The translations under genes were made by a program, and so were the position numbers. A stretch of DNA of 64,000 nt from Aurelia coerulea. Its lineage: Eukaryota > Cnidaria > Scyphozoa > Semaeostomeae > Ulmaridae. Shown here piece by piece: positions 1 to 64,000 of this stretch (its first letter is position 1; each line of letters begins with the position of its first letter). The stretch spans positions 10,115,896-10,179,895 of the forward strand of contig CM076957.1 in NCBI GenBank assembly GCA_039566865.1, written 5' to 3'. The notes beneath the pieces were generated by a model that made no database searches, was not told where the DNA came from, and worked only from the letters and a program-made list of their open reading frames with translations.

Positions 1-130
1 AGATTCTTAGTCGATGGTATGTGGTTTTTGAAGGCATACTGAAATGATAAGAAACTCATAACTAATCTTAATAACAGTCTTACCTCAGTTTAGAAGGAAA
101 ATAAAATATTTCAAGCCATGTAATGAGATA

Positions 131-1006
131 CAGTAGTGTCCCGCATGTAAGAAACAACTTTTTCAATTTCAGGTCTGATGCGTTTCTAATAAAATGAGAT
201 AAACTTACAAATCAGGGTAAAGTTTCTTGTTAAAAAACCATGTACTATCGATCAATTACTCAGACATTAGCTCTATGATTGCGATACAAACAATTATTTT
301 TTGAATTATATTTGTAAATTTCCACTTTCAGGAAATGCTAAAATTATTCCAGAAAGGTGCTTTTTGCGTAGTATGCATACAAAATTCTTCTTTTAATTTG
401 AATAGGTTAAAGAACAATTTTAAATTCAAAGTTAAATTCAACTGGAAAGCTGAAAAATTCCAAGGTTTCAATCCACAGTTTTTAAATAAGAAACAAACTT
501 TTCTTCAGACCTGAACAAGTTTCTTATAAAATAGGATACACGCTAGTAACACGGATGAAACTAGTACTACGATGACCAACAATTTAAGAAACTCTAGTAG
601 TACACTCAAGAATAGTTACGAAATTCAAATTCTGTATGTCTCTTTTATTCTATGTCTCTCTAACAAAGGTACCGTGATCTTTTCTAACTTTTAACTACAA
701 AAGTTGGTAATTTTTTGCCTGAATGTGCATGACTATGACTTATTCGTGATGACAATGCCAATGTAAAATGGAAGCCCTTTGTTGAGAAGAAGCCTCAAAT
801 TTGAACAATATCGCAATTTTAGGCCCAAAAAACAAGAAACAAATTAAGAAACTTTTACTACTAAAACACCGAAATTTCCATGCGAAATTAAGAAACTTTT
901 AGTACTAAGTGCTGATCCAAGTTTCTTATAAAAAAAACGTGTATTGGTTTGAAAATCAGGGTCTGTGTTTCTTAAATTTGTGTTTCTTATAAGCAGGACA
1001 CTACTG
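131..1006. mobile_element. Non-autonomous Tc1/mariner (pogo-like) TIR element
   Basis: An 876-bp element is bounded by inverted termini that begin CAGTAGTGTCC on both sides; the match continues imperfectly through TAAGAAAC. A TA dinucleotide lies on each side (129-130 and 1007-1008), the target duplication typical of Tc1/mariner and pogo elements. The interior is full of repeated TTAAGAAAC / GTTTCTTATAA words and has no transposase-length reading frame, so it must depend on another element. A truncated relative starts at 51710. The pogo-like assignment rests on the CAGTAG start and TA duplication only. Confidence 0.7.
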
Positions 1007-1008
1007 TA

Positions 1009-1939
1009 CAACATGAGTCGCCACTAAGAACGGGCCTAAATTGTGTGCATGAAACGGCGCCGATTTCTGCTTTCGAATCCTAACCTTCCGCTTCATCCTT
1101 CTCAAAAACACTTTCTCCAGGGGATAAAACTTCATTGACCTCAGTGGACGAATTGTAATTCCTATTAAAATAGGTATTTCAAAACACTTCTCCTTAGGAA
1201 CTTTCTCTAAAAACCCCTTCGAAAGAACGTTCATGACCATAAGCCAAACGGTAAACAAATCACAACAGTCAACAAAATGGACCTGCTGACACTAAAACCA
1301 CAATAACTCGAAATTTTAGAATGAACACCCCATAAACATTTGACACCATTGGAAAGTGGATCCTTTAAAGGCATTGCGCCCATATAAATAGCTGAGCGTA
1401 ACGCTATCCTGAATTTTGCTGACAAACTGCTGATGGCCCTTTGTTATCGCATAATAGTGCCAAAGTCATTTGCAGTGGAAACCAAACACTTCTTAATCCT
1501 TGCATTATCCTCAGGAATTTCTTTGGTTTGATTTCGATAACGATTGAATCACACCTTTTGTTTTATGATTGAAAAGATGTTGATATTGGTCATGAACATA
1601 TCACAATTGTTCCATTTAACTGTCAATGCTACCCAGGAGAATTACATCATCTCTCCAGAACGACAGATGTCGTCAATTGGGAAACAACACCTTGTGATGC
1701 AAATGACAATTGTCGCTTACGGGGAAATAAAACTGGGCAAAAATGATGACAAATGTCGCTTATAGGGATGAATGAGTTAAGAGGAAAATTGATTGAATGT
1801 GTGACTCTGATAACAAGGTCCTAAACGAAAAAAGAGACTAGATGGGGAGTTTTTTTCTAGCTGCTTGAAAACCTCTCACAAACAAAGCTGTCAACAATAA
1901 CAAATGCATATCGAGTTACTGTAATAACCTTTTGCTTCC
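1009..1939. other. Downstream flank of the Staufen-like gene, no gene seen
   Basis: Between the pogo-like element and the stop codon of the minus-strand Staufen-like exon I see no convincing coding region on either strand. This interval should hold the 3' UTR of that gene. I could not fix a polyadenylation site. Confidence 0.4.
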
Positions 1940-2119
1940 TCAGTCATCTTTTTCAGTCTTGACAGCTACTTTAGAAAATCCAGTATGTGCTAAGCAGGCC
2001 AAGGCTTTTGCAGCAGCATCCTCACGCGAGGCCTCAACCTTTTCCCCCATTCCTTGGAAGACAGCAGGAGGTACAGTGAACAGAGCTACATGGCTTGTAA
2101 ATGGCTCGGAATCGGTTCT
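1940..2119 (-). CDS. STAU: Staufen-like dsRNA-binding protein, terminal coding exon (dsRBD5 C-half)
   Basis: This minus-strand exon starts after a TTTTAG acceptor (2121-2120) and runs 60 codons to TGA (1942-1940). It reads RTDSEPFTSHVALF, then VPPAVFQGMGEKVEASRED and AAAKALACLA. It continues in phase 0 from the exon ending at 2640. Joined at the junction FNDYGK/RTDSEP, it gives the alpha-beta-beta-beta-alpha layout of a dsRNA-binding domain. The order of motifs (DY-K, then F-S-V-L, then PP, then G-G-E-S, then AA-AL-L) matches the last domain of animal Staufen, known to bind Miranda in flies and to support dimerisation or decay-factor binding in vertebrates. About 20 residues follow the domain. 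Staufen proteins bind dsRNA to localise, translate or degrade mRNA. The family call is from residue pattern, not a search. Confidence 0.72.
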   Translation of the reverse strand, partial: RTDSEPFTSHVALFTVPPAVFQGMGEKVEASREDAAAKALACLAHTGFSKVAVKTEKDD

Positions 2120-2639
2120 CTAAAACAACAATATATTCAATGAAAATTTCATGACAACAACTAACCTGGAAAATTCCTCAACAACATGTTATTTAATGAT
2201 ACCCATGACTAAATAGCAACTCTTCAAGCAACAACCTTCAAATATAAAGCTTTCATACCGGGTGCGCAAAATAAGTTAAGGTGTGTGAAATTTTGTAGCA
2301 CTAAGACGACTGGATGGTGTATGGATTGCTAGGATCCAAATTGTGCTTGATAGCCAGACACTAAAGTGTTTTTGTGATATTGCTGCTATCCTTGGGCAAT
2401 GCTGATACTTAAATTCGATTTACGAAAAAATCATTGTTGCAATTGTATGAAAAGGCCCTAGTACTGAAGAATGCGCAAGGCTATTTCATCTCCCACAAGA
2501 AGCATAGTAGATGCCTTTCTAAACAATAACTAAAAATTTCAATTCTCTCCTATGTGCCGACTATATCCTCCCTGTGGCAAGAATGCAGTCTCAAGTTCTA
2601 CTTTCAACTCTTGGGGAATAAAAAATGATATTCACCAAC
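2120..2639 (-). other. Intron of the Staufen-like gene
   Basis: The interval is bounded on the minus strand by a GT donor (2639-2638, context GGAAAG/GTTGGT) and an AG acceptor (2121-2120, context TTTTAG/AGAACC). It joins two exons in phase 0 and restores one continuous dsRBD. No other gene is seen inside. Confidence 0.65.
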
Positions 2640-2867
2640 CTTTCCATAATCATTGAATAAAAGCTTCAACCCTTCACGTTCTGCAAGAAATTGCAGTTTC
2701 TCGACATCTGTCATGTGAGCCATTTCACCACCCTGTAAATTGATACGGGTCTTTACTGGGCCACCAGGTGCCCTGTTCAGCATTTGTATGGCAGGTTTCT
2801 CTTCAAGCATCAGACTGCCAGGGTTGGAAGTGCTCTTTGGCATTCCGATGGCTGCACTCATATATGC
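2640..2867 (-). CDS. STAU: Staufen-like dsRNA-binding protein, penultimate coding exon (dsRBD5 N-half)
   Basis: The 228-nt exon (76 codons, phase 0 at both ends) has an acceptor ATCATAG at 2869-2868 and a donor AAG/GT at 2640. It encodes a low-complexity segment containing KPAIQMLNRAPGGPVKTRI and then the first helix and strand of a dsRBD, TDVEKLQFLAEREGLKLLF, ending NDYGK. The last part aligns by eye with the start of Staufen dsRBD5 (pattern LQ-L----G--L-F-DY-K). Together with the exon at 2119-1940 it completes the domain. The upstream exon is not adjacent; the nearest candidate is the linker-like block at 11372-11040. Confidence 0.7.
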
Positions 2868-3449
2868 CTATGATAAAGACAGTCAGTGATATGGAGAAAC
2901 CAGGCAAAACAGAGCTGAAATTGTCAAGCATGGAGTTAACGTTACTTCATCCCTTCAGTGACCACTCTCAGTGTTTTCTCTCTTGATTATTACATACACG
3001 ACACAACACGTATAAACAATACATCACTCGATTCGTCATTAAATGGGGAGTATTTATGAGTCAAAAAGAATACAATATCCAAGAACTGTGCACTATACAT
3101 CAAAAAACGCAAAAATTGGATCTTCCCCTTTCTACAACCTCCCTGTACCCCCATATATGTTTCACATAAACTTCAATGAGATTTTTGCATTCTCAACACA
3201 TCATCTAGCAAAGAGTGTCGCAGATTTACTTTATGTGTCTTTGCTGCAGAATAATTAATGAAAAGATTTTACCCTTCGCCCGCAGTCCTCATTTTTATAT
3301 TCATTCACATGTTCAATTTGAGCTACAACATTTTTCTCAAAAATGAGACACAGTTTCATCTCCCTATGCTTTTTCTGTCTGTCTACCAAATCTCAGCCAA
3401 TTAAGTTAGGCCGTTGGGAACAGGGAGGCGTATAAATATTTACTATGCG
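2868..3449. other. Probable Staufen-like intron sequence, no gene seen
   Basis: This is AT-rich sequence upstream of the penultimate exon on the minus strand. Short plus-strand frames here have no recognisable domain. Confidence 0.4.
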
Positions 3450-3585
3450 CATACTAACCGGTTTTGTGTTGTACAGGAAAATATAAAGCCCGAGGTCTTA
3501 AAAGTACAGACCGAGCTTGCGAGGTCTGTGCAATAAGACCGAGGGCTTTATATTTTCCTGTACAACTACAAAACCGGTTAGTATG
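3450..3585. repeat. Fold-back MITE, near-complete palindrome
   Basis: Two arms of about 50 bp face each other. The outer ends are CATACTAACCGG / CCGGTTAGTATG; the inner parts share GTTGTACAGGAAAATATAAA and a GAGGTCTTA-type end. The short centre is itself an inverted repeat (ACAGACC/GGTCTGT). Nearly all of the 136 bp can fold into one hairpin. No clear target duplication is seen, so the superfamily is not assigned. Confidence 0.6.
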
Positions 3586-4033
3586 AGTTTTATTAACTGA
3601 TAGCTTCTAATTTTGACTTATACCATTTAGTCAAACTCATTTTGTTACTGTTATGTCGTTTGAGTTCATTGTAAATCTCACAGGCCTAAATTAGTTGCTG
3701 TGGTGACAAAAACACGTCCTTGTATCGTATTATACAAGGCTACGGGAAAACCGCGGGAAATGTGCGATTAGCCAATGGGATTGGCGGGATTCTTGTATTG
3801 CCTCGTTTTTGAAACGTCAGTCAGGTAATAATGTTGCGTAAAATCTGATTTTGAGCAAAGGGCTGAAATAGCTTCTTAGCATAAAACCCACTGTTGTCAA
3901 TGTTGGACTTTTATCTGACCACTAAGTGAAACGAAGTAATCCTTTATATATTTACCGCAAAACCTATTCAACAGAACATCAAGGGCACTTGAAACCTTTG
4001 GTCACCAAATTTTCCTCCTTGTGTAAACAGTAG

Positions 4034-5486
4034 TTTACTCCGTAAACGGCAGATTAACTCCCCTATCGCCCTGAGACCATTTCGGAACCCCCTTTGCACC
4101 GAACCTGAAGATAGGACTAAGAAAAGAGACACAGTTTGGCAGCTTTTGGGGTCGCATCTGGCATTCGATATGTAAACAATTAAGAAACTTTAAGATCCCC
4201 TAGGTCAGCATAGGAGGTACATTTTGTCCTGCCATGCCATGAAGTACCTGAGGTATCAGTTGCCCCAGCTGATTGTGTTATTTTTCTTTTTCTTTTTCCT
4301 TGAATTTTTTCTTTGCATCTTTCTTGGTCCCCCGTAGCGGGTACTTGTGAGGCCAGCTGCAGGGATTTTTCCTGCCCTCAGGTCCTCTGTCCCAACAGCG
4401 AGGGTACCAGACATGCCTCTTTCGTAAACATAAGCTTTAAAGATGGCGACTCATAATGAGCCACAAGAACTACACTACAAATAATATAGACTTAGGCCTA
4501 AACTAGATGATAAGGTTATATATCGGGCCTAAGGACTGACAAATTGTAAATTTTCGCCACCATATTTGGTGGCCTAACCGACGACCAGAGACTATTGGAC
4601 ACTATTGCTAGGTCTTTTGGCCAGAACGACCCGAGAGAAGGGACTACGTGAATTATTGGGTGTACTAGAAACCTAATATGTAAGGGAGGGTGGGAGGAAG
4701 AAACTTTGAGGACTGATTTGCACCATGTTCGAGAACAACTGGCGGGATAGCGGAATCAGTTTGACGTATGAGTGAGATTCCTTTATCAAGCCAGGGGACT
4801 GGGATCTACCCTGAGATTCGGGCTTGGGGCGTTAATCTTACATTTACTCCGTAAACGGCAGATTAACTCCCCTATCGCCCTGAGACCATTTCGGAACCCC
4901 CTTTGCACCGAACCTGAAGATAGGACTAAGAAAAGAGACACAGTTTGGCAGCTTTTGGGGTCGCATCTGGCATTCGATATGTAAACAATTAAGAAACTTT
5001 AAGATCCCCTAGGTCAGCATAGGAGGTACATTTTGTCCTGCCATGAAGTACCTGAGGTATCAGTTGCCCCAGCTGATTGTGTTATTTTTCTTTTTCTTTT
5101 TCCTTTGAATTTTTTCTTTGCATCTTTCTTGGTCCCCCGTAGCGGGCACAGGGAGCCCACGTAAAAAGTAGTAAGAAAGCAAACGAAATGCGGCTTCTGC
5201 GAGTGAGATACGGCAAAAGCAGCATCTGTGGAGGAGCAATGTGTGCGTACTTGTGAGGCCAGCTGCAGGGATTTTTCCTGCCCTCAGGTCCTCTGTCCCA
5301 ACAGCGAGGGTACCAGACATGCCTCTTTCGTAAACATAAGCTTTAAAGATGGCGACTCATAATGAGCCACAAGAACTACACTACAAATAATATAGACTTA
5401 GGCCTAAACTAGATGATAAGGTTATATATCGGGCCTAAGGACTGATAAAGTGTAAATTTTCGCCACCATATTTGGTGGCCTAACCG
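4034..5486. repeat. Local duplication, two near-identical copies 809 bp apart
   Basis: Copy 1 is 4034-4580 and copy 2 is 4843-5486. They share the start TTTACTCCGTAAACGG and the end TTGGTGGCCTAACCG. Copy 2 carries about 100 bp that copy 1 lacks (around 5152-5252), and copy 1 has five extra bases from a repeated CCATG near 5040/4230. Differences are otherwise few, so the duplication looks recent. The segment between the copies contains a dispersed repeat also found at 11596-11744. Confidence 0.85.
4698..4845 (+). repeat. Dispersed ~148-bp repeat, copy 1
   Basis: This stretch, from AAGAAACTTTGAGGACTG to GGGGCGTTAATCTTACATTT, is almost identical to 11596-11744 in the same orientation. It sits between the two copies of the 4034-5486 duplication, so it may mark part of a longer repeat. 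Confidence 0.8.
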
Positions 5487-6496
5487 CCAAAATACGCCAA
5501 GATACGCCCCAAAGCTCAACAGAACCTGGTGCTGGTGGGGGGGGGGGGTGGGGGTCTAATGTAGGTCGAGCTCAAGTTATTGTTATAAAAACAAAACAAG
5601 TTAAGTTATAAAACCAAAACAAACATCCTGGACGCGACTTGGTCAGCTCTAAAGTTTCCAAGTCTCGTTTGAAACTTCTATTAGATCCTAACTGGCCACA
5701 GGTTTCAGTTTGAAGAATGTGGTGAAGAAATTGTCTTATTTTATCTTTGCAATCAGCTATGACTTGATTTTGAATCCGTGATTGTCAGGAATGGAGAGTG
5801 ATCTTCGCAGGACGGCCATGATTTCTGATGATTTTCAAGATTGGGCTGACCAAATGTCCAAGCTGAGGTTACCGCTGAGAGGGGGTAAAAGATTGTTCTT
5901 CGCACAAACCGAACCGACGAATGTGCGACGAAACGCGTTTTGGTTATTACACGTTGCTCTTTACTGTAGCTACAAGTTGTTATTTTTGTTTTTCTTCAGG
6001 GTTGTTGAGTAAATCGTTTTCTCTTGCAGAATGTAACAGTTTTTCACTAGTTAGGAGTTCATTTTGGTTGTTGCTCCTTGAGTTGCATTTATCGTTTCAC
6101 AGGTTACGTGTGTTTGTTGCGGTTATAGGTTTGAACGTTTGCCCTATAATTTATTTAAATTCATTTTTCCACAAGCAACACGGACTCAGACAAGGAAATT
6201 TCCTTCCAGTGGATCGATTTCAGTTCGTTCACATACAGGTGCACACACCCATTGATTGTTGTTGTGGGAAACCAAGCCGACATCCCTTGAAACAGCAGTG
6301 ACAATGAGCAGTTGGTGGGATAGTTAAAGGCTCAACGATCTGATAACGTTCCTTCCAGGTATGAAAGTATTCTGCCTACCGAGAATGTCTTTGCTCGCTT
6401 CAGAGATTAACGAAACTCTGTGGTTTAATCGCAATTCTTTGACTGTCCTGTTTCAATCTTGGGAGGAACTTATGAATTCAACGCTTCAGACCCTAT
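5487..6496. other. No confident gene; G-rich run and hydrophobic frames
   Basis: The interval holds a G-rich run near 5536-5553 and a plus-strand frame (5921-6301) with hydrophobic stretches but no recognised domain or partner exon. I do not call a gene. Confidence 0.35.
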
Positions 6497-6960
6497 AATA
6501 ATAATAATAATAATAATTCATTAATTTACAGTTGGTGAAATGTCTAGTTAATACAAACTAATAAAAACCAACTATCTAATTACAAACCCTATTTACAAAT
6601 GTTGCATCGGCATTGTTCTCCCTTCCAATTTTTGATCATTGTTTTAAACTGTTTTGTATTTTGTGCGGATTTTATGTTGTCTGACAAAGTGTTCCAAAGT
6701 ATACTACCTCTGAACGATAGGGAACTTTGTCCATATGACGATGTCTTAACTTTTGGCACCTGGAGTAGATTCTTTATTCTTAGGTCATATGTGATTTCTT
6801 TCGTTGCGAAAAACTCTGACAAAATAGAAGGACTAATGAAATTGGTGCATTCGTATATTTCGACCATTAGCTTTTGCAGATTGCTACAATGGATCGTTAT
6901 CTCTTCCGACCTTGCCAGTAGTTCTTCAAAGGTAGATAGACCCAGACCAGTTCAGTAGGA
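6497..6960 (-). pseudogene. Non-LTR retrotransposon RT C-terminal fragment with (ATT)n tail
   Basis: On the minus strand, a 92-codon frame (6867-6589) encodes the C-terminal tail common to jockey/CR1-like polymerases: KVKTSSYGQSSLSFRGSILW, then NTLSDNIKSAQNTKQFK and the cysteine ending CRCNICK. The element's 3' end is marked by an (ATT)n microsatellite at 6497-6520, a usual tail for these families. Everything upstream, including the RT catalytic motifs and endonuclease, is missing, so this is a 5'-truncated dead copy. It belongs with the fragments at 24240-24620 and 40017-40772, which share the same C-terminal design. Confidence 0.75.
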
Positions 6961-6994
6961 GGGAAGCGAGGTCAGTTTTCTGCTGCTTTCAAAA

Positions 6995-7025
<31 letters not shown>

Positions 7026-8221
7026 CGAGGAATAAGATATGGTGGGTGTTATTCAGCCTACGGTTTGTAAGGAGCTAGTGTAATGCAACAACGCAGGGTG
7101 ATCTTTCAAGGATATCTTATTTGCATTACAAAACGAGGCTGGAGGGGAGACGGGGCGTAGACCCATGGTACAGACCATGCAGTTGTGTTTCATAACCATA
7201 CGGGTGTATGTATCCGGATGACTGTGTAAAACGCTCAATAAGAACCTCACGGAAGGCGCAGAAGAACAACGGCGAGTCCCTGACCAACAACACAATTAAA
7301 TAACAAAATTAAATGGTAATAAAATCGAAACATTTAGGTAATAAATAAGAATATCGAATGATAATATGATAATTATAACTAAATGAATAATAAATAAATG
7401 TATTCAACTATTTTGTATTTGCTGGAGAGGTATGAAACCATATTATGTGTCGCCGGATGTACTCTTACGTAAATCATAGTCATGGTATAATTTAGCCGTG
7501 AGTGAAGCTAGACGCAAAAGAAAACCGAAAATTCAAGGTTTTGAAATACACGGAAACTGCAGAGAGAGAGCGCATCTAAACCCTTTGGTGAAGACAGTTC
7601 GGTCACCATGGGAGTAAATTTAATGTGTTTTCTAATAATGTGGCACCACTCCGCATGGAGGAAGACGGACAATTATCTGCAATATTTGAAAAGATTCCGG
7701 GCTTCAATGACCCTCATAAAAACACAGATAAACACGAATCTGGTGATTGATAAAGAACAGGCGACTAAATATTGACGCAATAATGGGGTAGGCGTTTTTT
7801 ACCTGAAAAATAAGGGGGGGGGGGTTACTGGCAATAGAGAGGGGGGGGCTTGCTGGTGAATTAGTTGCCTTGAAAAAAAATGGTGCCCTGGGAGGGATGG
7901 TGTTCCCGTCTTGTAGCTTTGATTTACGCTGTATGCCACAAAGTGATCAGACATGACATTTGAGTTGCAGGCCTACTCGTGAGGCCTAAGCTATTGGGAC
8001 CCTCACAGTGCTGACACAGTATGTCACGCCTGAAATTTGTTGATGTGGCTTAGCCAAGCAAGGGTATTCCAGGTGTGCAAAAAATCGAGGAGCCAAGAAG
8101 GGGGGGGGGCCGAGAAAGGGTTAAAGAATGCACCATACAAGAACTCGTATCTATGTTTCCTTGCTCGCCATGTAAAAAATGTTCAGGCTTTTATACATTG
8201 GTTTTTTTTGGCTGATGAATA
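6961..8221. other. No gene seen; simple repeats
   Basis: The region contains a (TA)n-T tract near 6996-7025, G runs near 7805-7850 and 8099-8110, and short unrelated frames. Nothing here supports a gene. Confidence 0.4.
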
Positions 8222-9081
8222 CAGAGCACAGTGATCCAGACTGTCAAAATTATGGAATAAATGCCAAAACACAAAATGTTGCAAATGCAAGAACTTTCAC
8301 ACCTACCATAGAGAGGACACTTTGAGCTATTCAGAACAAAAATCCGTATCGAAATCGGACTAACGACTGCAGAGAAATTGCACTTTGAAGTTGACAAAAA
8401 TTGCCAGGCCATGTTTTTGTTTACATTTCCGGTGTATCACTTTTTAAATGGGCCTAAACCAACAATTTCAAATTTTCATTTCTCCAGTTGTATTCGTCCG
8501 ATTTCAATAAACTTTTTTTTTAATTGACCCTCAATGTCTGCGCAATTATACAACGTATCAGTTCTATGAATTTACATCAATTTATTTGTTTATTTGGCAT
8601 ATATTTATCGAGGGGTATTTTTAGCAGTAGAACTACACGAGACCCCTAAATTTCTTCTTTCCTGGTGCAAACAAAAAAAGTGAGGAAAAAAGAGTCTTAA
8701 AAACTCATTTCGCACTAAACTTCAGGTATCGATGAAGGTTTCTGCCAAAGGGTTCGTTCAGGTTCGTACAGGTAAAAATTTTATAGCTGATATAAAAAAT
8801 CGAGTCATTTAGGCCCATGCATGCTATTTTCTGTCATTTTCCGTGATTAGAATGTATGTTTTGTTTCTGGGTGGTTCCATTGCATAATTTTCGTTTTACT
8901 TGCACAGCTGTAACAGCGAGGGTCTAAATTCTAAATAAAAAGAAGAATTATGTCATTACCTAACAAGCATATTAGCATTTACGTGGATCAAACGTAGTCT
9001 AGCCAACAAGCATTTTATGTCTACGACTTGGGGACACAAGGACCAAGTCCGAACTCCACCGTTCGATCTATCAACTATAGT

Positions 9082-9267
9082 TCATTTTTTCATGTTTGGA
9101 AAAAGAGTTTCTTCATGGTTTGATACAAAGAAAGTCTCATTCTCACATGCCTGAATTTGTTGCTTCAATTGATCGTGTCTAGCATGGGCAATATCTGGTG
9201 CAAATTTGATGAGCATCCAGACAAAGGGCCATGATTTACTGACACAGAACTTTTTCGCAGTCTGCAA
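9082..9267 (-). other. Conserved internal frame of the CACAGTG transposon
   Basis: A 61-codon minus-strand frame (QTAKKFCVSKSWPFVW near its start, ENETFFVSNHEETLF near its end) lies in the non-repeated centre of copy I. The same DNA is in copy II on the plus strand (about 45950-46160), where it is broken. I do not recognise it. It may be an exon remnant of a lost transposase or captured host DNA. Confidence 0.3.
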
Positions 9268-9916
9268 CCAAACGTTCCTCTAAATTTTCAGATGTACTTG
9301 TTCCACAAAAACTCTAATTGGATTATAAACCAAGAGGTTTTCTTTGAAGTGACAGTTTCAGTCTTCTAAATTGCAGATAACTTTTAGAATATAGTTTCAG
9401 TCTGTGCGATTCTGTGATCAGTTTCAACCTTAACCAAAAATAAATGTAAAGTTCCTTTGGATTTTTTACATTCAGCATTAGGTATTGAATAAAGAAATTT
9501 AAAGTGATAAATACACAGCCTATGGATTAACTATAAGTTCATAAAATTAATAATAACTATATAGTTTTTATCATTCCCCACGACATGTAATGAACCAAAA
9601 AGCTCAGGCTCGTGAGACCTTTTATTTGAAGTCCAAGATGAAATTAGTTTTTCAAGACTTAAACAACAGAAGCGTACTTTATAGACTAAAAGCCCAGGCG
9701 AGGGGGTTCTCAAATTTCTGGTCATTTAGGCATTTAGGGGAGTTTTGTCAGAAATTCTAGAAACGGGGTATACTTTCATAATCTTGTCGTGAATTTTCTG
9801 GTACTGGGGCTTATTATTTACGAAAAATTCTGACACTGTTTTGTTTCCCGTGACTTTAATGTTAGGTAATTTAAAGTCCTGCGAATGCTTTGTTTACATG
9901 AAACAAAAATATTGCA

Positions 9917-10150
9917 GTGGTTTTGCAGCGAAAAATTTTTTGTGAAAACGTAACTCGTATTCAAAGATTAGGTATGAAAATCTTCCCTAAATTCTGGGAT
10001 TGGGTCATGACAGAAATCCTTTTGCCGCACACCACACCTTCCTGTAACCTATTAGTGCAGTTTCCACGATCAAAAGATGGACCTCAAGCCCAAGCTTTGT
10101 ATCTTAACAGTCATAGACATCAGATGCTTGTTGCCGTGATTTTAGTGTAA
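9917..10150 (+). other. Conserved internal frame of the CACAGTG transposon, second block
   Basis: The 77-codon frame contains VTRIQRLGMKIFPKFWDWV and ends NSHRHQMLVAVILV. Copy II has the same frame on its minus strand (45336-45082) with only a few substitutions. Preservation in both copies is expected for recently related elements and does not prove that the frame is translated. No known domain is recognised. Confidence 0.35.
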
Positions 10151-11039
10151 ACCATGTTAAACCTGTGTACGATTCAAGTCATTTAAATGTTAATGTGATT
10201 GTTAGGTAATGAAATAATGCCTCTTTTTATTTAGAATTTAAACCCTCGCTATTAAAGCTGTGCAATTTAAACGAGAACTATGCATTGGAACCACCCAGAA
10301 AAAATATACATCCTATCATTGAAAATCACAGAAAATAGCACACATAGGCCTAAATGACTCGATTTTTTTATATCAGCTATAAAATTTTTACCTGTACGAA
10401 CCTGAACGAACCCTTTGGCAGAAACCTTCATCGATACCTGAAGTTTAGTGCGAAATGAGTTTTTAAGACTCTTTTTTCCTCACTTTTTTTGTTTGCACCA
10501 GGAAAGAAGAAATTTAGGGGTCTCGCGTAGTTCTACTGCTAAAAATACCCCTCGATAAATATATGCCAAATAAACAAATAAATTGATGTAAATTCATAGA
10601 ACTGATACGTTGTATAATTGCGCAGACATTGAGGATCAATTAAAAAAAAAGTTTATTGAAATCGGACGAATACAACTGGAGAAATGAAAATTTGAAATTG
10701 TTGGTTTAGGCCCATTTGAAAAGTGCTACACCGGAAATGTAAACAAAAACATGGCCTGGCAATTTTTGTCAACTTCAAAGTGCAATTTCTCTGCAGTCGT
10801 TAGTCCGATTTCTATACGGATTTTTGTTCTGAATAGCTCAAAGTGTCCTCTCTATGGTAGATTTGAAAATTTTTGTATTTGCAACTATTTGTGTTTTGGC
10901 ATTTATTCCATGCTCTGGATCACTGTGCAGAGAGGTGATCAATTCGATATAAATCTTTTAGGAGTAACGTCGGGAAAGTGCTATAATGAGCAACGAGGCA
11001 ATGGGCAACGAGGCCACTGAAATAAAGAAGGAATGTTAC

Positions 11040-11372
11040 CTTGGTTAAAGGACAAATAGAACTGCAGTGGCTGTTGTGGCTTACATGGCTGTTTGAGGCT
11101 CTGTGTGAGGGGGGTGGCAACTGGATCTGCTTAGGGCTGGGATGCTTGGGTTCACGTGTTCCTTCGCTTTGGAGAGAAAACTTCTGCCATTCGATTTTGC
11201 ACGACTTCTGGGCTCAATTTGACTGGCGAATTCCCTTTGTTTGACGGCTGCGGTAAGGATAGGTGGGCATCAAGAATGTTGTTGCCAACTTGGGCGATTG
11301 CCCAGTTTTGCTGCTTGTGGTTCAGTTTCAGAATTTATTGATTCATTATCGGCAGCAAGCACATCAAATGGG
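11040..11372 (-). CDS. STAU: Staufen-like inter-domain (linker) exon with two frame breaks
   Basis: A possible acceptor (TTATAG, 11374-11373) and donor (CCAAG/GTAACA at 11040) bound a 333-nt minus-strand block. Its three frames join into one plausible protein: PFDVLAADNESINSETEPQ in one frame, then NKGNSPVKLSPEVVQNRM and AEVFSPKRRN in a second, then REPKHPSPKQIQLPPPSHR to PLTK in a third. The piece N-SP--LSPEVVQ-RM resembles the stretch between dsRBD4 and dsRBD5 in animal Staufen (N-TP---LSPDVYQEM). It lies in the right order and strand between the dsRBD4-like exon (36 kb) and the dsRBD5 exons (2-3 kb). Each frame change can be explained by a single-base indel, so either the assembly has errors or the exon has decayed. 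Exon edges are uncertain. Confidence 0.42.
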
Positions 11373-11595
11373 CTATAAATGCACCATTCCGATGTTTACT
11401 CTTTCGTTTGGTAATTGTCATACACATTGATTGGCTGGCTTGTTGATTTGCCAAGTAATTCTGATCTTGATAGATCCTTCTAGTGTCTGTGCACGAATTG
11501 AACGGGCAAATCTTTTATCTGTGCGATGGTTCGGTTAAACAGTAGTCGACATCTCGTTACTAGAAGCCAGTATACAGCAAAATCTTCAGTACCAC

Positions 11596-11744
11596 AAGAA
11601 ACTTTGAGGACTGATTTGCACCATGTTCGAGAACAACTGGCGGGATAGCGGAATCAGTTTGACGTATGAGTGAGATTCCTTTATCAAGCCAGGGGACTGG
11701 GATCTACCCTGAGATTCGGGCTTGGGGCGTTAATCTCACATTTC
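11596..11744 (+). repeat. Dispersed ~148-bp repeat, copy 2
   Basis: Almost identical to 4698-4845 and in the same orientation. The neighbouring 4034-5486 unit is not present here, so this block moves or was copied independently. Confidence 0.8.
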
Positions 11745-12540
11745 CTAACTAGGATTAAGTTGTTTTAAATTGTTTATAATTCACTGAATATAAAGGAAAA
11801 TTCCTTGAAATTGTCAGAAATAGTAGGTAGATGGGTGTGCTATCCAAATATAGAAAAATCCCAAAATTGATCAGATAAAATTTTTTGTCATCCTGAAGAG
11901 GTACAGTAATCTTAAATGACCAGGGCCATTAAATTCCAGCAGTTTACGGTTACCATAAAGTTCTTACTTTAAACCTTTCAGTGTAGCAAAAAAAAGTTCC
12001 TGGGCCTTCAAGAATTCTTAACGGAACTGATAGAAAGTGTCAGCATTTTCTAGATCTGATGGTATCATAAAGGGAAGTTGGGAAACAGTCATTCGGTGAC
12101 TGCTTCATCTCGAAGATTCGTCGTTATTCCTCTCCAGTAGTCACTGTCTTCAGCTCCTCTTCTGCACTGCTAAACCTTTAACTTTGTCCATTCCATGATG
12201 TTCTTCATCCACGTTTTACGGGGACGTCCCCTTGTTCTTTTTGCATACACCTTCCTTCCAATAAAAGTTTTTGCATTTTATCTTTTCTTATCAAATGACC
12301 AAATACTGCGTTTTTCTCATTTTCATGGTCTTCTCTAGTTACAAGCTCTTTTCATTGACACGTTTTAAAATCAATCAGAAAACAGATCAGAAAACAATAA
12401 TTCAAAGAGATTGGCGACTTTCATCTCCATGGGAGCTTTCTAAACACATATCATATCATATGATATCATGTATAACGTACGAACAACCGAATGAACTCCT
12501 CACATAAAAATTATTTTCTGGAGTAATTGAAAGCTGTTGA
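11745..12540. other. No gene seen
   Basis: AT-rich sequence with short frames lacking domains. A small dyad (ATATCATATGATAT-type) occurs near 12449-12470. Confidence 0.4.
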
Positions 12541-12660
12541 TATACGACGTTACTAAAACACGTAACAAGCGGAAAAAGCCAGTAACAGCGGAACAGGCCA
12601 GTAACGAGCGTAACAAGCAAGGAACAACCCAGTAACAAGCAGAACAAGGGATATAACTAT
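12541..12660 (+). repeat. Minisatellite block (about 20-bp units), left
   Basis: Loose repeats of a unit close to CCAGTAACAAGCGGAACAAG occupy this block, preceded by CGACGTTACTAAAACACG. The same edge and units occur in inverted orientation at about 17330-17445, and related units lie at 16826-16900. The paired outer edges suggest subterminal repeats of one ~4.9 kb element. Confidence 0.55.
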
Positions 12661-12731
12661 CCAATGATTTGCGCTAGATGTGCATAATTTGTTATTTGCA
12701 TAAAAATGCCCACCTGGAACGGAAAATAAGG

Positions 12732-12958
12732 CTACAATCACTTACAAAATTGTTGAGCCATCCTGAAAAAAATGAGTTTTTTGGCCCCACTTTCCCCCAT
12801 GTCAATGTTGTTTGGAAAAAAGTACTTGGTCATGCTGACAGACGTGGTTTGGCAACTTTTCAGTGGTTTTTCAGCATTAACTAGGGGGGAGGGGGAAAAG
12901 CAGAGGCAAAAACTGAAAATCTGAGGGTGGCTCAACAATTTTGTAAGTGATTGTCTGA
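12732..12958 (-). mobile_element. Palindromic MITE, subfamily A, copy 1
   Basis: Inverted ends CAATCACTTACAAAATTGTT enclose a ~220-bp element. One end extends as CTACAATC and the other as GATTGTCTGA, so the two termini are not identical. Copy 2 is at 15673-15899 in the opposite orientation; subfamily B is at 52140-52375 and 54317-54550. No target duplication is evident. Confidence 0.75.
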
Positions 12959-14506
12959 GATGCTCGCAACTTCGACTTCAGTTTACACGAAGAGTACCTA
13001 GGCCAACTGCATGAAATTTTGTACTTGGCATGTTATTGACACATAGTTTCAAAATGTGTTGTTTTTAACATTTTTACCAACTGTAAATAATTTACGAGAT
13101 TTTTGAAAAAGGCACTTTTTCACCATTTTGCAAGAAAATGGCATAATTGCATAGTTTTCTCAAAATTTTCATTTTTTTGACGTACTTTCCCCTTAGCTTC
13201 AATCTTGTAAGATATTGATATGATTCTTAGTTTCATTTGCCTTCAATCATACTCTGGCAACTGCGATGCAACTAGGGTGGGAGAGGGTATTTTCGTTTGG
13301 CCTATTTTTATGAAATTCTCCCCTTGACTGGCTATATTGTTCTTAAACGCTGTTCATAAACGTCGTTTTTACAACAGAATTTTATAGTGATGATATTCTA
13401 TATGTTTGAGTGATACAATTGAATAGAATGTTCTATTTACAATTATAAACGATATATACAACTGTAACATTGCCATCTGGTTCGTGTGTGTTCATGGTGA
13501 ATTACGTCACCAGTGCTCGCCACAAGGCTCACTACAATGCTCACCAACGTTGCTCGTTTGTATTCCTTGTTTCTAACGAAGAAAAACCAAAAAATTTTGC
13601 GCAAAACGCACATTATCTTGTGAGTATGAGCAGACACTCTCATTGCAGACCAATGAAAATAAAAAATCTCCGCGGTGAGTTGAAATTGAACCAATTTACC
13701 AACATTGCTCGTTTTTAGTACCTTCAACATATTTTTGAAATCCTTTTTAGTAGCTATAAAAGTGGGAATTGTTGAAGTTTTAGTCATTTTGCATATAATC
13801 AGTGTAGAATTTTTTAGTAAAAAGCTAGCCTATATGTACACACGGGCTTTTGCTACATCTTGGGTGGCTTCGTTTATTTGTTCTTCAACTTTCTTGGACG
13901 TACAAGAAACTTTAAAAAGTGAGAATTGTTGGCAAGCAATGTTCAAGATCACTCACTCAGTCTATCATTTAGTGATTTGACCTCTTGAACAATTGCAGTT
14001 CAGTGGTACGATGATAAATTGTTTGTTATCGTTTATAAATGGTTCCAAAAGAACTAATGCTGGTTTCAAAGGGGAAACATATACCCTTTTCATTCATTTG
14101 GCATTTAAAGAATAGAGGAATATTGGCCAATAAAGCATGGAGCCGTTATTGTCACTCCCTCAAGCACCATGACAAATACTGGTAGGAACATTACTTTGCG
14201 AACCGAACAAACAAGGTTAAACTATTTTCTTAGTTGTCATATGTTTTAAGGTGAAATTTCTCGATCATGACGGCAATGAAAGAATTTAGACAAAGGCCTG
14301 TGTTTCTCCGTAAACACAGGGCAGCGAGTTGTCATCGTATGAAAGTAATACCGATGGTAGTGAAAACCCCCATTCTTATGCCGTTCAAGTGAAGTTTCCC
14401 ACACTGAAATGCGGATAATCCTTACTGCAAAACACTCAACCACAACATCTGGAAAACTTTGACGACTTGGGAACTTGTCTAAGTCACCTTGACTGTACGT
14501 GAGGAG
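12959..14506. other. No confident gene
   Basis: Overlapping frames on both strands between 13443 and 13980 carry no recognisable domain. A minus-strand frame (14581-14246) overlaps the start of the 361-bp tandem repeat and is not called. Confidence 0.35.
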
Positions 14507-15231
14507 CAAGATGGTGCGCTGTGGTGAACTTGCTGCCATTTTGAAGTCGAACTGTCGAATTTTCAAATTTCCCGCGCTCACTCAAGTGCATAAATTCCCT
14601 TCTAAATACAACAATATGGGATATATTTTGTCGATTATGGAGGTAATTGTAGAACAATATGCTTTATAACTCGAAGATACAACTAACAGAGACTATGGAT
14701 GTTGTAAAGTCGTTCGGAAATTAAATTCCTTCTTTAAATGCGAGGCGTAGCAATGGTAAATTTAGGACGGCTGCAGGCCTACAAGTCTTCGGGCAGAGGG
14801 AAGTAATGGTAGACACGTTATCTGTTTAAAAGAGTCTGTATTTAAACGTGTATATTGCCATGTTTAACAAGATGGTGCGCTGTGGTGAACTTGCTGCCAT
14901 TTTGAAGTCGAACTGTCGAATTTTCAAATTTCCCGCGCTCACTCAAGTGCATAAATTCCCTTCTAAATACAACAATATGGGATATATTTTGTCGATTATG
15001 GAGGTAATTGTAGAACAATATGCTTTATAACTCGAAGATACAACTAACAGAGACTATGGATGTTGTAAAGTCGTTCGGAAATTAAATTCCTTCTTTAAAT
15101 GCGAGGCGTACCAATGGTAAATTTAGGACGGCTGCAGGCCTACAAGTCTTCGGGCAGAGGGAAGTAATGGTAGACACGTTATCTGTTTAAAAGAGTCTGT
15201 ATTTAAACGTGTATATTGCCATGTTTAACAA
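14507..15231. repeat. Tandem duplication, 2 x 361 bp
   Basis: Two head-to-tail copies start at CAAGATGGTGCGCTG (14507 and 14868). I saw one clear difference (GCGTAGCAATGG versus GCGTACCAATGG), so the event is very recent or the copies are being homogenised. A third start is recognisable only as CAAAATG at 15229. Confidence 0.9.
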
Positions 15232-15672
15232 AATGAATTTTCCAACTTCGAATTATCGTTTCCCAATGCATCAGTCTTTATGAAAGAAACAGGCAGATTC
15301 CGATGAATTACCCAATTTTTGAAAAGCACGCAGAAAATGGGAAGTTGTGCAGCTTCGCCATTTTCATTTAAAAATATAAGTTAGTAATTCAAAACGTTGA
15401 TTCGAATTTTACTAATGCAATAACAGTAAATATCTTGTCATGTACCAACGCCTCAGCTGCTTATTAAGAGATGTAGCCAACTAGGCCAATGGTGTAAAAA
15501 TAGCCAAAATGAGCATATTTTCTAAGGGACGCTGCGAGGCCGCACTAGCGTTCAAAAATTAAAAAAAAAAAAATTAGAGGACTGCCTTTATGCAATTATT
15601 GCCAGCCCTGTTAATTTGAAAGTATTTGAAGGAAAGACCTTAAAGTTATGACGCCTTAAAGGTACAACATTT

Positions 15673-15899
15673 TCAGACAATCACTTACACAATTGTTGAG
15701 CCACCCTGAAAAAAATGAGTTTTTTGGCCCCCCTTTCCCCCATGTCAATGTTGTTTGGAAAAAAGTACTTGGTCATGCTGACAGACGTGGTTTGGCAACT
15801 TTTCAGTGGTTTTTCAACATTAACTAGGGGGGAGGGGGAAAGCAGAGGCAAACAACTGAAAATCTGAGGGTGGCTCAACAATTTTGTAAGTGATTGTAG
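15673..15899 (+). mobile_element. Palindromic MITE, subfamily A, copy 2
   Basis: Begins TCAGACAATCACTTACAC and ends AAGTGATTGTAG. It shares the inner GGCCCCCCTTTCCCCCATG-type segment with the copy at 12732-12958, which is inverted relative to this one. Confidence 0.75.
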
Positions 15900-16281
15900 G
15901 TTTAATGCATACATTTAAATCAAATGCAAGGGAAACATCAATTTAAATAAGACTATTATCCCATAATCAAAACTCATTGTTTTTCTTACAAACCGTTGAT
16001 GAGTGGTGATTGTGCCCTAAAGAATAAATCGTAATACTACACTGCACCAAGAGAATAATTTTATTTCGTAGAAGACAACACAAAAAGCCCTTCCTCTTAT
16101 TATTTCTATTTATTGCCAAAACCAAACTAAGCCCACACTTTCCATTTTATTTCATTTTGCTTTTCCTGGGCTTTTTCCAGTTTGAGAATCTTGGCTTTAT
16201 TTAATTCCTTGGAAGGGCACAGCTTATCATTTCATCACTCATTTTAAATATTTGTTGGTCACATGACATAAATGTGATAAC

Positions 16282-16502
16282 TTTTGTAATGCAGACGTCG
16301 CTCATTTTGCACTTATGAGTTATGAAGTTGTTGTGCAATACTATTTGTAAAAAAATAAGAATAACAACTAAAAAGACGATCCTTTCCAAGCTTGCTTTTC
16401 TTGCCATTAACTGATCGAAATACCAACTTGTTGTTGACTCATTTAGACCCGGCAGTTCATACTTTACACTTTTAGGCCTATACCCAGTTAATACAGACGT
16501 TT
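16282..16502 (-). CDS. Putative type II membrane protein exon, M13 peptidase (neprilysin/ECE)-like
   Basis: The exon would follow the one at 16668-16599 (phase 1 junction, YQEA/ETSVLTGY). It encodes a short cytosolic part, then RKASLERIVFLVVILIFLQI, a single hydrophobic helix preceded by basic residues, then HKCKMSDVCITK before a possible donor AAA/GTTATC at 16282. A type II anchor followed closely by a C-K-x-S-D-(x)-C-I pattern is how neprilysin and endothelin-converting enzymes begin their ectodomain. The catalytic HExxH and GENIAD regions would be in later exons and were not found in the window. The frame stays open to 16201 if unspliced. The family call is tentative; it could be another single-pass protein. 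Confidence 0.33.
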
Positions 16503-16598
16503 CTCTACGGATACTACGGATAGGCATACGAGCAGATTTTCATTAAAATAGGTTCTACCTATTACACCTTATTTACTGCTACAAAGACAGATTCTTAC

Positions 16599-16668
16599 CT
16601 GCTTCTTGGTAAGCACGGGCAAGGACTCGCTCGCATCGCAGCTTTGGTTGGGCTGCAAACTCTGCCAT
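16599..16668 (-). CDS. Putative first coding exon upstream of the membrane-protein exon
   Basis: ATG at 16668-16666 opens MAEFAAQPKLRCERVLARAY and ends QEA-G at a strong donor G/GTAAGA (16599/16598). The next candidate exon starts at 16502 in matching phase. Together they would form the N-terminus of a membrane-anchored protein. The gene lies inside what may be a large intron of the Staufen-like gene, on the same strand. Confidence 0.35.
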
Positions 16669-16825
16669 TGCCTCGGAAGAAGGGCTAGGCTACTTCAAAT
16701 CTGTACTATACACATATTTTACATCTAGCCTGAAGCGATCTTCCAATCAAAAACCTCAAATTAGACTCTGGTTCACTGCTTTTTGAGCCTATTTAAAAGA
16801 TTTGCTGCTCACAGCGCAAATCAAC

Positions 16826-16900
16826 AAGCAAGGAACAACCCAGAGTGACAAGTAGAATAAGCAAGGAACTGGACAGCAACAAGCAGAATAGGCCAGTAAT
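16826..16900 (+). repeat. Minisatellite block, middle
   Basis: Loose copies of AACAAGCAAGGAACAACCCAG-like units, the same family as at 12541-12660. Confidence 0.45.
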
Positions 16901-17329
16901 GCATTGAATAAAGCACCGAAAGCATGAAATTAATGTACTGAACTCCAAGAGATTGGGTCGTTACTCCACATTTTTAAAGCCTCCTTCGATGTATTGCGTG
17001 CTGCGTGAATCGAGTAATGAAAAAGAATAACAAATGAACGAAAATGAAAAATTATTTGGCAAAACTAAAGCATGACATGTTATTGCAAAACTTTTATTTT
17101 ACCAGTTTGCATCGAGGAAAGCAATGAATACACTTAATTGTTTTAAACGAAATATTTTGCGAACAACTTTACTGTCAGATCACCAAAGAATTAAGACGTT
17201 GCACTAGGATTGATTTTTTAAAATAAACTTTCTTTTACTGGAGGTAGGATGTTTCCCTTTATTCCCTTTATTTTGGGTCATTACAGTTGTTCTATGGTCG
17301 TTACTGTGTTTTACTGGACTGTTCCGTAG

Positions 17330-17445
17330 TTGTGCGTTATGCTGCTTGTTATTGGGTTGTACCTTGCTTGTTCCGCTTGTTACTGGTCTGTTCCGCTTGT
17401 TACTGGCTTGTTCCGCTTGTTCCGTGTTTCAGTAACGTCGGTTGA
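17330..17445 (-). repeat. Minisatellite block, right (inverted)
   Basis: About five units of TTCCGCTTGTTACTGG/CTG, the reverse complement of the left block, end with CGTGTTTCAGTAACGTCGG, which mirrors the left edge CGACGTTACTAAAACACG. Confidence 0.55.
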
Positions 17446-20400
17446 TATCAGGATTGTCAACTGCACTGCGCAAATATCCTGATAGTGTCATTACAACTTC
17501 AACTTCTTGCAGCCATAAAGTGCAAAATCATAGTCTATAAAGTAATTAAAACAATTCTGATCTGCTTGCGAAATCTTCAGAAGACTTTAATCAGATAAGA
17601 AAGTGCTGTCACTTGGGTCTTACTTCTTGTAAATCAATAAACAATTTCGTTACCATTTTCTGTAAAATTTGCAGAACGCCTATCTTGAAAATATAATCAG
17701 TCATGTCTCGTTAGAAGACATTCCTTGTCAAACTGTTAAAAAAGAAAACTCTATCAATCCCACTCAGTCAATCGTGTTTAGTTAATGAAAACATTTTGTT
17801 TCGTGGCCTTCGGTAATAAATGAAGAGTTCTAAATCACGCAAAGGGAGAGTAAATACGGAATTTTAAAATGATCTGAAACAACAGTTTTGTTTTCAGCAG
17901 TTACATTCATATTGAAATAAGACATATCAGAACTTCGTAAGAAATTTTAAAGCCAGGATGATGACAATAACATGGAGAAGGGGCCACCCATTATGGCCGG
18001 TAGCCCACTATCACCGATTAGCAAGAGAAATCAAATTTCGAGGAACTGAGTACTAAACTCCCGTAACGAAAGTAGCCGGACAGCCGAAACAAAGTGGCGT
18101 CGAAGGAAGAAATACAAAATTTGAAAAACAGATAAAAATTAACGTGCTTTGGTAGCGAAACATGAAGTTAGCTGTAAGGAGGTAAGGCAGTCAAAAACAA
18201 AAGGGAATTATAACTTTAAAATGAGATTATAAATACGCTTCCAAATAATTTGTTCACTGGGGAAGCATCACTTTATGTTATTTTCTAATCCACCACTTTG
18301 TGGTGGAAACGAAAATAAACTATTTACCATTTAATTTTCCGGAGAATTAAGACAAAAAAGAGTCATTTTTAGCTGAATTGGCGAGGTCGTCATACACAGC
18401 CAACGACTAAACAAGTAAATAAATACTCAACTGTTAGACTCGACACACCTAAATATACCAGTTATACCCCAGATATACTCTTAAAGTGCCACTGAAGTGC
18501 ATTAGTCAAAACAATGTTAATACGTTTCCTAATGGAAAAATCATCGATGATTCGATTGACGTAAATATTTTTTCATTTTGGTGCCGGGAAATGCCATTTT
18601 TGGGGTGTTTTTACCCCTTGGTCTTGCGAAAAGAGCCTGGGGCGAGTGATGTAAAATGATTTATCAAGCGTTTCATTCAATTCATCACACACGAACACAC
18701 CATTGTAAACGACTAGAAGGAAGGTTCCTGGCTGCCAATGTGCCGTGAGGAAAAGTGAAGATTATTGCAGGCTTTGCCGAGACTTTGGAGATAAATTGGA
18801 TTCCAATCGCATCGGTAGCACCAAGTGACCACGGGATGATAAATAAAAAATGCCGCGGAGTGATGTAGCTGGTTTAAAACTGTTTTAAAGGCGCCGTTTA
18901 TTGACAATGATTTAGGCCCTCTTGCCCGCATCAAATTCAGGGAAGAGGCGATGATGGCGAGACTGGAAGCATCAATTACGGCATGTTAGGAGATCAGATA
19001 TTCCAATTAATGGACACCTGGAAGTGCTTCTACAATTAAATGGTGAGAATTTGTGCTTGGATGCTGTGTTTGTTTTTTTCATGTGTTGATGTGAAAAGTC
19101 ATTTGAATTGGTGTTCGTTGTGATTGTGAGGCTTTTCACCACCACTTGAGCAAACGTGTCTTGACCAGAAGCACGAAGGGGATCAGATATGAGTTTTCTG
19201 CAAACTTATTAAATCGGCAGCAACCTAAAAGGAGCGAATTAAGTGAGCCCAAGATGGTATGAAACTGAGCATGATTTTTGTTACCAGGATTTGCGGTTAT
19301 CTGTTATTATTGCAATAAATAGAAAATCAAGGTTTGCCTGTAAGGTAGCCAATGTAGAAACATGAAATTTTGCCTTTTTATCGCAATTTACTGTGGTTGG
19401 TTAGCCAATTCAGAGTTAAATATTTTGTTATCTATTGTTATTCAGGTCCAACAAATCTGGAATAAACATTGCTTAGAGCATGGTTGACTCCAATTGGATG
19501 AGACTATTTCATGCAAAATGGCCTCGAAACATGAACCCTGCAGGACAAGCTGGAAATTCAAAATTGTATGGATACCAAAACATTTTACAAGCAACTGAAA
19601 CTTTGTTGCTGATGCTATTTTGTATTGCATTGTATTGTATAACAAGAAAAGAGTTTGGCTTATCTCAAACAGCGAATTCTACGCATGGCAGCACATATTT
19701 TCTCAGCCTAAAATTCTGAGTGTAACACATTCTCTTGGCCTCACATCACAATACCTGATATTTCTTGCTGCAGGAAAAACTAAGTTCAGCTTTTGTTATG
19801 TAGTTTCATAAAAAGTTGAAAATAGATTGCAGAAGATAAAAGGAGATGAGGTGGGAATCATCCTAAACATGTTTTCATAAAAGTGAAAAAATCAACTCAG
19901 ACTTTAGGGATCAGCTGCACAATAGCAGTAAATTCTTTTGCAAAAATGAAAGGTACATGATCTGTTTCAAGTGAGGGTGGTAGTATATTCTACAATACAA
20001 GTTAGTTTGAACAATTGGGGAAAACCAAACTCCAAATAACGTTTCTTAAATGATGTTTGATATTCAACCTAATGTCTCGTCCTATTCCTGTCCTGACTCC
20101 ACAGGCAGCCCAGGGGTCAAAGAATTTCTTGTACAGATGCCTCAGAGGATGGGGCAAGTCTTTTGGCAAATGCCCAGGGACCTGGCACTGAACACATGCA
20201 TACTCCCAAAAACTTTCTAAGCAAAAACTATCACTACTATTATCAAATGCCCCTGGAAGCAGGGGAAAATTTGCAGTCAAATGGATAGGGGTCAGGAATA
20301 TTTTATGAGCAAATACCCAGGGTGTCCCGGGAAATGCCAGAGTAGGGATTGCACGAGACATAGGGCCCACCACAGTTTCCAAATGTTGTAAATAGGCCTT

Positions 20401-21059
20401 GTATGCAGTTGTTGAGTTCTTTACATGTACTTCCTCATATGCGAAAAAATTTGAGCTATATCTAAAAATGTTAACAAACAAACTGTGGCTCTATCCCACA
20501 TTGGTATTGACATTATACCAAAGACTTCCAATCAGTGATATCAGCAGGGAAGGGTTATTTTCATTTACAAAATTGCCTTTGCTGTTCATCAGGCATATTT
20601 AAACTGGCCACTGTGTTTTTATCCTGCCCTACTTCAATATTTCTTTCAAAGCTTGCATGTAGGTTAGAAGGTAGCAATAATCTCAATTTTAACATCATTA
20701 CTGATTATTTTCTGTTATTTTCTAACTGAGCATGTGTAGCCAAACTGAAGAAAAAGATTGGTAGATTCGTAGATTTGGGGCCATTACCATAGCTGCTCAT
20801 ACTCACAGGTTGAAGAAAATCACAGGCAGTGTTTATCAAATTCTCTGGATACAACTTAGTGAACATTGCACATATTTTTTTTACAAGAAACCACCCATAA
20901 GAAGCTCAACTCTCAGGTCGCCAACAAATTAAGTAACTCCAGTTCTAGGAAAATTTAACTTAGGAAACTATTTATTCCAATAAAGAAACTCAAACGGCTT
21001 AATTTTGCTTCATTTTTTCTTGTAGCATATTATTCGGAAGGTGCTTGAGTTTTTTATCA
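17446..21059. other. No confident gene
   Basis: Long frames here (e.g. 20481-20002 minus) lack recognisable domains. A short dyad CCACCACTTTGTGGTGG is at about 18290-18306. The stretch 18050-18110 resembles, inverted, the stretch 31077-31130. Confidence 0.35.
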
Positions 21060-21217
21060 GAAACGTAGAAAGGGAGGATACTGGGGGCATGTGCCCCCCA
21101 GGATTTTGCAATAAAAAAAGTGTGCTTTCTATTTTCAGCAAGTGCCCCTTTAGCTTTATGAGAAAAGTGCCCTTAAATGTCATGCCCCCCAAGTTTGAGA
21201 TGCTTCCTACATCCCTG
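21060..21217. repeat. Dispersed repeat, copy 1 (partner near 61640-61802)
   Basis: Shared words in order include CTGGGGGCA, GATTTTGCA, TTTAGCTT and CCCAAGTT, ending in a CCTACA/CCCTG-type block. The copy at about 61640-61802 is in the same orientation but well diverged, so this is an old family. Confidence 0.5.
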
Positions 21218-22883
21218 TTTTTTATAAGAAAGAATTTGAGTCAGGACTTAAAGTTTGAGTCAGTATTCATTAATGACATGATCTTCTTTGTAGAAAAAAA
21301 ACTTAGGCGCCTAGGCCGATCGTTGCCGAAGACGTACGAATCTCCCCCGAGACTTAGTCCGTGCACGACAAAATTTGAAAAGCTAGAAGGTGGATATGTT
21401 CACATGCTGGAAGATATTCGTATGCAAGAAAGTTCCACGAAAAGAGGGCAAGTGTGATTATAGAGGATGATATTATTTTGTTGTATTGTAGTTGTACGGC
21501 CTTGTGCGTTTTCCATCCAGGGGTTTCCCCTCTTCCTTAATTCAGTGGCGTGACGAAAGGCAATCGCTGATTGGTCAATTCATTTCAATTGAGTTGAATT
21601 GAAGTTATTTTTAAAAAGCCGTTGGCTTTAGCTCCGTCAACTAACTTTAAGATTATCAGATCTGTACATGATCCAGGAAACAAGTAAGAATAAAGAAAAA
21701 CATACTGGAGCATTTTTATTATTTAAAAACATTTTTTGAATTTCACGTAAAAAAATATGAATTTTATCGAAATTGCTATGCATACCCCTTTCCAGCACCT
21801 TTTTGCAGTGTCAACTATTGCAGTTCAAAGCTTGAGCCATCAATTACAAATGCATGTTGTGTGCAATAATTCAATGAATGTCAGCATTAGAAATTGGAAA
21901 TTTTTAAAATAACTCAAAATCTGATGCAGGCCCGTCGGAATGAAATTCTTTTCGGGAAAATTTTGAAAATAGGACTTCAATTTCACGAGGATATAGATTA
22001 TTTTTGAATTGCATAGTATCAAAGTGACAGCTTGATAAATTATGGTAACACCTAAAAATATAGATAAGTTTGAATCTTCATTTCTAAGAGTTTGGCTTTC
22101 ACAACCTTACCTTTTTCATGTGCAAAAGTGAGCAAATTTCATAAATTATTTGGGGGCTGAAGCCCCCCCAGCCCCCCGCTTCCGATGGGCCTGTGATAAT
22201 TTCAAGGAACTTTAGCATTGGGTCAACTTCTTAGTTTCTTATATAAAAATGAAGGTGCACTTATTAAACACTGTCCCTTTGAGACAAATTAGTTCCTGAA
22301 TGGATTTTAAATCAAGAATAAATCTAAGGTTTCTGATTTGGCAATAGTTCAAGTGTATTTTCAGCATCATATTTTAATCAATTGCATTGCCACCTTGCCA
22401 ATATTGCATCATGTTTGTAGAGATTGCCTTGGGGAAGAGACATGTGCTTGGTCTCATGGGCTGACTGGCCATACTTCAGATATATATTTGTTGTAACTCA
22501 GCAGCAAACTTGTCATACTGTTCTGTGAGGTCCTAAGAATGAATTTAAGGAAAATGATATTACAGGATGTCTGATATTAGAAACCATAAACTTTAAGGAT
22601 TGGCTTCAGAAACAGGAAAAGTATTTGAAAATTAAAAAGTGAAAAAATTCCACCCCTTGCACACAAATCAGGATCAAGAGTTGAGGAAATTGGCTTCAAT
22701 TACAACGAACAACATTGCAGAGAACATGTTATTTTGTACAGAAAGCTCCTTCATGAGCTGCAAGTTGAGGAAAATGTGTGGCAGTTTCGTTCTCGGTTTG
22801 TGCCATCATAGAGAGCAGTGTTCAAAGAGTATAACTGCATTTCCCTGATTCAGAAATAAACAGCCAAATCTAAACGATATCAC
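21218..22883. other. No gene seen
   Basis: AT-rich sequence. The plus-strand frame through 21457 and the short frame at 22639-22848 have no recognisable domain and no convincing splice context. Confidence 0.35.
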
Positions 22884-23600
22884 GTTTACATAAATGTTGT
22901 CCACAAGCGTAAACAAAGGAGAGAAAAAATTGTATTCAGGCCCAAAAAGTAGACAGCCTTAAAACATCAATGAAAGTGCCCATAAAATAACAAAACATAG
23001 CTTATTTGAACAAAAAAATAGTTTTCTAACTAGATACCACCGAAAAAGTGAGCCAACAACGCAAATGGGAGAAAGAATCTAAAAATATCAACCGAAAAGG
23101 TTCATACATACATCCTTCTGTTAAATGTGAAGTATGTGGACTACCACGCACCTCGCCTTCTACGATAAAATTTTCTTCCCTTGTTTCATAAACTTCAAGT
23201 TTTTAGCTTTTTTTAAAGCGATGATAAATGGATGCAAATACATTCCCCGAATTTTGAATTAAAGCACCAAATTTATGAAATATTATCTTTATGTTTATGT
23301 TGTTGGTAAGCGTAAACAAAGACAAGAAAAAGTTGCATTTAGGCCCAAAAATTAAACAGCCTTAAAACTCAACGAAAGTGCCCAGAGGAAGCAGAAAATG
23401 GCTTCTTTGAAATGTAAAATATCTTTTTGACTGGATACCTTCGCAAAAGTAGCCCAACAACACAAGTACGACGAAAAAACTGAAATATCAACCGAGGGTT
23501 CTTGCATTTCTTCTGTTAAATTTGAAACTAATACTTACCATGCACCTCGCCTTTTACGATAAAATCTTCTGTTGAATGATGAACTTCAAACTTCTTGGTC
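22884..23600. repeat. Diverged tandem duplication (~403-bp offset) including an exon end
   Basis: The block 22884-23200 matches 23287-23600 in order: GCGTAAACAAAG, AGGCCCAAAAA, ACAGCCTTAAAAC, AAAGTGCCCA, ATATCAACCGA, and CACCTCGCCTT. The last motif lies in the minus-strand exon ending at 23539. In the other copy (near 23160) the exon end is kept but the GT donor context is changed. Confidence 0.7.
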
Positions 23601-23719
23601 TTGTGGAGCAATATCAAACGGATAGAAACAAATTCCGCTTCTTTTCGATGTTGTCCGTCACAACGGCTGTACGCGTCAGAAGTTGCTGACGCCAGACCAA
23701 AAATTCGCGCCATTTGCAA
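23539..23719 (-). CDS. Putative first coding exon, unknown protein
   Basis: ATG at 23719 (or 23713) opens MQMARIFGLASATSDAYSRC and continues through FVSIRLILLHKTKKFEVHH to GEVHG, where a near-perfect donor G/GTAAGTA (23539/23538) closes it in phase 1. I do not recognise the protein. The downstream exon is not identified, so this may be a lone exon copy. A tandem duplicate of its 3' part lies near 23160. Confidence 0.35.
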
Positions 23720-24116
23720 AACCTCGCTCCAAGGACCGGATGTGGCGTCAAAAAACCTGTGGGGGTTGTCGGGTGTGTTTTTGAGCCATTTACAAGGTTA
23801 CAGCAAGGCTTTTCTAGGCTGGAACAAGGTTACAAGGCCATAACTATAAGGCTTGTTCATAGCTATTACATGGCCTTGTATTTTGATATTTTGTACAGGG
23901 CGGTAGAACCCCTTTCAAATATTGCTTGACTTTGAAATTGCTTGAAAACAACAGAAGTGCTGTATTTGAAGCAACCACATGTTTTGCCTTCCCTCTTCTA
24001 TAAATCAGCAACCACTTGTCGTCAGACTGACTAAAAAAGGTCTCAAACTATGAGTTGAAGCCCAACTTATACAGTGTAAAAACAGAGACAATAAAAGCTA
24101 CATCTCCTCCACAGCA

Positions 24117-24640
24117 TAATAATAATTTCTTTATTTTAGGTTGGCTTCTGGTAATTAGCTAATTAATGCCAACCAAAACTTAAATGCATGTTGATATTGT
24201 TAAAACTACTTGCAAGGATATGCAACGACTACAGGAACCCTAGATTATCAATATATCACTTACATAATCTGCAGTTGCAAGCAAACGCGTGCTTTTAATG
24301 TTTCTTTTGAAACTGTTCAAAGTGTGGCACTCTTTTAAGGAAGATAGCATTGCATGCCATATCTTAGATCCAAGGAAACGTGCATTTTCAATACCATACC
24401 ATACCCTGTCGTGTTTGGTTTTTGGTGCCAAAATATTTCTGCCACTACGAAGGGTGTATCTAGTATCTTTCTCTACAAAGATTTGACTCATGAAACTTGG
24501 ATTGAGATTCCTCTGAGTTTTAACAATTTCAGTAACAAGCAACTGTAAATTCTTGTGGTGAACGGACACAGCGTTTGCCTTTTCAGTAAATCTTCGAGCA
24601 GCTACACAAATCGGGCACAATCTTATTGGGACTTCTATAC
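24117..24640 (-). pseudogene. Non-LTR RT C-terminal fragment with ATT-rich tail
   Basis: A minus-strand frame (24620-24240) encodes the end of a jockey/CR1-like polymerase: HHKNLQLLVTEIVKTQRNLN, NPSFMSQIFVEK, YTLRSGRN and FLGSKIWHAM. It matches, motif for motif, the C-terminus at 40431-40772 (HVRNLQLLMTEIFKTKSDLN). Its 3' side ends near 24117 in AAATTATTATTAT. The RT catalytic part is gone. Confidence 0.75.
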
Positions 24641-24699
24641 TTCAAACAAACTATTTTCTAGCACGGGCATCAATCAATCACTGTAAATGATGAGTTACC

Positions 24700-25689
24700 G
24701 GTCCTCTTTCTATCTGGTTACCTCCGCTGTTGGTTGTGCTTGGTCCTGTAGGCTCTGTCCTGTAGGTTCTGTTGAGACGTCTCAAGCGCAAGCCCATATG
24801 AAGTTCTTCGCTTTGGAGAGCAAGAAATAATTTTGAGACCCATCTCTTTTCGATATAAGTCTGAGTGCTTTGCTCCGAGTTCCTCAGAGAGCCGTCTGTT
24901 GAGTGATCTTTAGTTTTTAAGCCACAGCATCTTCACAAGTTTTGCTTTCGTGCAAGATAAAATCTGCGCGTAAAAGCCTTGATTTCCTGTGGTCTGCTGC
25001 ACATGCGCAGACAACTTTTCGCCGTCCTCCTCAATCAATCAATATTTCAAAAGTGGAGGTTTGTTGAGGAAAAATGGGGACGAGGAATATTATTGACAAG
25101 GACGAGGGCATAAAGCGCCTTTTTATCAACTCTATAAATATTACAGTGATATGGAAAAGAAGACAATGATGGAGCTCGTCACCGTAGGTCACACTGCACA
25201 AATCAGTGGAGCAGAGAGTGTTTCGTAGTATAAAAAACAGGCCAGGCAGGAGGAGGCCTAAAGCTGCTTGATAAAGAGCGTTGCCCGCCTGACAGTAACT
25301 TTCATGGTCATGGACAGAGTTTACAATCTATATTATGGAGCAATTATCGTCCGTTTTGTCAGCAATCATTCCAGCCTTCAATACAAAAACAGGCCATCCT
25401 TCAACATATTTGGTAGCTAGATTGGATGATAAAGAACACAACGCACTGACAGAAAGCAGTGGCTAGCTAATGGGATGGGACAGGATACCATGAGGGCTTG
25501 AGATTTAAATCATTTATTCCTCCAAGCTGGTTGTCTAAAAGTAACTTTGAATCCAATGTTCCATTTGCAGATATATGTGTGTGACTATTTTGTGCTGAAA
25601 AAACCAGAACAATACCTCCTAGTTAGTTCTGTGGTGGTGTTGGGTTTAAAGAGGGAAGAAATTCAGCCTTGTCATTCTGCATGTTTGTA
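24700..25689. other. No gene seen
   Basis: No recognisable coding region on either strand. Confidence 0.35.
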
Positions 25690-25875
25690 TGTATGTTTAA
25701 ATTCACCACAAAATTAAAAATTTACAATTTGAAAATACTACAGAGTAATTAAAATACGTAAATTTACATAACAATACATTAAATATAAATTAAGAAACAC
25801 CCCTAATCATAGTGGCAGGGATAGCATTAAAAGATCGAGTTGACCTTATTTCCGTAATGGTCCCCTTAGAGGTGG

Positions 25876-25879
<4 letters not shown>
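25690..25879 (-). other. Possible retroelement 3' UTR fragment (minus)
   Basis: On the minus strand this reads as AT-rich trailer sequence (ATTTTTAATTTTGTGGTG) downstream of a degenerate frame, like the 3' ends of other non-LTR copies. Supported only by style, not by a matched copy in the window. Confidence 0.25.

Positions 25880-25906
<27 letters not shown>
25880..25906 (+). repeat. Poly(A) run of 27 bases
   Basis: An uninterrupted A run sits between the possible 3' UTR fragment and the RT pseudogene on the other strand. It could be a retrotransposition tail or a simple repeat. Confidence 0.9.
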
Positions 25907-25978
25907 GTATATATAATAATATATCTTTATGTTCTTTTCAATAAAGACTGAATACTGAGTGTGAGAGAGGACGTGGTT

Positions 25979-26722
25979 TTAGTAGAACACATATACGTCG
26001 TTTTCCTCTCTCTGTATATTTTGGAAAAAATTTTCTTTGATTTTGTGCTTAAAAGAGTTTATATTAGTTATGGATTTTAAGTCAGAAGATTGGCTATTCC
26101 ATATTTTTGGTCCCAAGTACGACAGGCATTTTTGGCCAGTGTTACTTTTGCGGAAAGGAAGGTTTAATTTAAACTTGGACCTTCGTGTCACTCGGCTTTG
26201 GTCAATTGGGTGGAATATTTCGTCAGTATAAGCTGGAGCTGTTCCCTTGAAAAATTTCATTATATTTACACATGTATGTTGATCAACTCTGTTCTTTGTC
26301 GGAAGCCAATTTATGGCTTTGAATTCTGCAGCCCCAACATGTATTGTGTTGTTTAAATGCAGATAGAAGCGAATGCATTTGTTCTGGGCTGATTGGATTT
26401 TTTTGGACAACCTCTTATTCAACATCGGGAACCATGAGGTGCATGCGTAATCGAAGTGGGGTTGGATAAGAGCATTTAAAAGCAATCTACGAAGGGAGTT
26501 ATCCAGAAAGCTTTGTTTTCTATATAGGAATTTCAGATTGCCATTTATTTTTCGAAGCATTTTGGTTGCCATTGATTCCCCAGAGAGATTTTCTTCCAGA
26601 ATACATCCAAGATATGTGACATGGCGTTTACTGTTTACAGCTTTTTCATCGTTTGCAAATGCAACCTCCTGCAACAAAATATGTGGTAGGATTCTGATGT
26701 GATCAACAAGAAAACCTTCCAA
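25979..26722 (-). pseudogene. Non-LTR RT thumb/C-terminal fragment
   Basis: A 247-codon minus-strand frame carries the post-catalytic part of a jockey-like polymerase: VTYLGCILEENLSGESMATK, RKINGNLKFLYRKQSFLD, LIQPHFDYACTSWFPML, QSAQNKCIRFYLHLN and SYLGPKIWN. The YxDD region and endonuclease are absent. It is a different subfamily from the fragments at 24240 and 40017, judging by the spacing and sequence of these motifs. Confidence 0.8.
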
Positions 26723-26829
26723 TTTTCAGAAAAGTATGGTGTGCCATCAAACACTTGACAAAGACAGAGTCGAAAGATAGCAAACAACATTGTAGTTTGT
26801 AAATATACCTGATTTATCACACTGCGTGA

Positions 26830-28040
26830 AATTGATACTATGATTCAAGTATTTTGAAATATTTCTCAAAATGTATACCCATAATTCCGTGTGCCTACCC
26901 AGTTTGGTGAAAATGTATACTCAATGTATACTATACAAAGACTGGAAAGGAAGCTTATAACTGTTTCTAAGACGTCTAATATAAATTCACTGTCTTCAAT
27001 TTCCTTCCAGTAGCTAATATTAGAACGAAATTGAGCCCTTCTTAATTTTTGTATCTTGTCCTTGTTCATATTCAAACTTATTATCATCTTCAAAAGAAAA
27101 ATTAAGATACTTAACTTCCAGATCTTTACTGTTGTTAGTTTGTGGTTGCTCTTGTCGCAATTCCTTCTTGTTGCTGACTGTTGATGACGAATGGTTGGGT
27201 ACATGGTCTAAATTGCTGTCTTGTCGCAGAAAGGATGACTGGGCATGAGTTTTTCCAATGTCCTGGCTGTCAACGCGAGAAACAGTAACCTCTGTTAGGC
27301 CTGATCGTGAAGGGGCTTTGGAAATGGTTGACGCTTGGGGCAGGTTGGAACTGGTTTGCCAAAAGGGTTGGTTGGCAGGGGGACCAAAGGGACGAAAAGG
27401 CGAATACTGAAGGCAGAATGCTGAGCAGCAACGGAATATGAAGTATCTGACGATGCTTGCTTTCAGTATGAACGCTCTTGTTTCTTCCTAAGGGCGAGTT
27501 TCTCCGCTCGTAGTATCCATTTATTATCTTCAGAATCAGAAGCCTCATCATTGGTTTGGTATTCAGCTATCAATTCCGACCCAGCTGTAGAGTTGTCCGC
27601 TAGTTTAATCAGTTTATTTCTGTGCTGCAAGGATTTAATTGCAGTCTTCACGGTTTTCATACGTGTTTCATTATCTTTGAGGTCGGGGCACTCTTGAAGA
27701 GAATCAAAAACGCTATTGAATGAAAACTGCTCTTTGTTGCCTTTAAATTTGAAGTCGTGTGTATTATGTTTCAGGCGCTTAACAACTTTCTCGGTGGCAA
27801 AATTTGTAGTCGATATACGTTTGAAATTCACCAAAGATTGTTGCAAAAGGGTAATCGTATTTGATGATATTTCCCTTGTCACGCGGTCAGCTTCATTGTC
27901 TGCCTGTGTTCTTCGTTCTTTACTACGGCTTCTTGAATGTGAAGCTGAGCTTGAACCTTTCCTCGAAAATGAGCCTTGAGTATCGCTGTTGTCACTTTGT
28001 GGAGAACTGAAGTTGCTTGAAGTAATCTCCCTTTTCTTTC
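26830..28040 (-). pseudogene. DIRS-like (tyrosine-recombinase retroelement) ORF1-like remnant
   Basis: The minus strand is open from about 28040: a Ser/Arg-rich start (GSSSASHSRSRSKERR), then VKRLKHNTHDFKFKGNKEQF (a basic 'FK-KGNE-QF' block), then SLQHRNKLIKLADNSTAGSE and NDEASDSEDNKWILRAEKL. The order 'KGN-QF-FN, then R-KLI--AD-S--G, then D-SDDEK---RAE' is what I recall for the gag-like first protein of DIRS-type elements in cnidarians. Downstream the frame shifts into a Pro/Phe-rich stretch (27551-27270) and decays. No recombinase or RT domain follows. Confidence 0.42.
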
Positions 28041-28198
28041 GTATGGAAAGTTAAATTAACCTGGCTGTGTATTAGCTTAGGCCAAGATGGATAACTGTCT
28101 GGTTATTCTCATTTATATCGATTCATACACATGGGACTGCTGCAAGCATGCGTGACTTGCAATTCACGAGGGAAAAGAAAGGCACTGAAATAAATCAC

Positions 28199-28478
28199 TT
28201 CAAACCAAGGGCAAAAAGACGATTTTTGTGTAGATAGGCCTAAAGTATGTGGTGCTTTGGCCTTGATCGTCTCAATTCCTTGGCGTGACAATTAAATATT
28301 AAAGTGTTCATTACCTTTATACAATATTCATTCATTTGTGTTGTGTTTTATCTGCGTCTTCATTCCTGTTCTCTGCAATTTAAAACGTTTTGCAGGCCAT
28401 ATCGAAGCACACGAAACATCCGCCATCACAAAATCTTGTTCTGCTCACATGTGACACAGAGTTGTCATGCGCAGCGAA
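28199..28478 (+). repeat. Inverted arm, left, around a PIF1 helicase fragment
   Basis: About 280 bp here are the inverse of 30096-30366 with few differences. Shared landmarks are GGGCAAAAAGACGAT, GTCTCAATTCCTTGGCGTG and CTCACATGTGACACAGAG. Both arms contain a short frame starting MADVS(C/R)ASIWPA that stays open for about 31 codons. Confidence 0.8.
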
Positions 28479-28671
28479 ATTGTCTTCTGCGCGAAAAATA
28501 ACTGAAGAGGGAAAAGAATGGGTGAGACGCAAATTTTCTGCTAATGCTACGGCTTCGCACGAGGCGAGAAACAAATATTTGCCATATAAGGAAGTCTGTC
28601 CTGACAACTTATCAAGGAACTTAGGGGGCCAATGCAACCACGCAAGCACTCTCCTCCACAGAAGTCCTTTC

Positions 28672-29202
28672 CTAAAAATCCCAAAACATGCCCCCGAAAG
28701 GGTCGTATGTATCTTTTAGTGTACGTCCAATAAATTCAAGTTTATCAAATAGATCATTTTTTACCAGATAAATTTCGTCAGCAACCAAAGCCTTAACTGT
28801 CATCCAGTTTTCCAGACAGCTTTTATTTGCCTGGACTTTCTTAACAAGCTTGTATTGCGATTCCTTTCCAAGCCCTATTCCTGCCCAGGAATGCAGAGTT
28901 CTGCCCCCTACGAGACTGGCTGCAATACCTGTCAACGCTGTAACAGCCACTGCATCTTCCCAAAGTATTTTCTTTAATGCTTCGATAACAGACAGCAGCG
29001 TGGTATTTGTTACGGAATGTGGTATTGGGCAAAGAACTTGCAAAACAACAAACAAAAGGTCAGGTCTATTTGTGTGTGCTTCTTTGTTCCGAGTTTTGTT
29101 TGGAATAACAGAAAATAAATTGTTTGTTTGAAATAATGCTTCCTTACAATATTTTCTTATATGCCTTGATGAAAGCAGTAGAATGCCAAGTTTTCCATGC
29201 AA
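28672..29202 (-). pseudogene. PIF1-like helicase fragment
   Basis: The minus-strand frame holds the middle of a PIF1/RRM3-family SF1B helicase: EDAVAVTALTGIAASLVGG, GRTLHSWAGIGLGKE, then a Walker B-like VADEIYLVKNDLFDKLEFI. Intact PIF1 proteins have DEISM at Walker B; here it reads DEIYL. Walker A should lie upstream but is not in the frame, and the protein breaks off after DPFGG, just before the expected strand with GDF-QLPP. PIF1 helicases unwind DNA and are also carried by Helitron-type elements. The flanking inverted arms suggest this one travelled as part of a repeat or lies in an inverted duplication. Confidence 0.75.
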
Positions 29203-30095
29203 AACCCCAGGGTGACCCCTTGAGTTAGCCTAATGACCCTTTGTAGATCAGAACAAAAAAGCCAAAAAATTGATGTCTTCTTATAAGAAACCGCTTATAA
29301 GAAACTGTAGGCTGAACAAATTACAATACCTGAATTAAAAAGCTGAGCAACTTTTGTAACTTGCAGCTTTTATTTTCCATGTAAACGATGAAAATGGCGT
29401 TGTCTGTGCTGTGCTAGCAGAAGGCAGCTCACAATTATTCTAGCATGGGCCAGGACACAAAATTAAAAATATATATTTTTCTATAAAATTATAAATCATA
29501 TAATTATGTCTTTTAACTAAGGCTCCTTTTTATAAAAAGTTGCCTCTCGCCCTGCTAGCCTTGCATCTGAATTTTACAAAAAAGGCATCTGTTAGTGCAG
29601 TAGCTAACCCATGAATATGACATCTTTGAAAAGACAGAGGGAAAACAATCGTTTATTGTTGATAAACAATAGGGTACCTGCCTTATGGGAAAACCACCAG
29701 GCGGAGAACGATAAGCCTTACAATGGTCCTCTGGCCATGGCCATGACCATTGTTAAACCTGTGTCCATGGTTTTGGGGAATGACCAAAGAGATATTTACG
29801 GGGGTTAAAAGATGTTATTTTTCATAAAAACATTTCTTCAAAATGACATAACTGGTTTTAGTTTAAGACCATATCATCGAATTTGCACGGTTTGTTTATA
29901 TACAGTAACCCCCGGATTTTCTTACAACTCCTCCTTGAAACCTCGTTTGGATGAAAAAAGAACAATAAGTCAGATTTATCGACTCCGTACAAACATTCCT
30001 TGAAATACTGCGTTCTGATTGGATAATCCAGCCCGTTGACTTACCCTTTCTTTCTTCCTCCTCCTCCGATCTCCCCTTCCATATCCCTTCGGTGC

Positions 30096-30366
30096 GCATG
30101 ACAACTCTGTGTCACATGTGAGCAGAACAAGATTTTGTAATGGCGGATGTTTCGCGTGCTTCGATATGGCCTGCAAACCGTTTTAAATTGCAGAGAACAG
30201 GGATGAAGACGCAGATAAAACACAACACAAATTAATGAATATTGTATAAAGGTAATGAACACTTTAATATTTAATTGTCACGCCAAGGAATTGAGACGAT
30301 CAAGGCCAAAGCATCACATACTTTACGCCTATCAACACACAAATCGTCTTTTTGCCCTTGTTCAAA
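30096..30366 (-). repeat. Inverted arm, right
   Basis: Reverse complement of 28199-28478; encloses, with it, about 1.6 kb containing the PIF1-like fragment. No clean terminal duplication was found outside the arms. Confidence 0.8.
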
Positions 30367-33150
30367 CAAATAATTTCCTTCAAAAACAATAGTAAATATA
30401 TAAGAAAAGTATGGATTTCCAAATTTGAAAGAAATTTCAAGTGAAATCCCAAGGAAATGACATACATGAATGAAATAAATAAAAAGGAACATTTCCACAG
30501 AGGTACGGTTTTGTAACGCACCAGAATTATTTCTAAATTTTTCCAAAGAAGATTTTTAGAAACTGCATCATTTTCCTCAGATTGATTCCCTCTTGTACGA
30601 TGTACAAAATGACACAAATTTTACAAACTTTGATATAGGAGGCTTTGATACCGTAAGGCTTTGATACCAACACCATCTTAACTTGGGAAGAATAATGTCA
30701 CAGCCCTTAAATTATGGGAGACTGAAATTGATTTTGCCATTTCCTAGCAGGTGTCCTTTCGATATCTTCGTACGATTTTAAAACTGCAATCTTTTCTGTA
30801 GAATTTAATACATGAAACAGCCACCTGTCATGTAACAGCCTCCAAAATTGGAAAATTGTTGAACGCACTGTCTCGTTTTCGGTTGATTTTTATCTCCACA
30901 GCTAACTTCATTTTTGTTATCAAAGAACGCATACTTAACTTTGTCCTAAATTGTTAATTACTTCCTTGATTGTGTGATCGTTAAAGTTATTTTTGCGGCA
31001 AAATCATTGGTTCCCAGTCACTGGAATCGACACATAACGGCAAAACCACTTAGGAGTCGAAGGATCAACGGTCAAATTCGACGCCATTTAGTTTCGGCTG
31101 TCCGGATACTTTCGTTACAGGAGTGTAGAAATCAAATTGCGCTTGGGCAGGAAATTCCAACGGGATAGTTTGTGCACGTTTCTTATCATCCCTTTAAATG
31201 GAGAACTGAAATGCAAAACTATTTTTTGATATGTTGTAGGAAATGATGGGCAGAATTCGATAAAAAAATTTTCGTTCAAATATGAAAACGCGTTTTGAAG
31301 TTCTTCCGGTTTTAGAGCGCCGAAAATGACGTCAACGATCCAGGAGTTTTCGTTCATTGTCGGGATCATTCGTGGCTCAATCGCGTCTGACGTCACAAAC
31401 TCCATGTCTGAATCACAACAAGAAGTCCCCGCACTGAAACCTGAAACTCTGGTGATATGTAAATACTTTTCGTACTGTAATCGTTTCATTTTGATTTGGA
31501 TTAATGCAAATGGCTACTCGTTTGGCTTTTTCAAGGGAGAATCGCTGTTTATTAGGATTCCCCGAAATTTCGGAGCTTTGTGAAGGCAGTTGGTTTCGTG
31601 AAGGCAGCGATCAAACTTTTGGCCAAGCACAAGTTTCAAACAAAAGAACCACTTCAATCCCCGCTACAATCTCGCTTGTTTCCAGAGGAATTCTGAAGTA
31701 ATTTATTTGATCTTGATATGAAAATAAGACCAGATACCATTCCTACTCAATTCGAATTCTCAGCCCTGAAAATGCATTCCAGGCGAAATGAGAGAGATTG
31801 TATTTGGAGCGTGGGGAGCACATTAGACAGTCAAAAGTAGCAAATTCTGAGACGAAGAAACTTTTTAATAAAAATTTCCCTAGATTGCCATGAATAACTC
31901 GGTATTCATTACCAATGCCTTGAACCAAAATGGTGAGGGGGGAGTGAAGGCATCCCTTCCCACCACTGGGTCGGGTTTTCTTTGAGAGGCCCCTGGAAGA
32001 TGTAACGAAAGGAAATTCTCAACAAAATAAGTTTCAAAATATTTGCATTAAAGATATACACATACTTTTTTGTAACAAGATACTAAGAATTTGGTTCAAT
32101 GCTCAAAGTTTCTTGAAATTACACGTATCTTTATAAGAAACAAAGAATTTTGGGCAGTTCTGAAAGTTTCTTAAATTTATCGGATTTTGAGTTCTCAGAG
32201 TTTCCTACGAGTTTCTTAAAGGTTCCATAACAATCTTTATGTTCACTACATGTTCCCTAGTGAATATTTCAAAACGAGGTTTCTTAATATTTTGTCTAAT
32301 TTGACAGTTGAGTTTCTTACAAGCAGTTTCTTATAAGAAAATACGTGCATGAAACCACATAAAACATGTATTGGACATGTGTAGATATACGCAGTAAATG
32401 TCGGTCTAATTAAAAACTTGTTTGTAGCTTGTCTCCTCGTTCATACTTAGCAACTTCTTGAACCCTGGATGATATTTCGTAGAAAACTGAGACCTTTCAT
32501 TTGACACAGCCAACAAACAGGAAGTAATCTCTTACATGCAGGGGTTTCCCAAATCTTCACCACGCCACATCACTGTTGATTTTCGTCGAACAGCCACATA
32601 TCTGGAAAGTATAAAATGTGGATGGAAAGGCACGAATCTAGATCAAAAGTGAAATTGAATATTTCTACAATTCTCAGAAAACCCGTGCAGCAAGTTCATA
32701 GAAGTAGTGTTCTCACAAGTAGGAGGTGCGGTGCAGGAGTTTCACACGTATTATATTTATGTTGTATTCAAGTAGGTATGAGTTATGGCAGCAACATAGT
32801 GAGAACAAGGATTACAACTAAATAACTAACAGTAAAGCAGGCCTACCTAACCAACATAAAATAAAGAAAACGAACAGAAATAATAATGCATGGATGTAAC
32901 AGGCCTATCGTTTTCATTCGTACTTTTAGGGCTTCTTTAGGTCTCATTGAAGCGAATTAGTATGATAAATCGGAAATTCAGGCAAAATATTTGGAACCAT
33001 GATAAGAAATCGCTTTTCTTGAATCTATTTACACCAACAAATGAATGAATACAGTCTAATTATTGCCACTCGGCCAAGGCAACAAGAGGAAGAACTCATT
33101 TCCCACTGCAGTGCAGAATCGATGGTTTGTTTTGGCTTGGAATTCTCTCA
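30367..33150. other. No confident gene; CRE motifs and GTTTCTTATAA words
   Basis: Two perfect TGACGTCA palindromes lie at 31327-31334 and 31388-31395 inside a minus-strand frame (31489-31115) with no recognised domain. The part 32080-32345 is rich in GTTTCTTA/TTATAAGAAAC words like those inside the pogo-like element at 131-1006. Confidence 0.35.
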
Positions 33151-33154
33151 TTGA

Positions 33155-33345
33155 TGGTGTTGTGGCGCAGTGGTGTAATTCTCCGACTTTACAGCCAGAA
33201 CAGTCAGGCGGACAGGGTTCGATACCCGGTAGGGCCCCACCACTTGAGCGTCATGACAAGGGGTCGCGGACTCGATTAGCGCTTAGCTACTTCTGTGATC
33301 CCAGCGCTTGGCACTAAAAACTGCAACTTCACCTTCACCTTCTCA
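33155..33345 (+). mobile_element. tRNA-derived SINE
   Basis: A polymerase III A box (TGGCGCAGTGG, 33163-33173) and B box (GGTTCGATACC, 33216-33226) are spaced 53 bp start to start, as in a tRNA head. The T-arm can pair (GGG-TTCGATA-CCC). A tRNA-unrelated body follows, ending in a CTTCACCTTCACCTT repeat near 33325-33345. The acceptor stem does not close, so this is not a working tRNA gene. Confidence 0.7.
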
Positions 33346-34642
33346 TCCTTTGAGATGATGGTCTTTGCCACTTGCTGCTTTCCATGTCAACATTGCTCGA
33401 ACTTAGTTTAAATATCAACTAAACATAAAATAAATTACCTTGCTGTTATCCTATTCTGCCAATATGTTTATCATCCTCCTTGATCTGAATTGCAAGGTCC
33501 CCTGGCATTACTTAGGCGTCACTCCGGATCGTGAAGACTTGTATGGCTTTTATGTGTGCTGAATCTGTGAATGCACAGGCAAATCTTGCCATAGAAACAT
33601 CTTAGCAGAGCTTCAGTCCTTTTCTGAGGTTATAATGATAGTTTTTCGTGCAAAATTTAGTTACAGCGGCTAAGTGACGCGTTGCGATATAGACGACGAT
33701 ACTGCATCACACAGGAGTCAGGAATGCGGATATCCAAACATGGATTTTGTGACCTCAACGCAATCCAGTGTTTTCGGAAGTGCTCGGGGACAATCGGTAG
33801 TGGTCGGAAAATTGTTCGGACCACAACTTTGACGCGGTTTATTTGGAAAACGGTTTTGAAAATCCGAAAAAACTTTTTGATTCGAAGGCTGCACATCAGA
33901 TTCTACAAAATATCAAAAAACAGTTTTGCATTTTAGTTCTCCTTTAAGTTGTTGTCAACTTCATATTTCTAGTTACATTCCTTCTGTCCTGTTCCTTCAT
34001 TCAGCAATTTGCGGTTTGAATTTTTTTCAATCTGGTTTGATTTTCCAGAGGCCGTCTCTTGAGAGAAATTCCTTAAAGAAACGAAAGCGATGTTTTTTCT
34101 AATTCAGAATTAAGGCCACAACGCTTGAGTGATTAAACAGCTATTTGCTATTAAACAGCATTCCAAAAAGGGCCAAATTCGGCTTGCATTTTAGAAAGGT
34201 ACGCCAAAAACTCATTTGTGCATGCAAAAATGATAAGTCAGGATTTACAATAAGTTGAGGCTTGCATTTCAATTGCTAAAACTCGAAGTTTAGGATAGTT
34301 TCATTGAAAATTTTTGCTCTAAAATTACTCAATGATAAACAAATAATGGTACTTAAAATTGTTTTCGTTATCAAAATCTTTTGCCGGTAAGTAACGTAAC
34401 CTGTTTACGTCAACCATAATGGGCGACACTATAAGGAAATGCCCATTTTTACCCCCATCTTGAAAATCGTCTAAAATCAGCAGGTAGAGTTTCTGTAAAA
34501 TTCAACACTCTAAGATGTTTTTCTCCATTAGTTATTGTCCCTTTGAGAATCGAATTCAAAAGTTCGAGACTACATGGCACCACCCTATTTCTATTTCTCA
34601 ATTCATATCTTTCGTAGACTTGAAAATGTTTATTCAAAATCA
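33346..34642. other. No gene seen
   Basis: Frames on both strands near 33657-33936 overlap each other and show no domain. Confidence 0.35.
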
Positions 34643-35508
34643 CAATAGACCATTTGCCAATTAAGAAAAAGGGATTGAGGCGAGCGCGGCCAATTCCGAC
34701 AGCCCTAGTAACATCGGGGAATCCTCTGCACTTCAGAATATCTTATTCGATGTATTTCCCACGATCGATTTGTAGAGTAGGGCACATAAACAAACGATCA
34801 GCTGATTTGACCCCTTACTTCAAATGTAATAAGTCCAAAACTTGGGAGAAAATGTTGAAAAATCAGCGAAAACTGGCCGATCGTCTTGGGCTGATTCTGA
34901 AGTGGATAAATCGAGAAACTGAAAACAAACTTTTGGAGGACCTTATTTCAACCCTTTTTAAGGTATTTAATCATTAATCTGGAGTTAGTGAGTGCATTTA
35001 GTAGGAAAACGAGCACGATCCATTTGGGAGGAAAAAGGGCCTAAGTAGAAATTTTCGGGATTTTCCCCACAGCTTTGAAAAAAGAAAGGCTCGTTATTCT
35101 GCGAATTTTAGAGATAAATTCAAGATTAAAAGTGTTTTAGTGAAAGAATACCGATTCTCATCGATTTTTGACATGCCGAGGCCGTTTACCCCTCGCAAAA
35201 CGGAGTTACGGCCCAAAATGGGGTAGGCCAAAATTTTTCCCAATTTTCGCGGCCCCCGCGCTTCGCCCCTGGGGGCAATATTGAACCCCAAATTCGTGAT
35301 AAGACTCACAAACGAATCATCTCTTGTACATTTTTTTCTGTTTTGAAATTAGTTTAGTAACCATCGAGCATCGGCTCCAAATGCAGCTTCGGGTCAGAAA
35401 ATCGAGCCGGGTCGGCTTGCCGATTATACTGTAATGGAGAGGACTCCCTGGATTCCGACTGTTACTAGGGCTGTCGGAATTTTTTCTTAATTGGCAAATG
35501 GTCTATTG
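34643..35508. mobile_element. TIR element, 866 bp, superfamily unassigned
   Basis: Both ends read CAATAGACCATTTGCCAATT inward and continue to CCGACAGCCCTAGTAAC. The left arm carries about 20 extra bases after the first 28. TA dinucleotides sit inside the terminal TAGACC, so a mariner-type TA target is possible, but no clean duplication is seen. The plus-strand frame at 34654-34977 (NKRSADLTPYFKCNKSK) is not recognised. Confidence 0.6.
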
Positions 35509-35534
35509 CTGGATTGAAGGCCGGACACCAAAGG

Positions 35535-35571
35535 AACGTTTCGGTTCAGACTGGAACCATATCGTCATCAG
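35535..35571 (-). ncRNA. Hammerhead-like motif, degenerate
   Basis: On the minus strand CTGATGA (35571-35565) is followed by a GGTTC/GAACC hairpin (35558-35543) and GAAA (35542-35539), then a loopless ACGT palindrome. The conserved core words are in the right order. Six unpaired bases between CTGATGA and stem II, plus a weak stem I, mean it may be inactive or a chance match. Confidence 0.3.
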
Positions 35572-36222
35572 ACATTGGACAATGTCTGTTTTTCCTCTAT
35601 AATTATGGTTGATAATCGTTCCAGCTTGAACTGAAATTTTAAGCATATGTCAGGTTTTCGGGCCAATAACTATAATTTTTAAGTAACAAGTCAAAAATGA
35701 AAAATATGAACTGAGAAATAGAAAAACGTTTATTGTCGTCATCCTGGTTTTGAAATAAAGACATTTTCACACTTTCTATCATTACTTGTATCGGTTGATT
35801 TCAAAATGAACATAATTTTTGCTAACCGATAGTTTGAAAAGTGTCATAAGTACGTGTTACTGCTGGTGACACAAACAGATCTATGAATAGGATAAGATAT
35901 TCCTGGTGATGTAACATTTGTGCCTCGAAATAAAAACATTTGTATTCAAATACTCATCGAGAAAGGGACCCTCGTTTTTTTGTCAGTACAGATAACTTGC
36001 TGTTATTGAAACCTAGATTTTCGTAGGCAAAGAAAGTATTTCAGCAAGTCTGCAACATAAATTTTCATAACTTTTGGGAAGATCGGTACATCCTTTTAGC
36101 ATGACAAAGTGAGAACATGGCAATGAAAGCTGTTGACGTTGAAAATCCAGGTCAATGACTTCACTCAACTCTATAAGCGAACCCTTCATGATTGAAAACG
36201 ACTTGTGACAAAACGAAATTAC

Positions 36223-36369
36223 CTTCTTTACTTCATTCTCTGATTCACGGATCTTTGATTGATCAATACCGCACATCTTCAGAAGATTATCGGCTGCTGC
36301 CTTTTTGGCATCTTTTTTAGTTGTTCCAATTCCAGATGCAACCAACTCAGGGTTGTCACCAACTGACAC
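36223..36369 (-). CDS. dsRBD exon, Staufen dsRBD4-like
   Basis: After a CTCCTGTAG acceptor (36371-36370) the minus strand reads VSVGDNPELVASGIGTTKKD then AKKAAADNLLKMCGI. This is the third strand and second helix of a dsRNA-binding domain, with the KKxAKxxAA RNA-contact motif intact. A possible donor AAG/GTAATT closes the exon at 36223 after 49 codons; unspliced, the frame stays open to 36013. Fly and vertebrate Staufen have an exon break at the equivalent point of dsRBD4 (MQ/VxVG), as far as I recall. The small upstream block ending SENQ at a CAG/GTACAT donor (36567) may be the preceding exon. Membership in the Staufen-like gene at 2-11 kb is inferred from strand, order and domain type. Confidence 0.5.
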
Positions 36370-36869
36370 CTACAGGAGAAATCAAGAAACAGCACTGCAA
36401 AAAGAATAACACTCCAGTAGATAAGTCCATCACTATTGTCAGAAAGGTGGTCAATGATTAAAATGCAGATTTTAACAGAAGTTCTGCAATTAACATAACG
36501 ATAGCCTGATTTTGAAGACTGGATAGAGCGTTCCACAGGCGTTACAATAAGTGCTGCTAAATGTACCTGATTCTCAGAGCTTGAAATCACGTTATATTTC
36601 GACTGGAATTCACGATGTGCAAGTGAGAGAATTGGAAAGGTAAAATAAGAAAATCGCACTATTTTAGGACTTCAAAAACGAAAATAAATTCTAATCAACT
36701 GAAATTTAATTAGGGTTTGTTACGAGGGAAGCAATATTTCGTGATACTAGGTGTGGCACAACCCTTTCCTATTTCATGCACCTTGACAGCAGCAACAACT
36801 AAAAGGAAACGCAGCGAATAAAACTATTCTCATAGTTTTTTCCTCATGAGAGTTCAATTTCAATTTGTC

Positions 36870-36981
36870 CGTTACAGAAAACTTGCTGTTATTGACACCT
36901 AGATTTTTGTAGGCAAAAAACGTATTTCAGCAAGTCTGCAACATAAATGTTCATAATTGTTGGGAAAATCGGTACATCCTT
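36870..36981 (-). repeat. Partial duplicate of the dsRBD gene's 3' region
   Basis: This stretch matches 35985-36093 (ACTTGCTGTTATTGA, TTTCAGCAAGTCTGCAACAT, GATCGGTACATCCTT in both, with small changes). It ends abruptly where a retroelement fragment begins, giving a fused junction. Confidence 0.7.
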
Positions 36982-38030
36982 ATCAAAAGCTTTCTCAAGG
37001 ATAGAAAGCAGCGAACTGTCTTGAATCGGCAAAGTTCTTCTTGGGGAGATCTTTCGGCAGGAGTACCCCCAGGGCTCCATTCTAGGGCCCTTATTCTTCC
37101 TTTTGTATATAAATTACCTTACCGAAGAGTTGGAAGTGCTATGTTAAGATCTTCGGCCATTATTTACGGTCATCCAAGATTCTAATTCAGCCTCCAATGA
37201 CATGAACGATAACTTGGAGTTGATAAGTCAGTGGGCTCATGACTGGAGGATGTTGTTTAATCCTGATCCACGCAAAAAAAGCTGTGTAACTCATATTTTC
37301 AAGGAAAAAGAATAAAGCTGATCATCCAGAAATTCTTTATAACAACACACCAGTAATGGAAGTAGATGAACATAAACTTTTAGGAATTATACCAGATTTA
37401 AATTTGTCTTTTTCTGCCCATATCAAATCAGCTATCTCAAAATAAAGAAAGGGTATTGGCTTGCTGAAATATCTCTCCAAATATCTGCCCAGGCATACTC
37501 TAAACGAGTTATATAAGCTCTATGTAAGACCTCATCTTGACTACGGGGATGTTATTTACCACATTCCGGGGAAAGTATGTGAGTTCAGTGGTTGCATCAT
37601 TTTACCAAGCTTGATGGAAAAACTAGAGTCTGTCCACTGTTCTGCTGCGTGAGCAATTACGGGAACATGGAGAGGAACATCATGAGAAAAGCTGTACACA
37701 GAACTTGGCTGGGAATCACTAAGCTGCCGGAGATGGAAAAGACGCCTTATTTTGTTTTACAAGATCATTAATAATCTAACTCCAGTTTATACTAAGGATC
37801 CAATCCCACCACTTCGACAGTTACATTACTCTTTCTCAACCAGGATGTATTGGGCGAATAAAGGCCAGAACAGAAAAATTCAAATCTAGTTTCTATCCTC
37901 ATTGCTTATCTGAACGGAACGAACTTGATCCTGAGATTAGACTTGCACCGTCTGTTGCTGTTTTTAAGAAGAAGCTTTTATCAATAATTAGACGTATCTA
38001 ATTTATTCAATAATTAAGCTTTTATCAATA
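36976..38030 (+). pseudogene. RT fragment of the 2A-type non-LTR family
   Basis: The plus strand carries a decayed copy of the region found at 49350-50380. Matching pieces include the GVPQGS motif region, PDP-KK, EHKLLGI and SKYLPRHTLNELYKLYVRPH in the frame 37461-37652. Frameshifts and stops are many. The copy lacks the 2A peptide, endonuclease and 3' end, and stops near 38000 where the TTATCAATAATTAGA sequence is repeated. Confidence 0.75.
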
Positions 38031-38700
38031 ATTAGACCAGAGTTGCAAAAAGTCTTTGACCTTCCTCCAAGCCTCGATTTTAAGGTTCAGCCTTCCTCAT
38101 TCAAAGTTTTGTGAAAAAAGGGAAAAGAGCCTTTATACATCAAGAAAGGTATTGATTAATCTTTCCATGATATATCAGGACCGTTGCATGTCTTTAAAAC
38201 GTTTGCCTGCAGTCTGGAAAGAACTTTAAAAGGTGGTTTGTCACCCAGTTAAAGCTTTAATCAGAACGATTTTGGATGATTTACTCAAGAATGTCAGTGA
38301 ATTGTGCAGTGGCGTAGCCAGGGTAAATTAACCAGGCACATTTGAATGACGGTCTTTATTCCTGGGAAAATTTTTGAGGACACGTCTTTACTTTGGCTTA
38401 AAACAGCTCTCCTGATCTCATGTTTGCCAGTGCAAAAGTGGCAACTTTGAAAAATTTGTAATAATTTTATATGAACCACCACCATCTTCAGAAAAATTAC
38501 TCCTTAGGTTAGGTAAATACTCCTTAAGTTGGCTCAGAATGCCTCTCTCGATGAAATGTTTGCTTTCAGGAGGTAGCGACAATAGTCGGACGTGTTTTCG
38601 TTTACTGCTGAAACCAAGTTGCTGCCAGTGGGTGCTCTGTTGTTTTAGGTTCGCAAAAGTATGATAGAATAATGAAGATGTTTCCTTGATTATAAATTGC
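38031..38700. other. No gene seen
   Basis: Joins the RT fragment to the start of the ORF1 remnant; no domain recognised. Confidence 0.35.
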
Positions 38701-38748
38701 TGTTTGATAGCTGTTCAACTTATTATTGCTGTGCTTTGTAAGGTCGAA

Positions 38749-39560
38749 ATGTCTGGAAAAGCGAAATCGAAATCGAGAACGAAATCGAAGCACGAGGAGC
38801 TAGGCCCTGATACTGAATCAACAGATGGAGCGGTAGAAGAAGCCCCGCCCGTAACTCTGGAATCGATTGGGCAAGTCATTGAAGGTAAGATTGCAAATTT
38901 GGCAACCAAAGAATGTATCGACAGTTTACGTCAGACAGTTGTTGCCCAAAATGAAAAAATCCAGGAACTAGAAGCCAAGATAGTTTTAATGGAGAAATAC
39001 ATCGAGAGGACGGAGAAGCTTGAGCGCGGGTATGAGGAAGTCAATGAGTTAAAAGATCGTGTCGAAAGCCTGGAGCTTCGTTGCGACGATAACGAACAGT
39101 ATCATCGAAGATTATGCTTGAGATTCAATGGCATTGAAATGGATAAGGATAAAGATGAATCTGGTGAAACTTGTTTGAGGAAAATCAAGATTTTATTGAA
39201 GGATGAGTTGGAAGTCGACATCCCAGAGACGTGGTGATCGATCGTGCCCACAGGATTGGCCCGATAAAGCAAAATCAAACTACCAAGAAGAACTCACAAA
39301 CCATCATTGTTCGTTTTACTACTTGGCGCCATCGATCCATGGTTTACAGAGCAAGGAAGAAATCTGACAAATTTAAAGTACATTTAGACCTCACTCACAG
39401 GAAGGTAAAACTTCTAGAAAAGGCTAACTCGTGGTTGAAGGATAAAAAGGAGTGTTTTGCGTTTGCAGACATTAATTGTCGCCCTTGTCTCTATCTGGAC
39501 GGAGATTACGAATATTTCAATGATGAGCATGAACTTTTAGATTATATAAAATACGCTTAG
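38749..39560 (+). pseudogene. L1-type ORF1 protein of a non-LTR retrotransposon (one frameshift)
   Basis: From ATG 38749 the frame encodes a basic start (MSGKAKSKSRTKSKHEE), a long heptad-rich coiled coil (about residues 60-115, LRQTVVAQNEKIQELEAKIV), then RRLCLRFNGIEMDKDKDESG, typical of the RRM of L1-like ORF1p. Near 39235 one indel breaks the frame, which resumes as VIDRAHRIGPIKQ and runs through a C-terminal domain (VRFTTWRHRSMVYRARKKSD) to 39560. Such proteins trimerise and bind element RNA as chaperones. Total length, near 270 residues, is normal for the family. The next ORF is mostly missing: RT coding resumes only in the thumb at about 40017. Confidence 0.78.
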
Positions 39561-40016
39561 TACCACCCTGAAAAACACTCTCTGTTACACGTTTTAGTCG
39601 TTGAAAATAATTTTTCTGGTTCATTAAGTCATTCGTGTTTAGCCAAACCTAGATAACCAGGGGTAAAGCTCAAAATATATGACCCTCGAGAAGCCATTCC
39701 CCATTTTCAAGTTTTTTTTCTTTTTTGGTTACTTTCAATACTCTAAATGATGAAACAGAGCAGTTTGCTTACTACGCCATTTTGTTGTTTTCGAGATGTT
39801 TCCAATGACTCCCAATACACCAAAATTTTCCCCGCTTGTTTTTGGATCCCGGTGGGAGATCCAGTTGATTGTGTCATTCAAAATTCATAAAAATGTCTTG
39901 TTTCTAAAAAACCACTTCGTATAAATATCCAATAGTTTGCACTCCCTCAGGATTATGTCATAATGCAGCTTTGAAATTCATACTATGTTCAGTTTTTCAG
40001 TTTTTGAACCATTGAG

Positions 40017-40772
40017 ATAACTCTCGGCTGTCTTTGACAAATGCCATTTAATGATTTTTGGTGCGAAGGGAGATAATGAAATAACCATCAAAATAGGCGA
40101 GGCCTGTGTGAAAGAAAGTAGAGAGGAAACTCTTCTCGGTATAACCTTTGATCGATCACTATCTTTCAAAGGACACGTGAAGACCCTATGTAGAAAGGCC
40201 GGCCAGAAACTCCATGCACTTGCCCGTATATCCTGCTACATGGACACTGACAAATTGCAGCAGCTAATGAGAGCATTTGTGTTATCGCACTTTAGCTACT
40301 GTCCACTTGTTTGGATGTTTTATGACAGAACTTTAAACCATAGAATAAATCATGTTCACCCAAGGCACTGCGCATTGCGTACAAGGATCACGGAAGTGAT
40401 TTTGGTTCTCTCCTGGAACAGAGCAATTCGGTGCCCATCCATGTAAGAAACCTACAGTTGCTTATGACGGAAATTTTTAAAACAAAGTCTGATCTAAATC
40501 CACCTTTCATGAAAGATATTTTTATGGAGAGAGGTATTAGCTGCAACCTAAGGCATGGCAATGACGCTCAAATTCCAAAGGTGCGAACCACGTCCTTTGG
40601 AGTTGAGACCATAGCCTACCTTGGAAATAAACTTTGGCAGTTTTTACCGCACGAAATAAAACGATCAAGCACCCTTCCTATTTTCAAAAAACGAATTAGA
40701 TGTTGGAATGGCGAAAAATGCAACTGTAGGCTCTGCAAAACATACATTCCAAGAGTTGGGTTTCTAACATGA
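40017..40772 (+). pseudogene. Non-LTR RT thumb and C-terminal remnant
   Basis: Coding starts abruptly with DKCHLMIFGAKGDNEITIKI and GITFDRSLSFKGHVKTL, shifts frame near 40360-40430, and continues with HGSDFGSLLEQSNSVPIH, HVRNLQLLMTEIFKTKSDLN and FLPHEIKRSSTLPIFKKRI, ending in the CNCRLCK motif. The endonuclease and catalytic YxDD region are absent, consistent with an internal deletion that joined ORF1 to the RT tail. A GC-rich 3' UTR and (GAT)n tail follow to about 41182. Confidence 0.78.
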
Positions 40773-41182
40773 TAAACATTTCTTGGGCCTTCTCGCGAGG
40801 ATGGGGGCGGTGCACTGCTTCCCGGTGGGATGGGGGATGTGCTGTGCGGGATGTGAGGTCCCCTTCACGATGCAGGCACTGGGCTGCGGTTGAACTGGGG
40901 AATTGCTTCCTAGCGGCGACCGCAGCTTAGGATATGCGTGTGGGGGTTCCCTCGCGCGGTGTGTCCGCCGTCTCTCTGGGAGGTGGGCGTCGCTCCGTAC
41001 CTTGTAGGGAAGGCATGCTTTTATCTTGTATATAATCCACTAAATGTTTTTATTGATTAGCTTTAGGAATTAATTTGTAAATTTTGTAAATTTTTGTAAA
41101 GTATGCCTAAATTAGCTGTAATTTAGCTATTCTTTTTATTTTACTTAGCCTCCATAAAATAAATTATTGATGATGATGATGT
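40773..41182 (+). other. 3' UTR and (GAT)n tail of the ORF1/RT element
   Basis: A G-rich stretch is followed by AT-rich sequence with TAAATTTTGTAAATT words, CCATAAAATAAATTATT and the microsatellite TGATGATGATGATG. The next retrotransposon begins in this tail. Confidence 0.6.
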
Positions 41183-43485
41183 TTATAGATCATATTGCTG
41201 TCAATAATACAAGCAATATTGTGGAGTCTGGTGTTGTCAAAACCGCCATTAGTGATCATTATGTTGTTTACTCTGTAAGAAAGTATCAGGGTGGAATCAA
41301 GCATAATCATAAGCATATCCATACAAGACAGCTGAAAAACTTCAATAAAGAAGCTTTCTTAGCTGATCTTGATGCCGTTAACTGGTCAGCTATCTTAGTT
41401 TGTTCAGACGATATTAATGTGATAGTAGATAAATTTATGAAGACGCTATCTTTCGTAATTGAAAAGCATGCTCCCTCAATAGAGAGGCGAGTGTCAGAGA
41501 GGTACAGCCCTTGGCTATCTTCTGATTTAAAGGCTTTGTTTCGTACTAGAGACAGAATTAAAAGTGCAGCGGTCAAGGCAAAATCTGAAATATTAATGAA
41601 TGCTTATAGACAAGTTAGGAATCAGGCTAATGATATGAATTCTCGGTTAAAGAGAGAATACTTCACAAATAAACTTAACGAGTGTGAAGGCGACCTAAAG
41701 CAGACCTGGTCGACGGTCAACAAACTCATCAACAAGCGATCAAAGTCAACTCAAATCCAATCCCTAAAGGTGGATGACACAGTAATAAAGGATTCGGAAA
41801 GCATAGCTAATTCAATGAATGACTACTTCTGTTCTGTTGGTGACAAGTTAAGTAAAAAAATTCCTGACAAGGTGAATTCTCTTTTGAAAGGAGACATTGA
41901 CATAAATCCAACGGCTGCTCGTTTCACATTCTCACCAATGCAGCCTCGAGAGTTTATGAAAGCAATGAATAAATTTAAGACTTCACATGGGTCTGGCCTA
42001 GATCAAATTTCCAGCTTTTTCCTCAAGGCAGGAATGCCAATCTTAGCTCAGCCCCTGAGTCAACTATTTAACTTGTCTTTATCTTCAGGCCTGTTCCCTG
42101 ACAGTTGGAAGATAGCAAGGGTTGCACCAGTCTTTAAGAATGGTCCTACCGATGAAAGCTCTAATTATCGCCCAATTTCTGTCCTACCGGTTGTCTCTCG
42201 CCTCTTTGAGAAACTAATTTATGACCAGCTGTACAATTACCTTGATTCCAACAAACTTGTTTTTGGAAAACAATCAGCATACAGACGGTTGCATTCTGTT
42301 CTGTCATGTTTGCTTAAATGCACAAATGATTGGTACTTGAATTTAGAGGGTGGTAAATATACAGCAGTTACCTTTGTAGATCTCAAAAAGGCTTTCGACA
42401 CCGTAAATCATGAAATATTATTGCAAAAACTAGAGCTATATGGTATTCATAATAAAGAACTGAAATGGTTCCGCTCTTATTTAACTAATAGAAAACAGTG
42501 CTGTAAGGTTAATGGGAAGCTTTCAAATATCGAATCTATAACCTGTGGAGTACCGCAAGGGTCCTGTCTAGGGCCTCTGCTATTTATCATATATATCAAT
42601 GACCTTCATCTACATATGAAACATTGTGACGTTAATATGTATGCTGACGACACAAGCCTTATGTTTGCGTCGGATTCAGTTACACATATTAACGATTGCG
42701 TCAACGATGACTTGGGTAACTTGAAATCTTGGCTACAAGGTAATAAATTATCCCTTAATGTTGCTAAAACACAAAGTCTTGTTGTTGGCAGCAGAAAGCG
42801 ACTGAAAGATATAAGTGATGATAGAGTAGCAAAGCCCACTTTCATGGTGGGTGAGGAGAATGTTGCCCTCGTAGAAAATATAAAATACCTTGGGGTAATT
42901 GTTGATAAACATTTGAGCTGGGACGAGCAAATTTCAGCAGTGACGAAAAAGGTTTCACGAGGATTAGGGATGCTACGTTTCTCCAAAAAGTATTTACCCA
43001 TTGTTACTGTACAGAAAATGTACAGAAGTTTAGTGGAACCCTACCTCAGATATAGCTGCCCGGTGTGGGGAGTTTCTGGCATCAATGCTATAAATAGGTT
43101 GCAAAAACTCCAAAATAGGGCGGCAAGAATAGTCACAAACAGTGCTTATGATGCTTCAGCTCTACCCATCATTAGAAAACTTGGTTGGCCCACCATCAAC
43201 GAGCTTATCAATTCAGAAACTTTAAAAATGGTGTACAAGTCGGTAAATGACCTAGCTCCCACTTACCTAACAGAAATGTTCGTCAGGCTATCCGATTCAT
43301 GCAAGAGAGAACTGCGCAATACCAAAACAGATTTGGCCGTTCCTCTTCGCAAATCGGCCTTCGGACAAAAGAGCTTCTCGTATAAGGGTGCTAAATTGTG
43401 GAACGATCTTTCCATCGAAATCAAATCATCAAAAACTTATGAAACATTCAAAAAAAGAATCAGCAATACCAACAGCGAATGCTGA
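41167..43485 (+). CDS. Non-LTR retrotransposon endonuclease C-end plus reverse transcriptase (copy A)
   Basis: An uninterrupted 772-codon frame; its first residues (MMMMM) come from the GAT tail of the upstream element, so the natural start is lost by 5' truncation. Residues 8-40 are the end of an APE-type endonuclease (HIAVNNTS, TAISDHYVVYSV). The RT follows: NYRPISVLPVVSRLFEKLI, FVDLKKAFDTVNHEILLQ, GVPQGSCLGPLLFIIYINDL, catalytic YADD at residues 492-495, YLGVIVDKHLSWDEQI in the thumb and a C-terminal SFSYKGAKLWNDL. All RT motifs look intact. It makes cDNA by target-primed reverse transcription in an active element. Copy B at 56476-57700 is nearly identical. Confidence 0.9.
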   Translation: MMMMMFIDHIAVNNTSNIVESGVVKTAISDHYVVYSVRKYQGGIKHNHKHIHTRQLKNFNKEAFLADLDAVNWSAILVCSDDINVIVDKFMKTLSFVIEKHAPSIERRVSERYSPWLSSDLKALFRTRDRIKSAAVKAKSEILMNAYRQVRNQANDMNSRLKREYFTNKLNECEGDLKQTWSTVNKLINKRSKSTQIQSLKVDDTVIKDSESIANSMNDYFCSVGDKLSKKIPDKVNSLLKGDIDINPTAARFTFSPMQPREFMKAMNKFKTSHGSGLDQISSFFLKAGMPILAQPLSQLFNLSLSSGLFPDSWKIARVAPVFKNGPTDESSNYRPISVLPVVSRLFEKLIYDQLYNYLDSNKLVFGKQSAYRRLHSVLSCLLKCTNDWYLNLEGGKYTAVTFVDLKKAFDTVNHEILLQKLELYGIHNKELKWFRSYLTNRKQCCKVNGKLSNIESITCGVPQGSCLGPLLFIIYINDLHLHMKHCDVNMYADDTSLMFASDSVTHINDCVNDDLGNLKSWLQGNKLSLNVAKTQSLVVGSRKRLKDISDDRVAKPTFMVGEENVALVENIKYLGVIVDKHLSWDEQISAVTKKVSRGLGMLRFSKKYLPIVTVQKMYRSLVEPYLRYSCPVWGVSGINAINRLQKLQNRAARIVTNSAYDASALPIIRKLGWPTINELINSETLKMVYKSVNDLAPTYLTEMFVRLSDSCKRELRNTKTDLAVPLRKSAFGQKSFSYKGAKLWNDLSIEIKSSKTYETFKKRISNTNSEC

Positions 43486-43677
43486 TTCTCTCCTTCATGC
43501 ATTACTTTTAATTTGCTTATTAGATTGTTTTGTAAATAAGATTATTTAATTTTGTATGCTTTTCTTTTAATTTAGTTATTGTATGTATTTGCACGGCCCA
43601 CTGTAAATCAGTCCTTTGACTGACGTGGCTACCGTGCCTAAAGAAGTTAAAATCAAATCAAATCAAATCAAATGATG
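41183..43677 (+). mobile_element. 5'-truncated non-LTR retrotransposon, copy A
   Basis: The element runs from the junction with the (GAT)n tail to its own tail of AATCA pentamers (about 43651-43672). GATGATGAT-type sequence occurs on both sides, consistent with a target duplication made by insertion into the upstream element's microsatellite. The copy B tail has more AATCA units. Confidence 0.8.
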
Positions 43678-44302
43678 ATGATTGATTTGAGGCGCGGGGC
43701 GTGGGATGGTGGGTGGAGTGATGGGGTTGGTGGGGTGCTCGTCGGGTGTTTGTGGCCTGTCCCGTGGGGTGTTGGTTTGGTTTTTTGGGGGCTGTTTCGG
43801 GGATCGGTGGGTCGGGGAGATTGAGGGTGGTTCGTTTCCGGGCATCGGGCTCGGGGGCGGATTGATCCCTCGGTTTCCTTGTTTTGCTGGTCTTTGGGCT
43901 GCTGCCTCGGGGTCGGGCTGGCATCGCATTGGTGTTTGGGGGGCATGTTGCGGATGTTCGGTGGGTGTTCCGTCGTTCCGTCGTCCCGTTCCATCGTTCT
44001 GTGTCCCGTGTTTGAGGATAGCCGAGACTTTCTCTAAAACAGTGTTCCCACTGGCAGCAAGAGAAATGCTTTTAATCCAATGCCCTTAGGACTCGCTGAG
44101 TACCCCAAATGGTTTGGAAACCTTGTGTTATTAATTCTGTTGATATTATCTGTAATTTTCCTTTTTTCCTCGTCGTATCAATGTTATCCTGATTTTCTTT
44201 TCAGTTTTCGGTATTGTCGCTTTGTAAGTCGTGCTAATGGTGGTTTCATTGAGGTATATTGTCCCTTAGGACCAGCGGGAAGATTTCATCATTATGATGC
44301 CG
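43678..44302 (+). other. GC/GT-rich leader, likely 5' part of the 2A-type retroelement
   Basis: A G/T-rich stretch (43690-44000) is followed by a frame with a hydrophobic run (LVLLILLILSVIFLFSSS, 44080 on). The CACAGTG transposon then interrupts, and after it the 2A-type retroelement starts at once. The leader is therefore probably the element's 5' UTR. Proline-rich frames on the minus strand here are shadows of this base composition. Confidence 0.45.
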
Positions 44303-47009
44303 CACAGTGATCCAGAGCATGGAATAAATGCCAAAACACAAATAGTTGCAAATGCAAAAACTTTCACACCTATCATAGAGAGGACACTTTGAGGTATTCA
44401 GAACAAAAATCCGTATAGAAATCGGACCAACTACTGCAGAGAAATTGCACTTTTAAGTTGCCAAAAATTGCCAGGCCATGTTTTCGTTCACATTTCCGGT
44501 GTATCACTTTTGAAATGGGCCTAAACCAACAATTTCAAATGTTCATTTCTCCAGTTGTATTCGTCCGATTTCAATAAAAAAATTTTTAAATTGACCCTCA
44601 ATGTCTGCGCAATTATACAACGTATCAGTTCTATGAATTTACATCAATTTATTTAATTTATTTGGCACATATTTGTCAAGGGGTATTTTTAGCAGTAGAA
44701 CTACTCAAGACCCCAACATTTTTTCTTTCCTGGTGCAAACAAAAAAAGTGAGGAAAAAAGAGTCTTAAAAACTCATTTCGCACTAAACTTCAGGTATCGA
44801 TGAAGGTTTCTGCCAAAGGGTTCGTTCAGGTTCGTACATGTAAAAATTTTATAGCTGATATAAAAAATCGAGTCATTTAGGCCTATGTATGCTATTTTCT
44901 GTGATTTTCAATGATAGTATGTATATTTTTGTTCTGAGTGTTTCCAATGCATAGTTTTCGTTTTAATTGCACAGCTTTAATAGCGAGGGTTTAAATTCTA
45001 AATAAAAAGAGGCATTATTTCATAACCTAACAATCACATTAACATTTAAATGACTTGAATCGTACACGGGTTTAACATGGTTTACACTAAAATCACGGCA
45101 ACAAGCATCTTATGTCTATGACTGTTAAGATACAAAGCTTGGGCTTGAGGTCCATTTTTTGATCTTGGATACTGCACTAATAGGTTACAGGAAGGTGTTG
45201 TGTGCGGCAAAAGGATTTCTGTCATGACCCAATCCCAGAATTTAGGGAAGATTTTGATACCTAATCTTTGAATACGAGTTACGTTTTCACAAAGAAAAAT
45301 TTTCGCTGCAAAACCACTGCAATATTTTTGTTTCACGTAAACAAAACATTAGCAGGACTTTAGATTACCTAACATTAAAGTCACAGGAAACAAAACAGTG
45401 TCAGAATGTTTCGTAAATGATAAGCCCCAGTACCAGAAAATTCACGACAAGATTATGAAAGTATACCCCGTTTCTAGAATTTCTGACAAAAACTCCCCTA
45501 AATGCCTGTATGACCAGAAATTTGAGAACCCCCTCGCCTGGGCTTTTAGTCTATAAAGTGCACTTCTGTTGTATAAGTCTTGAGAAACCAACTTCATCTT
45601 GGACTTCAAATTAAAGGTCTCACGAGCCTTAGCTTTTTGGTTCATTACATGTCGTGGGCAATGATAAAAACTATATAGTTATCATGAATTTTATGAACTT
45701 ATAGTTACTCCATAGGCTGTGTATTTATCACTTTATCTTTCTTTATTCAATACCTAATGCTGAATTTAAAAAATCCAAAGGAACTTTACATTTAGTTTTG
45801 GTTAAGGTTGAAACTGATTACAGAATCGCACAGACTGAAACTATATTCTAAAAGTTATCTGCAGTTTAGAAGACTAAAACTGTCACTTCAAAGAAAACCT
45901 CTTGGTTTATAATCCAATTAGAGTTTTTGTGGAACGAGTACATCTGAAAATTTAGAGGAACTTTTTTGGTTGCAGACTGTGCAAAAGTTTTGTGTCAGTA
46001 AATCATGGCCCCTTTGTCCGGATGCTCATCAAATTTGCACCAGATATTCCCCATGCTAGACACGATCCATTGAAGCGACAAATTTAGGCATGTGAGAATG
46101 AGACTTTCTTTGCATCAAACCAAGAAGAAGCGCTTTTTCCAAACATGAAAAAATGAACTATAGTTAATAGATCGAATGGTAGAGTTTGGACTTAAGCCTA
46201 GTGTTCCCAAGTCATAGACATAAAATGCGTGTCGGCTAGACTACGTTTGATCCACTTAAATGCTAATATGCTTGTTAGGTAATGACATAATTCCTCTTTT
46301 TATTTAGAATTTAAACCCTAGCTATTACAGCTCTGCAATCAAAACGAAAATTATGCCATGGAACCACCCAGCAACAAGAGATACATTCTAATCACGGAAA
46401 ATGACAGAAAATAGCATACATGGGCCTAAATGACTCGATTTTTTATATCAGCTATAAAATTTTTACCTGTACGAACCTGAACGAACCCTTTGGCAGAAAC
46501 CTTCATCGATACCTGAAGTTTAGTGCGAAATGAGTTTTTAAGACTCTTTTTTCCTCACTTTTTTTGTTTGCACCAGGAAAGAAGAAATTTAGGGGTCTTG
46601 AGTAGTTCTACTGCTAAAAATACCCCTCGATAAATATATGCCAAATAAACAAATAAATTGATGTAAATTCATAGAACTGATACGTTGTATAATTGCGCAG
46701 ACATTGAGGGTCAATTTAAAAAATTTTTTATTGGAATTGGACGAATACAACTGGAGAAATGAAAATTTGAAATTGTTGGTTTAGGCCCATTTTAAAAGTG
46801 ATACACCGGAAATGTAAACAAAAACATGGCCTGGCAATTTTTGTCAACTTAAAAGTGCAATTTCTCTGCAGTAGTTGGTCCGATTTCTATACGGATTTTT
46901 GTTCTGAATACCTCAAAGTGTCCTCTCTATGATAGGTGTGAAAGGTTTTGCATTTCCAACGTTTTTTTTTGGCATTTATTCCATAATTTTGACAATCTGG
47001 ATCACTGTG
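44303..47009. mobile_element. Transib/RAG-like non-autonomous transposon, copy II (CACAGTG ends, 5-bp TSD)
   Basis: This 2,707-bp element, inverted relative to copy I, starts CACAGTGATCCAGAGCATGG and ends in the complementary long-type terminus. It is flanked by the 5-bp direct repeat TGCCG (44298-44302 and 47010-47014). TIRs are about 800 bp. The short end is on the left here and on the right in copy I, while the central sequence is also inverted, so the end types are fixed features of the family. Removing it rejoins the upstream leader to the 2A-type retroelement. Confidence 0.75.
45082..45336 (-). other. Conserved internal frame of the CACAGTG transposon (copy II)
   Basis: 84 codons, with VTRIQRLGIKIFPKFWDWV and a C-terminal NSHRHKMLVAVILV, the counterpart of 9917-10150. 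Only conservative changes separate the two versions (e.g. M/I, F/Y, D/N, Q/K). No domain recognised. Confidence 0.35.
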
Positions 47010-47014
47010 TGCCG

Positions 47015-50000
47015 GTTGAAATAAATCGATGGCGAGCAACAATAGGATGTTTCCGTATATCTATTCAAAAATCCTCTCTCCTGAGCAAAACCCTTCGGCC
47101 GTTTTCGATTCTTTTTCAAGTCGTTAAGCTTTACTGGTTTTGTTGTTGCTTTATTGCGACTTCGATCCTTGTTCTACCCCTTACATTAATGCAACAATTC
47201 TGTGTGATGTACTCTTCTGTGGATACCCAGTCAGGTTTCTTGCCCCGGTTCGCCCGCGTGCATCTCTTTGTGAATATTGTAATATACACGACTGTTGAAC
47301 TTTTCAAGCGAACCCCACCCTTTGTCATTAATCAAGTTCGATACAATAATTTTGCACTCAGGAAATTTCTTTTCCTGTATGCATATTTTTACATCGGATG
47401 CATAACATGTGTCACACTTCACACTCAATGGTTGGTTTTCAGCACAATTATGCTGAGTGGCGACGTAGAAACTAATCCTGGTCCAGAAACACTTGATTTT
47501 TGCTGTTGGAACTTAAATAGTATTTCTGCGCATGACTTCTTACGAGTTTCTCTTATCGAAGCATATAACTCGGTGTATAATTATGACTTAATTGGGATTG
47601 TAGAAACACATCTTGACAACCACAACGCCGACGAAGAAAGGTTAGCACTCAATGGCTACTCGTTTATTAAAGACAACCATCCACAAAATGTGAAGAGAGG
47701 TGGTGTTGGGCTGTACATCAAGGATTCCCTTCCATCAAAAAGACGGTCTGACCTAGTGACCCTCCCTGAGTGTATTGTGTATGAGATCCAAGTAAATAGG
47801 AAAAAATACTTTTTCGCTGTAATCTATAGAAGCCCAAGTCAGGACCAAAGTGAATTTGATAACTTCACAATTAATTTTGAACTGATGCTATCAAAAATGC
47901 ATGCTGAAAATTCTTTTTGCGTTATCATTACCGGTGATTTCAACTGTCGATCAGCTCAGTGGTGGAAAGATGATATTGAAAATAATGAAGGAAAGTATTT
48001 TGAGTCGTTAACAACTGATCTAGGCCTTCATCAGTTGATCTCAGAACCAACGCATTCCATGGGTGATTCTAGATCCTGTATTGACTTGATCTTTACTGAT
48101 CAGCCTAACCTCGTCATCGAATCTGGTGTTCATCCGTCACTACACGAACTATGTCATCGCCAAATAGCTTATGGAAAATTATCTGTTTCAAATGTAAAAC
48201 TACCCCCCTACAAACGCAGGATTTGGTATTATGACAAGGCCGATTTTGTCGCCATCACGAAAAGCATTGAAATGTTTCATTGGCAAGAGCACCTTGAAAA
48301 CATGACATGCCCTAATCAACAAGTTGAACTTCTCAATGAAGTCTTGCTAAACATTTATACCAATTTTATACCCAACAAAGTTAAAACGATTAGACCTCAG
48401 GAAGCACCTTGGATAACCCAGAATGTTAAAAATTTTCTGAGGAAAAAGAATCATGCTTATAGAAATTTCGTGGGTAGGGGCCAGCCAAATGATAAACTAG
48501 AAGGAATACAGAAAATGATATCCAAGGGTAAGAAACTGATTGAGGATGCCAAACGAAATTGCTTCCTTAAGGCAGGAAATACCTTAGCAAACCCCGGGAC
48601 TTCTTGTAAAACATATTGGTCCCTAATCAACACCGTCCTAAACAAGGCCAAGATTCCAATAAAACCACCTCTTCTTGAGAACGGGATATTTATAACGGAC
48701 TTTACTGAAAAGGCACAGTTATTTAATGACTATTTTATACTTCAGTGTACGACGATTGACACAGGTAGTGAACTTCCACAAGATGCTCCAGCAACTTCTT
48801 CTATAATAAGTGATTTTCCCATTTCTGATGAAAAGATTCTGAACATCATTAGGTCACTTAATCCTAATAAAGCACATGGCTGGGATGAAATATCTGTTAG
48901 AATGATAAAATTAGGTGATGCTGCGTTGGTTATTCCACTTAAAATAATATTCAAAAATTGCTTGAGACGTGTCCCGAAATTTGGAAATTTGCAAATGTAG
49001 TGCCAGTTCATAAGAAAAATGAAAAAAATGTCAAGGGGAACTACCGTCCAATTTCTCTTCTACCAATTTTTGGGAAAGTACTGGAAAAGCTTATGTACGA
49101 CACTTTGTACTCGCATCTTGTTACAAATGAATTACTTAACCCGAATCAGTCTGGTTTTCGTCCCGGTGATTCTACAGTTAATCAATTAATTTCCATAACG
49201 CATACGATCTTCAAGGCATTTGACTGCAACCCCCCCACTTGATGTTCGTTCCGTGTATCTTGACATTTCTAAAGCATTCGACAGAGTGTGGCATGACGGC
49301 TTAATTTATAAACTAAAACGATGCGGCGTCTCAGGCGAACTTCTTTCCCTTATCAAAAGTTTCCTCAAGGACCGAAAACAGCGGACCGTCCTGAATGGAC
49401 AGAGTTCAAATTGGGGAGATATTTCAGCAGGAGTGCCTCAGGGCTCTATTTTAGGACCCTTGTTTTTCCATTTGTATATAAACTATCTAACTGCAGGCTT
49501 AAAATGCAATGTTAAGCTTTTTGCTGATGATACTTCATTGTTTACCGTAGTAGAAGACTCAAATATAGCTGCCACTGACATGAACCATGACTTAGAATTG
49601 ATAAGAAAATGGGCCTATGATTGGAAGATGCCATTTAATCCAGATCCACAAAAACAAGCTGTGGAATTGGTATTTTCTAAGAAAAAAATTGAAATTCACC
49701 ATCCAGTAATTCGTTTTAATAACATACCGGTGATGAAAGTAGAAGAACATAAACATTTAGGAATTATCCTGGACTCAAAGCTTTCTTTTTCCGCTCATTT
49801 CAAAGCAGCTATATCTAAAACAAGAAAGGGCATTGGTCTGCTGAAATGTCTCTCCAAGTATCTGCCCAGGCATACTCTTAACGAATTATTTAAGCTCTAT
49901 GTGCGACCCCACCTAGATTACGGAGATGTTATCTACCATATTCCGGCTAAAGTATGTGAATTCAGCGGCAATACCATATTACCAAATTTAATGGAAAAGT

Positions 50001-50752
50001 TAGAGTCCGTCTAATATTCTCCAGCTCTAGCCGTTACAGGGGCATGGAGAGGAACATCGCGCGAAAAGCTGTACGCAGAGCTCGGTTGGGAGTCACTAAG
50101 TTCCCGAAGGTGGAGTAGACGCCTCACACTGTTTTACAAAATCATGAATAGCCTATCCCCCGCATATACAACGGATCCAATCCCGCAACTTCAACAGTCG
50201 CAATATTCTCTTCGCAGACAGGATGTCATTGGGCGAATTCGGGCAAGGACTGAGAGATTTCAATCTAGCTTTTATCCCAATTGCTTGTCTGAATGGAATG
50301 ATCTATGTCCAGAGATTACACTTGCACCAACCATTGCTATTTTTAAGAAAAGGCTACTGTCCATAATCCGCCCCCCTGCTAAATCTGTCTTTGGGATTCA
50401 CGATCCAGTAGGACTATCCTATCTTACTCAACTTAGGGTTGGTCTTGGCAAATTGAACTTTCACAAGTTCAAGCATAATTTTAGGGATACCATCAACCCA
50501 ATGTGCCCTACGAACGACGGTATAGAGAATACGGAACACTTCTTGTTGCTTTGCCCTTCCTTTGAGGTTCAACGCCGAAATCTTCTCGTTCGAGTCTTAG
50601 CATTACTACGACCACTTGGATATGTTAATATTCCAAACGAGGTCTTAACACAACTTTTATTATATGGTGACAAAGACCTTCCCAATGACGTTAACAAAAA
50701 TATTCTCGAATTGACTCTAGAATTCATCAAAATAACTGGTCGATTCGATTAG
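47015..50752 (+). pseudogene. Non-LTR retrotransposon polyprotein: hydrophobic leader, 2A-like peptide, APE endonuclease, RT
   Basis: The first frame runs to 49000. ATG codons appear only from about 47189; the part before the 2A motif is hydrophobic (KFLFLYAYFYIGCITCV). GDVETNPGP follows, then an APE endonuclease: CCWNLNSIS, IGIVETHL, FFAVIYRSPS, ITGDFNCRS, CIDLIFTD. The RT follows with NYRPISLLPIFGKVLEKLM, YLDISKAFDRVWHDGL, GVPQGSILGPLFFHLYI and the catalytic FADD in KLFADDTSL, then a thumb and a C-terminal part with CPTNDGIENTEHFLLLCPSF, a Cys/His-type end. Breaks: one-base shift near 48960, one in a C run near 49230, and a TAA at 50012-50014 where a sense codon is expected. The copy is dead but young. 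Confidence 0.88.
47462..47485 (+). other. 2A-like ribosome-skipping peptide
   Basis: Codons for DVETNPGP (47462-47485), preceded by SG, give the full D-V/I-E-x-N-P-G-P consensus. In 2A peptides the ribosome fails to join the last G and P, releasing the upstream protein and continuing translation. Here that would split the hydrophobic leader from the endonuclease-RT. 2A-like peptides are known in APE-type non-LTR retrotransposons of several invertebrates; activity in this copy is inferred. Confidence 0.85.
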
Positions 50753-51260
50753 GACCGCATCATATCTAGTCATACCTCATCCAACCACCAAGTATGTCTA
50801 CGTAAAGTGTCTTGTATGTAAAGTTCCGTATGGTTGATTTATTTCTTAGCAGAAATTACGTGTATCTTTATGTAATGGGTGGGTCGGGGGGTGTGTTGCC
50901 TGCTCGGGGTGTCGTGGAGCGGGGGTCACACATCCGATTCGTCTAATTCTTTTTCAAATCCTCGACCGAGGCCTGGACAAAATTTTCGTTTAAGCCTCTT
51001 TGACACGTCGTTTAAAATCTCTATGAAATTGTGCGAATCGGTTGGGTGGTTCTTGGGGCGCGGTTTTGCGGGCGGGTGGTACATCTTTCCTGATTCACCC
51101 AGTAGTTTTTATTTCTTTCTATATTAGTTACCGCGAGGTTGTCATAGTCTATTGCTTCCCGTGGTATTATCGTCCTTGTAGTGTTTCGTAGAGTAATTAG
51201 TAGGTAGCGTCATAAGTAATTCGTCTTGTAAAAACATTTATAATGGTATATAAAAAAAAA
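50753..51260 (+). other. 3' UTR of the 2A-type retroelement
   Basis: After the stop, a G-rich run (GGGTGGGTCGGGGGGTGTG) and a GC-rich stretch precede AT-rich sequence and an A run near 51250-51260 that probably ends the element. Confidence 0.5.
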
Positions 51261-51524
51261 ACAATGTTTAATGATGCGAAAATGGAAAGTATTACAATTT
51301 TGTGACATTTCTTCAATAAATTAACGTTAGTTAGAAAATTTTTGGAAAATCAACCTTTACATTGACTTAGAACGACTCTCCCAGCCTTTCACTTTCAATT
51401 TCATAATATTCATATCTTTCCAAATAACCTTCCTCAACTTTTGCTTAAAACTTCCTCCAAACCTGGTGTGTGGGTGTGTAGTGTTTTTGCATCTCTGAAT
51501 TAGACCTATCTATTTTATTAAGAT

Positions 51525-51707
51525 CTATCTTTGGTATTCATGACCCAACAGGTCTATCCTATCCCACTCAACTCAGGGTTGGTTTCAGCAAATTAACCCT
51601 TCACAGATTCAAGCACAACTTTAGGGATACCATAAACCCAATGTGCCCTACAAACGATGGTATCGAGGATACCCAGCACTTTTTGTTGCTTTGTCCTTCC
51701 CTTGCAG
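51525..51707 (+). pseudogene. Fragment of the 2A-type retroelement C-terminus
   Basis: Closely matches 50385-50570 (ATTCATGACCCAACAGG, ACTCAACTCAGGGTTGGT, CCAATGTGCCCTAC and TTGTTGCTTTG). It stops exactly where a pogo-like terminus begins at 51710. Confidence 0.75.
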
Positions 51708-51709
51708 TA

Positions 51710-51880
51710 CAGTAGTGCCCCGCATATAAGAAACACAGATTTAAGAAACACAGACCCCCCAATAACACCCCAATTTATAACAAACTTGGTCAGGTCTGAA
51801 AAAGGGTTTGTTTCTTATTTTAAAACTGTGGATTGAAACCTTGGAATTTTTCAGATTTCCAGTTAAATTTGACTTTACCT
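51710..51880 (+). mobile_element. Truncated pogo-like element end
   Basis: Starts CAGTAGTGCCCCGCATATAA after TA (51708-51709), and matches the right end and part of the interior of the 131-1006 element (shared GTGGATTGAAACCTTGGAA). The other terminus is missing. Confidence 0.65.
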
Positions 51881-52139
51881 ACCGGGTGTCCAAGAAAAAG
51901 ATAACAGATTTGATCCGGCGTAGTAATACGAATTTAGCTTGAATTATTCTGCAACAATTTTTCAAATAATCCTCGATAGTCAACTTGAACATAAATACCT
52001 CATTCGTTGATGTTAGGGCGTTGAGAGTTGAAATATTAATCTTGAAACTCCAACTCCAAATCAGAGCTTATGGGTTTTTGCCTAAGCTGTTTGTTTGTTT
52101 ATTTGCTTGTTACCTTATTTTTATTCGATTATTTGACAC

Positions 52140-52375
52140 CTACAATCAATCAGTTGCAAAATTGTTGAGCCATTGACAAAAAATAAGGTTTTTTGCCCCC
52201 CCCCCTCCCCCCGTTGCAATGTTGATTGGAAACAAACGCGACTTTTCTGTTGGCACCTAACGATTCATAACTTTTCCGACTTATTTCAACATTGCAAAGG
52301 GGGGACGGGGGGCACAGTGCCAAAAAAACCATATTTTTTTAGAATGGCTCAACAATTTTGCAACTGATTGTCTGA
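52140..52375 (-). mobile_element. Palindromic MITE, subfamily B, copy 1
   Basis: Ends CAGTTGCAAAATTGTTGAGC inverted, a long C run near 52196-52211 and a G-rich complement near 52300. One end reads CTACAATC, the other GATTGTCTGA. An extra ATCA has been inserted or duplicated at the left tip. Confidence 0.75.
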
Positions 52376-54316
52376 AAGGGCTAAATTTTCAAAGGCGCAT
52401 TACTCAAAAGGTTCTTGTGCCATTGTGTTCTAATTTAGTCAGCATTCGTAACCTAACGAGGTCTTCATGGCAACAAACTTTGAAGATTCTAATGCAAGAA
52501 ATAAAATATTTTGGAGCTTTTAAAAAACTGAATTTTGTATTGATACCGTACCTAATGACTGTTTTATTCGACGGAGAAGTGCGCTGTGTCGAGAAAAAGC
52601 AATAAATAACAAATTAAACATTGCTCCAAACAAATTCAGCTTTTCATATCATTGTTTATCATTTTTCATGCAAAACTATCAATTACTTTGACCAAAAAGT
52701 TGAAACGATTCCCATTTAAGTTAGCGCTCTGTGCGGATACATGCAGATATTTCCCCCTTTCCCCCTTCTTGCCTTCTCCAGCATGCTGAGCTTTTGTGGT
52801 GAAACTTTACCTGATGATTGTACGATAATACGCAACTACGAAACGTCTTTGATATCTAACAATGTATGACGTATCTGCGAAGTCCGATTTGTGACAAAGG
52901 CCTATTGAATCGTTTTGTTCGAACTAGTCGTTGTCTCTATTGTTGCTGTACCGTTATAATTATCAAGGAAGGTTTGTAGAGATCCACTGAAGCATTTAAA
53001 CGAAGGTCGCCTGATCTTGGCGTTGCAAATAATCGCATATTAAATTAGAAAAAATATTTGGAAATGAAATATTATGTTAAAAGGACGCAAAATATGTCTA
53101 TCTTCCTAATGCATGTCAAACTTTTCATGATAGTTGCCAACTAAGATTTTGTGGACAGAGAACACCTTCGAAGACCAATCTATACCAGTTAAAAGTTTAA
53201 ATTCACTCTCTTTAAAAGTAAAAAAACTGACCGTCGATGTTGTTTACATTCTCTTAAGCTGCAAGTGTGGCCGTTTTCATTAACTTTAAGTGAAAATCAG
53301 ATTGATAACTCTTTTCCCGTGGCATTGGGCATTAAAGCCAGAATGAAGATAAATTGTAGATACAGTTATAACGAGTTTTTTCACGAACGGTGACAGTGAG
53401 TATCGATGGAGCATCGATACTGTTGTTGGCCTCGGTTTCAAAATCACGACTTTGTCACAACAGCGCATTTCAAGGTGGTTTTCGTGAATTCTGCACGATC
53501 AGGACAATTTTCCAAGTGGACTTGGCTCAAGTCATAAGATAGACAAGACGATGTACTGCCATTTTGAAGGTGGTGTCAACGAATTTGATTCGAGCGTTCA
53601 AATCTCGCGCTTTAGATCTCAACAAGTTCATCTCAAAAGAACTTTTAAAGAGATAGTGAAAGGAAATTCAGTTGATTTTTCTCGTATGAATCGCATGATT
53701 ATTGGATACAAGATCTTAGAGTTAGAATTTGTCTCAATTCAATACAGCACTTTTTCCTGTACATTTTCCCCCCTCTTAACTTTTGTTTACTGTTCCTTTG
53801 AAAACTGAGAAATAGACCGTCAAATGCAAAGCATTTCTTCTCTTCCAAGTAAAAAACATCATGGAAAAGTTTCCTGATCTATTCACTACATTTTGAGGCT
53901 TCATTTCTTGGATGTAAGAATATACAGTACATTTTCCTGGTAGTGAATTATGCATTGATAATAACAAGGGGACTTAAATTGAAGATAAAATCGTTGTAAG
54001 TTGGGAACACTCTCATAACATGCACTTTTCTCGACATCATGCACTAGCCTGGGGTCTTCAGAGAATCTATGAATGACATTGCCTATTTTGCGTCCATTAG
54101 ATATTGCCACGCCCCTTTTTTATATGAACGACAAAATACCTCGATTTTAAGAAAAATCGTTCATTTTTGATAAGTCTCCAAAGGCTTTATTTCTGACCAA
54201 AAGCAAATCAAAACAGCACACATGCCTGGATCCAACCAAACTCGAGTTGATCTCCAAAAAGGGTTACAAAATTCTAATGCGCATGTGAGTTACACGCATT
54301 TAATCTTTGACCATTT
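52376..54316. other. No confident gene
   Basis: Short frames on both strands without domains; AT-rich. Confidence 0.35.
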
Positions 54317-54550
54317 TCAGACAATCAGTTGCAAAATTGTTGAGCCATTGACAAAAAATAAGGCTTTTTGCCCCCCCCCCCCACTCCCCCCGTTGCAATG
54401 TTGATGGGAAACAAACGCGACTTTTCTGTTGGCAACTAACGATTTACAACTTTTCCGACTGATTTCAACATTGCAAAGGGGGACGGGGGGCACAGTGCCA
54501 AAAAAACCATATTTTTTAGAATGGCTCAACAATTTTGCAACTGATTGTAG
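54317..54550 (+). mobile_element. Palindromic MITE, subfamily B, copy 2
   Basis: Begins TCAGACAATCAGTTGC and ends CAACTGATTGTAG, inverted relative to 52140-52375 and close in sequence (shared ACAAACGCGACTTTTCTGTT). Confidence 0.78.
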
Positions 54551-54651
54551 CTATACCTATATATATACAAATAAAAACTTGGTAAAATATATAACTAGAA
54601 ACTTGATGTAGAGAGGTTGGACGACAAAAAATACTATAAGCTATGTTTTAA

Positions 54652-54692
54652 CACACTGAGGCCTTTCGGACTTGTGTCCTCATCAGAGTATG
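54652..54692 (-). ncRNA. Hammerhead ribozyme, minus strand
   Basis: The mirror image of the plus-strand motif: CTGATGA at 54686-54680, GAAA at 54667-54664, stem III AGGCCT at 54664-54659 and predicted cleavage after 54658 on the minus strand. Transcripts of either orientation would carry one ribozyme. Confidence 0.85.
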
Positions 54693-54702
54693 ATTTCGAA
54701 AT

Positions 54703-54743
54703 CATACTCTGATGAGGACACAAGTCCGAAAGGCCTCAGTGTG
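54703..54743 (+). ncRNA. Hammerhead ribozyme, plus strand
   Basis: CTGATGA (54709-54715) is followed by a 4-bp stem II GGAC/GTCC (54716-54719 with 54724-54727, loop ACAA), then GAAA (54728-54731). Stem III is the loopless palindrome AGGCCT (54731-54736), followed by C17 (54737), the predicted cleavage site. Stem I is CATACT (54703-54708) with AGTGTG (54738-54743), six pairs including one G-U. All conserved core bases are present. Because stem III has no loop, two molecules would have to pair for efficient cleavage, as known for short-stem-III hammerheads of animal retroelements. Confidence 0.85.
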
Positions 54744-54904
54744 TTAAAACATAGCTTATAGTATTTTTTGTCGTCCAACCTCTCTACATCAAGTATATAC
54801 AAATATATACACATACAACTAATCTAAATTGAATCTACTAACAAACGGAAAAATAACTGAGGAAATTAATACGTAAATACAGAAGATAAATATCAAAACT
54901 ACAT

Positions 54905-57740
54905 GGGCATAAATGGACAAAATCTACATGATTTCATTATATTTACAAGCGTTGCATTTACAGGTGGTGCCATTCCATTGTTTTATCATGCTTTTGGAAC
55001 TGTTGAGATTGTCAGCTGATTTTAGTTCATTTGGCAAACAGTTCCAGATCTGAGGTTCAACGGCTTTAAGGCTCTTAGAACCAAAAGTTACCTAATTTGG
55101 TCGAAATTGATTTAAATTGTTGGTATTCCGAGATGGATGCTTTGACGTTCTTGAACTAAAAATGTTATGCATAAAGATGGATTCGAATTTTTATTGTCAA
55201 AAATATTTAAACACAGAGGGTTCTCTGACGAGCAACTTGCATTGTGCATTTTTTTACCTAAGAAGAAGATCATCATAGGAACTTTTATGATCAATGTACA
55301 GAAATCTTAACGCACGTTCCTGTATTATTTCAATTTCCTGAACTGATTTTGAAGATGAAAAGTACCAAAGTAAAGGACAGCAGTTAAAATTAGAATACAC
55401 AAAGCTTTGAACCAAAACTTTTTTTCAGCAAAACCAATAAATGACTTAAATCACTTAAGAGCGTTTAGTTGTGCCGCTGCGTTTTTGCAAAGGTTTGATA
55501 TGTGTGGATCAAAGCTCAATTTATAATCTACTGTTACACCTAAGAAGTTTAACAGTCTCCTCAGATTTGATAGAATGTCTTTGGAAATCTAGATTCATGC
55601 CACAAGTGTTTGTCTGGTCGTTTTTTTAACAAAAAGAGCATGGAATTTGTTAGGGTTAGCAATCATTTCATTTTGGTCGAACCAAAACAAAGCGTTGTCT
55701 GCTTCACTTTCCAAAACCTTGACAAGATCCGGCAAGGACTTGGAAAAAGAAAGCTAGTGTGTTGTCGTCAGCATAATTGTACATGGATGCTTGCTTTATG
55801 AAAGAGAAAAAATCATTTATGTAGAAGTTGAAAAGAATAGGACCGAACACTGATCCTTGGGGTACCCCTGAAACAATTTCTTGAAAAGAACTGTAGACAT
55901 TATATATCCGGACACTCTGCTTCCGTCTGTTCAGATAGGAATAGAGAAGAACCAATGGATTTTCATCAAAGCCATATGCATGAAGTTTGGCTATAATCAA
56001 ATTGTGCGGGATGCAATCAAAAGCCTTTGATAGATCAATTAAGACGGACCCTACAAAAAAATTATCATCTAGCTTAGATTTCCATTCTTCTACAAGTATA
56101 ATTGAAACATGCTTTGTACTGTAGGCTGTTCTATAAGCTGCAATAAAGATCGAAAGGGTCTTATCAAGGAAGGGGCTGAGCTGTTCCTTTAGAATATTTT
56201 CAAAGATTTTGGAAAAAGTGTTAAGTACACTGACTGGACGATAATTCCTCTCCACAGTACGGACGGGTTTCGCTTTGTCTAAAGGGCAGACAGCAGCAGT
56301 TTTTGCATTCTGGGGAGAAATAAAATTTCGAATGCTGCAATTGATGGCGTTGGTAAGAGGGACAGCCAAATCACCGCTAGCCAGAGAAATAAGTTTTGGT
56401 GGAATTTGATCAACACCTGTTGATATACCGCCACCGGATACTTTCAATTGGAGCCATATAACTAGCAGTAACCTCATTTGATTTGATTTGATTTGATTTG
56501 ATTTGATCTTAACTTCTTTAGGCACGGTAGCCACGTCAGTCAAAGGACTGATTTACAGTGGGCCGTGCAAATACATACAATAACTAAATTAAAAGAAAAG
56601 CATACAAAATTAAATAATCTTATTTACAAAACAATCTAATAAGCAAATTAAAAGTAATGCATGAAGGAGAGAATCAGCATTCGCTGTTGGTATTGCTGAT
56701 TCTTTTTTTGAATGTTTCATAAGTTTTTGATGATTTGATTTCAATGGAAAGATCGTTCCACAATTTAGCACCCTTATACGAGAAGCTCTTTTGTCCGAAG
56801 GCCGATTTGCGAAGAGGAACGGCCAAATCTGTTTTGGTATTGCGCAGTTCTCTCTTGCATGAATCGGATAGCCTGACGAACATTTCTGTTAGGTAAGTGG
56901 GAGCTAGGTCATTTACCGACTTGTACACCATTTTTAAAGTTTCTGAATTGATAAGCTCGTTGATGGTGGGCCAACCAAGTTTTCTAATGATGGGTAGAGC
57001 TGAAGCATCATAAGCACTGTTTGTGACTATTCTTGCCGCCCTATTTTGGAGTTTTGCAACCTATTTATAGCATTGATGCCAGAAACTCCCCACACCGGGC
57101 AGCTATATCTGAGGTAGGGTTCCACTAAACTTCTGTACATTTTCTGTACAGTAACAATGGGTAAATACTTTTTGGAGAAACGTAGCATCCCTAATCCTCG
57201 TGAAACCTTTTTCGTCACTGCTGAAATTTGCTCGTCCCAGCTCAAATGTTTATCAACAATTACCCCAAGGTATTTTATATTTTCTACGAGGGCAACATTC
57301 TCCTCACCCACCATGAAAGTGGGCTTTGCTACTCTATCATCACTTATATCTTTCAGTCGCTTTCTGCTGCCAACAACAAGACTTTGTGTTTTAGCAACAT
57401 TAAGGGATAATTTATTACCTTGTAGCCAAGATTTCAAGTTACCCAAGTCATCGTTGACGCAATCGTTAATATGTGTAACTGAATCCGACGCAAACATAAG
57501 GCTTGTGTCGTCAGCATACATATTAACGTCACAATGTTTCATATGTAGATGAAGGTCATTGATATATATGATAAATAGCAGAGGCCCTAGACAGGACCCT
57601 TGCGGTACTCCACAGGTTATAGATTCGATATTTGAAAGCTTCCCATTAACCTTACAGCACTGTTTTCTATTAGTTAAATAAGAGCGGAACCATTTCAGTT
57701 TGAAAGAAAATGATTCAAAAGTATGTTCAGGGTCTTAGAC
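54905..57740 (-). pseudogene. Older non-LTR RT element (C), interrupted by copy B
   Basis: Reading the minus strand, coding DPEHTFESFSF (before 57701) continues after copy B as VTASYMAPIES and STGVDQIPPKLISLASGD. It goes on through NYRPVSVLNTFSKIFENIL, SVLIDLSKAFDCIPHNLIIA, GVPQGSVFGPILFNFYINDF and YADDNTL (frame 56460-55704). After frameshifts come LLGVTVDYKLSFDPHIS, SIVYSNFN-type thumb and an ending WNCLPNELKSADNL to CKCNACK near 54905. Catalytic YADD is kept. The endonuclease region is missing, and upstream of 57740 the sequence changes to an unrelated repeat. Confidence 0.8.
56476..57700 (-). mobile_element. 5'-truncated non-LTR retrotransposon, copy B
   Basis: Starts (minus strand) at AACTGAAATGGTTCC (57700), equivalent to position 42464 of copy A, and ends in AATCA pentamers (56507-56476). 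Its RT segment includes YADDTSLMFASDSV. I saw almost no differences from copy A apart from one missing A (GCAAAACTCC versus GCAAAAACTCC), which shifts the frame after NRLQ. It is inserted inside the RT domain of element C. Confidence 0.88.
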
Positions 57741-57921
57741 TATAGCCAGGAGGGTTGGCAAAGCCCCCCGCGAAGTTTTTGAGCGCCGGTCTTCGAAATT
57801 TCGCAAATGGCAGTAAATTTTTCGTTCACTTCTGCACTGGCATTGAAAATTGGCAATGCAGAGACAGAACATTCAATCTGGGTAGGTGTATTGATTCGAA
57901 TTATGACAAATGGGCATTTAC

Positions 57922-58417
57922 AGATAATTTTATTATGAATTGCAGTTATTGTCAGTTATCGATAAGCTTTAATCGGCCGTTTTTGTGGGAAGTTACTGTG
58001 GGCCTAAGTACCGCAGTTCGACCAATATTCATCAAATTTGTTGTTCGTTTTTTGACAGACGGGGAAGGGACTTAGCAATGTTTTGCTTTGATTTATACTT
58101 CGAAAGGCTTTGGCTGCCAGGAAAACATCTAAGTCCCGCTAAGTCCCAACATCTAAAGCTTTATTTCACCCGAAAACAAGATGCGGTTTTCGTCCAATTT
58201 GTCCAAAGAAACTATACGTGCCCCACAACAACGCTGAACAATATTCTCGTCTGGTTTCACTGCTATATCTTCTCCTGATAGTTGGTTAATGCTATAAAGC
58301 TTTTGGGTGGATTTATTTTGTTTCAAAATCGGCGAATTGACATCTCGAAAAGCTTCCATTATTTTAGGCGAGCATCACAGCTTTGTCCTTTCGCGCCCGT
58401 GCAAAACTTCCAACTGA
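57922..58417 (+). repeat. Direct repeat, ~497 bp, copy 1
   Basis: From AGATAATTTTATTATGAATT to CCGTGCAAAACTTCCAACTG, this matches 60367-60863 in the same orientation with only scattered changes. Short conserved frames on both strands (e.g. GKHLSPAKSQHLKLYFTRK) have no known domain. Confidence 0.85.
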
Positions 58418-58545
58418 TCAAATTCCAATGCGCAATTCCAATAATATGAATGGTACGCAAAGCATTGTGGGATACTATTCCAACCCCCCTCCTGGACTAT
58501 AGCTAGAATACTCGGATGGTCCTTATATTTATCGAGAATTAACTT
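58418..58545 (+). repeat. Dispersed ~125-bp repeat, copy 1
   Basis: Nearly identical to 63300-63420 (CAATGCGCAATTCC, AAGCATTGTGGGATAC, CTCGGATGGTCCT). Copy 1 has three extra bases in a C-rich run. The right neighbour of the other 497-bp repeat lacks it. Confidence 0.8.
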
Positions 58546-58611
58546 GTTAACGCACTTTGCTGTGAAATCTCCTCGATCATAGCGAAGAATAGCAAGAAAC
58601 CTCGTGCTTAA

Positions 58612-59765
58612 GGTAACTCTGCTTTCCGCTCTAGTGCACAGCGAGATGCCGTTTCGCAAAACCACTCTCCTCAGAAAACATTTAATTTCTCCAATATTAT
58701 TCGGCCTATCGAAAAGCGGTAAAAAGGATGTTGTTCTGTATAATCTGGGCAATCGAAAGATGTATAAATCGCAATGTTTCCGTCAACCCTGGTTTCGCAA
58801 ATCCTAGTTCAAATCTTTTTGCTAATTTCAGAAAAGTGGATTTACCCCCAAAACTATTTTTTTTTCGCTCCATCTTTAGCTAGGTAGTTGATCTACAACT
58901 TTGCCAAGTCTGATTGAAAAAGCTAGGCTAGATTTCCTGCAATCGAATTTTACATTTCTGTTTACTTTTCGACATCGAAGGGGAAAAGCGTTGGTCAACA
59001 GTTTAGCCCATGCAGAACGATTTGAACGGGCGTAGAATGTTTTTGCAAAAAATTTAGTTCTTGATCTAATATCTACGCTCATTGTGGACTCTAAAAGAAG
59101 TTTATAATTTGTGAATGCTTTTGAATGCTTACGAAAGTCTCAAGAGACACCCAAAGCATGGTGTCGTGAAGTTGCTGGTAACAGTCAGTAACTTTTAATC
59201 AATAGATGCAAATGATACTTTTACAAGCGCACTAAGGATGTCTTTTGAGACTTGGGTATGGTATTCCCAAAAGATGACGTTCATTTGTTTGCCAATAGAA
59301 AAATTTCTGAAAGTTATTTCAAGCCTAAGCTTTAGCAAGCGTGCTTCATAGCATGGTAATCTGTTTACCAAGGTTTCTCCATTTCGCTGTCGAAAAGTAA
59401 ACAGAAATATGAAATTCGATTGCAGGAAATCTAGCCTAGCTTTTTCAATCAGACTTGGCAAAGTTGTAGATCAACTACCTAGCTAAAGATGGAATGAAAA
59501 AAAATTGAACTTTTTTCGAGTAGTTTTGGAGATAAATCCACTTTTCTGCAATTAGCAAAAAGATTTGAACTAGGATTTGCGAAACCAGGGTTGACGGGAA
59601 CATTGCGATTTATATATCTTTCGATTGCCCAGATTATACAGAACAACATCCTTTTTACCGCTTTTCGATAGGCCGAATAATATTGGAGAAATTAACTGTT
59701 TTCCGAGGAGAGTGGTTTTGCAAAACGGCATCTCGCTGTGCACTAGAGCGGAAAGCAGAGTTACC
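58612..59765. mobile_element. Non-autonomous TTAA-target DNA transposon with ~390-bp TIRs
   Basis: Both ends read GGTAACTCTGCTTTCCGC inward and stay nearly identical for about 390 bp. TTAA lies directly outside each end (58608-58611 and 59766-59769). A TTAA target duplication is typical of piggyBac and Kolobok superfamilies; the GG start does not fit piggyBac's CCC-type ends well, so Kolobok-like is my guess. No transposase-length frame is present in the 1,154 bp. Confidence 0.72.
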
Positions 59766-60366
59766 TTAAAAACACACTGTAATAGAAATCTGAAAATGAA
59801 CTCTACAATTAGATTCAAGAATTTAATCCCACAGATACATCGTTCTTAATTCAATAAAAACTTTAATTTGCATCTGTCTAATAAAAGTTACTCATTCATG
59901 AACAGTGAAAAGAATGAAAAGTTAAGAAAAGTTGTTCATAAGCGAAATAATCCCCGTGGGCAATATTGTTGTCTTCATTACGCGAATCCTTGAATAAAAT
60001 GCTTTATGTATCATCTCTCTCAATATAATTACGTAACAAGCAATCATGTATGCCCAAGGGAACATAAAAAATGCTCACTCGTGCTTGCTTGGCTTGGTGT
60101 ACTTTTGTAAATGCATTCATTTTGGCTGCAGGAAGATATCCCTTATTGACTTAATTAATTAATTTGTTTTTCAGTTTTCAGTTTCAGTTTGTATACTCCA
60201 TTCACATGAGTGCCCAAAGGAAGCATCCTTGTCCGATAAATTTTATGACTGGGGAGATTCCCCTGACCAGCGCATTTACAGTTTAGGCCAAAATTTAAAA
60301 GCTTTGGATTGGTGATGAACGCAAATTTGGACTTTCAAGATATATATTTCAACTCTCAATACTTTT

Positions 60367-60863
60367 AGATAATTTTATTATGAATTGCAGTTATTGTCAG
60401 TTATTGATAAGCTTTAATCGGCCGTTTTTGTGGGAAGTTACTGTGGGCCTAAGTACCGCAGTTCGACCAATATTCATCAAATTTGTTGTTCGTTTTCTGA
60501 CAGACGGGGAAGGGACTTAGCAATGTTTTGCTTTGATTTATACTTCGAAAGGCTTTGGCTGCCAGAAAAACATCTAAGTCCCGCTAAGTCCCAACATCTA
60601 AAGCTTTATTTCACCCGAAAACAAGATGCGGTTTTCGTCCAATTTGTCCAAAGAAACTATACGTGCCCCACAACAACGCTGAACAATATTCTCGTCTGGT
60701 TTCACTGCAATATCTTCTCCTGGTAGTTGGTTAATGCTATAAAGCTTTTGGGTGGATTTATTTTGTTTCAAAATCGGCGAATTGACATCTCGAAAAGCTT
60801 CCATTATTTCAGGCGAGCATCACAGCTTTGTCCTTTCGCGCCCGTGCAAAACTTCCAACTGAT
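60367..60863 (+). repeat. Direct repeat, ~497 bp, copy 2
   Basis: Second copy of 57922-58417, 2,445 bp downstream. The repeats lack TG...CA ends and no gag-pol lies between them. Confidence 0.85.
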
Positions 60864-63299
60864 AACATGGGGTTTTTTCGTTTTTTATGCGCACGCACAC
60901 TCGGTTTGAAGCAGAGGCATCTTATTTTTTGCAAACGTGATACATCGAGGCAAAGCAAAGACAAATTGTCATACTTGTAAGGGCAGTACTAGACTCATTA
61001 CACAAGTCCTTCAATGCTTTTCGAGAAAAATTGTGAAATTCGTTGATTAGTTTTGCAATCAGAAATCTGTCAATTATTCCAATTCGATCTAACACATTTT
61101 GTTAAAATGATTTTCCATGAATAACAAAACTTGAAAGGTACCTCAACTTCCAACATTGCCTCTGATCACTGCTACTAGAAGAGTTTCTTAATTTCTTGGA
61201 AGGGCCTTTGTTTCTTATGAGAATAAGAATGCACTCTTCACAAACTGGTTTTGAAATAATTTTTTTTTTATTTTTCAACAGATTTTGCTTGCCCGTGAAA
61301 TTTTAGGTGTACATTATTGAGGATACTAGCATTACTGTCCAAAAAAATCATGAAATGTGTCAAATTTGCTCATGTTGGTCAAAATTTTTTTCTGGTGACC
61401 CTTGACCTATTCCAAAACATCTTTTTCTACCAATAGAATTTTATTGAAAATAAAACCATCATTCTGCACAGATACACACACAAATAAAAACAGAAAAATT
61501 CAGTGAAAGCAACTTGAAAATACCTCTCAGAATTAAAATACAGTTATCTAGCTAAAGATATCCTGCAATAATACTGTGTACTTCTGCAAATGATGCTAAA
61601 AATGTTCATGAAATGTTCTTTCTTTCAAATCTCTCAGTGATATAGGAACCAGGAGGCACTGGGGGCACATGCCACCCTTTCCTGAGATTTTGCAGTAAAC
61701 AAAAGAGTGCCTTTCCACTTTAGAAAGTGTCTCTTTAGCTTGATGAAAAACTCCCTTGATGTGCTGTGCCTCCCAAGTTCAAGATGCATTCCTACAGCCC
61801 TGAAATCCCTTAATTGCAACTGTTAACATCTGCTGTACAGTCCAGTGCTGTTTTTACATCTCTATGCCATCTATGTATAAAAGCTAGCCAAGTTGGATGG
61901 GTCAAGGATATGCAAGCAAAATATCACTGTAAATGTTGTATGCATTGAAGGTGCATGGATCTGCAAGGCAAAAGAATATGCCCTTTTGCAAACAATTGTC
62001 ACCCTTTTCACATTAATACCTATTCAGGGATTGCAAAAGTTAGTTGGACAAGACAAAGCAATAGAAAATAACATAGTCAGGTCATTACTTAGATGGCAGC
62101 AAGGGCAGTCACCCCTATGCCCCTTTTCCAGCATTCCTGACCCCCTTCATATAAAATGGAATTAAAACTAAATTGACACATTGCCCTCAGCAATGCATCA
62201 AACAATTTGCATATGTTTCTGCATTAAATAGGAATGTGGGTAAATTTCTGACTGTTAATTTGAGGATTCGTTACTTCTTGCATTCTGTCTAAAGAGATGT
62301 AGATAGTTGGATTATATAGTAAATCTTAAGACATTAAGTACGAAAATCCCCTTGTACGCGATGTATCAGGTACTGAAATATCGGCTTCTTATGACACATG
62401 ACATGTAGCCCTTGCCCCGTATGTGATTGTTAAGGACAAAGCTTTTCCTTGTCCAAATCGTTGTCGATGTAAACAAAACCTTCCCCTAAAAAGATGAATA
62501 TTGACGTTTAACGCAAAAAACAGTACATATACCGACACTGGCATACTGTTACTGAAGACATTGCAAGTGCACTGGCAAAGTTTGGTGATGTGGCACGGTG
62601 CCGATTTGGAGAAACAAACGCCTCAAAATTGGCAATTTCAGATGACGACCGTAGAACCATTTTAGACTGCAGTTTGATAAATAACATTTTACCTGCCTTG
62701 CCGACCACTCACGACTGTGAGCTTCTGGGTATCAATTGTCCATAGGTAGTTTTATCAACATAAACAAATGCCAGACTTCCAGCTTGAATATTTCAATGCA
62801 AACAAAATATGGAAGAAATGGTTCCTTCTGCTACTTACGTAACATGGTTATAGAGTAGTGTCTAAAAAACCTAGAATAACGTCACAACGCAAAAAACGGT
62901 GAATAACCCACCTGATAGGTCATGTTCCTGATATCCTTGGCAAGGACTCCTGTAAAGTTCTTGATGTGGCACGGTGTAGTTTTGGAGAAATATCCTCTTT
63001 CATCAACATGAATCTGCTTATGAATTAGGCCATTTTTTCATGGCCACAAGAAGTCTTCGAATAGTGCCTTTTAATTAGAAAATTTCGTCGATTGATGTCT
63101 CCCAATGTTCGCCAACCTTTCTTCCATCAAAATCAAATAGTGGATTTAACTGCGAACGGATGAGCTCACGCTGGAATGCAAAAGCCGATGCCCGACCCAT
63201 CTAGGCCAGTTGTCTCACTCGCTTTGAAATCTAGCTGTGAGACTGGTGATTTTGAGTGGTCAGCGGTTTGTGAAACGAAATGTCACTGTGTTCCAACTG
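60864..63299. other. No confident gene; one dispersed repeat
   Basis: Contains the repeat partner at about 61640-61802 (of 21060-21217) and, near 62560-62620 and 62950-63000, two versions of a GATGTGGCACGGTG...TTTGGAGAAA segment. The plus frame at 62530-62744 (EDIASALAKFGDVARCRF) is open but unrecognised. Confidence 0.35.
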
Positions 63300-63420
63300 A
63301 TCAAATTCCAATGCGCAATTCCAATAATATGAATGGTACGCAAAGCATTGTGGGATACTATTCCAACCCCCCTGGACTATAGCTAGAATACTCGGATGGT
63401 CCTGATATTTATCGAGAATA
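63300..63420 (+). repeat. Dispersed ~125-bp repeat, copy 2
   Basis: Copy of 58418-58545. It borders promoter-like motifs and itself contains GCATTGTGGGATA, similar to a ZNF143-type site. Confidence 0.8.
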
Positions 63421-63429
63421 GGCCATTCC

Positions 63430-63482
63430 CATGATTACGTCACATGCCGCGCGACGCGCAATGCATTCTGGGAGTGGTAGTT
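63430..63482. promoter_or_regulatory. Promoter-like cluster: CRE and ZNF143/Staf-like site
   Basis: TTACGTCA (63435-63442, ATF/CREB half-consensus) is followed by GCATTCTGGGAGTGGTAGTT (63463-63482), close to the reverse of the ZNF143/Staf consensus ACTACAATTCCCAGAATGC. The surroundings are richer in CpG than most of the window. A small ATG frame (MEEKSLETTRLQIPSF) begins near 63560 but stops quickly; a gene may start beyond the window. Confidence 0.4.
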
Positions 63483-63950
63483 AAACTTGTGTTTACATTA
63501 GTGTGTTTTGACTGGAAGCGCACGTGAGATCAAGCATCTGTCGTGAAATTTCGCTATAAAATGGAAGAAAAATCATTGGAAACCACAAGATTGCAGATCC
63601 CTAGTTTTTTATAAAAAAAACTCTTGCCAGGGGATCACTGCGATTCAGACGTTTTCAAGCGGAGATTCGGCCGCAAACAAGACCGGCGTGAGTGCAGAGA
63701 TTCCTAGGCCCATGTACGAAACGAAGAAGAAAGATACCAGGATAATTGTTGGATGATTTACTTGTTGCGTACCTGTTCACGAATCTCAAAGGAAATCTGT
63801 AAGGAAATCATCGAGACTCAGGAGACCCCCAGAACGTTTCGTCCCTGGTGACGTTTAGCTGGCGTTTCAGTTTTCTGCATGCAATTTCCTCGTGTGTTGG
63901 CGGTGTGCGCCGATTCGTATTCCCAGCAGCTATGCAAAACTTGTCCTATG

Positions 63951-64000
63951 CACTGTGATCCAGACAGGGAATTAATCCCAAAAAATGAAAATACGAGTAT
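63951..64000 (+). mobile_element. Possible third CAC(A/T)GTG transposon end, cut by the window
   Basis: CACTGTGATCCAGACAGGGA followed by ATTAATCCCAAAA resembles the CACAGTGATCCAGA...GGAATAAATGCCAAAA ends of the elements at 8227 and 44303. The heptamer variant CACTGTG and the diverged inner part suggest a related subfamily. Only 50 bp are visible, so neither the other end nor a target duplication can be checked. Confidence 0.4.

Follow-up and report, generated by a model that had tools for sequence, protein, structure and literature searches.

A perfect palindrome in the Aurelia coerulea genome is probably an extremely short Penelope-like element inserted head to head

Penelope-like elements (PLEs) of the rotifer Adineta vaga, as described in the available portion of PMC3846280, carry head-to-head inverted pLTRs with palindromes at the junctions, a single short tail and target site duplications of 8-10 bp; a TATA/initiator pair similar to the one considered below is also described in the rotifer pLTR. 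For Poseidon PAc, a PLE of Anolis, the accessible part of PMC11167929 reports that, in vitro, both target strands are cut and extended, two start sites enclose the tail, and the start site is the same for both strands; within that part of the source, cut-site reads were not detected and cleavage was dispensable in vitro. Animal retrozymes, according to the accessible sections of PMC7229834, consist of direct tandem repeats of ~150-450 bp with a type I hammerhead, and the same sections give more than 6000 type I motifs for the coral Acropora millepora, most of them minimal and PLE/Terminon-like.

Here we analyse a stretch of 64,000 nucleotides (hereafter, the window; C15:10115896-10179895) from the A. 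coerulea genome assembly (574 Mb, 294 contigs). A palindromic locus within it is most readily explained as an ordinary, extremely short PLE twin insertion of 220 bp, in which both target ends were primed and the two cDNA ends were joined at TTCGAA; we put the probability of this reading, as a whole, at about 85%. The locus resembles the A. vaga elements, in the available portion of PMC3846280, in its inverted repeats, junction palindrome, single tail, AT-rich targets and GIY-YIG association, but consists of two truncated ends alone (220 bp), has a spacer-free centre, and follows a rule of one tail per insertion that holds at 23 of 23 loci. With PAc, so far as PMC11167929 is accessible, it has in common a minimal hammerhead motif in the terminal repeat and AT-rich targets and, in the order of events proposed below, two start sites separated by the tail and the cutting and extension of both strands. 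By the same source, the PAc ORF begins at stem II, whereas the hammerhead here is seen downstream of the ORF stop and a 5' repeat was not found; in A. coerulea, unlike in PAc, three insertions end at the predicted cut. Animal retrozymes, in the sections of PMC7229834 at hand, are alike in their type I hammerhead, low G+C content, lack of coding capacity and duplications longer than 4 bp, but the unit in A. coerulea is inverted and non-tandem. An animal retrozyme was rejected as the identity of the locus, which contains no tandem repeat and has inverted arms.

Positions 54601-54697 are the exact reverse complement of 54698-54794, forming 97-nt arms with no mismatch and no spacer. The perfect, spacer-free palindrome at 54601..54794 reported in the first-pass annotation is thus real, as judged by exact reverse-complement comparison of 97+97 nt. 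It is the sole perfect inverted repeat in the window with arms of at least 14 nt and a spacer of at most 8 nt, and the chance of 97 pairs at one centre has a log10 of about -56. The inserted unit (54574-54793, 220 bp) exceeds the palindrome: its left arm is tailed, and a 12-bp duplication flanks the unit on both sides. From left to right, the locus comprises one copy of the target site duplication, TATATACAAATA (54562..54573), abutting the insert; the 28-nt PLE 'tail', which extends the left arm at its 3' end (54574..54601, minus strand, where it reads TTTCTAGTTATATATTTTACCAAGTTTT) and is identical in other copies of the element; the left arm, a 3'-terminal part of the PLE (54602..54697, minus strand); the untailed right arm (54698..54793, plus strand), which is the exact reverse complement of the left arm and terminates in CTCTACATCAAG; and the right copy of the duplication, TATATACAAATA (54794..54805), again abutting the insert. 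Given this layout, the outermost pair of the palindrome, 54601/54794, is part of the tail on one side and of the duplication on the other. The centre, GATTTCGAAATC (54692..54703), includes TTCGAA (54695-54700), a natural palindrome of the source that is common to both cDNA ends. Of 5000 local Markov simulations, a fraction of 0.0024 gave a 12-bp match at the insert edge, and an abutting match of this length was found at 4 of 20000 random window places and at none of the 43 AT-rich places that could be tested.

The PLE identity was first derived from the anatomy and the literature, and a genome search afterwards tested it. The arm is repeated in the genome, with at least 44 matches at 100% identity, 43 of these over all 97 nt, when 40 of 537 candidates were scored; the search listed perfect matches, and the window's own arms are absent from them. 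There are at least 110 exact tailed 3' ends in the genome, many nearly identical where inspected. In an autonomous relative, L087, an open frame of 602 amino acids (1913-3721, plus strand) ends 90 bases before the arm (3812-3908). This frame combines a GIY-YIG domain above the cutoff (1913-3718, plus strand; 31.8 bits, cutoff 22.6) with a reverse transcriptase match below it (RVT_1, 18.5 bits, cutoff 29.6), and YMDD and TAMGTKFAP-like motifs were recognised in it by eye, so that the fusion of reverse transcriptase to GIY-YIG that characterises PLEs is found here with one of its two domains below the cutoff. L087 is itself a head-to-head twin, in which 401-1974 and 2335-3908 form a 1574-nt inverted repeat of 100% identity. 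The last 1950 nt of its right copy serve as the reference below (ref; ref1950 is the G of CATCAAG), and the left arm of the window, over 99 nt including the 3 common at the centre, is 100% identical to ref1852-1950. No full-length copy was found among the stretches fetched, the longest copies starting inside the element, and no PLE open frame was detected in the window (20 of the 74 frames of at least 90 amino acids in a Pfam search, plus a motif scan). By these sequence comparisons, the palindrome arm is identified as the 3' end of a PLE. The earlier view of the locus as a head-to-head remnant of a ribozyme-bearing retroelement was right, and genome copies, the GIY-YIG frame and the tail allow the element to be named.

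Inverted terminal repeats with a single tail, another PLE trait, were found at 13 of 13 loci and then at 8 and 2 further distinct loci. Twenty stretches were sampled, 10 of which had been picked because their arms paired; 12 were two-armed and 8 one-armed (7 tailed, 1 untailed). Together with the window, all 13 two-armed loci were single-tailed (8 with the tail on the left, 5 with it on the right); the second arm is short in L093 (20 nt) and L094 (27 nt). Among the head-to-head junction loci described below, 11 of 15 could be resolved and 11 of 11 were one-tailed, 8 of them new, whereas L106, L107, L109 and L113 have one end that is not resolvable and are therefore outside the 11. The cut-site loci L134 and L135 were one-tailed by script and bring the distinct two-armed loci resolved in this way to 23, each with a single tailed arm; L136, with an indel in the tail, is one-tailed by eye and has TAGATACTATA on both sides. 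A short duplication at an AT-rich target, as in PLEs, is present in the window (12 bp), and clear duplications of 11-15 bp were found at 16 of the 23 script-resolved loci. Six others lie in simple repeats, where the duplication is ambiguous (L081, L082, L088, L094, L108 and L135), and L084 is without a clear one. The PLE ends at 54787-54793 (plus strand) and 54574-54582 (minus strand) have in common CAAG before TTT (CATCAAG/TTTC and ACCAAG/TTTT), 24 nt apart in the source; judging from this resemblance, CAAG before TTT may select two start sites of reverse transcription.

At the position of the centre, the source reads CATTCGAAATC, which contains TTCGAA, and longer copies extend upstream as AGAATCATTCGAAATCATACTCTGAT. 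In alignment, each of the two window arms reaches ref1852, with TTCGAA as their overlap, so that a meeting of two cDNA ends at this hexamer would leave a spacer-free centre. A census of head-to-head junctions near the hammerhead, with spacers of 0-30, returned 17 in the genome (15 of which were fetched) and none in the reversed control. The mirrored arrangement had been noted as unusual, a judgement that does not hold given these 17 junctions and the PLE repeats of this kind already published (available portion of PMC3846280); the palindrome is a minor instance of something that PLEs are known to do. The exact centre of the window recurs, being found at three sites in all (C8:19155566, the window on C15, and C20:1599406), each with a 220-bp insert. 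Because the duplications differ (15, 12 and 14 bp, respectively) and the flanks have no similarity, the three are separate insertions; the arms of the other two, L102 and L111, differ at two and one sites. In L106, L107 and L113 (C17:3223409, C17:5593704 and C20:9810213), the flanks are 97-99.7% alike, and these count as one event: the twin insertion there probably sits inside another repeat, since it was multiplied together with its flanks.

The following order of events would produce this anatomy. A short RNA of ~130 nt would be initiated in the terminal region of the element, at a TATA/initiator-like start a little upstream of the hammerhead, and would extend into the tail. At an AT-rich target, the PLE enzyme would make staggered cuts, 12 bp apart, in the two strands, and reverse transcription would be primed from both target ends on RNA of the same source, the distal start site giving the tailed arm and the proximal one the untailed arm. 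Both arms stop at the same source position, with the six-base source palindrome TTCGAA in common, and joining of the two cDNA ends there would result in a perfect palindrome with no spacer. TATATA at ref1822 and TCATTC at ref1849, ~29 bases apart from first T to A, resemble a TATA box and an initiator. Among the 29 arms of the first 20 of the 110 tailed ends, 10 start at ref1842-1856, including those of the one-armed inserts L114, L120, L123, L124 and L126, and 2 at ref1893-1897, both in L128. The window arms look like run-off copies of an RNA extending from this putative start to the tail.

The two arms of one locus are nearly alike. Their overlaps in L085, L086, L087, L088 and L122 are 597, 742, 1573, 288 and 523 nt long and contain 1, 0, 0, 1 and 2 differing sites, respectively, none of which is common with another locus. 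Over ref1440-1829, same-locus arms show 1, 0, 0 and 2 differences, and 101 different-locus pairs a median of 4 (range 0-10, with 6 pairs at zero). Across 22 loci compared, after omission of L099, L101, L107, L113, L119, L130 and L132 as duplicates, 10 are without and 12 with arm differences, at 22 differing sites in total. At five sites in the short-arm loci L100, L102, L108 and L112, the rarer state recurs in one other locus, which could reflect two source RNAs or repeated mutation. The near-identity of arms within a locus suggests a common origin for both, be it a single RNA, different RNAs of the same source copy, or a single cDNA.

Each arm contains a candidate minimal type I hammerhead with the conserved core and stems I and II, and with a stem III that is the loopless AGGCCT alone. 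On the plus strand (54703..54743), the motif reads as stem I of 6 bp, CATACT/AGTGTG (54703-54708/54738-54743), CTGATGA (54709-54715), stem II of 4 bp, GGAC-ACAA-GTCC (54716-54727), GAA (54728-54730), AGGCCT (54731-54736) and C17 (54737), after which the cut is predicted. Its mirror on the minus strand (54652..54692) has C17 at 54658 and a predicted cut between 54658 and 54657. The strict descriptor matched these two in the window and had no match in 150 first-order Markov simulations (64 kb, both strands). The hammerhead motif on both strands described earlier is confirmed as a sequence feature, with core and stems I and II located by descriptor; by descriptor and by its position beside the 3' end, it is a candidate for the minimal hammerhead of a PLE terminal repeat, and the hammerhead is the PLE's own. 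The Rfam hammerhead models, to which the first-pass annotation had pointed, found no match at gathering scores across the window, and searches with 600 bp and with 63 bp from a single arm were likewise without a match at E<=10. Other Rfam matches, to microRNAs and sRNAs, were set aside as long-hairpin matches under gathering scores. The proposed short stem III and cleavage as dimers are in line, by analogy, with Lunse et al. 2017, judged by its title, according to which small PLE hammerheads with a tiny stem III reportedly cleave as dimers; the likeness in stem III and in PLE association is drawn from that title. A pattern scan of prokaryotic genomes gave 70 matches (~97 expected by a simple estimate), with both stems in 1 of the 70, and a scan of viral contigs gave none.

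The 194-nt transcript is predicted to fold into a single hairpin (-175.4 kcal/mol), compared with about -9 to -10 kcal/mol for the 46-nt hammerhead. As the transcript grows, 13 of the 15 arm pairs possible at 54712 are predicted to have formed, and 37 of 39 at 54736. The suggestion that the unit gives self-cleaving RNA whichever strand is transcribed thus fares poorly: the antisense arm would be made first and is predicted to pair with the emerging ribozyme. Because the transcript forms one long hairpin, the hammerhead of this locus is probably an inactive relic; no indication of an independent function was seen, and self-cleavage from either strand is unlikely according to the folding model. 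From the cut site to the centre, each window arm has another 40 nt on the upstream side (43 nt in the source), so this insert was copied from uncut RNA.

The window contains several other repeats. A 2.7-kb element is present twice in opposite orientation (8227-10928 and 44302-47009; 94.7% identical), with inverted terminal repeats of ~730 bp (8252-8981/10184-10911 and 44319-45052/46253-46984). A 1.2-kb LINE reverse transcriptase segment also occurs twice in opposite orientation (42458-43673 and 56486-57700), the copies being recent, as they are 99.75% identical. The window holds LINE-type reverse transcriptase frames; among the 120 relatives listed for one of them, identity reaches 92%, with 39% for the anemone Exaiptasia diaphana. 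Foldback (MITE-like) elements of ~225 bp, whose inverted arms match imperfectly, form a family with members at 54322-54548, 52147-52371, 12734-12954 and 15677-15897, the first of which adjoins the palindrome on the left. Two tandem copies of a 361-bp unit, 99% alike, occupy 14507-15235, and a PIF1-like helicase fragment (28675-29229) is perhaps derived from a Helitron.

The palindrome might alternatively have arisen by snap-back, with a single cDNA folding at TTCGAA and copying itself before it was linked to the opposite end of the target. Junction palindromes of rotifer PLEs have been interpreted in print as products of self-priming, although the available portion of PMC3846280 places it on the antisense template for head-to-head copies. 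A common source of same-locus arms, the near symmetry of whole inserts at several loci and the sequence of the C6 junction (L080) fit snap-back as well. However, a loopless hairpin cannot form, and a folded cDNA would have no primer at junctions that contain filler or lack shared bases (for example, L085, L101, L104 and L135). The presence of one tailed and one untailed arm at each resolved locus is directly explained by two start sites. The one-tail rule and these joins favour two priming events, and we regard snap-back as rather unlikely, if worth keeping in view. Some observations do not sit easily with a PLE twin insertion either: the window is without a PLE open frame, RVT_1 in L087 is below the cutoff, L084 has no clear duplication, 8 of the 20 sampled stretches are one-armed, and the Anolis PLE start site, alike on both strands in vitro, departs from the one-tail rule.

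Near-perfect palindromic MITEs are common, and the window holds the foldback family noted above (54322-54548), so that a palindromic DNA transposon or foldback element, with a hammerhead-like motif in its terminal inverted repeats by chance, has to be considered. Yet the symmetric edges of the palindrome bear no duplication, only a 2-bp TA three bases outside, and its ends, a single one of them tailed, are those of the GIY-YIG retroelement, which makes this origin highly improbable. Hardly more credible is a gene for dsRNA or small RNAs, or a ribozyme unit selected for functional RNA from either strand. The perfect 97-bp hairpin and the weak Rfam microRNA matches on both strands would fit such a gene, but those matches are below gathering scores, as expected of any long hairpin, the hairpin masks the ribozyme, and the structure recurs as separate insertions, as for a mobile element. 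Spacer-free perfect palindromes are also a known type of artefact; an error of sequencing or assembly is nevertheless scarcely believable where a tail and a 12-bp duplication bracket the palindrome and two other target sites, with duplications of their own, hold the same structure.

Other PLE twin insertions in the genome may carry a trace of ribozyme activity. The predicted cut after 54737 corresponds to the bond between ref1894 and ref1895, and a scan for head-to-head junctions over about nine positions (~ref1890-1898) returned three loci, all at the cut. At C16:11966450, AACACACT meets AGTGTGTT, with both ends exactly at the cut; at C4:1932668 and C20:18403602, one end is exactly at the cut and the other one base short. 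The three loci have no common flanks, and control scans over stem II (~ref1871-1877) and 3' of the cut (~ref1898-1903) each returned 0 junctions. These junctions, at three loci, are suggestive of a possible in-vivo footprint of ribozyme cleavage. We lean towards the view that twin insertions record the 5' ends of their templates and that these ends are of two discrete kinds, an uncut start at ~ref1850 and the exact cut at ref1895; cleavage would then take place in vivo, and cut as well as uncut RNAs would be copied, with priming on both strands of the target during a single event. No report of PLE insertions ending at a hammerhead cut site was recognised in searches of open-licence literature, which does not establish its absence from print.

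The route to inverted PLE copies and the action of the hammerhead in the cell are both treated as open in the accessible parts of PMC3846280 and PMC11167929, and the set of sister insertions carries more weight here than the palindrome alone. If the view of junctions as template ends is true, a minimal dimer-type hammerhead would cleave in vivo, and cut and uncut RNAs would both be templates. With at least 110 tailed 3' ends in the A. coerulea genome, counts of junctions, tails and duplications can address both the inverted-copy and the hammerhead questions.
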